Positions 1 to 37,456 of a DNA stretch of 37,456 nt are shown here, piece by piece (the stretch's first letter is position 1; every line of letters begins with the position of its first letter). The translations under genes were made by a program, and so were the position numbers. The notes under the pieces were generated by a model, which saw only the letters and a list, made by a program, of their open reading frames with translations, was not told the origin of the DNA and made no database searches. Source of the DNA: Acidobacteriota bacterium (lineage in GTDB: Bacteria; Acidobacteriota; UBA6911; RPQK01; JAJDTT01); assembly GCA_022827025.1 (NCBI GenBank), contig JAJDTT010000193.1:1-37456 (forward strand), read 5' to 3'.

Positions 1-5
1 TCGCG

Positions 6-87
6 CCGTGCGGGGGGGACGAGCTGAGGGAGGGAGAGACGATGCGGCCGCCCGGTTTTTTTTGAATGCGAGGTCGTAAGACGGCGC
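6..87. repeat. Dispersed repeat copy A
   Basis: These 82 bases match 26841-26922 without gaps, with 8 mismatches by eye (about 90 percent identity). Both copies can be read on the plus strand as an ORF tail containing DELREGET and ending in a TGA (63-65 here, 26898-26900 there), and both are followed by a GGTCGTAAGACGGCG tail leading into a GTCGCCGCTCC-type hairpin. The copy may start before the window. Whether it is the 3' end of a decayed gene family or a noncoding element cannot be decided here. Confidence 0.75.
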
Positions 88-160
88 CGAGGACGACGCC
101 GCTCCGGATGACGCCGCTCCCATTGCAACATGGATACTCCATGTCGCCGCTCCGGTCGCT
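88..160. repeat. Cluster of short hairpin repeats ending CGCCGCTCC
   Basis: Three successive segments end in GACGCCGCTCC or GTCGCCGCTCC. The last has a perfect hairpin at 128-144 with arms ACATGGA and TCCATGT around a 3-nt loop. The same 3' signature recurs at 24525-24660 and 26915-26942 with different but self-complementary stems, so this belongs to a family of small intergenic palindromes. It lies upstream of the SDR gene promoter and has no T run typical of an intrinsic terminator. Confidence 0.6.
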
Positions 161-167
161 CCGGACT

Positions 168-176
168 TGCTATACT
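168..176 (+). promoter_or_regulatory. Extended -10 promoter for the SDR gene
   Basis: The string TGC-TATACT is an extended -10 element (TG, one base, then a hexamer differing from TATAAT at one position). No convincing -35 is visible, as is usual for extended -10 promoters. It would start transcription near 183, about 38 bases before the SDR start codon. Confidence 0.45.
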
Positions 177-220
177 CGCGGACCGATCCGGAACATCGCC
201 CGTCCCTGGAGCGCAAACGC

Positions 221-979
221 ATGTTGAACCTGGAAAGCCGGACCGCCCTGATGGTGGGGACGAAGCGGATGGGCGGCGTGGTGGCGCGGCGTCTGGCTCA
301 AGAGGGCGTTCGGCTGGCGCTCAGCTACCGGGGTTCCAAGCGGGCCGCCGAGGCGCTTCAGGCGCAGTTGGAGCCTTTGACCCGAACCTGTCTGGTCCAG
401 GCTGACGTGAGCCGGCCGGAGGACGTGGTTCGGCTGATGCAGACGGTCCGGGAGGAACTCGGGGACCTCTCCTTTCTCGTCAACCTGGCGTCGGGTTTTC
501 CGCGGGCTCCCTTGGACTCGTTGGGCGCGGCCGCCTGGGAAGCCGCGGAGCCGGCCGCCCGGGCCAACTATCTCCTGGCGGTCCACGCCTCCCGCAGCAT
601 GCGGCAAAACCCGGGACCGACCCGGGGACACCTGATCTTCTTCAGCGACTGGGCCGCCGGAGGGACTCCCTACCGGAACTACCTCCCCTACCTCACCTCC
701 AAGGCTTCCATCGACTTCATGACCCGCGCCTTCGCCGTTGAACTGGCTCCCCACGGCATTCTGGTCAACGCCATCGCCCCGGGCCCCACCATGCGGCCCC
801 CGGAAATCAGCCGCGACGACTGGGATCGCAGCGTGGTCGCCCGGACACCTCTCCGGCGCGAGTCTGCTGCCGGCGAAATCGCCGAGATGATCGTGACCCT
901 CCTGAAGAGTGAGACCATCACGGGTGAGACCATCCGGATCGACGCCGGCCGCCATCTGGCGGGTCCGGGAGTCGATTGA
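221..979 (+). CDS. SDR family NAD(P)-dependent oxidoreductase
   Basis: A 252-residue short-chain dehydrogenase/reductase, the usual length for a classical SDR; predicted to be cytosolic. The nucleotide-binding glycine motif is the variant GTKRMGG near residue 11. The catalytic Tyr and Lys are in YLTSK near residue 165, preceded by a Ser in FFSDWA, and followed by the conserved NAIAPGPT stretch after the active site. The usual NNAG motif is replaced by NLASG. The substrate cannot be read from sequence; enoyl-ACP-reductase-like and pteridine-reductase-like SDRs share this layout. The ATG at 221 is chosen over one at 167 because the Rossmann strand begins directly after it and TGGAG lies 10 bases upstream. 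It stands alone between a repeat cluster and a Kelch gene. Confidence 0.88.
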   Translation: MLNLESRTALMVGTKRMGGVVARRLAQEGVRLALSYRGSKRAAEALQAQLEPLTRTCLVQADVSRPEDVVRLMQTVREELGDLSFLVNLASGFPRAPLDSLGAAAWEAAEPAARANYLLAVHASRSMRQNPGPTRGHLIFFSDWAAGGTPYRNYLPYLTSKASIDFMTRAFAVELAPHGILVNAIAPGPTMRPPEISRDDWDRSVVARTPLRRESAAGEIAEMIVTLLKSETITGETIRIDAGRHLAGPGVD

Positions 980-1051
980 TTGCGCCGGTCCCGCATTCGG
1001 GCCGGAGCCGAAACTTGCAAGTTCAGGACCGCGATTGCAGTCTAAGCGTTG

Positions 1052-2059
1052 ATGGTACGGTTGATCGGCGCATCGTTTTTTTCACTGATTCTCGTGGCCG
1101 GCGCCGTCTCGGACGAGACCTTGCTCACCTGGTCCAGGGGGCCGGATCTGGAGCTTCCGAGGGGCGGCTACAGCGCCGTCGTCCACCAGGGGGGAATTCT
1201 CGTCGCCGGGGGAGCTTACTGGCGGGACGGCGAGAAACTCTGGACGGACCGGGTCGACTTCTACGATCCCGAGACCGGAAGGTGGTCGCAGCGGCCGTCG
1301 CTGCCGGAACCTCTGGGCTACGGGGGAATGGTCCGGATCGGGGAGGAGCTCTACCTGTTGGGCGGAGGCAACGGTCCCCGGCCTCAACGCAAGGTGTTCA
1401 AGCTGACCGAACAAGGCTGGTCCGTGGTGGGCCAAAATCCGGCGCCGCGCTATATGGCGTCGGTGGTGGCCGTCGGGTCAACCATCTACCAGGTGGCGGG
1501 AAGCCTCAGCATGACCGATCTGGACCGTTGTACCGATGAGGTCTGGTCCCTGGACGTTTCGACCGGCGACTGGCAGAGGTTGGCGCCGATTCCGGGACCG
1601 TCCCGGATGATTCAGGCGGCGGCCGTCCTCGGAAACTCGGTGTACGTCTTCGGAGGCTCCACCAAGGAGCCGGGCAAGAGGCTTCAGAACCTGGACGACG
1701 CCTACCGGTTCGACACGGAGACGGGCCAATGGACCCGGTTGGGTCCGACTCCGGTGGCGGCCCGGGCCTGGTGGGCCGAACCGGTGGGCGAACTGATCTA
1801 CCTGTCCGGCGGATACGCCCAGTCGTTTCAGGGAACCGTCTACGAATACGATCCTTCGGGAGACACCTACACCCTGGTTTCCAGCTTCGAGCCGGCCCTG
1901 GCGGATACCGAGTTCCTGCACCTGGACGGAGCCTTTTACGGAATCTCCGGGGAGGACAAGGGCCGGTCCCGCTTCCCCGGGCTTCTCGTGGGCCGTTTTC
2001 CGGGAGAGCCGTCCGAGGAGGAGCCGGAAGAGGCGTCCGAGGAACCATCCGGCGAGTAG
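1052..2059 (+). CDS. Secreted Kelch-repeat beta-propeller protein
   Basis: A 335-residue protein with an N-terminal signal peptide (hydrophobic core SFFSLILVAGAV) and about five to six Kelch motifs. Each has a Gly-Gly pair followed about 20 residues later by Tyr and Trp, for example LYLLGGGNG, VYVFGGS and IYLSGGY, with DPETGRW and DTETGQW blades. The family is a beta-propeller; the closest bacterial function is N-acetylneuraminate epimerase (NanM), but many Kelch proteins only bind ligands, so no reaction is assigned. The C-terminus is an unusual acidic tail rich in Glu, Pro and Ser. A TTG immediately upstream (1049) could also start translation. The next gene follows after 51 bases on the same strand. 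Confidence 0.8.
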   Translation: MVRLIGASFFSLILVAGAVSDETLLTWSRGPDLELPRGGYSAVVHQGGILVAGGAYWRDGEKLWTDRVDFYDPETGRWSQRPSLPEPLGYGGMVRIGEELYLLGGGNGPRPQRKVFKLTEQGWSVVGQNPAPRYMASVVAVGSTIYQVAGSLSMTDLDRCTDEVWSLDVSTGDWQRLAPIPGPSRMIQAAAVLGNSVYVFGGSTKEPGKRLQNLDDAYRFDTETGQWTRLGPTPVAARAWWAEPVGELIYLSGGYAQSFQGTVYEYDPSGDTYTLVSSFEPALADTEFLHLDGAFYGISGEDKGRSRFPGLLVGRFPGEPSEEEPEEASEEPSGE

Positions 2060-2110
2060 TCGAAGGACCGCCTTTCCCATCTCCAACGCCTCATCCGTTC
2101 CCGGTGGCAA

Positions 2111-4540
2111 ATGCGGCTGACGAGCGACGGACAGAACGAAACCCGGTGGACGGATTTCATTCGGCCGTACGGCCTCCGGTACGCGGGGTTCTGCCTGGTG
2201 GTCCTCGCATGGGCGGCCTGTTACTCGCCGCTCTTGAGCGGCTTGAGGGTCGTCACCTACGATGCTCTGGCTCAGAACTTCCCTGCCGCCGCGTTTTCGG
2301 CGAGGGCGATTCAGCAGGGGGATTCACCCTTTTGGAACCCGAACCTCTTCTCCGGGCATCCCGCGTTGTCCGATCCCCAGATGTTCCTGTTCTCTCCCCT
2401 GTTCATGCCCTTGATGGTGCTGGGGGACCCTCATGACATCCACTGGTTCACCCTGGTCGTGGCGCTCCACGTGCTGTTGGGCGGGCTTGGCTTCTACGTC
2501 TTGCTCCGGCGTGTGGACGCGGCGCTGCTGCCGGCGGTGCTGGGCGCAGCCGTCTTCATGTTCGGCGGGTACGCCCTGACACGGCTGCAGCACACGACAA
2601 TGATCTTGAGCTACGCGTACTTCCCGTGGGCGCTGGTGCTCTTGCGGAAGTTGTTGGATTCTCCCCGCGTTGGCCTGGCCGTAGGATTCGGTTTGGTCGC
2701 CGGGGGCATGGCCGCACACGCCAACCAGGTGGCGTATTTGCTGTCGCTGGTTCTGGCCGCCGTCTCGGTGGCGGCGTTTTTCAGGGCGCCGGACAAGGCC
2801 GCGTTTCTACGGCGGAAACTGCCCTGGCTGGCCGCGGCCGGGATCCTTGCATTCCTGATTCTCCTGCCTCAGCTCTACGGCATCTTCCTGTTTCTGGATG
2901 ACAGCAACCGTCCCCACTTCGAGTACGCATTCGCGGCCCGGCAATCCATGTGGCCCTATATACCGGCAACACTGCTGGCGCCCGACCTCTTCGGCGCGCT
3001 GGGCGACAACTATGTGGGACGGGATGATCGGACCGAGTCCTTGTTGTACGTCGGAGGCCCCGGTGTCTGGGTGCTGGCGTTCTGGGGCCTGTGGCGCGGA
3101 GTCCTCTGGAGGCGCCGCAACCTGTTCTTCCTCGCACTACTGGCGTTTTCGCTCCTTTACATGCTTGGCGACCTGACGCCGGCGTACCGACTGTTTTACG
3201 AAGTCATCCCCGGAGTCGGGCTCTTCCAACGGCCCCTGGACGGCGGGTTCCTGCTCAATATCGCCTTGGCGGGCCTGATCGCCCTGGTGTTGGATGAGGT
3301 GTTGCGAAGGGATCTGGAGAGGCGTTCGTCCCGCCGGACGCAAGTCTTTGGAAGGGTGTGCCTCGCGCTTCTGGGGGCGGCCTTCTCAGTCTGCGTATGG
3401 ACGGGAGTGACGCTGCACCAGGATTGGCGGCCGGTAATGGAGGCCCTCGGCGCCGCCTCGGCCTGGATCTTGGCATCCGCACTGGCTCTTTTTCTGTTGC
3501 TGCGGTACGAGCAACTGCGATGGCCCTTGTCACTGGCCCTCACGGCCCTTGTCGTGGCAAACCTGGGATGGGTGAACCTGAACCGCAGGATCAATGTGGT
3601 CCCGACCAGCAAAATCAGCCATCCCGGCGGGTTGCCGAAAGTACACCGGCAAATCGTGGAGTTTATCGGCGAAAATACGGCTCCCGGAGAGAGCGGCGCT
3701 CCCCCTCGTCGTGTCGATCTGATTTACGCCGGCGCAGAAATGTCGAACCTGCCCAATCTGTTTCCGGTTCATTCCATATCGGGCGCCAATCCGTTTGTCT
3801 CCGGCCGCTACCAGATGTTTGCGGGTAAACGAAACGTCTACTCCGGACCGCCCCTGTTTTCGCCCATGATGCCCGGCTATGCATCGGAAGCATTGGACAG
3901 TCTCGACGTGAAATACGTGATCACGGCCCTGGACCTGGAAGAATACGATTCGACTTACGATGCCGCCGAATTGCCGCTGGTGGAGCGCTTCGCCAACATC
4001 TCGGTTTACGCGAACCCGAATGCGCTTCCCCGCGTGCGCCTGCTGAACCGGTTCCAGGTCGCCTGCAGTCGGGAGCAGGCGGCGGAACTGCTGTCCAGTC
4101 CTTCGTTCACCCATCATGGCAATGCCGTGGTCGAACTGCGGGATGGGCGAGTCCCCGAATTGCAAGAAGTCTTCGGCGACGGTGGAACCCTACCGTGTGC
4201 AGACGGCTCGAGTTTCGAGGTTTCAACCGATTCGAGTGGCCGGGACCAGGTACGGATCGTGAACTACGAAAACGACCGGGTGGAGGTGGTGGCCGAGAGC
4301 GACCATCCGCGCCTTCTGATACTGGCGGATGTGCTCACCGAAGGATGGAAGGCCTGGCTGGACGGCCGGGAAGTGCCGATCCACTACGCCAACTACGCTT
4401 TCCGTGGCGTGTTCCTGCCTCCGGGACACCACGAGATCAGCTTCCGGTTCCGGCCGTTTGACGCCGACGTTGCCCTCGACGTCCTGCGCAGGATCTTCAC
4501 CGGCCGAGACGAAAACCCGGTGCCGATTCGATACCGGTGA
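2111..4540 (+). CDS. YfhO-like multispanning membrane protein
   Basis: An 809-residue integral membrane protein resembling the YfhO family (GT-C-like glycosyltransferase fold; in Firmicutes YfhO glycosylates lipoteichoic acid). About 11-13 hydrophobic segments occupy residues 22-490, after an N-terminal region with the typical YDALAQNFP and PFWNPNLFSGHP motifs, which contain the acidic and polar residues expected at the lipid-linked sugar site. The last 300 residues form a soluble extracytoplasmic domain that ends in the family's beta-rich module (WKAWLDGREVPI, FRGVFLPPGHHEISF). The length agrees with the family. The acceptor is unknown; a role in cell-envelope glycosylation is an inference. 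The preceding Kelch gene is 51 bases away, so co-transcription is possible. Confidence 0.85.
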   Translation: MRLTSDGQNETRWTDFIRPYGLRYAGFCLVVLAWAACYSPLLSGLRVVTYDALAQNFPAAAFSARAIQQGDSPFWNPNLFSGHPALSDPQMFLFSPLFMPLMVLGDPHDIHWFTLVVALHVLLGGLGFYVLLRRVDAALLPAVLGAAVFMFGGYALTRLQHTTMILSYAYFPWALVLLRKLLDSPRVGLAVGFGLVAGGMAAHANQVAYLLSLVLAAVSVAAFFRAPDKAAFLRRKLPWLAAAGILAFLILLPQLYGIFLFLDDSNRPHFEYAFAARQSMWPYIPATLLAPDLFGALGDNYVGRDDRTESLLYVGGPGVWVLAFWGLWRGVLWRRRNLFFLALLAFSLLYMLGDLTPAYRLFYEVIPGVGLFQRPLDGGFLLNIALAGLIALVLDEVLRRDLERRSSRRTQVFGRVCLALLGAAFSVCVWTGVTLHQDWRPVMEALGAASAWILASALALFLLLRYEQLRWPLSLALTALVVANLGWVNLNRRINVVPTSKISHPGGLPKVHRQIVEFIGENTAPGESGAPPRRVDLIYAGAEMSNLPNLFPVHSISGANPFVSGRYQMFAGKRNVYSGPPLFSPMMPGYASEALDSLDVKYVITALDLEEYDSTYDAAELPLVERFANISVYANPNALPRVRLLNRFQVACSREQAAELLSSPSFTHHGNAVVELRDGRVPELQEVFGDGGTLPCADGSSFEVSTDSSGRDQVRIVNYENDRVEVVAESDHPRLLILADVLTEGWKAWLDGREVPIHYANYAFRGVFLPPGHHEISFRFRPFDADVALDVLRRIFTGRDENPVPIRYR

Positions 4541-4808
4541 CGGGGCGGGTTGAGCCGGCGAAGCGGTCTGGAACCGGGCGATACCGGTGCCGTCAGGTGC
4601 CGGGAATGACCGCCGGAGCGAACTTCCGCATCCGATTCGTCCGCGTCGCCGGACCTGACCGCGATCCTCCGATCGATCGCGGCCGGCGTCTCGTTGCGCC
4701 ACGACACCTTCGAACCGATGGATCGCTCCAACTCGCAACGCGCCCCTGCGGTATGATGCGCAACGAATGATTCTTGCCCGCGCAAGCGGAGGACAGGAGA
4801 GACTTCTC

Positions 4809-5801
4809 ATGACAGGTCCGATACTTACGATCATTGTTTCGCTCGTGTTGAGCACTCCCGGTCTCGCCGTCCGGCTTCCCGCGGAGACCGCGGCGGTTCC
4901 GGGCCGTTCCGGGGCGGTTGCTGAATCCAAGCCCGAGGGTGTCCACTGCAAAGGGCAGCCCCAAGGCACGGCGTGCTGGATGGAGCTGGCCGATCATCCG
5001 GGATGTTACGTCTGGAACAGCTACTTGGAGCCGGACGAGACCTTGACCTGGACCGCAACGTGCGCCGAGGGGTTGGCTCAGGGCAAAGGCACGCTGACGG
5101 AGGTCTGGGAAGGGGGCAAAAAGAAAAAGGTAAAAACCGGGCGCATTGTGAAAGGAAAGCCGCACGGGCCGTGGGTCTACCGCGACCAGGATGGGAGCGA
5201 CTCGGAAGGCTCGTATGAAGAGGGGATGCGTCACGGCAAGTGGGTCGAGCGCGTGGCGGGCGGGACCGTCCAGGAAGGCCCGTATGAGGCGGGGAAACGG
5301 CACGGCAAGTGGTCCCTGCGCCTCGCTTCCGGGACCGTCATGGAGGGCCCGTTCAAGAAGGGGTACCAGGAGGGCTCGTGGGTGTTGCGTTTTGCTTCCG
5401 GGAACGTCTCGGAGGGCCCGTTCAAGGCGGGGATGCGTCATGGCCACTGGGTCGAGCGTTTGGCGGATGGGACCGTCCAGGAAGGCCCGTACGAGGCAGG
5501 GCAACGCCAGGGCAAGTGGGTCCTGCGCTTCGCTTCCGGGACCGTGATGGAAGGCCCGTTCGTGGCGGGGCAGCGTCAGGGTCACTGGGTCGAGCGCTAC
5601 GCGGATGGGGCCGTCCTGGAGGGCTCGTACGAGGCGGGCCAGGAGCACGGCCATTGGGTTGAGCGTTTGGCGGATGGGACCATCCAGGAAGGCCCGTATG
5701 AGGCGGGGAAGCGTCACGGATGGTGGTTCAAGCGCAGGAAAGGGGTCGTGGTTGAGGAAGCCTACTTTGTGAAGGGGGAAGGGGCGTGGGGCCAGAGTTA
5801 G
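4809..5801 (+). CDS. Secreted 23-residue-repeat (MORN_2-like) protein, paralog 1
   Basis: A 330-residue exported protein. The signal peptide (MTGPILTIIVSLVLSTPGLA) starts at the ATG at 4809, which has AGGAG upstream; a further ATG at 4767 would put a charged extension before it, so it was rejected. A four-cysteine head (HCKGQP, TACWME, GCYVWN, ATCAEG) is followed by eight near-perfect 23-residue repeats of the type GPYEAGKRHG.WVER.ADGTVQE at 5208-5759. This is the MORN_2/YwqK-like repeat, a beta-hairpin solenoid. The name 'antitoxin' attached to YwqK does not apply to a secreted protein. Function is unknown. A paralog lies at 8911-10026; the regularity suggests recent repeat expansion. Confidence 0.82.
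   Translation: MTGPILTIIVSLVLSTPGLAVRLPAETAAVPGRSGAVAESKPEGVHCKGQPQGTACWMELADHPGCYVWNSYLEPDETLTWTATCAEGLAQGKGTLTEVWEGGKKKKVKTGRIVKGKPHGPWVYRDQDGSDSEGSYEEGMRHGKWVERVAGGTVQEGPYEAGKRHGKWSLRLASGTVMEGPFKKGYQEGSWVLRFASGNVSEGPFKAGMRHGHWVERLADGTVQEGPYEAGQRQGKWVLRFASGTVMEGPFVAGQRQGHWVERYADGAVLEGSYEAGQEHGHWVERLADGTIQEGPYEAGKRHGWWFKRRKGVVVEEAYFVKGEGAWGQS
5208..5759 (+). repeat. Eight 69-bp coding repeats (23-residue MORN_2-like units)
   Basis: In-frame tandem repeats of 69 bases. Each unit encodes G-P-Y-E-A-G-K-R-H-G-x-W-V-x-R-x-x-x-G-x-V-x-E. Consecutive units share long identical DNA stretches such as GGGACCGT(C/G)ATGGA(A/G)GGCCCGTTC, so copy number could change by slippage or recombination. Confidence 0.85.
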
Positions 5802-5889
5802 CCCGTGCTTCCCAACGGGAGATCAATGAACCCGGGGGACACTCCTTTTTGATCGTCCGCCTCCCATTCTTCTCCTCCAGGTAATTTCG

Positions 5890-5895
5890 TATACT
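5890..5895 (+). promoter_or_regulatory. Candidate -10 box directly upstream of the nitroreductase
   Basis: TATACT ends 7 bases before the ATG at 5903, so a transcript starting at the normal distance from the -10 would begin at or next to the start codon. No Shine-Dalgarno sequence is visible. No convincing -35 was found. Confidence 0.35.
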
Positions 5896-5902
5896 TCGAG
5901 CC

Positions 5903-6505
5903 ATGTCCAAGGAGGCCACCCCGGATCATCCCGTTCACAGATACATCTCGGCGCGCTGGAGTCCGTACGCCTTCTCACCGCGGCTGATCCCGCGGGAAGA
6001 TCTCTTCTCCATCTTTGAGGCGGCACGCTGGGCGGCATCGTCGTTCAACGAACAGCCGTGGCGCTATCTCGTCGCGAGCCGTGACCGGACGGAGGACTTC
6101 GAGAAGATCTTGAGTTGCCTGCTCGAGGGCAACCAGACCTGGGCCCGTGAAGTTCCGACCCTCGCGCTCGGGTGCATAAAGACGAGCTTCACCCACAACG
6201 GCAGGTTCAACCGCGTCGCGCAGCATGATCTGGGACTGGCTTCCGCGACCCTCACCTTCGAGGCGACGAGCCGGGGCGTCTATGTGCATCAAATGGCCGG
6301 AATTCGGCCCGGCAAGGCGCGGGAAGTGTTTTCCATCCCGGACGGGTTCGAGGCAGTAACGGCGCTGGCGCTCGGCTATCGGGCCGATGCAGGCGCTGGA
6401 GCCCCGGAATTGCGGGCACGAGACGAAGGTTCGCGCACCCGCCGGCCCCAAAGCGAGTTCGTTTTCGGCGCCGAGTGGGGCAAGCCGGGCCTCGGATCCA
6501 CGTAG
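5903..6505 (+). CDS. Nitroreductase family protein
   Basis: A 200-residue FMN-dependent nitroreductase-fold protein, predicted cytosolic and homodimeric as in the family. The N-terminus has the family pattern RYISARWSPYAFSPRLIPREDL and then AARWAASSFNEQPWRYLV, corresponding to the conserved A..APSa.N.QPWrf FMN-binding segment. The C-terminal part retains HDLGLASATLTFEATSRGVYVHQMAGI and then ALALGYR, as in classical members. It would reduce nitro groups, quinones or similar acceptors with NAD(P)H; the substrate is not predictable. The C-terminal tail is Arg-rich. It lies between the two 23-residue-repeat paralogs; no functional link is evident. Confidence 0.87.
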   Translation: MSKEATPDHPVHRYISARWSPYAFSPRLIPREDLFSIFEAARWAASSFNEQPWRYLVASRDRTEDFEKILSCLLEGNQTWAREVPTLALGCIKTSFTHNGRFNRVAQHDLGLASATLTFEATSRGVYVHQMAGIRPGKAREVFSIPDGFEAVTALALGYRADAGAGAPELRARDEGSRTRRPQSEFVFGAEWGKPGLGST

Positions 6506-6608
6506 ACGAGGTGGCCGGCGGCTCTCGCCGATCGATTGCCCGTCGGAATCCTTTCGAATAACCTGTCGGAATTCCTCACGCCACTCGTCGAGAACAAGGA
6601 GGACACCG

Positions 6609-7022
6609 ATGAAGACCCTTTCCGTGATCCTTTCCATCATCCTGGTCTTGTCGTCCAACCTCCATGCCGGCCCCGGCCCGGACGCGGCTCACCTCGTGTC
6701 CATTGAGGACCTGAAAGCCGAGATCTCGGCCGGCAATGCCGAACGCGCCGGCAACATCCGCGAAGTTAAGACTCTGCTCCAGCGTCCGGAGGTTCAGAAA
6801 CTTGGCCGCCAGTTCGACCTGGAGAAGATCGAAGCTGCAATCCCGGCACTCGATGACGACACCCTGGCCCGGCTGGCCGCTGAGAGCGCTCGGATGAACG
6901 AGCAGTTCAGGGCGGGAGATTCGGAACAACGATGCGGATGCGACTTGAAGAGAGCCATCGCCTTATGGCTCATCTTTTGGGGCGCCATAGTGGCCATAGT
7001 CGCGATAGCGGTTCTCGGGTAA
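6609..7022 (+). CDS. Small exported protein with C-terminal membrane helix
   Basis: A 137-residue protein starting at an ATG preceded by AAGGAGG at good spacing. It has a signal peptide (TLSVILSIILVLSSNLHA), a helical middle (residues about 30-100) with the pattern REVKTLLQRPEVQKLG..FDLEKIEAAIPALDDDTLARLAAES, a CGC pair near residue 112, and a final helix ALWLIFWGAIVAIVAIAVLG. The layout resembles PA2779-type proteins (DUF6627), which have a similar 'PEV..L...I....I..LDD..L..LA' core and a C-terminal transmembrane segment; this assignment is tentative. Function is unknown. Coding character is well supported by the ribosome-binding site and the signal peptide. Confidence 0.7.
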   Translation: MKTLSVILSIILVLSSNLHAGPGPDAAHLVSIEDLKAEISAGNAERAGNIREVKTLLQRPEVQKLGRQFDLEKIEAAIPALDDDTLARLAAESARMNEQFRAGDSEQRCGCDLKRAIALWLIFWGAIVAIVAIAVLG

Positions 7023-7314
7023 TGGCAACGGGCGTACAGGCGTTTGATTGAGTGGTCGAAAACGAGGAAAAGTCCTGACGAAAGCTGATCCGCTCCGGGT
7101 CGTGACCTCGATGGAGCGTCCGGCCAGGCCCTCGGAAGGATCGCAGGTGCCCCCCTCGAAACCGCCGCCCCGCTTCCCGTCGTCTGGACTTCCAGATGGT
7201 CCATCCCCGGCCGTGTGAACCCTGACGGCCTTTTATTCGTCGAATCAATCGAAAGCGGCGTACTTTCCGGGTGGCTGTCCAACCGTGCAAATCGGAATCC
7301 GACCTTTTGGGTTC
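7023..7314. other. Intergenic region without recognised features
   Basis: These 292 bases separate the small exported protein from the VWFA-domain gene. No coherent ORF, tRNA or clear terminator was seen; the long minus-strand frame across it looks like a shadow of the GC-rich sequence. Confidence 0.4.
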
Positions 7315-8832
7315 ATGAGTTCCCGTGGCTGCAATCTCCTCGTCTGCCTGCTGCTTTTCGGCGTGGGTTGGCCCCGGCCACTTCGGGCTCAGGATCCTGC
7401 TCCCAGCTTCAGGGCCCGGTCGGATGTCGTGCTCGTGGATCTCATCGTCACCGATCAGAGCGGCAATTTCGTGGCCGATCTGAACCCGGAGGAGATTGAG
7501 GTCTTCGAGGACGGCAAGCGCCAGGAACTCCAATTCTTTCGACTCGAACGTACGGATCGTTTTCACGGCAAGAAAACCCAGTCCGCAGTTTCCGATTCAA
7601 CGGGCGCCTATTACGCATTCCTGGTGGATCTGCAGACATTGACCCATGAGACGGTGCAGACGAGCAAGACAGCCATTCGGGAGTTCTTACGCTCGAAGAT
7701 CGACCCGCGCGACTATTTCATGCTGGCTGCCGTCGGCCCCGAGCTTCAGGTTGTTCAACCGCTCACCCGAAATCTCACGGCGCTGGAACAAGCCTTGGAT
7801 CAGATTTCCTACTATCCATGGTTGCCGCCGAGCATCACTCCTCATGAAGTACTCTACTTGCTCGGCAGGCAGGGGACCCTGTCATGCGAGGCACTCTCAG
7901 CTTTGTGCCGGCATCTGGGCTCCTTGCCCAATAGAAAGCATGTCCTTTACTTCTCGAGAGGATACGAGCTGGAAATGTCGGCCCTGGTGCATTTCAATCC
8001 CAGACGCCCCAGAACCTCAACCCGGGCCACCTACTCCCTGAAGAACAAAGTGCTCTCAACGGTGGATCAGGCCAATCGCAATCAAGTGACCATACACAGC
8101 ATCGACCCTCGAAGATTGATGGCGACCCCTCAGGATTTGAACCCCTATGTGAGTGGTTCGGCACTGGAGGCGACCCACGAATTTCTGGCTTTGCTATCGA
8201 CGGACACCGGGGGGCTTCTCGCCACCAACGAGAACGATCTGCAGGGTCCCATGCGAGAGGTCTATCTCGACGGCGGAACGTACTATGTCTTCGGCTATGT
8301 TCCGCATACGAAGCGGAAGATCGGCAAATTTCACGAGATCACGGTCCGGGTGAAGCGGGAGGATCTTCGCCTCCGGTACCGCAGGGGATACGTGGATCAC
8401 GATCCGCTGGTCGCCGCGCAGTCGGACCTGGCAAATGCATTCAAGTTTCCGGATCTGTTCAAGGACTTTCCGTTCAATCTTGATGTCGTTCCCAAGGGCG
8501 GAGTACTTGCCGTGCGCGCCCGGATTCCCACTAACGCGCTTCGATTTGTTTCGGAAGGAGAGAAGAACCGTTGTGTCCTGGAGATCTTTGGAATCGTCTT
8601 CGATGAATTCCACGAGCCCACGGAAAAGGGATTTTTTCTGACCAAGAGCGTCGACCTCGACTTCGATGCCAAGGGGTTGGAGACTTTCCTTGGCTACGAG
8701 ACCATCGGGCCCTGGATGGAGGAGGACTTTCCGGAAAAAGGCAACTATCTGGTAGTGGTGCTCCGGCAGAGACTAACGGGAGAACTCGCTGCGGCTCAGG
8801 CTGTTCTGGACATGAATAATATCGCCCATTGA
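7315..8832 (+). CDS. Secreted VWFA-related Acidobacterial domain protein
   Basis: A 505-residue exported protein. The signal peptide (NLLVCLLLFGVGWPRPLRAQ) is followed by the hallmark of the VWFA-related Acidobacterial domain: VVLVDLIVTDQSGNFVADL then EEIEVFEDGKRQEL (residues about 33-75). The von Willebrand A-like core starts at YYAFLVDLQTL. The canonical metal-site motif DxSxS is not intact (DLQTLT), as in many members. The C-terminal half (YYVFGYVP...VRVKREDLRLRYRRGY) is the usual beta-rich tail. The family is greatly expanded in Acidobacteriota and its function is unknown. An in-frame GTG at 7285 is an alternative start; ATG 7315 gives the more typical signal peptide. Neither start has a clear ribosome-binding site. 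Confidence 0.85.
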   Translation: MSSRGCNLLVCLLLFGVGWPRPLRAQDPAPSFRARSDVVLVDLIVTDQSGNFVADLNPEEIEVFEDGKRQELQFFRLERTDRFHGKKTQSAVSDSTGAYYAFLVDLQTLTHETVQTSKTAIREFLRSKIDPRDYFMLAAVGPELQVVQPLTRNLTALEQALDQISYYPWLPPSITPHEVLYLLGRQGTLSCEALSALCRHLGSLPNRKHVLYFSRGYELEMSALVHFNPRRPRTSTRATYSLKNKVLSTVDQANRNQVTIHSIDPRRLMATPQDLNPYVSGSALEATHEFLALLSTDTGGLLATNENDLQGPMREVYLDGGTYYVFGYVPHTKRKIGKFHEITVRVKREDLRLRYRRGYVDHDPLVAAQSDLANAFKFPDLFKDFPFNLDVVPKGGVLAVRARIPTNALRFVSEGEKNRCVLEIFGIVFDEFHEPTEKGFFLTKSVDLDFDAKGLETFLGYETIGPWMEEDFPEKGNYLVVVLRQRLTGELAAAQAVLDMNNIAH

Positions 8833-8910
8833 GGGACCGATCGAATATGAAAGCGGAGTAATCCAACCTTCTCCGTTGGCCGTCCAGGCTGAGAACGGGA
8901 GAGAGTTCCA

Positions 8911-10026
8911 ATGACAGGCTTGATCCGCGCCGTCGTTGCCTTCGTCTGGTTGAGTGCCCCCGGTATCGGTGGCCTCTGGTGCGAGACTCTCGCGGAACCG
9001 GGCGGGACCGGTGCGGGTCCCCGGCCTGCTCCCGAGGGGACCCTGTGCAAAGGACGGCCCGCGGGCACGTCCTGCTGGGTGGAGTTGGCCAACCTGCCGG
9101 GATGCTACGCCTGGAACAGCTATTTCCAGCCGGGCGAAGCCGTGACCTGGACCGCGGAGTGCGCGGAGGGGTTGGCTCGGGGAACAGGCACGCTCACGGA
9201 GGTCTGGGACGGGGGCAAGAAGACCAAGGAAAAAACAGGGTCCCTCGTGGATGGAAAGGCGCAGGGGCGGTGGATCTACCGCGACCAGGACGGGACCGTC
9301 GCGGAAGGCTCGTATGAGTCGGGTGAACGTCATGGCCATTGGGTCGAGCGCTTGCCGGACGGGACCGTCCAGGAAGGCCCCTACGAGGCGGGGAAAAGGC
9401 AGGGCCCGTGGGTTTTGCGCTTCGCCTCCGGGACCGTCATGGAGGGCCCGTTCCTGGCGGGGAAGCAGCAGGGCCGGTGGGTCATGCGCTTCGCTACGGG
9501 GAACGTTTCGGAAGGCTCGTATATGGCGGGAAAGCGCCACGGCCATTGGGTCGAACGATTCGCTTCCGGGACCGTTCAGGAAGGCACCTATGAGACAGGG
9601 AAACGCGAGGGCAGGTGGGTGTTGCGGTTCACTTCCGGGACCGTGATGGAAGGCCCGTTCGCGGCGGGAAAGCGTCACGGTCGTTGGGTCGAGCGCTACG
9701 GGGACGGGGGCGTGCAGGAAGGCCCGTATGAAGCGGGGAAGCGCCACGGTCATTGGGTGGAGCGCTACCCGGACGGGAACGTCCTGGAGGGTCCCTACGA
9801 GGCAGGGAAGGAGCAGGGCCACTGGGTCTTGCGTTTGCCGGACGGGGGTGTGCAGGAAGGTCCGTACGAGGCGGGGAAACGCCACGGCCGGTGGGTCGAG
9901 CGCGAGGCGAACGGGTACGTCATGGAAGGCCCCTATGAGGAATCGCTACGTCAGGGCTGGTGGGTGATGCGCAAGATGGGACGCGAGGTTGACAGAGCGT
10001 ACTTCGTGGATGGGGAAGGCCAGTGA
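8911..10026 (+). CDS. Secreted 23-residue-repeat (MORN_2-like) protein, paralog 2
   Basis: A 371-residue paralog of the protein at 4809-5801, with the same plan: signal peptide, four-Cys head (LCKGRP, TSCWVE, GCYAWN, AECAEG), and ten 23-residue repeats at 9307-9996 of the type GPYEAGKRHGHWVERYPDG.V.E. It closes with QGWWVMRK and AYFV.GEG, matching HGWWFKRR and AYFVKGEG in paralog 1. It has two more repeats than paralog 1. GGGAGAG precedes the start. The shared head, tail and repeat register show a duplication followed by repeat-number change. It is exported, with unknown function; the repeat family forms extended beta-hairpin arrays. Confidence 0.82.
   Translation: MTGLIRAVVAFVWLSAPGIGGLWCETLAEPGGTGAGPRPAPEGTLCKGRPAGTSCWVELANLPGCYAWNSYFQPGEAVTWTAECAEGLARGTGTLTEVWDGGKKTKEKTGSLVDGKAQGRWIYRDQDGTVAEGSYESGERHGHWVERLPDGTVQEGPYEAGKRQGPWVLRFASGTVMEGPFLAGKQQGRWVMRFATGNVSEGSYMAGKRHGHWVERFASGTVQEGTYETGKREGRWVLRFTSGTVMEGPFAAGKRHGRWVERYGDGGVQEGPYEAGKRHGHWVERYPDGNVLEGPYEAGKEQGHWVLRLPDGGVQEGPYEAGKRHGRWVEREANGYVMEGPYEESLRQGWWVMRKMGREVDRAYFVDGEGQ
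9307..9996 (+). repeat. Ten 69-bp coding repeats (23-residue MORN_2-like units)
   Basis: In-frame tandem repeats with the same 69-base period and consensus as those at 5208-5759. Variation is concentrated at repeat positions 12-18 (HG.WVERxxDG or QG.WVLRxxSG alternation), so units fall into at least two alternating subtypes. Confidence 0.85.
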
Positions 10027-10223
10027 GGCCACGAATAGGGCGTCCTCCCCAATGACAACGCGAAACCAGGAGCGCGGATCCGGAAACACCCGGGGAATGC
10101 GAATCTTATCCAGGAGTACCCGGCAGGATGACGTCATCGGACCTTCGCCCACAACGAAATCCAGCGCGGTAGATCCCGGCTCCCGGCCGTTCTCTACTGA
10201 TTCCAGCGCTGGCGGATGCTTCG

Positions 10224-10439
10224 TCAGTCCTCTTGTGCATCCCGCGCTCGCCGTCGGGCCTGCGCCACGATCACTCCGCCGAGCCCCAGTACGCCGCCGA
10301 TCAATACGAACGCCGGCGTGTCCGCGCCTTGCTCGCCGAGTGAAGCATTGAACGCGCCGCCGGCGAGCATGCCGATCAGTGTGGCGAGCAATGCCCTCAT
10401 GACGACGCGCGTTTTGGGATGAAATCTTCCTTCGCTCAT
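10224..10439 (-). CDS. Small hypothetical membrane protein
   Basis: A 71-residue protein with two hydrophobic segments, RALLATLIGMLAGGAF (about 15-30) and FVLIGGVLGLGGVIVAQ (about 44-60), and an Arg-rich C-terminus. GGAG lies 8 bases before the ATG. It begins 18 bases after the stop of the GNAT gene, so the two probably share a transcript. No family is recognised. High-GC DNA makes small ORFs common, but the two hydrophobic helices and ribosome-binding site support it. Confidence 0.55.
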   Translation of the reverse strand: MSEGRFHPKTRVVMRALLATLIGMLAGGAFNASLGEQGADTPAFVLIGGVLGLGGVIVAQARRRARDAQED

Positions 10440-10457
10440 CGCCCAGTCTCCGGATAG

Positions 10458-10943
10458 TCACGTGTTCCGCCGAGCCGCAACCTGATGGTCCCGGGCGATC
10501 ACGAAATCGACTTCGTACATGTGAAACACGGCCCGGGCCATTCCCAGCCGTCGGTAAGCCTTCTGAGCAGCGAGGTTGTCCTTCTCGACATAGAGCCGGA
10601 TGCCGCACACGCGCCGGTCCCTGGCCTTCTCGAGAACGTGGCGGTAAAGAGCGCGCAGCACCCCTTGGCGTCGGAATTCGGGGCGCACGTAGACACTTTG
10701 AAGCCACCAGAACATGCCGTTTCTCCAGTCGCTCCATTCGTAGGTCAACGCCAGCTGCCCGGCCGGCCCGGACTTGGACTCCGCTATGAAATAAAGTCCC
10801 AGCGACTGGTCACGCAGAACCGCAGCGACCCCGGCTCTCAGTCGCTCCTTGTCCAAATCCACTCCTTCCGATTCCTGTGCCAGACGCGCGTTGAATTCAA
10901 CGACGGTTTCGAGATCGGACAGTGCGGCGGGACGGATCTTCAT
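10458..10943 (-). CDS. GNAT family N-acetyltransferase
   Basis: A 161-residue acetyl-CoA-dependent acetyltransferase of the GNAT fold, predicted cytosolic. It starts MKIRPAALSDLETVVEFN, the usual strand 1 and helix 1. Motif A is WWLQSVYVRPEFRRQGVLRALY, with the Q/R-x-x-G-x-G/A-type pyrophosphate loop reading RRQGVL. Motif B is GIRLYVEKDNLAAQKAYRRLGM, including the conserved N...A...Y..LGF/M. The substrate is unknown; N-terminal or small-amine acetylation is typical. The ATG at 10943 is preferred to one 51 bases further upstream because the domain begins immediately there. A small membrane protein gene follows by 18 bases. Confidence 0.88.
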   Translation of the reverse strand: MKIRPAALSDLETVVEFNARLAQESEGVDLDKERLRAGVAAVLRDQSLGLYFIAESKSGPAGQLALTYEWSDWRNGMFWWLQSVYVRPEFRRQGVLRALYRHVLEKARDRRVCGIRLYVEKDNLAAQKAYRRLGMARAVFHMYEVDFVIARDHQVAARRNT

Positions 10944-11049
10944 CTTCGCGAGGATAGAACACCGGACGAAGGGTTGGCTACACTCGTCCTCCACATCGTC
11001 TTCATCCCGATGGGGACTACGCAGAGACTACCCGTCCAGCTTCTTGCGC

Positions 11050-11310
11050 CTACAACCGCTTGGTCACACCTGGATGGTCAGGCGTTCGGGGGTTCCTGGA
11101 TGTGGGGAGCGCCTGCACGGCGGAAGGGCCGAAAAACAACGCGCCTTCGATCCTGGCAATGCGCTCCTCGAAGAGCGACATACGCTCACTCTGCTGGGCG
11201 AACTCGGCTCGGATTTCCGCCGCCGCACCCCGCACTGAGAACCAGACACCAGCCACCATGAGAAACAGAATGAAGCCAATAAGAGTGATGCCGAGAAGTT
11301 CCGGACTCAT
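11050..11310 (-). CDS. Small membrane-anchored hypothetical protein
   Basis: An 86-residue protein with one N-terminal transmembrane helix (LLGITLIGFILFLMVAGVWF) followed by a charged helical stretch (EIRAEFAQQSERMSLFEERIARIEGAL) likely to form a short coiled coil. The ATG is preceded by AGAGGA at suitable spacing. The layout suggests a membrane-tethered scaffold or periplasm-facing helix, but no family is recognised. It lies on the same strand as the GNAT gene, 106 bases upstream of it. Confidence 0.55.
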   Translation of the reverse strand: MSPELLGITLIGFILFLMVAGVWFSVRGAAAEIRAEFAQQSERMSLFEERIARIEGALFFGPSAVQALPTSRNPRTPDHPGVTKRL

Positions 11311-11657
11311 AACAGTCCTCTCAGTTCCCTGATAGGGAGTTTAAATTGGTCTTGCAGCGCCTCCTGTTGATGCGTCATGCAGATCCACTCATCGATCTCC
11401 AATCGCCCATCTCAGCGTTTCTGCGCGAGACGAGGCCTCGCGCACGGGTCTGCGAGCGCGACAATAGGAGAAACGAGGATTATAGAGGACACGAGTGCAA
11501 ATAAGGTGACATTTGAAGCCAATTGCGTGACATTACGCTGAACAATCGCCTCTATTCGAAACCGGGGTGCTATTCTCTCGCCGATTCTGGAGCCACGCAT
11601 GTACACGCTCGCCAAAGTGGTGGGGCCATCAACCAAGATCTTTCTGTCGCCAAGTGA
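11311..11657. other. Intergenic region next to a bactofilin remnant
   Basis: About 350 bases with no convincing gene on either strand. A hairpin with 7-bp arms GCGCGAG / CTCGCGC lies at 11423-11443 but has no following T run. A plus-strand ATG at 11599 opens a 40-codon ORF that overlaps the bactofilin remnant in another frame and looks like debris. Confidence 0.4.
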
Positions 11658-11807
11658 CACTGGTTGCGGTCAGGGAAGCGGTGCGACTTCGCGATATCCG
11701 GAAGAGTCCGAGGCAGGGTGACCGCCCCGAAAGTTGTATTGGACGAGGGCTGCAGATTCAAAGGCGGCATCAACATGGGCGACAAGATGCGGCCTCCCTC
11801 CGGATAA
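11658..11807 (+). pseudogene. Bactofilin C-terminal remnant
   Basis: This frame reads DFAISGRVRGRVTAPKVVLDEGCRFKGGINMGDK (in two parts: DFAISGRVRGRVTAPKVVL and DEGCRFKGGINMGDK) and ends at TAA 11805-11807. It aligns closely with the end of the bactofilin at 36895-37320 (TGRVRGKLIAPQVVLEEGC and NFKGTVDMGDR). A stop lies in frame at 11655-11657 and the first two thirds of a bactofilin are missing. Bactofilins are small polymer-forming cytoskeletal proteins. This copy is therefore a decayed 3' fragment. Confidence 0.7.
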
Positions 11808-11934
11808 TCGAGGTGCTGCGCGGATGGGCACTACGCTCACTCTCTTTGTGAGAATGGTGATGTGGAGCGGCGATTTGGAGGTCGCCGGCTCAAGGAGTGA
11901 GGTGGCTGTCCGTAGCGGAGCAGTCAAGTCCGGA

Positions 11935-12378
11935 TCAGCGTCGTTTCACGTCAATGGTTCGTCCGTAGATCCGGCGAGAGGGTGAGGTGTAATAGTCGTA
12001 GATCAGGATCCGCCCCGATCGTAGCTGGAGGGTGCATCCCGAGATGATGGGGCCGTCCCCCTGTTCCTCGGTGGGGAACCAAAGTTCCCAAGTCTTGCCG
12101 CCGTCGGTGGAGCGCACCGTCCGGGGGATGTCCCGCGGGTAGTTGGGTCCGGTGTACGACTCGGGATTGGGCCGGAGGACGGTCCCCACCACGATGATGG
12201 TCCCTTCCCGGATGGTGGTCATGTAGGGGAAGATGGCGTCTTCCATGACCACCCTTTGGGGTCCGACGAGGATCCGCAATGGTTCCTGTCCCGGCTTGGC
12301 GGCGCCCGCCGCCGGCGTCGGTTGGGCCCAGAGAACCAGCAAGCACACGATTGACAGGGTTCGGAGCCGCGCTGCCAT
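11935..12378 (-). pseudogene. Truncated BNR/sialidase-like secreted protein
   Basis: A 147-residue ORF beginning MAARLRTLSIVCLLVLWAQP (signal peptide) and containing a canonical Asp-box STDGGKTW near residue 98, with LQLRSGRILIYDYYTSP after it. These are features of the N-terminal blades of exo-alpha-sialidase-like six-bladed propellers, which normally need about 350-400 residues. The frame stops at DVKRR, and no continuation was recognised in the following 100 bases, so the gene looks truncated. GAGGAGGAGACG provides a ribosome-binding site, and it begins 5 bases after the stop of the degraded AlbA_2/HATPase gene, suggesting it may still be translated. Confidence 0.6.
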
Positions 12379-12383
12379 TGTCA

Positions 12384-13227
12384 CTATCGTCTCCTCCTCA
12401 GAGTTGAATCGAGGGAATCGAAACCGGACGAAAAACGCCCGGATTCTGCATAGCCCTGCATCACGCAGGCAGCGAAACCCGGCGCGGCGCAGAGCACGGT
12501 CATGGGCAGCCCTGCATAGAGGTCGAACTCGGCTCGACCGAACGTATCGGTGCGCTCTTCCCGATACGTATTGTTGGGATAGAGCAGCAGCACGTGTACG
12601 CTGGGCAACGGTTCTCCGGTCCCGTCGTGGCGGATCGTGATGCGCGCCGCGATTCCGTCCGGAGGAGGTGGACTCGCCGCCGGATGAACGAGTTTCAATT
12701 CCCTTTCGCCGATCAACTCGAAGACGGGCCTGTGACCGGACAGAGCGAAGGTCTCGTCCTCGATGACGGCGATACCCTCGCCGCGCCGTTCGATGAAGTA
12801 TCGTCGTCCGCCGGCTCCGGGCACGTCCGCGACCGGACACTGTCCCAGCCGGGACGCCAAGAGCTCGTTACGGGTGAACTGGCTGGTGCGCAGATCTTCG
12901 GTCGTCATGGAGTTGCAAAGGCCGCCGGGTGAGTAGAGCTCCAGCCTGTCGTCGAACATGAAGAGACGTATCTTCGATCCCCGCACGGCATAGTCCCGGT
13001 GCACGACGGCGTTCACCACGGCCTCGAAGACTGCGCGCTCACTGTATTGGGGCAGATCCTGGCGGGCGGGCCGTTTGCGGGCGGCGATGCGCCGGTTGCG
13101 GACCACGAAACGCATCGCGTCGGGGAGCGGAGACCCGGCGGCCCCAAACCTGCGCTTCCTTCAGTTCGAGATCGTTGTCTTCACCGACTCGAACCTGTTC
13201 CCAGAAACGGGGAATATCGATGGTCAT
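12384..13227 (-). pseudogene. AlbA_2/HATPase-type gene with internal deletion
   Basis: The 5' part (13227 down to about 13115) encodes an AlbA_2-like N-terminus, DLELKEAQVWGRRV then PRRDA. The frame then shifts, and the rest (12384-13115) encodes the C-terminal HATPase/winged-helix part: YSERAVFEAVVNAVVHRDY, SKIRLFMFDDRLELYSPGG, RYFIERRGEGIAV. The intact relative at 13295-14548 has about 205 residues between these points, so an internal deletion has removed them and broken the frame. After the shared region there is an extra domain of about 90 residues (ITIRHDGTGEPLPSVHVLLL, DTFGRAEFDLYAGL) resembling a carboxypeptidase-regulatory-like beta-sandwich, absent from the neighbour. The 243-codon 3' ORF could still produce a protein. 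Confidence 0.72.
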
Positions 13228-13294
13228 CGCAGCTATTCTAATCCGACGTCATCATCGGATTCGCGGTTGCGACCGACGCCGCGAACCGACCGTC

Positions 13295-14548
13295 TTACGC
13301 TGACGTCCCCTTCGTGCTTGCCGAAAAAATGGTCAGCAAAAGTTCGGAATCGTCGATGAGGCGATATACGGGCTTCTTTCCAGACAGTTCTTGACTCCTG
13401 TCCAGAATAATGGGAACGCCGTCCCCGCGCCTCTCCATGTAGAAACTTCGTCCCACGTCGCCGACCGGATCCTCCACCGGTGTCTCGGCCAACAGGGTTG
13501 TGATCAGTTCGTTCCGGGTGGACTGACGGAAGGCGATGTTGTCAACGGTCACGGTGTTGGGAAGAGCCCCCGGCGAATAGATCTCCAAGCGGTCGTCAAA
13601 CATGAAAAATCGTATTTTCGACGAGAAGATGGAATAGTCGCGGTGAGCCACGGCATTGACGATTGCTTCAAAGACCGCTCGCTCACTGAATTGTTTCACT
13701 TCGAAGCGATGTGGAATCTTCACGGCTGACACCGTCTGGTTTTTCCTGAGAAAGACCATGGCTCGTTCGATCTGTCGGTTCAGCGGACCCCGAATCCTCT
13801 GAGCATCAACCTGGTAATTGGAATCCTGCTTTTTTCCGCGGTAGCGCACGGCTTCGATGTAGGCGTTGGGGAAGAAGCGTTCGGGTTCCTCACAGCAGAA
13901 CAGAACGCCGGCGACTGAGGCTCGCACCGATCGATCGTCGTCCTCCGCCAGGAGACCCCGTTTGAGGAGCACGACCTCCGAGGGTTCAGGCGACCGGGTC
14001 GTGTAGTTTGTCCACAGGTGTTCCGACAGATCGGCCACGGTCGAATGCGGCGTCGCTTGTTCCTCGAACCGGATCAACCGGGCTTGGCTTCGCTGTTGGA
14101 ACTGCCGTGCGAGGTGTTCGGGTTCCATCTGTCGCTTCGAGCTTCCCTGGCGAAAGAAATATCCTCCCGGACTTCTGTGGACAAAGAGACTGCGGGGAAT
14201 TTCTATTTTGAGCACCGGTTGGAGATTGCCCAAGGTATCCGGGATCTCCATGCGGAAACAACGAAAAGCTAGAGGCGGCGTGACGCTCTCGTTACAGATC
14301 TCGTAGACGTACCGTTCCACGGCGTCAAGGCGTTCCACCGGAATCCCGATAACGTCCCGCGTTCTGTCGTCCACGCCCAGGACGAGCGTGCCGTCGTGGG
14401 TGTTGGCAAGCGCCGCCAATTCGTCGGCCAGTGCATCGCGCCTCGGATCGATAACCCGGTCGCCCCGGAACTGAACGGATTTGTACTCCAAGGAAGTATC
14501 TTCCCCGAGTCGGATCTTCCGCAACAGCTCTCCCGAGCTTTCAAACAT
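13295..14548 (-). CDS. AlbA_2 (Schlafen-type) DNA-binding and HATPase-domain protein
   Basis: A 417-residue protein of the COG2865-like group. The AlbA_2 domain occupies residues about 10-135: ESSGELLRKIRLGEDTSLEY, DALADELAALANTHDGTLVL, GGYFFRQGSSKRQM. The C-terminal GHKL/HATPase_c_4 domain contains FSERAVFEAIVNAVAHRDYS (N-box with E, N and D) and FFMFDDRLEIYSPG near residues 285-325, then a winged-helix-like end. Such proteins are usually called ATP-dependent transcriptional regulators or RecG-like, and related Schlafen/AlbA_2 domains occur in antiphage systems. The start codon overlaps the end of the PHP-ATPase gene by 8 bases, so the two are translationally coupled. A degraded relative lies 67 bases downstream. 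Confidence 0.85.
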   Translation of the reverse strand: MFESSGELLRKIRLGEDTSLEYKSVQFRGDRVIDPRRDALADELAALANTHDGTLVLGVDDRTRDVIGIPVERLDAVERYVYEICNESVTPPLAFRCFRMEIPDTLGNLQPVLKIEIPRSLFVHRSPGGYFFRQGSSKRQMEPEHLARQFQQRSQARLIRFEEQATPHSTVADLSEHLWTNYTTRSPEPSEVVLLKRGLLAEDDDRSVRASVAGVLFCCEEPERFFPNAYIEAVRYRGKKQDSNYQVDAQRIRGPLNRQIERAMVFLRKNQTVSAVKIPHRFEVKQFSERAVFEAIVNAVAHRDYSIFSSKIRFFMFDDRLEIYSPGALPNTVTVDNIAFRQSTRNELITTLLAETPVEDPVGDVGRSFYMERRGDGVPIILDRSQELSGKKPVYRLIDDSELLLTIFSASTKGTSA

Positions 14549-17339
14549 TTACTTCCTCAAGCGCAATGCGACGATAACGATGTTGGAATGCTTCGCGACC
14601 ACCTTCCATGATCGTGCAGATGGTCTCTCTGACCTGTCTCTCTTGTAGGCTACCGTCGCACTCTTTCTGCGTTTCTCCGGCAATGGCGTCGAGGGCCACC
14701 ACCAATTCCGCGTCGCCGTTGACGACGATGTTCGCGTTGTGTGTGACGACGATGGTCTGTCGACGGCGTTTGACCTCCCGCAGTTGGGTCACGATCAGTC
14801 CGTAGATCAGGTGGTTGTCCAAATCATCCTCCGGTTGGTCCAGAATCAGCGGTTCCTCACCGTAGGAGAGGAGAAAAGCCAGAAGCGCCGCCGTCTTCTG
14901 GCCGGGTGAACCCTCGCGAATCGATCGGAAGCGCCGTCCATCACCGGCCGCGCTGTAGCGAATCTCCAAGGAATCTTCCGGGAACCAGAGGTCGAGACGG
15001 TCCATGGCTTCAGGTGGGAGTCTGGAAATATGGGTGGCGAATCGTCGATCTGCCACAGCGAAACGTTGGTCCTTTGCAACTAAATTTTCGTAGTGACCCG
15101 AGGCGATCGCTTTGAGGTAGGTTTTGATGAACTTGAGATTTTGTTCCACGGCATCAGTGCCATGGCTGTCTGTGTAGATACTTCCAAGCAGTCCCTCGCC
15201 GCCCAGCGATCCGATGTCTCTCTTGAAGCGTCCGTCCGTAATATGGAGTATTCGACGCAACTCGCCTTCGACCGTCTCTAGGGCACCGTAAGGGACGACC
15301 TTGATTTGGACATAGCGGTTGTCTCGTAGCACCGTGTCAATGAACCTTCGACGAGATTCCGTCAGCTTCCGTCGAATCTCCAGCAGATGCTGCAAGGAGG
15401 AGTCAGCCTGAGTCTTCAGCGCATCGATTCGTTCTGTGCGAGCTTCCAGATCTTGCAGCCGTTGCTCGACGGCTTGCCGGGCCTGGACGAACTCGCCGTA
15501 TGCTGCGGGATCACCGGCCCCTTCTCTGGCCAGATTCTCGCGCAATTCCCGGTAGGCTCGATCAGCAGCGTCGACCTCCCGTTTCCAGGACGATTCCGAT
15601 TTCTGTTTCCGCCAACGGGTGGCAACTGCACCCGCTTGTGACGCGAGTGCTTCAATCTCTTTTCGGATCCTGTCCAGATCAGTACACGCTTGGGCCGCAA
15701 GGCTCTTCAATTCAACGTCTGCCTGTGAATCTGAATCGAAAGACGTTCCGTCGAGGGGGTCGGGGACGATCTCGGCCGCGGCTTCCCGCAAGCGTTGTGC
15801 TATTCCGACCCAGCTTTCTTCCCAGTTATCGACGTCCCGTTGCTGGCGGCTTCGCTTTTGGAAGGATCTGAGGATTTCAGTGTGTCCCGATTGTTCGAAG
15901 ACGTTCAGCTTTCTCTTCACGTCATCGAGTTCTCCCCGAAGACGCGGCGCCTCGGTAAGTCCGGCTGCCAACTCTCTGGCCTTGGCGCGAAGAGAGAGAA
16001 ATCGATTTTCCAGTGCCTTCCGTTCTTGAGACCAGGAATGACGATCCACCTCCGGGGCCTCGTCGATGATCTTGAGGAGGGACAGGGGGGTTCCGGCGAG
16101 CTGGAAGATTTGCTTCTGACTGTAGATTCGGACGGGGAATCGTTGCCGAACATCGCCTTGAGCAGGTCTCCACCGTCCGTCAACTTCTTGTTCGATCGGT
16201 TCAAGATCGCTGGCTGGATTCCACTGAATACGAAACCGGGAGCCGTTTTTCCGATAAACGACCTTGATTTCAGCCTCTTCAGTAAGCAATCCATCATCTT
16301 CCCTGTTTAGATAGACTCGACCATACTTTTCAAGCTCGTGCTTCAAACGTTCCGGCGGCTCCCCTTCCCGTCGAAGCGCAATCCGAAGAAACTCGACGAG
16401 AGTGGATTTCCCCGTGCCCCGTCCTCCTATGACGGCGTTGAACCATGGGTTCAGCGTCTGAAAAAAGGGATTCGCCCGTCCGATGTAGCGACCGTTGGAA
16501 ACCGCGATCTTTTCGATGACGGAATCCACATGGCGGTTAGGATCATTTCCCGCCGCAGAGTCCGTCTGGTCGGACCGGCGTACGGAAAGCTGGCCGTCCA
16601 ACAGGGCGAGTCGCAGTCCCTCGATGCTGGGCGATCCCATCTTGACCCAGGTAAAACGGCTGTCGGGACATATCTGTTCTGCGCTCCCGACAGGATGGTG
16701 AGCGTCTGAGCCGAGAATTTCAGTCCAGCGCAACTTCTTGTCGATGTAAATCTGTGGCTTTTGATATCGTTGATTCAGGAGTTCCATCGCGAAGATGCCG
16801 TCGCATTCCAATGCCGATTCCAATGTCGACCCCGACCATCGAAAAAGCCCATTATCACCATCCACGTGCGCGGGAATGGCGATGCCGCCAGACGACATGA
16901 TGGTCTCTACCACTTCGCCAAACGACTTGTTTGTGACGGTATCGCTCCGCCCCGGAGTGCCTGTGTATCCGATTGCACCGCGAAGCACGTCCAGGTCCGA
17001 AGACGCCTTCGAAGGATCGAAGATCGCGAGAAGATGGATCCCGCCGTGGACCGAGATTTCCATGCCTGGGAAAAGATGAAGTTCGCGATAATCTGGATGA
17101 GGATTTTCTTCCAGTTCCCTGAGTGCGTCCTTCAGTCGGTCGATCCAATGTCCCGTGTTGTGATCGGTCACGGCGACGCAATCCATCTCGGCTCGCATAT
17201 AATCCAGAAGCCACTCTTGCGGCGTACGCTGTCTCAGCGTCTCTTGGTCAGTCCCTTTGCCGTAATCGTCCGATGCCGGCGTATGGGTATGGAAATCGAA
17301 CTTCCACCAACGCGCACCATTCCATCGCCAGCCAGTCAT
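14541..17339 (-). CDS. PHP-domain plus SMC/AAA-type ATPase, TrlF-like
   Basis: A 932-residue cytosolic protein. The N-terminal PHP metal-dependent hydrolase domain (residues 1-260) has all expected motifs: FDFHTHTPASDD, VAVTDHNTG, LFPGMEISVHGG, IAIPAHVDG and ILGSDAHHP. An ABC/SMC-like ATPase follows, with Walker A GGRGTGKST near residue 300, a long coiled-coil middle (about 390-640), a signature-like SPGQKTAALLAFLL, Walker B LILDQPEDDLD near 830 and switch His in VTHNANI. This matches the TrlF-type architecture; PHP domains act as nucleases or phosphatases, so ATP-gated nucleic-acid cleavage is likely but inferred. The start at 17339 is fixed by an ATGA overlap with the small upstream ORF; an ATG at 17378 was rejected. 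AlbA_2/HATPase gene follows with an 8-base overlap. Confidence 0.85.
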   Translation of the reverse strand: MTGWRWNGARWWKFDFHTHTPASDDYGKGTDQETLRQRTPQEWLLDYMRAEMDCVAVTDHNTGHWIDRLKDALRELEENPHPDYRELHLFPGMEISVHGGIHLLAIFDPSKASSDLDVLRGAIGYTGTPGRSDTVTNKSFGEVVETIMSSGGIAIPAHVDGDNGLFRWSGSTLESALECDGIFAMELLNQRYQKPQIYIDKKLRWTEILGSDAHHPVGSAEQICPDSRFTWVKMGSPSIEGLRLALLDGQLSVRRSDQTDSAAGNDPNRHVDSVIEKIAVSNGRYIGRANPFFQTLNPWFNAVIGGRGTGKSTLVEFLRIALRREGEPPERLKHELEKYGRVYLNREDDGLLTEEAEIKVVYRKNGSRFRIQWNPASDLEPIEQEVDGRWRPAQGDVRQRFPVRIYSQKQIFQLAGTPLSLLKIIDEAPEVDRHSWSQERKALENRFLSLRAKARELAAGLTEAPRLRGELDDVKRKLNVFEQSGHTEILRSFQKRSRQQRDVDNWEESWVGIAQRLREAAAEIVPDPLDGTSFDSDSQADVELKSLAAQACTDLDRIRKEIEALASQAGAVATRWRKQKSESSWKREVDAADRAYRELRENLAREGAGDPAAYGEFVQARQAVEQRLQDLEARTERIDALKTQADSSLQHLLEIRRKLTESRRRFIDTVLRDNRYVQIKVVPYGALETVEGELRRILHITDGRFKRDIGSLGGEGLLGSIYTDSHGTDAVEQNLKFIKTYLKAIASGHYENLVAKDQRFAVADRRFATHISRLPPEAMDRLDLWFPEDSLEIRYSAAGDGRRFRSIREGSPGQKTAALLAFLLSYGEEPLILDQPEDDLDNHLIYGLIVTQLREVKRRRQTIVVTHNANIVVNGDAELVVALDAIAGETQKECDGSLQERQVRETICTIMEGGREAFQHRYRRIALEEVNV

Positions 17340-17494
17340 GGCTTGTCTCCCGTTCGTGTGAGCGCTTGGTCGTACCACATGAGGAGCTTGGGATCCTCGT
17401 GGAGAATCGGTTCGGGGATCTTTCGGGCAACGGCGATGACGGTGGCGTAGTCGCGTTCCTGCATTGCCATGATCCGGTCAGCAACCGATTCCAC
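17336..17494 (-). CDS. Small ORF (52 residues) coupled to the PHP-ATPase gene
   Basis: A GTG-started ORF preceded by AGGGAAAG and ending in a TGA that overlaps the PHP-ATPase start as ATGA. The product begins VESVADRIMAMQERDYATVI and ends MWYDQALTRTGDKP. It looks coding: amphipathic helices, no low-complexity or Arg-rich shadow signature, and codon use like its neighbours. In-frame sequence upstream is closed by a stop 15 bases before the GTG, so it is either a genuine small protein or the remnant of a longer gene. It may be a regulatory subunit or antitoxin-like partner; no family is recognised. Confidence 0.55.
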   Translation of the reverse strand: MESVADRIMAMQERDYATVIAVARKIPEPILHEDPKLLMWYDQALTRTGDKP

Positions 17495-17728
17495 TTGAGT
17501 TCTTTCCCTTCACGCTGTGGCGTTCCGGACGACTGTTCGTCAAAATTGTTTCAGTGACGATATTCGCTCGGCTGTTGGCTCCCCCAAGTAGCTGTCACCC
17601 TGTGCTCCGGCAACGGTTCGGGCACGGATGTCAGAACCACGCGCAGAAGGGAGCACATGACCAATGCCAAGAAGGTAGCATGAAGAAAACTCAGGCTGCT
17701 ACAGCGATGACGGGTTGCCCGAGCCCGG

Positions 17729-18202
17729 TCAAGCCATGCGGGACGGAGGCTCCACGGTGGGTTTGAAGATCTCCAGCAATTTCTCCCGCCGGTAGTCGAA
17801 GATCCGCTTCACGTCTCTCCCGACCGCCAACCGGTTCACCAGCCCGCCGCCCCAGACGGCGTACCGAACCGTGTCCTCGCAGACCGCTCCATGCTCCGAG
17901 TCGCGAAATCGGTGCTCGTGGACCCAGAGGCGGTACGGACCCCTGACCTGCCGGTCGACGAATCGATGGGGTGGCTCCCAGGCCGTGATTTCGCTGACCC
18001 AACGGATCGGTACTCCCCGGAGGCGCAAACGGTATTCGATCCGGGTTCCCGCCTGCATCCGAATCGGCCCGGGCGTGACCACCTGGAATCGGAGCCAGGG
18101 AGGGGTCAGCCTCTCCAGATTGAAGGCGTCCGAGAAGAAGGGAAAAACGTCTGAGGTCCGCCGTGCGACCCGGACTTCGCTGTTCAGCTCGAAGATTCTC
18201 AT
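17729..18202 (-). CDS. SRPBCC (START-like) family protein
   Basis: A 157-residue SRPBCC/polyketide-cyclase-like protein with a hydrophobic ligand-binding helix-grip fold. It begins MRIFELNSEVRVARRTSDVF and has the family landmarks FFSDAFNLERLTPPWLRF, GTRIEYRLRLRGVPIRW, SEITAWEPPHRFVDRQVRGPY and WVHEHRF, corresponding to the beta-strands and the D..v...P..w.hEh pattern of cell-division-inhibitor/SRPBCC proteins. It ends with a helix containing FDYRREKLLEIF. The ligand is unknown. The start at 18202 is chosen because the fold begins there; an upstream in-frame ATG adds an Arg/Pro-rich stretch. It is divergent from the aldolase gene at 18339. Confidence 0.82.
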   Translation of the reverse strand: MRIFELNSEVRVARRTSDVFPFFSDAFNLERLTPPWLRFQVVTPGPIRMQAGTRIEYRLRLRGVPIRWVSEITAWEPPHRFVDRQVRGPYRLWVHEHRFRDSEHGAVCEDTVRYAVWGGGLVNRLAVGRDVKRIFDYRREKLLEIFKPTVEPPSRMA

Positions 18203-18338
18203 GCAGTGCCTCCAGGTTGACCGCCGAGTTTCCCCTGGTCGATCGAGTCGCGGCGGGCCGGGGCTCGGGAATCCCTGCGCCACCGCTGTCCACAATTCAG
18301 TCTATCCCAGGTAAACTGACGCCGAATCGGAGGTTTCC

Positions 18339-19124
18339 ATGGCTGCCCTGGTTACGGATCGTCTCGGCGAACTGCTCGAAGAGCACGAACATCTCTACGG
18401 CGTCCTTTGCCGGGACGCGACGCTGACCGACATCGAGTTGATGGCGCAGGCCGGCTACCACCTGGTGTGGCTGGATCTGGAGCACTGTCCGCAATCCATT
18501 TCCGAACTGATCCGGCTCACGCGGAGCATCGAGCACCTGGGGATGGTGCCCTTGGTGCGGATCCCCGAGCTGCTGCGCACCAACGTCCAGCCGCTGCTGG
18601 ACGGGGGCGTCCGTATCGTGACCTTGCCCGACGTCCGGACCGTGGAGCAGGCCGCGCGCCTGGTTCAACTGGGGAAGTTCCCGCCCCTGGGGCAGCGAGG
18701 CGTCTCCTCCACCGGCGCCGGAACCGGCTTTCAACTTGGCTCCGATTCCCTGGAGACACTGCGCCAGGCCGACCGGACGGTTCGGCTGATGGTCATGTTC
18801 GAAAGTAACGAGGGCTATGGGCACCTGGAAGAGATCGTCGGACTCGACGGAATCGACATGGTTTCCGTGGGCCCCGGCGACTGGGCCACCGGCCTGGGTC
18901 TCGGCGGCCGGGAGGCCAAAGAGTACCTGGCCCCCAGGATCGAGCGCATCCTGCGGGCGACCCGGGACGCAGGCAAGATTTCAGTCATGTCGGCCTCCGG
19001 ACCCGCCGATGCGCGGTACTATTTCGAACTGGGCGTCCGAATTTTCATCGTGGGCGTCGACGTGGCCATGAAGCGCATGGCGCTGGTGAAGACGCTGCGC
19101 CGATTTCAGAACGGGGAGGTGTGA
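18339..19124 (+). CDS. HpcH/HpaI aldolase family protein
   Basis: A 261-residue class II aldolase of the HpcH/HpaI family (TIM barrel; divalent metal; retro-aldol cleavage of 2-keto-4-hydroxy acids to pyruvate plus an aldehyde). Visible motifs are LVWLDLEHCPQSISEL (Asp, Glu and His of the base region), PLVRIPE (substrate Arg), QPLLDGGVRIVTLPDVRT, MVMFESNEGYGHLEEI (metal Glu) and GIDMVSVGPGDWATGLGL (metal Asp and the GP.D loop). The family normally has GPADLS; here Leu is replaced by Trp, which may alter specificity. GGAGG lies 5 bases before the ATG. The stop overlaps the start of the MBL-fold gene (TGATG), so they are coupled. Confidence 0.87.
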   Translation: MAALVTDRLGELLEEHEHLYGVLCRDATLTDIELMAQAGYHLVWLDLEHCPQSISELIRLTRSIEHLGMVPLVRIPELLRTNVQPLLDGGVRIVTLPDVRTVEQAARLVQLGKFPPLGQRGVSSTGAGTGFQLGSDSLETLRQADRTVRLMVMFESNEGYGHLEEIVGLDGIDMVSVGPGDWATGLGLGGREAKEYLAPRIERILRATRDAGKISVMSASGPADARYYFELGVRIFIVGVDVAMKRMALVKTLRRFQNGEV

Positions 19125-19876
19125 TGACGGTTCGACTCGAGTTCGTAGGGCATGCCTGCTTTCGCGTCTTGGAAGAGGGAAGGCCGACCCTGGTCACGGA
19201 CCCGTTCTCCCTCACCATCTCCAGCATGGAGTATACCGGCCTGAGTGTCGACGGAGACATCGTGATCGTCAGCTCACTCACCGATCCCGCCCACGACAAC
19301 GTCTCTCTGGTCAATGGCGATCCTCGCGTGATCAACGCGCTGGACGTGGCCAACGGCCGGGACGAGGCGAACATCAACGGCCAACCGTTGGCGGCGATTC
19401 CGGCGGGGGAGATTCCGGATCACCCCGACGGTCCGGAAGACAACGCACTGTACTCATTCCGGGCTGGAGGCCTCTGGTTCGCCCACATGGGAGACGTGGG
19501 ATACGAACTGGGACGGGAGGAGCTGGCGCCATGGAAAGGCCGGTGCGACGTGCTGCTGGCGCTCGTGGGCGCGGGATTCACGGTGCCGCTGGACGCCCTG
19601 GACCGGATGATCGATATCCTCCAGCCCACCTGGATCGTTCCCATGCACTACGCTCTCCCGCCCTTCGGCTTCCGGGGGGTCCCCGGCGCCAACATGAGTG
19701 CGGTGGACGTCTTCCTGAACCGGCGGCCGCGCGACCCGGTCATCGTCGCCCGCCATCACACCATCTCGTTCCCGACGCAACGCGCCCGTAACGGACGTCC
19801 CACCATCGTGGTCCTGGAGCCGTCGGGCTACCAGGCGACGGCCGGCCTTCCCGAGTTCCGGGTGGCGCCCTATTGA
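19124..19876 (+). CDS. MBL-fold protein with degenerate metal site
   Basis: A 250-residue protein with the beta-lactamase-like fold of the UlaG/UPF0173 type. It shows VRLEFVGHACFRVLEEG, TLVTDPFS, then GDIVIVSSLTDPAHDN where the family has a THxHxDH metal motif. The later motifs ALYSFRAGGLWFAHMGDVG and WIVPMHY are preserved. Thus most ligands of the first metal site are missing although the fold and second-shell residues remain. It may be a single-metal enzyme, a binding protein or an inactive partner of the coupled aldolase. The ATG at 19124 overlaps the aldolase stop; an adjacent GTG at 19121 is the alternative start. Confidence 0.8.
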   Translation: MTVRLEFVGHACFRVLEEGRPTLVTDPFSLTISSMEYTGLSVDGDIVIVSSLTDPAHDNVSLVNGDPRVINALDVANGRDEANINGQPLAAIPAGEIPDHPDGPEDNALYSFRAGGLWFAHMGDVGYELGREELAPWKGRCDVLLALVGAGFTVPLDALDRMIDILQPTWIVPMHYALPPFGFRGVPGANMSAVDVFLNRRPRDPVIVARHHTISFPTQRARNGRPTIVVLEPSGYQATAGLPEFRVAPY

Positions 19877-20005
19877 ATCGGGCGCGAGTTGCATTGACCT
19901 TGCAACCACCATTGCAAGTGTCCCCCGCGGCGGAGACGCACAGGAGATGATCGAGTCTGTCTCCAGGAGGATGGACGGAGAGCGACGTGCAACCCATGGA
20001 CGTTC

Positions 20006-20035
20006 TTGATGGATCCGATTTATTGTAGTTACAAT
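20006..20035 (+). promoter_or_regulatory. Promoter of the brnT-brnA pair
   Basis: A -35-like TTGATG (20006-20011) and -10 TACAAT (20030-20035) are separated by 18 bases. The predicted start of transcription, at about 20041-20043, falls on the first codons of the toxin frame. The palindrome at 20017-20040 covers the spacer and the -10 box. Confidence 0.5.
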
Positions 20036-20040
20036 AAATC
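20017..20040. promoter_or_regulatory. Perfect palindromic operator upstream of brnT
   Basis: Two 11-base arms, GATTTATTGTA and TACAATAAATC, are exact reverse complements around a 2-base GT spacer. It is AT-rich in GC-rich surroundings, overlaps the -10 box, and abuts the first possible toxin codon. BrnA antitoxins are ribbon-helix-helix autorepressors, so this is the expected place and symmetry for its operator. Confidence 0.7.
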
Positions 20041-20310
20041 CTGTGCATCGAATTCGACGCGACCAAGCGGGCGGTGACACTTGAGGCCCGAGGGCTGGAC
20101 ATGGCCCGCGCCGGAGAGGTGTTCGTCGGCGAAACGCTCACGGTCGAGGACGATCGGCGAGACTATGGTGAGGACCGTTTCATCACGGTCGGCTTTCTCG
20201 ACGAAACGATGGTCGTCCTGGTCTGGACACCTCGCCCCGGCGCGTATCGGATCATTAGCATGAGGAAAGCCAATGAACGCGAAAGGAAGCTCTATACCCC
20301 GAGATTTTGA
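20041..20310 (+). CDS. brnT: BrnT family toxin
   Basis: A toxin of the BrnT family (RelE-like ribonuclease of type II brnTA systems). The frame reads CIEFDATKRAVTLEARGLDM, then ARAGEVFVGETLTVEDDR, GEDRFITVGFLDETMVVLVW and YRIISMRKANERERKLY. These match the F.wD..K...N...HG..F / R...iG...g..l.vv.t / R.IS.R.A...E...Y landmarks. The start is unclear: the in-frame GTG at 20074 would delete the first strand, while the frame is open only from 20038 and offers CTG at 20041. A leaderless transcript starting there is possible. Typical length is about 90 residues, matching the CTG start (89). The brnA start lies 38 bases inside the 3' end. Confidence 0.8.
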   Translation: MCIEFDATKRAVTLEARGLDMARAGEVFVGETLTVEDDRRDYGEDRFITVGFLDETMVVLVWTPRPGAYRIISMRKANERERKLYTPRF

Positions 20311-20530
20311 TCCGGACACCGCGCCGGACCTGTCCACAGACGGCTGGCCGGAAAAGTTTTCCAGGACCGCCGTCCGCCGCGGGCGTCCACCCCTCGCCAG
20401 ACCGAAAGTGTCCACCACTATTCGGCTGTCGCAGGACGTGATCGATCATTTTCGAGCGGGCGGACGTGGCTGGCAGACGCGGATCGACGAGGCTCTTCGC
20501 GAGTGGATCGGGAAACCCGACACGGCGTGA
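20273..20530 (+). CDS. brnA: BrnA family antitoxin
   Basis: An 85-residue antitoxin with the BrnA ribbon-helix-helix C-terminus: KVSTTIRLSQDVIDHFRAGG then RGWQTRIDEALREWI (residues about 45-82). The conserved GRGWQTRI (family GkGYQTRIN) is nearly intact. The N-terminal half is the usual flexible toxin-binding region with DFDPDTAPDLSTDGWPE. The gene overlaps brnT by 38 bases, the common brnTA arrangement. By family knowledge BrnA binds BrnT and represses its own promoter; the palindrome at 20017-20040 is the likely target. Confidence 0.88.
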   Translation: MNAKGSSIPRDFDPDTAPDLSTDGWPEKFSRTAVRRGRPPLARPKVSTTIRLSQDVIDHFRAGGRGWQTRIDEALREWIGKPDTA

Positions 20531-20805
20531 GAAAGAAAGTCGACTCTGGTCTTGGGGTTCTTTCTCCGGGATCGACGCCATCGTGGCCGACGACGCCCGA
20601 CCATTCCGAATATTATTTGGAGATGAAATCCCCTTCATGGCTCAGGGCCAAAGAGGAGTCGGGAGGGCTGCAAGTATATGAGTGTGAAATAAAAAGGCAC
20701 GAGGCATGAAGGTCTTCCGAACGGAGACGTGCCAGCAGGATCTCGGAACGAAAACCAGGACGGTCCCAACAGGGTAACGGGGACGACATACAAAGCCAGC
20801 CACGC

Positions 20806-21060
20806 CTAAAACCTTTGTTCGGTTTGTTCCCGAAAATAGGTCTGCGCCTTGTTGATCTCACTCATTATCTTGTCGTCGGGCACGTCTCCCCGAACAAAGA
20901 TGAGTACTGACGCCGGTTCGGAACCATCAACATCCAAGTGCATCGCCCACAGGTTGAAACCACACTTTCCTGTAGCCGTGCCGTAACGGCGTTTGAACAG
21001 CAGGTCTTGATTGGCTTTTCCCCGGCGCATCAGAGCGTAGCAGAAAGGATTCTTTTGCAT
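20806..21060 (-). CDS. Small hypothetical protein
   Basis: An 84-residue ORF in an AT-richer stretch. The product has a mixed hydrophobic pattern (CGFNLWAMHLDVDGSEPASV, LIFVRGDVPDDKIMSEINKA) that suggests a small alpha/beta protein rather than a shadow ORF. The upstream sequence has TTGTCC followed 17 bases later by TATTAG, a weak promoter match, and a poor GAAAG ribosome-binding site. No family is recognised. Base composition differs from the neighbours, so it may have been acquired. Confidence 0.45.
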   Translation of the reverse strand: MQKNPFCYALMRRGKANQDLLFKRRYGTATGKCGFNLWAMHLDVDGSEPASVLIFVRGDVPDDKIMSEINKAQTYFREQTEQRF

Positions 21061-21149
21061 CTTTCGAATTCGATTCTCTAATAATTTATGTATTCACCTC
21101 GGACAACTCGGATAATCCTGTAATTATCTGTGTTTCCCCCGCCGGCCGG

Positions 21150-22514
21150 TTATCCGGCCCCATAGGCGCCCCAGGGTTTCTTGTCCAGGACCCTCTCGAG
21201 AAACCGCAACGCATTCCCGCCCAGAATCTTCCGAATCTCCTCGTCGCTGAAGCCGCGGGCCACCAGGCCGACGGTCCAGTAGGGCCAGTTGCTCCATTCC
21301 ATGGGCCGGGCTGAATAATTGGGAATATAGGTCAAATCGGTCCCGATGCCAACATGGTCGATGCCGGCCACCTTGACGGCGTGTTCCAGGTGGCGAGCGA
21401 ACTGTTCGAACGTCACCGGACGGGGCGGATCACTGTTCCACCTGGAACGGTTCGCCGGGTCTCCCTGCTCCCAGAGCCGGTGGTCGACGATGTAGATCCC
21501 GATGAGGCCGCCCTTTCCCGCCACCACCTTGAGGTAGTCGTCGTCCACGTTGCGCTGGTCGATGTCCCGGTAGACGGCGGAGCAGGCGGTGTGGCTGTTG
21601 ATCACCGGCTCCCGAGAGATTTCGGCCGCGTCCAGCGCGGTCCGGCGGGCGGCGTGGGAGAGATCGACGGCGACTCCGAGTTCATTCATCCGGCGAACCA
21701 GTTGACGTCCTTCCCGCGACAGACCCGGGTCGCGGTGCCAGAGCTGGTAGGCGTCCCAGGCCACGGCGTTGGAGTGGGTGTGGGAGAGCTGGGCCATCCG
21801 CACGCCGAGTCCGTAGAACAGGTCCAGGTGCTCCACCGACTTCCCGGGGACCCAGAGGGCGTGGACGCCCTGGAGTTGGGAGAGGAGTCCCAACTTTCCC
21901 TGGCTGCGGGCCCCGCGCAGATCCTTGGCGCCGGCAATCCGCACCACGTCGGGCAAACGGCCGTAGGCCAGATTCGAGGTGGCCATCCAGCGCAGGCACT
22001 GATCGAAGGTGTAGTGTCCCGCGTTGTCCTCCACCGCCATGTCCAACCCCGTGAGCTGGTAGAGAGCCCTCCAGTCCTCCTGCCAGCCGGTTTCGAAGGC
22101 CGACTCCAAGGGTTTGTGTTCCCACCAGGTCCGGCGCACCCTTCGGGAGGCCTCCCCGGGGTCGACACCTCCGGCTTCCAGCTCCCCCCGGTCCCACGCC
22201 AGCTTGTGCTGGAGTCGTGGCCCCGGCTGTCCGATGGCGGCGGCAACGTAGACCGCGCCCAAGAGATCGGCGACGTAGGCGTCATGGTGGAGCTGCAGGC
22301 CGTGTTCCAACTGTTTCGGAGTGGGCTTCAGCTCGGCCAGGATGGTTTCTCTTCCGGCCAACACACGTGATCGGAACGGTTCTCTCAGCGCCTGACCGGT
22401 CAGAGCCTCGGGCGTGGGGGCGGCGCGGCGCGAGTAGACGTACGGGGCCGCGCCGAGGCCGCCGGCGAGTGTTCCTTGAAGGAGCGAGCGCCTGGAGAAT
22501 GGCGGTCCTTTCAT
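21150..22514 (-). CDS. Tat-exported membrane dipeptidase-like protein (peptidase M19)
   Basis: A 454-residue protein of the renal dipeptidase family (TIM barrel, binuclear zinc). The N-terminus is a Tat signal with SRRSLLQG. Family landmarks are LHHDAYVAD (HxD metal pair), LGLLSQLQGVHALWV, YGLGVRMAQLSHTHSNAVA, LGVAVDLSHAARRT and VINSHTACSAVY (two metal His), and VGIGTDL. In active enzymes the segment before G-x-A-L carries the bridging Glu (EG); here it reads QG, so the bridging residue appears to be Gln. It would act outside the cytoplasm on dipeptides or related amides, if active. AAGGAG lies 7 bases from the start, and the metallophosphoesterase gene ends 22 bases upstream, so the two form an operon. 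Confidence 0.85.
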   Translation of the reverse strand: MKGPPFSRRSLLQGTLAGGLGAAPYVYSRRAAPTPEALTGQALREPFRSRVLAGRETILAELKPTPKQLEHGLQLHHDAYVADLLGAVYVAAAIGQPGPRLQHKLAWDRGELEAGGVDPGEASRRVRRTWWEHKPLESAFETGWQEDWRALYQLTGLDMAVEDNAGHYTFDQCLRWMATSNLAYGRLPDVVRIAGAKDLRGARSQGKLGLLSQLQGVHALWVPGKSVEHLDLFYGLGVRMAQLSHTHSNAVAWDAYQLWHRDPGLSREGRQLVRRMNELGVAVDLSHAARRTALDAAEISREPVINSHTACSAVYRDIDQRNVDDDYLKVVAGKGGLIGIYIVDHRLWEQGDPANRSRWNSDPPRPVTFEQFARHLEHAVKVAGIDHVGIGTDLTYIPNYSARPMEWSNWPYWTVGLVARGFSDEEIRKILGGNALRFLERVLDKKPWGAYGAG

Positions 22515-22536
22515 GATCCGGCTCCTTCGTTCGTCG

Positions 22537-24432
22537 TCATCTTTCGAATCGGCGAAACCAGCCCGATTCGGGGCTCGATTCCATCGACCCCCAACGGGAC
22601 CTCCACCAGAAGTCCGCCCGCGACCCGGTGGGAGTGTCCACGTCTCGGACCATCAGGTTCACGCGCAAGTTGCGCCATGTGCCCTCGGCAATCCCGTCCA
22701 GGGAGGCATGAGGGATGGCCACCTCCAGGGTGTACCCGTCCGGGTTGAGTGAACTCCAGGCCCGCAGGCCGTCGATGGGGTCCCGTCCCGCGAACACGAC
22801 GGCGGCTCCGGAGTCGGAGGCCGGGGCGAGGCGCACGGTGCGGTCACGCGTGGTTGCGGTAGCGTCGCCGGACTCGCCCGGGCCACCGGCGGCTTCGGCG
22901 GGACGGGGATCCAGGTACAGGATCACGCTGTCGCGGAGCGAAGACCGCCTGCCGGACAGTTGGATCCGCCGATCGTCACGCACGTCCACAGCCAGATACA
23001 GGTACGCCTGGTCTTGCGCCAGGCCGAAGCGGAATCCGAGATCTTCGGGGCCGGTCGATTTGGACCAGTCTCCGGTCACCTGCCGGGGCCGGGCCATGGA
23101 GGCGGGAAGGGATCGCCAATCGTCGAGTCGTCCGTCCAGGGTCAGCGGTCCGTCGTCCAGGTCGGCAATGAGTGGCCGGCGCTCCACCGCGGCGTACATG
23201 TCTCGAGTCCAGGAGACGGGCCGGGTGAGCTTTTCCGGCCGGTAGGTGGTCCGGACTTCCGCCGCCAAGGCGTCCTCGATGGCGGGTTGCCAGGTGTCGG
23301 GCCAGTTCAATGCGACTTTCAGTCTCTCCGTTGTACCCGGAGCCAGGGTCTTGACGACGGCGTAAGGAGACGGTGTCAGGTGCGGGTGGGCATTCCAGCG
23401 GACCCGCACCTCCAGCGGAATCTCCGCCCGGTTTTCCAGCTCCAACCAGGTCCGCCCCCGCCCCGGGGACTCGATGGTGATGGGATCGAGCCGCACCGCA
23501 TGCTCGCCGCGGAGCCGATTCGTGAGCCGGGCCATGGATTCGGTCCGCACGTCCTCTCCCAGGATCCCGTCCAGCTTCAGGTTGGCCATCACCGGTCCGT
23601 CGGCGGTCATGGTGATCCAACTGATGTGGTCGAAGCGGCCGTGGGCGATCCCCGAGAGGTCGCTTCCTCCGCCGGTCGTGGCCAGTTGGTAGTATTTGTG
23701 CCCGGCGCGCTGGTAGCGGATGTAGCGATGCCGGTGTCCGGCAAAGACGGTGTGGGGCCGGCCGGCCAGGGCCTGTTCCACCACTTTCCATCCCGACCCC
23801 TCCGGGTAGTCCCAAAGCGGTTTGTGGAGAAAGACCAGGGTCCAGCGCACCTGAGTGTTGGCTTCCAGGGTCTGACGCACATAGGCGGCCTGCTCCGGTC
23901 CGATCCGGCTGAGTGCTCCGTCTTCCGTGTTCAGGCAGAGGAAGAGGACCCCCTTGTAGAGGAAGTGGTAATAGGTGGGGCCGAAACGCTTCGTCCACTC
24001 CCGCCGGGCCGTGTCGTCCCAGATATCGTGGTTGCCGGGGACGTAGAAGAACCGCATCTGGAGGATGTCGACGGCGTCCTGGAAATCGGCCCACTCGCGC
24101 CCGACCTGATCCAGGTCGTCCGTGGCCCCTTCGATGAGGTCCCCGACGCTGACGACGAACTCGGGCCGCAGATGATTGATCTTGCGGAGCGCGCTACGAA
24201 AGATGCCCTCGCGGTGTCCGCCGGTGCGGTCGGAGACGATGATGAATTGGAAGTCTTCGGGCTTGTTCAGCAGCCCCTTGGCGGTCCACGGCGTGGGGCC
24301 CTCGATCTCGGGGAAACGGGTCGGGTGCGCCCCGGAGTCCCGGCTCGGAGGGGTCCAGGCGGCGACCAGTCCCAGTCCGGAAAGCACTCCCAGAATCATC
24401 AAACGGCGAAAGGTGGTGTTCTTTTTCTTCAT
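22537..24432 (-). CDS. Exported metallophosphoesterase with C-terminal beta-sandwich
   Basis: A 631-residue protein. The first 30 residues are a signal or membrane anchor (LMILGVLSGLGLVAAW). The calcineurin-like phosphoesterase domain (about 60-250) has IIVSDRTGG (the usual first metal motif DxH appears as DRT), VVSVGDLIEG, YVPGNHDIW, VFLHKPLW and FAGHRHR. The C-terminal third (about 430-625) resembles a CBM9-like sugar/surface-binding sandwich (PLTLDGRLDDWRSLP, AYLYLAVDVRDDR, YTLEVAIPHASLDG). Likely an extracytoplasmic phosphoesterase acting on a bound polymer or nucleotide; the substrate is inferred only in general terms. It is the first gene of an operon with the M19 peptidase. No Shine-Dalgarno is visible; a -10 box ends 7 bases before ATG. 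Confidence 0.85.
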   Translation of the reverse strand: MKKKNTTFRRLMILGVLSGLGLVAAWTPPSRDSGAHPTRFPEIEGPTPWTAKGLLNKPEDFQFIIVSDRTGGHREGIFRSALRKINHLRPEFVVSVGDLIEGATDDLDQVGREWADFQDAVDILQMRFFYVPGNHDIWDDTARREWTKRFGPTYYHFLYKGVLFLCLNTEDGALSRIGPEQAAYVRQTLEANTQVRWTLVFLHKPLWDYPEGSGWKVVEQALAGRPHTVFAGHRHRYIRYQRAGHKYYQLATTGGGSDLSGIAHGRFDHISWITMTADGPVMANLKLDGILGEDVRTESMARLTNRLRGEHAVRLDPITIESPGRGRTWLELENRAEIPLEVRVRWNAHPHLTPSPYAVVKTLAPGTTERLKVALNWPDTWQPAIEDALAAEVRTTYRPEKLTRPVSWTRDMYAAVERRPLIADLDDGPLTLDGRLDDWRSLPASMARPRQVTGDWSKSTGPEDLGFRFGLAQDQAYLYLAVDVRDDRRIQLSGRRSSLRDSVILYLDPRPAEAAGGPGESGDATATTRDRTVRLAPASDSGAAVVFAGRDPIDGLRAWSSLNPDGYTLEVAIPHASLDGIAEGTWRNLRVNLMVRDVDTPTGSRADFWWRSRWGSMESSPESGWFRRFER

Positions 24433-24439
24433 GGGCTCA

Positions 24440-24469
24440 ATTCTATGCGGATTGGTGAGGCTTCGTCAC
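24440..24469 (-). promoter_or_regulatory. Promoter of the metallophosphoesterase gene
   Basis: On the minus strand GTGACG and TAGAAT are separated by 18 bases, and TAGAAT ends 7 bases before the ATG. Transcription would start at or next to the start codon, giving a leaderless message; no ribosome-binding site is present. Confidence 0.4.
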
Positions 24470-24541
24470 GAACGGAAAATGAGAAATAGAAGAATATCGG
24501 GAGTTCGGCGTTTGGAATGGCGCCGCTCCACGTCGCCAGCC

Positions 24542-24660
24542 CGGCGCCCGGAAGGACGCCGATCCCAGACGGCGACTGGAAAGTCGCCGCTCCACGGCGC
24601 CCGGAAGGACGCCGGTCCCGGTCGGCGACTGGAAAGTCGCCGCTCCACGGCGCCACGTGG
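24542..24660. repeat. 53-bp tandem repeat of hairpins ending GTCGCCGCTCC
   Basis: Two full units of 53 bases start at 24542 and 24595, with a partial third at 24648. Each holds GCGCCCGGAAGGACGCC and a hairpin GGCGAC-TGGAAA-GTCGCC followed by GCTCCAC. A degenerate half unit precedes the array (24511-24541). The 3' signature is shared with repeats at 88-160 and 26915-26942. The array fills the gap between the metallophosphoesterase gene and the tRNA; the perfect period excludes a CRISPR interpretation because there are no unique spacers. Confidence 0.75.
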
Positions 24661-24673
24661 TCGGACAGGGAAA

Positions 24674-24750
<77 letters not shown>

Positions 24751-24764
24751 TTGCAGAAACAGAA

Positions 24765-24794
24765 ATTATATCCCAGCCCGGAAGAGCCTGGCAA
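24765..24794 (-). promoter_or_regulatory. Promoter of tRNA-Ile
   Basis: On the minus strand TTGCCA (-35) and TATAAT (-10, exact consensus) are 18 bases apart, and the -10 box ends 14 bases before the mature tRNA 5' end. This is the clearest sigma-70-type promoter in the window. Confidence 0.7.
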
Positions 24795-24844
24795 CCGGCC
24801 CGGCCGGCGCCCGGCCCCGTGGAGGGGCCTCCCGCTAAGGTAGA

Positions 24845-25309
24845 ATGAAGCCCGTGGCCAGGAACGTGGGAATCGAAATACCCGACCGGATCGTCGCCGA
24901 GATCCGCAAGGATCCGCCGGTGTCGGAAGCCGTTCCGCTCATCAGCGTCGACCCGGAAGGGTATCCCCACGTCGCTCTCCTGTCCTATTTCGAACTGTTC
25001 CTGCAGGACGGGTCCCTCGGCTTTTTCGTCCACGAGGGGAGCCGCACGGGACGCTTCCTCAAATCCGGGCGCCGCTGTACTCTCCTGTTCGTGAACCGCG
25101 ACTACGTGGTCTACGTCAAGGGACGGGCCCGTTGGAAAGGGGACCGGGAGTCCTGCTCGGTGTTCCGGCTCCGGGTGGAGGCGGTGCTGGAGGACTCTCC
25201 TCTGCCCGAGGAAGGGGAGGTGTTCCTGCAGAGCGGAATCCGGTTCGGAGCCGGTGAAGAGTGGCTCGAGAAGCGAGCCCGGTTGAGACGGAGGATGGTA
25301 TGGAACTGA
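24845..25309 (+). CDS. Pyridoxamine 5'-phosphate oxidase-fold protein
   Basis: A 154-residue split-barrel flavin-binding-type protein. The first half has the family pattern: VPLISVDPEGYPHVALLSYF, SLGFFVHEGSRTGRFLKSGR and CTLLFVNRDYVVYVKGRARW, equivalent to strands carrying the phosphate- and FMN-binding residues. PNPOx-like proteins reduce or bind F420, FMN or haem; the cofactor is not predictable. TAAGG precedes the ATG by 5 bases; a GTG at 24854 is an alternative. The end overlaps the lipoamide dehydrogenase start by 10 bases, so the genes are coupled. Confidence 0.78.
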   Translation: MKPVARNVGIEIPDRIVAEIRKDPPVSEAVPLISVDPEGYPHVALLSYFELFLQDGSLGFFVHEGSRTGRFLKSGRRCTLLFVNRDYVVYVKGRARWKGDRESCSVFRLRVEAVLEDSPLPEEGEVFLQSGIRFGAGEEWLEKRARLRRRMVWN

Positions 25310-26724
25310 CGAATCACCGGGCCGACGTCGTTGTGGTCGGCGCGGGACCCGGAGGCTACGCGTCCGCGTTCCGGGCGGCCGACCTGGGGCTCAGGGCGAT
25401 CCTGGTGGACGCCCGGGGACGGCCCGGAGGCGTCTGCCTGCACGACGGCTGCATTCCCTCGAAGACGCTGCTCCATGTCGCCGGCCTGCTGGGACAGATC
25501 CGCGAGGCGGATCGGCTGGGCATCGAGGTGGGAGAGCCGAAGGTGAATCTGGAACGGCTCCGGGCCTGGAAAACCTCGGTCATCGACCGGCTCGCGGCCG
25601 GAGTCGCGGATCTGGCGCGCCGCCGCGGCGTGCGTCTGATGTGGGGAAGAGCTCAATTCCGGTCCTCGGGCCGGCTCGCCGTGGAGGGCGAAGAAACGGC
25701 GGAGATCGCTTTCGATCACGCGGTCCTGGCCACGGGATCGCGCCCGGTAACCCTGCCCGGAATGCCGCAGAACAGCTCCCGCCTCCTGGACTCCACCCGG
25801 GCCCTCGACCTGGAGACGATTCCCGAAACCCTGCTGGTGATCGGCGGAGGCTACATCGGCCTGGAGTTGGGGACGGTCTACGCGGCCCTGGGAAGCCGCG
25901 TCACCGTGGTGGAGATGTTGGACGGCTTGCTTCCCGGCGTCGACCGCGACCTGGTTCGGCCGCTGGCGAAACGCCTCCGGAATCTTTTCGAAGCGATCCA
26001 CCTGCGGAGCCGGGTCGGCCGCGTTCAGGAAACGGACGAGGGGTTGGAGGTCGAACTGGAGTTGCCGGACCAGACCGTATCCCGCGTCTTCGATCAGGTG
26101 CTGGTGGCGGTGGGACGCCGGCCCAACTCGGAGGGCCTGGGTCTGGAGAACACGGGAGTGACGGTCGACGCCCAGGGATTCATCCGGACGGACACACAAT
26201 GCCGGACCGACGATCCGGCCATCTTCGCCATCGGCGACGTGGCGGGCCAGCCCATGCTGGCTCACAAGGCCACGAGGGAAGCCAAGGTGGCCGCCGAGGT
26301 CATCGCCGGCGACGAGTCCGGTTACGAGCCGGAGGCCGTTCCGGCCGTGGTCTTCACCGATCCGGAGGTGGCCTGGTGCGGACTCACCGAAGGGGAGGCC
26401 AGGGCCGAGGGTCAGGAGATTCAGGTGGTGCGGTTCCCCTGGGCGGCATCGGGACGGGCCCTGACCATGGGAAGGGCCGAGGGACTGACGAAGATGATTC
26501 TCGACCCCGACTCGGGTCAGGTCCTGGGGGTCGGCATCGTGGGCGCCCACGCCGGGGAGCTCATCGCGGAGGGGGTGGCGGCCATCGAGATGGCGGCCCT
26601 GGCCGAGGACCTGGCGCTCTGCATTCATGCCCATCCCACCCTTTCCGAGACCCTGGGCGAGGCGGCGGAGTCCTTCATGGGCCAGCCCACCCACCTGTAC
26701 CGCCCGCCGCGAAGGAGATTTTAG
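25300..26724 (+). CDS. lpdA: Dihydrolipoyl dehydrogenase (E3 component)
   Basis: A 474-residue FAD-dependent disulfide oxidoreductase that reoxidises dihydrolipoamide with NAD+ in 2-oxo-acid dehydrogenase and glycine-cleavage complexes. The FAD site is VVVVGAGPGGYAS (residues 9-21), the redox-active disulfide is GVCLHDGCIPSK (Cys 46 and 51), the NAD site is LVIGGGYIGLELG (near 182), and the second FAD motif is IFAIGDVAG. The dimer-interface active site is HAHPTLSETLGEA, with the His-Glu pair. The CLHDGC loop replaces the usual CLNVGC. The ATG at 25300 has GGAGGATGG upstream; a GTG at 25261 is rejected as lying in the preceding gene. E1 and E2 genes are not in the window. Confidence 0.93.
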   Translation: MELTNHRADVVVVGAGPGGYASAFRAADLGLRAILVDARGRPGGVCLHDGCIPSKTLLHVAGLLGQIREADRLGIEVGEPKVNLERLRAWKTSVIDRLAAGVADLARRRGVRLMWGRAQFRSSGRLAVEGEETAEIAFDHAVLATGSRPVTLPGMPQNSSRLLDSTRALDLETIPETLLVIGGGYIGLELGTVYAALGSRVTVVEMLDGLLPGVDRDLVRPLAKRLRNLFEAIHLRSRVGRVQETDEGLEVELELPDQTVSRVFDQVLVAVGRRPNSEGLGLENTGVTVDAQGFIRTDTQCRTDDPAIFAIGDVAGQPMLAHKATREAKVAAEVIAGDESGYEPEAVPAVVFTDPEVAWCGLTEGEARAEGQEIQVVRFPWAASGRALTMGRAEGLTKMILDPDSGQVLGVGIVGAHAGELIAEGVAAIEMAALAEDLALCIHAHPTLSETLGEAAESFMGQPTHLYRPPRRRF

Positions 26725-26840
26725 GAGGGGCGTCATTCTTGGCGCCCTCTTTCGAGCGTCGGGCGTACTCGAAGCTCGGCGGCTCGACGTACTGGCCCTT
26801 TGCTTTGGAGGGAGGGTCGGTCCATTCGATCTCTTTCGTG

Positions 26841-26922
26841 CCATGCGGGGAGGACGAGCTGAGGGAGGGAGAGACGACGGGGCCGCCCGATAATTTTTGA
26901 ATGCGTGGTCGTAAGACGGCGA
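26841..26922. repeat. Dispersed repeat copy B
   Basis: About 90 percent identical to positions 6-87. It lies between the lpd stop and the aconitase start. The sequence upstream of it (26737-26840) continues the same plus-strand reading frame (FERRAYSKLGGSTYWPFALE, GGSVHSISFVPC) down to the shared TGA, with no start codon near; the minus strand is also open. It may be the 3' end of a decayed gene rather than a noncoding element. Confidence 0.75.
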
Positions 26923-26942
26923 CAGGGATGTCGCCGCTCCTC
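26915..26942. repeat. Hairpin repeat ending GTCGCCGCTCC
   Basis: Arms GGCGACA and TGTCGCC enclose a 4-base GGGA loop, followed by GCTCCTCC. It belongs to the same family as the elements at 88-160 and 24511-24660. Confidence 0.6.
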
Positions 26943-27008
26943 CCCGTTTGCCTTGCGCTGGCGATCAGGGGTATTTTTGAGGCCGTTGCCGAGAAAGGAT
27001 CGTCCACC

Positions 27009-29714
<2,706 letters not shown>

Positions 29715-29751
29715 CCCGGGATGAGGGAGGAAACCGGTTGAGGCTGAATCG

Positions 29752-30420
29752 TTGACGGCTCAAGGCCGAACCATTGAGCTGCCCATCTTTCCCCTCCCCG
29801 GAGTGGTGTTCTTCCCCCGGGTGATCCTCCCCCTGCACATCTTCGAACCGCGCTACAAGGCCATGGTGGCCAGCGCCCTGGACGGGAACGGCCGCATCGG
29901 CATGGTCCTCCTCCGGGAGGGATGGCGCCCCCAATACCGCGCCTCCCCGCCGGTCTTCGGGACCGGGACCATGGGTCTGATCACTCAGCCGGAAGAGCTT
30001 GAGGACGGCAAGTACAACCTGATGCTCCGGGGGCTCCAGCGTTACCGGATCTTGGAATTCCTGCAGGAGACGCCCTTCCGGCTGGCCCGGGTCCGGCTTC
30101 TGGAGGACGTGGCCCCGGACGAACGCGACGCGCAGGCCCTTCGCTGGAAGATGGCCAAGCGCCTGAACGAGTTGGCGCCCGAGATCAAGTTTCCGCCGCT
30201 GGAGCCAAAATTGGCCGGCCGGATCGATTTCCTGACCATGATCAACCTGATCTGTTGTTGCCTGGACCTCTCCGTCTATGACAAGCAGAGGCTGCTGGAA
30301 ACGGGCGATCTGGCGGTGAGGGCTCGCGGAGTCCTGGGGGTGCTGGACCGGAAACTGAAGGCCAAGAGGCTGGTCTCCGGTTTTGAGCCCCTACGGCCCG
30401 AACATCCGGAGAGGAATTGA
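29752..30420 (+). CDS. LON peptidase substrate-binding-domain protein
   Basis: A 222-residue protein made of the Lon N-terminal (PUA-like) domain alone, without the AAA or protease domains. The hallmark LPIFPLPGVVFFPRVILPLH is followed by IFEPRYKAMV, and then GTMGLITQPEELEDGKYNLM and LRGLQRYRILEF. Helical bundle residues follow, with CCCLDL near residue 165. Such proteins are called LON-domain or YcaO-associated; their role is unknown and probably involves protein binding. No ATG or GTG start is in frame; a TTG at 29752 with GAGG 8 bases upstream is used. It sits between aconitase and the M1 peptidase, in a likely operon. Confidence 0.85.
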   Translation: MTAQGRTIELPIFPLPGVVFFPRVILPLHIFEPRYKAMVASALDGNGRIGMVLLREGWRPQYRASPPVFGTGTMGLITQPEELEDGKYNLMLRGLQRYRILEFLQETPFRLARVRLLEDVAPDERDAQALRWKMAKRLNELAPEIKFPPLEPKLAGRIDFLTMINLICCCLDLSVYDKQRLLETGDLAVRARGVLGVLDRKLKAKRLVSGFEPLRPEHPERN

Positions 30421-30466
30421 GTTCCCGGCTGGGCGGCCCGCCAAAGCCGGCGGGACTGGAATTGCG

Positions 30467-32479
30467 ATGAGAGTATTCGGGCTGCTGGCGCTTTGGCTGA
30501 CGACTGCCCCGCTCCCGGCGGTCCCGGAACGGAATATCAGCTATGACATCCAGGCCAAGCTGGATCCGGCCTCCAAGACAGTTGAGGCCCAGCAGGTCCT
30601 GAACTGGCGGAACTCCTCGGACAGGCCAGTCCGGGAGTTCCACTTCCATCTCTACCTGAACGCGTTCCGGAACAACCGGTCCACCATGATGTGGGAGCTG
30701 GGTTTCGCTCCCTTCTGGAGGGACAAGGACCCGATTCCGGAGGACTACTGGGGTTTCATCGACGTCGACTCCATCCAGGTCGAGGCGGACGGACCCGAGG
30801 GTCCCACCCGGGTGGTGAAACGCCGCTTCATCCATCCGGACGACGACAACGCCGAGGACCGGACGGTGCTCCAGGTGGAGCTGGACCGGCCTCTTGCCCC
30901 CGGCGGGCAGGTGCGCTTTCGAATCGAGTTCACCTCCAAGCTGCCCCGGGGCGCCCGCAGGACCGGCTGGGTGGAGGACTACTATTTCGTGGCCCAGTGG
31001 TTTCCCAAGCTGGGCGTCTTCGCCGACGGCGCCTGGTATTGCCACCAATATCATCGCCACTCGGAGTACTTCGCCGACTTCGGGGACTATGAGGTGAGCC
31101 TGACGATCCCGTCGGACATGGTGGTGGGGGCCACCGGACGCCTGGTCGGCGAGACCGACAATGGGGACGGGACCCACACGCACCAGTTCCAACAGGAAAA
31201 CGTGCATGACTTCACCTGGGTGGCCAGCACCCGGCTGATGCCCCGGACCCGCAAGTTCGAACATCCCGGCCTTCCCCCCGTCGACATGCGGCTGCTTTTG
31301 CTGGAGGAGCATGAGCACCTGGAGGAACGGTACTTCCGGGCCATGGAGCATTCCCTGCGCCTCTTCGGGACCTGGTTCGGACCCTATCCCTACTCGATCC
31401 TGACCCTGGTCGATCCTCCCTACAACAGCCGCACCGGGGGAATGGAGTACCCCACTCTCGTGACCGGGAGGACCGGCTTCTGGTCGCCCCCGGAGACGCT
31501 CTCGCCCGAGGGGGTCACCATCCATGAAGTGGCCCACCAGTGGTGGTACGGCCTGGTGGCCAGCAACGAGGCCGAGGAGGCCTGGCTGGACGAGGGCATC
31601 ACCTCCTGGGCCACGGACCGGGCCTCGCGGGAAGCCTATGCTCCCAGGGTCCACGTGGAGTGGCTCCTGGGAGAGATCCCTCTCTCGTTTCCCTCGGTGA
31701 CCCGCCCGTTCGAGACCCGGAACCTGGCCTGGGTGCGCCGCGGCGGACGCCTGGACGTCATGACGCGCAACTCCTGGAGTTTCCGGAACCGGCGCAGCTA
31801 TTTCGTCAACGCCTACGCCAAGCCGGATATGGTGCTGTGGACCCTGGAACGGTACCTGGGCACCGAGGTCATGCTGCGGGCGATCCGGACCTACTTCGAG
31901 CGTTATCGCTACCGTCATCCCACGACCGAGGACTTCGTGCGGACGGTCAGCGAGGTGGCCGGCGAGGACCTGGATTGGTTCTTCCGGGAGACGATCCACA
32001 GCGCCGAGACGGTCGACTACGCGGTGACCGAAGCCCGTTCCATGGCCATTCCGGACCTGAAGGGGGTCCCTCCGGGCGAAGCCGAAATCGTCGAAGAGGC
32101 GACCGTCGCCGAAAATGCCTCGAACCAGGAGGAGACCGCCTCGGAGAAGGTCTACTGGAGCCGGGTCGTGGTGACCCGGCTGCAGGGGGGGCGGTTCCCC
32201 GTGGACGTGGTCATGGAATTCGAGGACGGGAAGCGGTTCCGCCGCCTCTGGGACGGGCAGTACCGGTGGGTCCGGTACGAGTTCAAGCGGCCGTCACGGC
32301 TCAAGTCGGCCGTGGTCGATCCCGACCGGAAGCTGCTTCTGGACATCAATCCCACCAACAACAGCCGACTGGTGAAGCCGCCGGCAAGTGGCAAGCCCTC
32401 CCTGGCCACGCGGAAGTGGACCGCAAAGTGGCTGTTCTGGTTGCAGAACCTGATGGAAATCGCCGCTCTGATCTCATGA
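30467..32479 (+). CDS. M1 family metallopeptidase (exported)
   Basis: A 670-residue zinc aminopeptidase-type protein of the M1 family. A signal peptide (LLALWLTTAPLPAVP) precedes a beta-rich N-terminal domain (YDIQAKLDPASKTVEAQQVL). The exopeptidase motif is present as GGMEYP (near 323), and the zinc motif HEVAHQWWYG is near 352, followed by WLDEGITSW (the third ligand Glu about 19 residues after the second His). It would remove N-terminal residues from peptides outside the cytoplasm. A Tyr expected at about 435 for catalysis is plausible in RSYFVNAYAK. The stop overlaps the next start (ATGA), and no strong ribosome-binding site is visible. Confidence 0.9.
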   Translation: MRVFGLLALWLTTAPLPAVPERNISYDIQAKLDPASKTVEAQQVLNWRNSSDRPVREFHFHLYLNAFRNNRSTMMWELGFAPFWRDKDPIPEDYWGFIDVDSIQVEADGPEGPTRVVKRRFIHPDDDNAEDRTVLQVELDRPLAPGGQVRFRIEFTSKLPRGARRTGWVEDYYFVAQWFPKLGVFADGAWYCHQYHRHSEYFADFGDYEVSLTIPSDMVVGATGRLVGETDNGDGTHTHQFQQENVHDFTWVASTRLMPRTRKFEHPGLPPVDMRLLLLEEHEHLEERYFRAMEHSLRLFGTWFGPYPYSILTLVDPPYNSRTGGMEYPTLVTGRTGFWSPPETLSPEGVTIHEVAHQWWYGLVASNEAEEAWLDEGITSWATDRASREAYAPRVHVEWLLGEIPLSFPSVTRPFETRNLAWVRRGGRLDVMTRNSWSFRNRRSYFVNAYAKPDMVLWTLERYLGTEVMLRAIRTYFERYRYRHPTTEDFVRTVSEVAGEDLDWFFRETIHSAETVDYAVTEARSMAIPDLKGVPPGEAEIVEEATVAENASNQEETASEKVYWSRVVVTRLQGGRFPVDVVMEFEDGKRFRRLWDGQYRWVRYEFKRPSRLKSAVVDPDRKLLLDINPTNNSRLVKPPASGKPSLATRKWTAKWLFWLQNLMEIAALIS

Positions 32480-33537
32480 ACCTCAACGGCTGCGTGGCTC
32501 GGGGCTGGCGGAATCTGTCGGCCCACAAGAAGTCGATCCTCTATCTCTACCTGGTGGTCCTGGCATCGGCGTCCCTCCTGCTCCTCCCCTTCATGGAGAC
32601 CTTCGAGTCCTCCCTGGGCGCCGGCGTCTATCGGGAACGGCTGGTGACGGCTCTGGACTACGACTGGTACCAGCTCTTTCGGGACCGGGCCCGGGGAGCG
32701 GCGGAGAGCTTCGGTCCGTGGGTCCTGGGGGCCGGACCCTTCCTCCACACCCTGGAGGTTCTGCTGGAAGACGGCTTTGGCAAGTTGCCGCCGGCGGTTC
32801 TCGGGGCCGTTGCCATCTATCTTCTGCTGCACGTCTTCGTGCTCTCGGCGGCGGTCAGCTCCCTTCACCTGCGCCCCGGCGGAGGCAGCACCCGGCAGTT
32901 TCTCCGCAACGGAGCCGAGTTCTTCGGCCGGTTCCTGAGGTTGAGCGTGCTGGCCCTGCTTCTCTACTGGTGTCTGAGGCAGGCGCTGACCCCCGTGGAC
33001 GGGTGGGTCGACTCGATGTCCGCCGCCGCCGCGACCGAGGTCACAGGTTTCTACCTCAGTCTGGCGCGTTATCTTCTGATTCTGGTCCTGATTCTGGGCA
33101 TGGACCTGATCCTGGACTACGCTCGAATCAAGGTCGTCCTGGAAGACCGCACCAGCATCCTGTTGGCGGTCGTGGCCGCGGCCGGGTTCGTCAAGAGGAA
33201 CTTCCTGGGCGCCACCGGCCTCTATCTGCTCCTGGCGTGTTTCACGCTGGTCTGGGCCGGCCTGTACCTGGGCGTCGATACCCTGGCCGGCGACGATTCC
33301 TGGGGAGGAATCCTCGTGCTGTTCGTGGTGCAGCAGATCCACATGTTGGGCAGAATGGCCCTCAAGCTCCTGGGCTTCGGCGCCCAGATCCAGTTCGTCA
33401 AGAGCCGCGACCCCTGGTTCCGCGACCGCGATCCCTCAGAAGGGGGACCAGGAGGGGGGACTTTCCTGTCCCCCAGAGCGGAAGCGGCATCCCCATCACC
33501 CACAACTCCGCCGGCAGCACCCGAGGAATCGCCATGA
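32476..33537 (+). CDS. Multispanning membrane protein between two peptidases
   Basis: A 353-residue integral membrane protein with about six to seven hydrophobic segments: near 22-42 (LYLYLVVLASASLLLLPF), 105-125, 155-175, 195-215, 235-250, 260-280 and 285-305. It ends in a Pro/Ser-rich tail of about 45 residues. No family is recognised. The start ATGA overlaps the M1 peptidase stop, and the stop overlaps the M28 peptidase start in the same way, so the three are translationally coupled. This suggests a membrane partner or transporter for the peptide products, by inference. Confidence 0.75.
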   Translation: MNLNGCVARGWRNLSAHKKSILYLYLVVLASASLLLLPFMETFESSLGAGVYRERLVTALDYDWYQLFRDRARGAAESFGPWVLGAGPFLHTLEVLLEDGFGKLPPAVLGAVAIYLLLHVFVLSAAVSSLHLRPGGGSTRQFLRNGAEFFGRFLRLSVLALLLYWCLRQALTPVDGWVDSMSAAAATEVTGFYLSLARYLLILVLILGMDLILDYARIKVVLEDRTSILLAVVAAAGFVKRNFLGATGLYLLLACFTLVWAGLYLGVDTLAGDDSWGGILVLFVVQQIHMLGRMALKLLGFGAQIQFVKSRDPWFRDRDPSEGGPGGGTFLSPRAEAASPSPTTPPAAPEESP

Positions 33538-35309
33538 TCAAGCGTCTCCAATGGTCATTCCTCGCTCTCCTCCTTCTCACCGGCGCCGCCGGCGCCCGGG
33601 ACGAAGGACGGCTCCTGGAACACCTGCGCTATCTCGCCTCCGACGAGCTGCAGGGCCGGGGCAACGGGTCGCCCGGCCTGGAGCAGGCGGCGCGCTACAT
33701 AGCGGAGGAATATCGCCGGACCGGCCTGGAGCCGGTCGGGTCCGACGGCACCTACTTCCAGGCCTTCACCATCACCACGGGTCAGAACCTGGGTCCAAAT
33801 AACCGCTTGGCGATCCGGGGGCCCGAGAACGCTCGAGAGTTCTCAATCGGCCCCGAGTACAGGCTGCTGACCTTCGGTCCGAATCCAAACATCTCCGGAA
33901 AACTCTTCTTCGCCGGTTTCGGAATCACGTCGCACGAACACGGGTACGACGACTACGGCGACTGGGACGTTCGAGGCCGGGTGATCCTGGCGTTCGAGCA
34001 CGAACCCCAGGAACGATTGGCCTCCAGCCCGTTTCACGGCAAGAACCTGACGTCCTATTCGACGGTGACCCACAAGGCGCTCAACGCCGCGAGCCGCGGC
34101 GCCGCGGCGCTGATTCTGATTCCTGATCGATTCAACCATCCCAAGCGACGCTCCCGGCAGGCCCCGCAATTCGAGAGGGTGGCCAACATGGGAATCCCCA
34201 CCGTTCGCCTGAACGGGCGTTTGGGTGAACTCCTGCTGCGGGAGGCAGGGCGGGATCCGTCCGAGATCGACCGCTGGATCCACCATCATCTCACGCCCTA
34301 CTCGTTCCCCATGGACGGGGTTTCCGTCCGTCTGGACGTGGACGTGGTCCCGATCCGTCACCAGGTCAGGAACGTGGTAGGCGCCCTGCCCGGCGACTCG
34401 GAGGAAGCCGTGGTGATCGGCGCGCACTATGATCACTTGGGTTTCGGCGACGAGTCCTCCCTGGCGGAACACCACTTGGGACAGATCCACAACGGAGCGG
34501 ACGACAACGCTTCCGGTGTGGCCGCGCTATTGATCCTGGCCCGGGATCTGTCGGCGGCCCGGCCCGGCCGCACCGTCGTTTTCGCCGCTTTTGCAGCCGA
34601 GGAGCTGGGTCTGCTGGGCTCCCGCCACTACGTGCAGCATCCGTCATTGCCGCTGGAACGAACCGTGGCCATGGTGAACCTGGACATGATCGGCCGCAGC
34701 GACGGCGACGTCCTGATTGGTGGAGTGGGCACGGCGAAGGAGTTCCGGGACCTGCTCCACGAGGTGGAGGCGGACTCTCCCCTGACCTTCAATTACGCCA
34801 GCACCCCCCGGGGCTCGAGTGACCACCTGCCGTTCGCCGCGGCGGGAGTCCCGGTCCTCTTCTTCTTTACCGGCCTGCATCCCGACTACCACAAGCCGTC
34901 CGACGACTGGGAGAAGATCGACCTGGTCCGGACCTGGCAGGTGGTGGAGGCGGTGCGTCAGACGGTGGACCGGCTGAACCGCCTGGAGAGCCGGCCCCGG
35001 TATGTGGACCTCCGGCGCGGGAGGACGCCGCTCGACGACCGGCCCTGGCTGGGAATCGCGCCCGACATGAGCTGGACGCTGGGGGGTGTCCGGATCGCGC
35101 AGGTCTTGAGCTGGAGTCCCGGCGCCGCCGCGGGACTCCAGGAAAAGGACGTGCTCGTGGAATTCGGCGGGCGGGTGATACGCAATCTCCGGGACCTTCG
35201 AAACCTGCTCCGGTCTCGGAAACCGGGAGACCAGGTCAAGATCCTGGTCCTGAGGCAGGGGCAACTCGTCGAGATGACCGCCCGGCTCGATCGGCGGTCC
35301 GCACAGTAG
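33534..35309 (+). CDS. M28 family peptidase with PA and PDZ domains (exported)
   Basis: A 591-residue exported zinc aminopeptidase. The signal peptide (SFLALLLLTGAAGA) is followed by a protease-associated (PA) insert at about 110-230 and the M28 catalytic domain with GAHYDHLG (near 296), HNGADDNASGVAALL (near 319), AAEELGLLGS (near 355), VNLDMIGR (near 383) and PDYHKPSDDWEKI (near 451), which supply the two-zinc ligands His, Asp, Glu, Asp and His and the general-base Glu. A C-terminal PDZ domain (about 503-585) has LGI..., LSWSPGAAAGLQEKDVLVEF and GGRVIRNLRDL. The PDZ is typical of bacterial M28 aminopeptidases that act on membrane-bound or unfolded substrates. The start overlaps the upstream stop (ATGA). 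Confidence 0.92.
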   Translation: MIKRLQWSFLALLLLTGAAGARDEGRLLEHLRYLASDELQGRGNGSPGLEQAARYIAEEYRRTGLEPVGSDGTYFQAFTITTGQNLGPNNRLAIRGPENAREFSIGPEYRLLTFGPNPNISGKLFFAGFGITSHEHGYDDYGDWDVRGRVILAFEHEPQERLASSPFHGKNLTSYSTVTHKALNAASRGAAALILIPDRFNHPKRRSRQAPQFERVANMGIPTVRLNGRLGELLLREAGRDPSEIDRWIHHHLTPYSFPMDGVSVRLDVDVVPIRHQVRNVVGALPGDSEEAVVIGAHYDHLGFGDESSLAEHHLGQIHNGADDNASGVAALLILARDLSAARPGRTVVFAAFAAEELGLLGSRHYVQHPSLPLERTVAMVNLDMIGRSDGDVLIGGVGTAKEFRDLLHEVEADSPLTFNYASTPRGSSDHLPFAAAGVPVLFFFTGLHPDYHKPSDDWEKIDLVRTWQVVEAVRQTVDRLNRLESRPRYVDLRRGRTPLDDRPWLGIAPDMSWTLGGVRIAQVLSWSPGAAAGLQEKDVLVEFGGRVIRNLRDLRNLLRSRKPGDQVKILVLRQGQLVEMTARLDRRSAQ

Positions 35310-35390
35310 GGACCCGGTTGGAAGCGCAGATTCCGCTAAGTCATCCCGATTACGGCGGCCTTCACCCCGGCGTTCGTGAACGTCCCGGCG

Positions 35391-36173
35391 TCATCCACAT
35401 TCCAGGACACGTTTGCCGAGCGGCTGCACGGGCCGGAAGTTGTTCGGATAGATGGCGCCGAACGCGGCGATCTGCTCCGGCGACATCGTAAGCGGCTCGT
35501 TCAGGACGATCCAATTGACACCCTCGGTGCAGGGTGGAGTCGTGAGCGATCCCCGGTAGCGCCACGTGGTTCGGGTGGCCGGCAGCAACGACGCGGGGTC
35601 GAGTTCACCCGGTACCACGCGCGGCGCCGCAGGATCGGGCGGAAGGTGCGCCCAGACTGGCGCCAGAGCGTCGTTTGCCTGTCCTTCTTCAAACAGAACT
35701 CCGACCACCGCAAGCGAGCCGCTATCGTTCCGATGCACCAGGTGCATCTCCAGCGGCAACTGAATGCCGTCAACCGTATGCTCGCTGGCATGGTGGAAGT
35801 GAAACTGCAGCAGGTCGAAGCGTACCCCGGTGAGGACGATGGCGTTGCCGGGGTCCGGGTTCACCTGAATCGTGTGCCCGTTGTTCTCGACGGCGATCCG
35901 GGTCCGCTGGTATTCGAACTCGATCGCGAGCGGATCGGCGTTCCGGCCGGCGGACAGATCGATGGGAGACTGCTCCTCGCCCATGGCGCACGCGCTGAAG
36001 GCTGGGTCGAGCGTCCCCCAATGGCCCGGGCCGTTGTGCGGCTCATACCCCCATGACGGCCCGGTATGCTGCGATGCCTCTTTGCCTCCGGCGGGTGACG
36101 ACTCCTCCGCGCTCCGGCATCCGATCTGAGCCAAGGCGACGATGGCGATCCCGGACAAAAACTTTCGTTTCAT
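35391..36173 (-). CDS. Alpha-type carbonic anhydrase (lipoprotein or periplasmic)
   Basis: A 260-residue alpha-carbonic anhydrase that interconverts CO2 and bicarbonate outside the cytoplasm. The signal sequence ends in ALAQIGC, a lipobox-like motif, so it may be lipid-anchored. Zinc ligands are in QFHFHHASEH (two His) and EMHLVH (third His). Other landmarks are WGYEPHNGPGHWG, QSPIDL and GSLTTPPCTEGVNWIV, the last holding the active-site Thr. GGAGGAG precedes the ATG. It is convergent with the M28 gene, and the peroxiredoxin gene lies 112 bases further along the minus strand. Confidence 0.92.
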   Translation of the reverse strand: MKRKFLSGIAIVALAQIGCRSAEESSPAGGKEASQHTGPSWGYEPHNGPGHWGTLDPAFSACAMGEEQSPIDLSAGRNADPLAIEFEYQRTRIAVENNGHTIQVNPDPGNAIVLTGVRFDLLQFHFHHASEHTVDGIQLPLEMHLVHRNDSGSLAVVGVLFEEGQANDALAPVWAHLPPDPAAPRVVPGELDPASLLPATRTTWRYRGSLTTPPCTEGVNWIVLNEPLTMSPEQIAAFGAIYPNNFRPVQPLGKRVLECG

Positions 36174-36285
36174 GTCTCCTCCGTTTCTCTTGTCAACATC
36201 AGACCCGGCAATACCGGATGCCGGACAACCCCATTGAAGAACTTCTCGCTCATGAATTCCCGGAGCCTTGCCTCTGATCCGGATC

Positions 36286-36732
36286 TCAACTTTCCTTCAC
36301 CCAAGTCTTGACTCGTTTCACGTGTGCCAACGGCCGCAAAAACGCGGAAAAAACATCGCGCACGATCCCTCGCTCGTCCACAAGGAAAGTCACGCGCCCG
36401 GGCAGCCTCCAGGAAAAGGCCCCGTAGAGGCGACGAACGGCATCCTCCGGGTCGCTGGCGATCTGGAAGGGCAAGGCATTGCCTTCGGCAAAACTCCGGT
36501 GTGAGTCTACACTGGCACGGTTGATGCCGATTACCTCCACGTCCAGTTCTGCCAAGTCTTCATAAATATCCCGGAGGGCACGAACCTGGAGGGTGCACCC
36601 AAGGGAATCGTCCATCGGGTAGAAAAACAACACGACCCTCCGGCCGCGCAACGAACTCAACCGGAAGGTTTCATTCTTCGTTGTCTTCAGAACGAAGTCG
36701 GGTGCGGTATCACCGACGGAAACTGCCACCAT
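36286..36732 (-). CDS. Peroxiredoxin, AhpC/TSA (BCP-like)
   Basis: A 148-residue thiol peroxidase of the BCP/PrxQ group. VVLFFYPMDDSLGCTLQVRAL holds the peroxidatic Cys (family FYPkDdTpGCT), but the Pro of the TPGCT loop is Leu. The conserved resolving Cys five residues later is missing, so this is a one-Cys type. Arg needed to activate the Cys is supplied by the conserved SWRLPGRVTFLVD segment. It would reduce peroxides, regenerated by an external thiol. GGAAAG lies 8 bases before the ATG. Predicted to be cytosolic. Confidence 0.88.
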   Translation of the reverse strand: MVAVSVGDTAPDFVLKTTKNETFRLSSLRGRRVVLFFYPMDDSLGCTLQVRALRDIYEDLAELDVEVIGINRASVDSHRSFAEGNALPFQIASDPEDAVRRLYGAFSWRLPGRVTFLVDERGIVRDVFSAFLRPLAHVKRVKTWVKES

Positions 36733-36894
36733 ATGAAATACTTTCCAAATCGAACCGAACGATACGATAAAAGATAGCAGGAGAGAAGACTACAGGCGTA
36801 AACCGAACGTCCCGACGATGTGCCGGGTCAGGAAGAATCTTCTGATCACGGGATTGGCAGAGCGGTTGGACCGTAACCCCAAACGTCGAACCGG

Positions 36895-37239
36895 TTATTC
36901 GGCGGAATCCTGCGTGCGGTCGCCCATGTCGACGGTGCCTTTGAAATTGCAACCCTCTTCCAGGACGACTTGGGGAGCGATCAGCTTGCCGCGAACGCGT
37001 CCGGTTTGACTCAGAAGAATCTGGTCTTCTCCCCGAAGGAGCCCGTCTACAAACCCATCAACCTGAATCGCCTTGGCCAACAGGTCGGCCTTGATCCGGC
37101 CTTCCTTCCCCACAGTGATGTTGCACCCGGTCAGCGAAATTTGTCCTTCGATACGGCCCCTGACGACCACATCCTGGGTTCCGCTCACCTCTCCCCTGAT
37201 GGTGATGCTGGAGCCGATGACGGATCGGCCCCCGTTCAG
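36895..37239 (-). CDS. Bactofilin family cytoskeletal protein
   Basis: A bactofilin: a right-handed parallel beta-helix that polymerises and scaffolds envelope assembly. The repeat-rich core is VVVRGRIEGQISLTGCNITV, KEGRIKADLLAKAIQVDG, TGRVRGKLIAPQVVLEEGC and NFKGTVDMGD. Homology continues upstream of the only GTG (37188): the same frame reads GGRSVIGSSITIRGEVSG, the usual bactofilin beginning. The open frame extends to 37320 without ATG, GTG or TTG; a CTG at 37239 is the first near-start and is used here, so the true start is uncertain. A TATAAT on the minus strand (37320-37325) lies just beyond. Confidence 0.75.
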   Translation of the reverse strand: MNGGRSVIGSSITIRGEVSGTQDVVVRGRIEGQISLTGCNITVGKEGRIKADLLAKAIQVDGFVDGLLRGEDQILLSQTGRVRGKLIAPQVVLEEGCNFKGTVDMGDRTQDSAE

Positions 37240-37330
37240 CCCCCCGGCGTCCTGCTGGGTAGAAACTCGAGCGAAAGTTCCTCGGGACGCTGTCGATGGT
37301 TCCGGCGAATCGTTTGGGGATTATATCGCA

Positions 37331-37347
37331 AAGTCACAATGTGACTT
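37331..37347. promoter_or_regulatory. Inverted repeat upstream of the bactofilin frame
   Basis: Arms AAGTCAC and GTGACTT surround a 3-base AAT loop. It lies between the end of the upstream partial gene and a TATAAT box on the minus strand, so it could be an operator or a small terminator for the upstream gene. It overlaps the upstream stop codon. Confidence 0.4.
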
Positions 37348-37456
37348 AGACGCAGAGGCCAAGGTCGGCGCACTCTCGTTTCGCGTCCGCAAGCTCTCGG
37401 ACGGACTCCTCATAATCTCTGAGTGCCTGAACTGTCTCTTGGATCGATGGGTAGGA
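37346..37456 (-). CDS. Partial 3' end of an unidentified gene
   Basis: The minus-strand frame entering from the window edge encodes SYPSIQETVQALRDYEESVR then ELADAKRECADLGLCV and ends at TAA 37346-37348. The stretch is helical and coiled-coil-like with a terminal Cys pair. The rest lies outside the window, so the protein cannot be identified; a shadow reading is possible because only 36 codons are visible. Confidence 0.45.
   Translation of the reverse strand, partial: SYPSIQETVQALRDYEESVRELADAKRECADLGLCV

Follow-up and report, generated by a model that had tools for sequence, protein, structure and literature searches.

PADLOC's HEC families owe their name to cargo genes embedded in methylase-helicase-ATPase systems. 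Type 3 BREX is defined by the set BrxC, PglXI, PglZ, BrxHII, and BrxF, and the Ppl family, represented by NCBIfam NF042955 and by PADLOC Ppl, has a full-length PHP plus ABC/SMC ATPase build. A BREX survey (PMC12839542, section 35) lists Schlafen RNases with a C-terminal histidine-kinase-like domain among BREX-linked effectors, found in at least 1017 taxa, and its text makes no mention of PHP. In SLFN13, the catalytic triad consists of E205, E210, and D248 (PMC5862951). Our search of the literature under the name TrlF returned nothing useful.

Here we describe a locus in a 37,456-nt stretch of DNA (hereafter the window) from an Acidobacteriota bacterium. This locus very likely represents a horizontally acquired trlF-albA_2 defence cassette, of a type that is found both behind a BREX methyltransferase gene and alone, and the small ORF in front of it a recent scar of pglXI. 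Three ORFs had been reported in an initial annotation, and their coordinates, strand, lengths, and start codons all agreed with our re-check:

13295-14548, minus strand: AlbA_2/GHKL ORF (417 aa)
14541-17339, minus strand: TrlF-family ORF (932 aa, ATG start)
TrlF residues 1-260 (approximately): N-terminal PHP metal-hydrolase domain
TrlF residues 305-312, 831-842, and 866-868: ABC/SMC-type ATPase motifs (Walker A, Walker B/LDQPEDDLDN, and H-loop THN, respectively)
17336-17494, minus strand: the 'hidden small ORF' (52 aa, GTG start), located 5' of trlF

The TGA of the small ORF and the ATG of trlF overlap by 4 bases (ATGA), and trlF and albA_2 overlap by 8 bases (14541-14548).

The trlF-albA_2 pair and its genomic contexts

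The domain assignments made for the two large proteins in the initial annotation, a TrlF-like PHP plus ABC/SMC ATPase and an AlbA_2/HATPase protein, were both supported by profile searches. NCBIfam NF045780 (TrlF) aligned with residues 6-924 at model positions 1-943 of 944, yielding 614.3 bits (cut-off, 350 bits), and the 417-aa protein exceeded the cut-offs of both Pfam SLFN_AlbA_2 (58.5 bits versus 25.3) and Pfam HATPase_c_4 (65.2 bits versus 26). The PHP ligands (H17, H19, D59, H60, E94, H158, D212, and H214) and the Walker A/B and H-loop motifs of TrlF are near-invariant in 84-88 homologous loci, and the GHKL motifs of the AlbA_2 protein are likewise near-invariant across homologous loci. 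Acidic residues of the latter are also conserved (E16 in 67/67, E21 in 66/67, and D61 in 63/67). Besides the DNA-binding partner suggested in the initial annotation, these residues may also fit a Schlafen-type RNase; that the protein is an RNase appears plausible from its sequence, albeit short of probable.

A scan of the genome collection identified 80 TrlF loci; adjacency was scored in 78 homologous loci and the pglXI tail was sought in 76 upstream regions. The coupling of the two large genes proposed previously was confirmed: far from being rarely adjacent elsewhere, trlF and albA_2 are neighbours in 59 of the 78 loci, with an overlap of exactly 8 bases in 34. Because this adjacency and overlap recur across many phyla, they exceed what is expected by chance, and trlF-albA_2 represents a conserved two-gene operon.

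The pair occurs between pglXI and pglZ or brxHII of type 3 BREX loci. Full-length pglXI is located directly 5' of trlF-albA_2 in three loci (L048, L052, and L060), with the same stop/start overlap as in the window, and L041 contains a distant trlF at the corresponding position:

L048: brxC-alb-pglXI-trlF-albA_2-pglZ
L052: brxF-brxC-pglXI-trlF-albA_2-brxHII
L060: pglXI-trlF-albA_2-pglZ
L041: brxC-alb-pglXI-distant trlF-pglZ

The pair also occurs between pglX and pglZ of a brxL-carrying BREX type, where brxL follows pglZ (L084, L088, L094, and L112, and partly L122). A locus of this kind is present on contig C318 of the same genome (L038 and L202; brxC-...-pglX-trlF-albA_2-albA_2-pglZ-brxL), and its pair shows 40% (TrlF) and 49% (AlbA_2) identity to that of the window. 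This BREX locus also holds a Dsr1-like gene. The embedding of the pair in BREX loci bears out the immunity setting that had been proposed for the cassette. TrlF is patchily distributed, any match being found in 9 of 40 relatives, and the pair is best read as BREX-associated cargo that also moves alone.

A viral origin was considered and rejected: viral contigs contained one distant TrlF relative (36% identity) and no relative of P0002, and PHROG was nearly empty of matches (none for P0001 or P0003 and one DNA-helicase PHROG for P0002).

The small ORF joins a pglXI 3' end to foreign sequence

The 52-residue product had no match in Pfam or NCBIfam. Its residues 9-50, however, matched residues 1025-1066 of the 1068-residue PADLOC MTase_II model (PDLC03346; E 2e-18), and the product also matched residues 878-918 of 919 in PADLOC PglXI (E 2e-15). 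About 9 unrelated codons form the 5' end of the ORF, and the rest corresponds to the last ~43 codons of pglXI from type 3 BREX; homology to pglXI at the DNA level is limited to the last ~130 nt. The same motif forms the C-terminus of annotated methyltransferases within type 3 BREX loci on plasmids (Roseomonas, Leisingera, Roseicitreum, and Enterococcus), and in the Geoalkalibacter plasmid pGSUB1, it is present as a fragment without a start codon immediately 5' of an ATPase gene. The small ORF is a pglXI 3' end joined to foreign sequence, and, as judged from these alignments, it is virtually certain to be a stub of that gene. No BREX core gene was found in the window, which holds just these last ~43 codons of pglXI and thus lacks the type 3 BREX set. 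No second copy of the pglXI tail was found in the same genome, and the idea that the ORF is a remnant of a pglXI located elsewhere in that genome was rejected because the tail is single-copy there.

Comparison with sister genomes defined the following features around the cassette:

12451-13235, minus strand: remnant of a resident AlbA_2/HATPase plus CarboxypepD_reg gene (662-bp internal deletion; 581 aa and intact in G003)
13235-17765 (approximately), minus strand: inserted segment (~4.5 kb), absent from three sister genomes
17729-18295, minus strand: polyketide-cyclase-like gene, outside the cassette and a syntenic flank in the sister genomes; its last codons differ

Three congeners lack 13235-17765 but possess the flanks, which on one side comprise polyketide-cyclase-like and HpcH genes, and the insertion is private to the window lineage within its genus. 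Its place is a site of turnover: G003 contains the intact 581-aa AlbA_2/CarboxypepD_reg gene at this site, in agreement with the degraded AlbA_2 relative and the locus turnover noted previously, and G001 contains a different, NYN/DUF88-like gene (judged by eye). No recombinase was found in the insert and no target duplication is visible. An integrase-borne element was rejected as an explanation because the insert contains no integrase, the only related finding being a serine-recombinase-like fragment beside the stub of L074.

Several further observations were made. Relative to G003, at least three deletions are present beside the insertion at 11935-13235, namely an apparently in-frame loss in a BNR/sialidase-like gene, a loss of ~345 bp near 12447, and the 662-bp deletion in the resident AlbA_2 gene. 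L049 contains a second AlbA_2 gene beside trlF-albA_2 (4784-5603), which is missing the same middle part as the degraded copy of the window. Two internally repetitive ORFs of the window (4767-5801 and 8911-10026) cross-match within and between sister genomes and have a repeat step of about 69 nt.

We propose that a break within the last ~130 bases of pglXI freed the cassette, or an ancestor of it, from a type 3 BREX locus, and that the trlF start region, which overlaps the pglXI stop, would have been kept in the transfer. The direction of this movement, from BREX to the outside, is inferred from the truncation of pglXI. In the TrlF tree, the window sequence is sister to that of the intact locus L048 (support 97), and that of the stub-bearing L034 groups with that of the intact locus L052 (100). 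Stubs are scattered over this tree, with six changes of state for six rows.

Breakpoints and fate of detached pglXI ends

Genome searches with a pglXI-tail profile, combined with inspection, identified 13 loci, including the window, in which no more than the last ~200 bases of pglXI survive. Stubs are located 5' of trlF in the window, L034, L045, L074, L184, L186, and L044 (barely detectable) and 5' of HEC-01A-like ATPases in L166 and L185. Further stubs precede IetAS (L162), a related ATPase (L004), and a small gene (L167), and the last one lies inside a BREX-3 cargo array (L159). Longer pglXI remnants are rare (L161 and L188). The 12 mapped stubs all begin to match pglXI DNA at a distance of 107-196 nt from its stop codon, the distance in the window being ~130 nt. 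Among the 14 non-intact, non-edge cases, 12 have their breakpoint within the last 66 of ~930 codons; the binomial probability under uniformity is about 1e-12, a value that ignores shared ancestry and detection bias and serves as a guide only.

The pglXI 3' end might therefore be a dedicated exchange site, at which cargo recombines in a site-specific or homology-guided manner and leaves the displaced stub before the older cargo. We offer this tentatively, as an addition to the scar explanation and no alternative to it. The narrow range of the mapped breaks and their concentration in the last 66 codons speak in its favour, as do the very varied cargo in the slot behind pglXI and the order seen within the single BREX locus of L159 (intact pglXI, new cargo, pglXI stub, and older cargo). 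However, integrases are absent from both the window insert and the L159 cargo, the breakpoints are scattered over ~90 nt with no single core, and target-site duplication was not seen. It is equally doubtful, though possible, that the last ~110-200 bases of pglXI are a preferred entry and exit site for unrelated cargos (trlF-albA_2, HEC-01A-like, IetAS, and others), of which the detached ends, including the window ORF, would be the footprints.

In the intact type 3 BREX locus of L159 (6506-10973), pglXI is followed by DUF488, DuOB, DUF3644, the 25-residue pglXI remnant, another gene, and brxHII, an array that looks like stacked cargo insertions. At L074 (4307-4933), the serine-recombinase-like fragment, recognized by eye and without a Pfam match in the stretch tested, is encoded on the opposite strand and overlaps the start of the pglXI stub. 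A short pglXI-tail match on a contig of the viral collection (L126, about 6001-6078), 5' of a 241-aa ORF, is possibly another stub. A weak, start-bearing ORF resembling the pglXI tail (58-aa frame), located 5' of a 710-aa AlbA_2-like gene (L042, 5317-5436), was left out of the stub count.

Ten of the 13 stubs cannot be read as ORFs: seven contain stops or lack a start codon ahead of the homologous part, two carry a frameshift, and one (L044) is almost erased. Several loci come from metagenome bins, in which misassembly could account for a frameshift. The three potentially translatable stubs are those of the window, L034, and L045; according to our reading of PDC-M24B matches, the L034 stub forms a fusion with a truncated DUF1828-like ORF. 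L045 and L074 have 45% of tail residues in common versus 79% of TrlF residues, which suggests that these old stubs evolve as if free of constraint. The window and L048 have 91% of the tail in common (pN/pS 0.07) versus 65% of TrlF, and the window stub therefore either belonged until recently to a gene under constraint or remains under constraint today. We favour the former because the insertion is private to the lineage.

The initial annotation had proposed that the cassette comprises three genes, the small ORF being a possible accessory or restraint. This part of the proposal was not supported, as the ORF is the 3' end of pglXI. It is also not kept upstream of TrlF homologues, a trace being present in 6 of the 76 upstream regions, three of which are intact pglXI. 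A general accessory role is disfavoured by this absence, and a conserved accessory gene was rejected on the same ground and because most stubs are untranslatable. The small ORF is thus highly likely to be a scar and no working gene. The window stub may nevertheless be translated, having an open frame, a GTG start, a plausible purine-rich ribosome site, and few amino-acid changes.

If so, ribosomes could re-initiate at the overlapping trlF ATG, and the stub would be a translated leader that sustains trlF expression and is kept for translational coupling, its peptide itself being irrelevant. Consistent with this, the ATGA overlap of intact pglXI-trlF persists in L034, L045, L074, and the window, the window has the GTG start and purine-rich site, and L045, though strongly diverged, still has a start codon, located where the preceding gene ends. 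We nonetheless consider a leader unlikely: start codons are missing from the stubs of L074 and L184, and the L186 stub is frameshifted, with trlF still downstream in all three (in two pieces in L074), and the last codons would suffice for coupling, with no need for ~40. If the stub is a scar, as we prefer, it would be inert as a protein and bound to decay, as in related loci.

Possible functions and comparison with known systems

On the basis of the conserved active-site residues and the BREX-linked Schlafens described in PMC12839542, we envisage a sensing ATPase that gates a PHP hydrolase, together with a Schlafen-like second effector or regulator. The ABC/SMC-type ATPase of TrlF would sense an invader- or damage-associated nucleic-acid state, and ATP binding or hydrolysis would then allow the PHP hydrolase to cleave nucleic acid. 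The AlbA_2/GHKL protein made alongside TrlF would be either a second effector, in that case probably a Schlafen-type RNase, or a regulator. Within BREX, the pair could serve as a reserve effector in case the core is overcome, and outside BREX as a small abortive or restrictive system. The sequences indicate that the pair is probably an antiphage module, and they tip the balance slightly towards a PHP nuclease gated by the ATPase.

TrlF and AlbA_2 might instead form a housekeeping repair or regulatory pair with no defence role, given that PHP and ATPase families are also found in repair. This is quite improbable in view of the patchy distribution of TrlF, the restriction of the insertion to one lineage, the embedding of the pair in BREX, and the likeness of TrlF to Ppl. 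Least credible of all is an updated form of the earlier restraint idea, a functional peptide that mimics the PglXI C-terminal helices and docks on or restrains TrlF: the tail is predicted to be helical (pLDDT 74-84 in the segment; mean 55.7 for the PglXI C-terminus, a low value for which we relied on the model for the helical tail only), its amino acids are strongly conserved between the window and L048, and it is fused to the truncated DUF1828-like ORF in L034, but most TrlF homologues have no such tail upstream, it cannot be translated in the majority of stub loci, it occurs equally before unrelated genes (HEC-01A and IetAS), and the window copy is devoid of the first helix of the terminal unit.

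Reading the small ORF as a scar removes a false new small gene and replaces it with a traceable history, in which a scrap of BREX labels cargo that once resided behind pglXI, so that the traffic of defence genes becomes measurable from sequence alone. A PHP-ATPase/Schlafen pair also joins the list of BREX-linked effectors, among which the 2026 survey (PMC12839542) includes Schlafens in a text without PHP. Caution is warranted for short ORFs that overlap the start of a defence gene, as they may be what is left of an upstream partner that has been lost. Were the clustered breakpoints to reflect a genuine exchange site, this would be relevant to the assembly of defence islands.

Among the known systems, Ppl resembles the window TrlF in its PHP plus ABC/SMC ATPase build, and the two align end to end; the score of 580.9 bits is below the NF042955 equivalog cut-off of 1000 bits, and the protein is related to Ppl but not classed as such. 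Neither the NF045780 nor the Ppl family model includes an AlbA_2/GHKL partner, whereas the window TrlF is paired with one. In the AlbA_2 protein, the spacing of E16, E21, and D61 along the sequence is much like that of the SLFN13 triad (PMC5862951). The Schlafens of PMC12839542 have the AlbA_2/SLFN and GHKL domains and the BREX linkage in common with the window protein, but are reported with a further wHTH, which Pfam did not detect in the latter. HEC-01A-like ATPases take the same kind of position as trlF-albA_2, also with a pglXI stub (L166 and L185), although HEC cargo is an OLD-like ATPase and the window cargo a PHP-ATPase plus Schlafen pair. Type 3 BREX (with PglXI also termed BrxXI) is the source of the 52-residue ORF, whereas the window is without its core genes. 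The type 1-like BREX on C318 (brxC, pglX, pglZ, and brxL) uses a different methyltransferase without the PglXI tail, and trlF-albA_2 is nevertheless likewise embedded in it, between pglX and pglZ.
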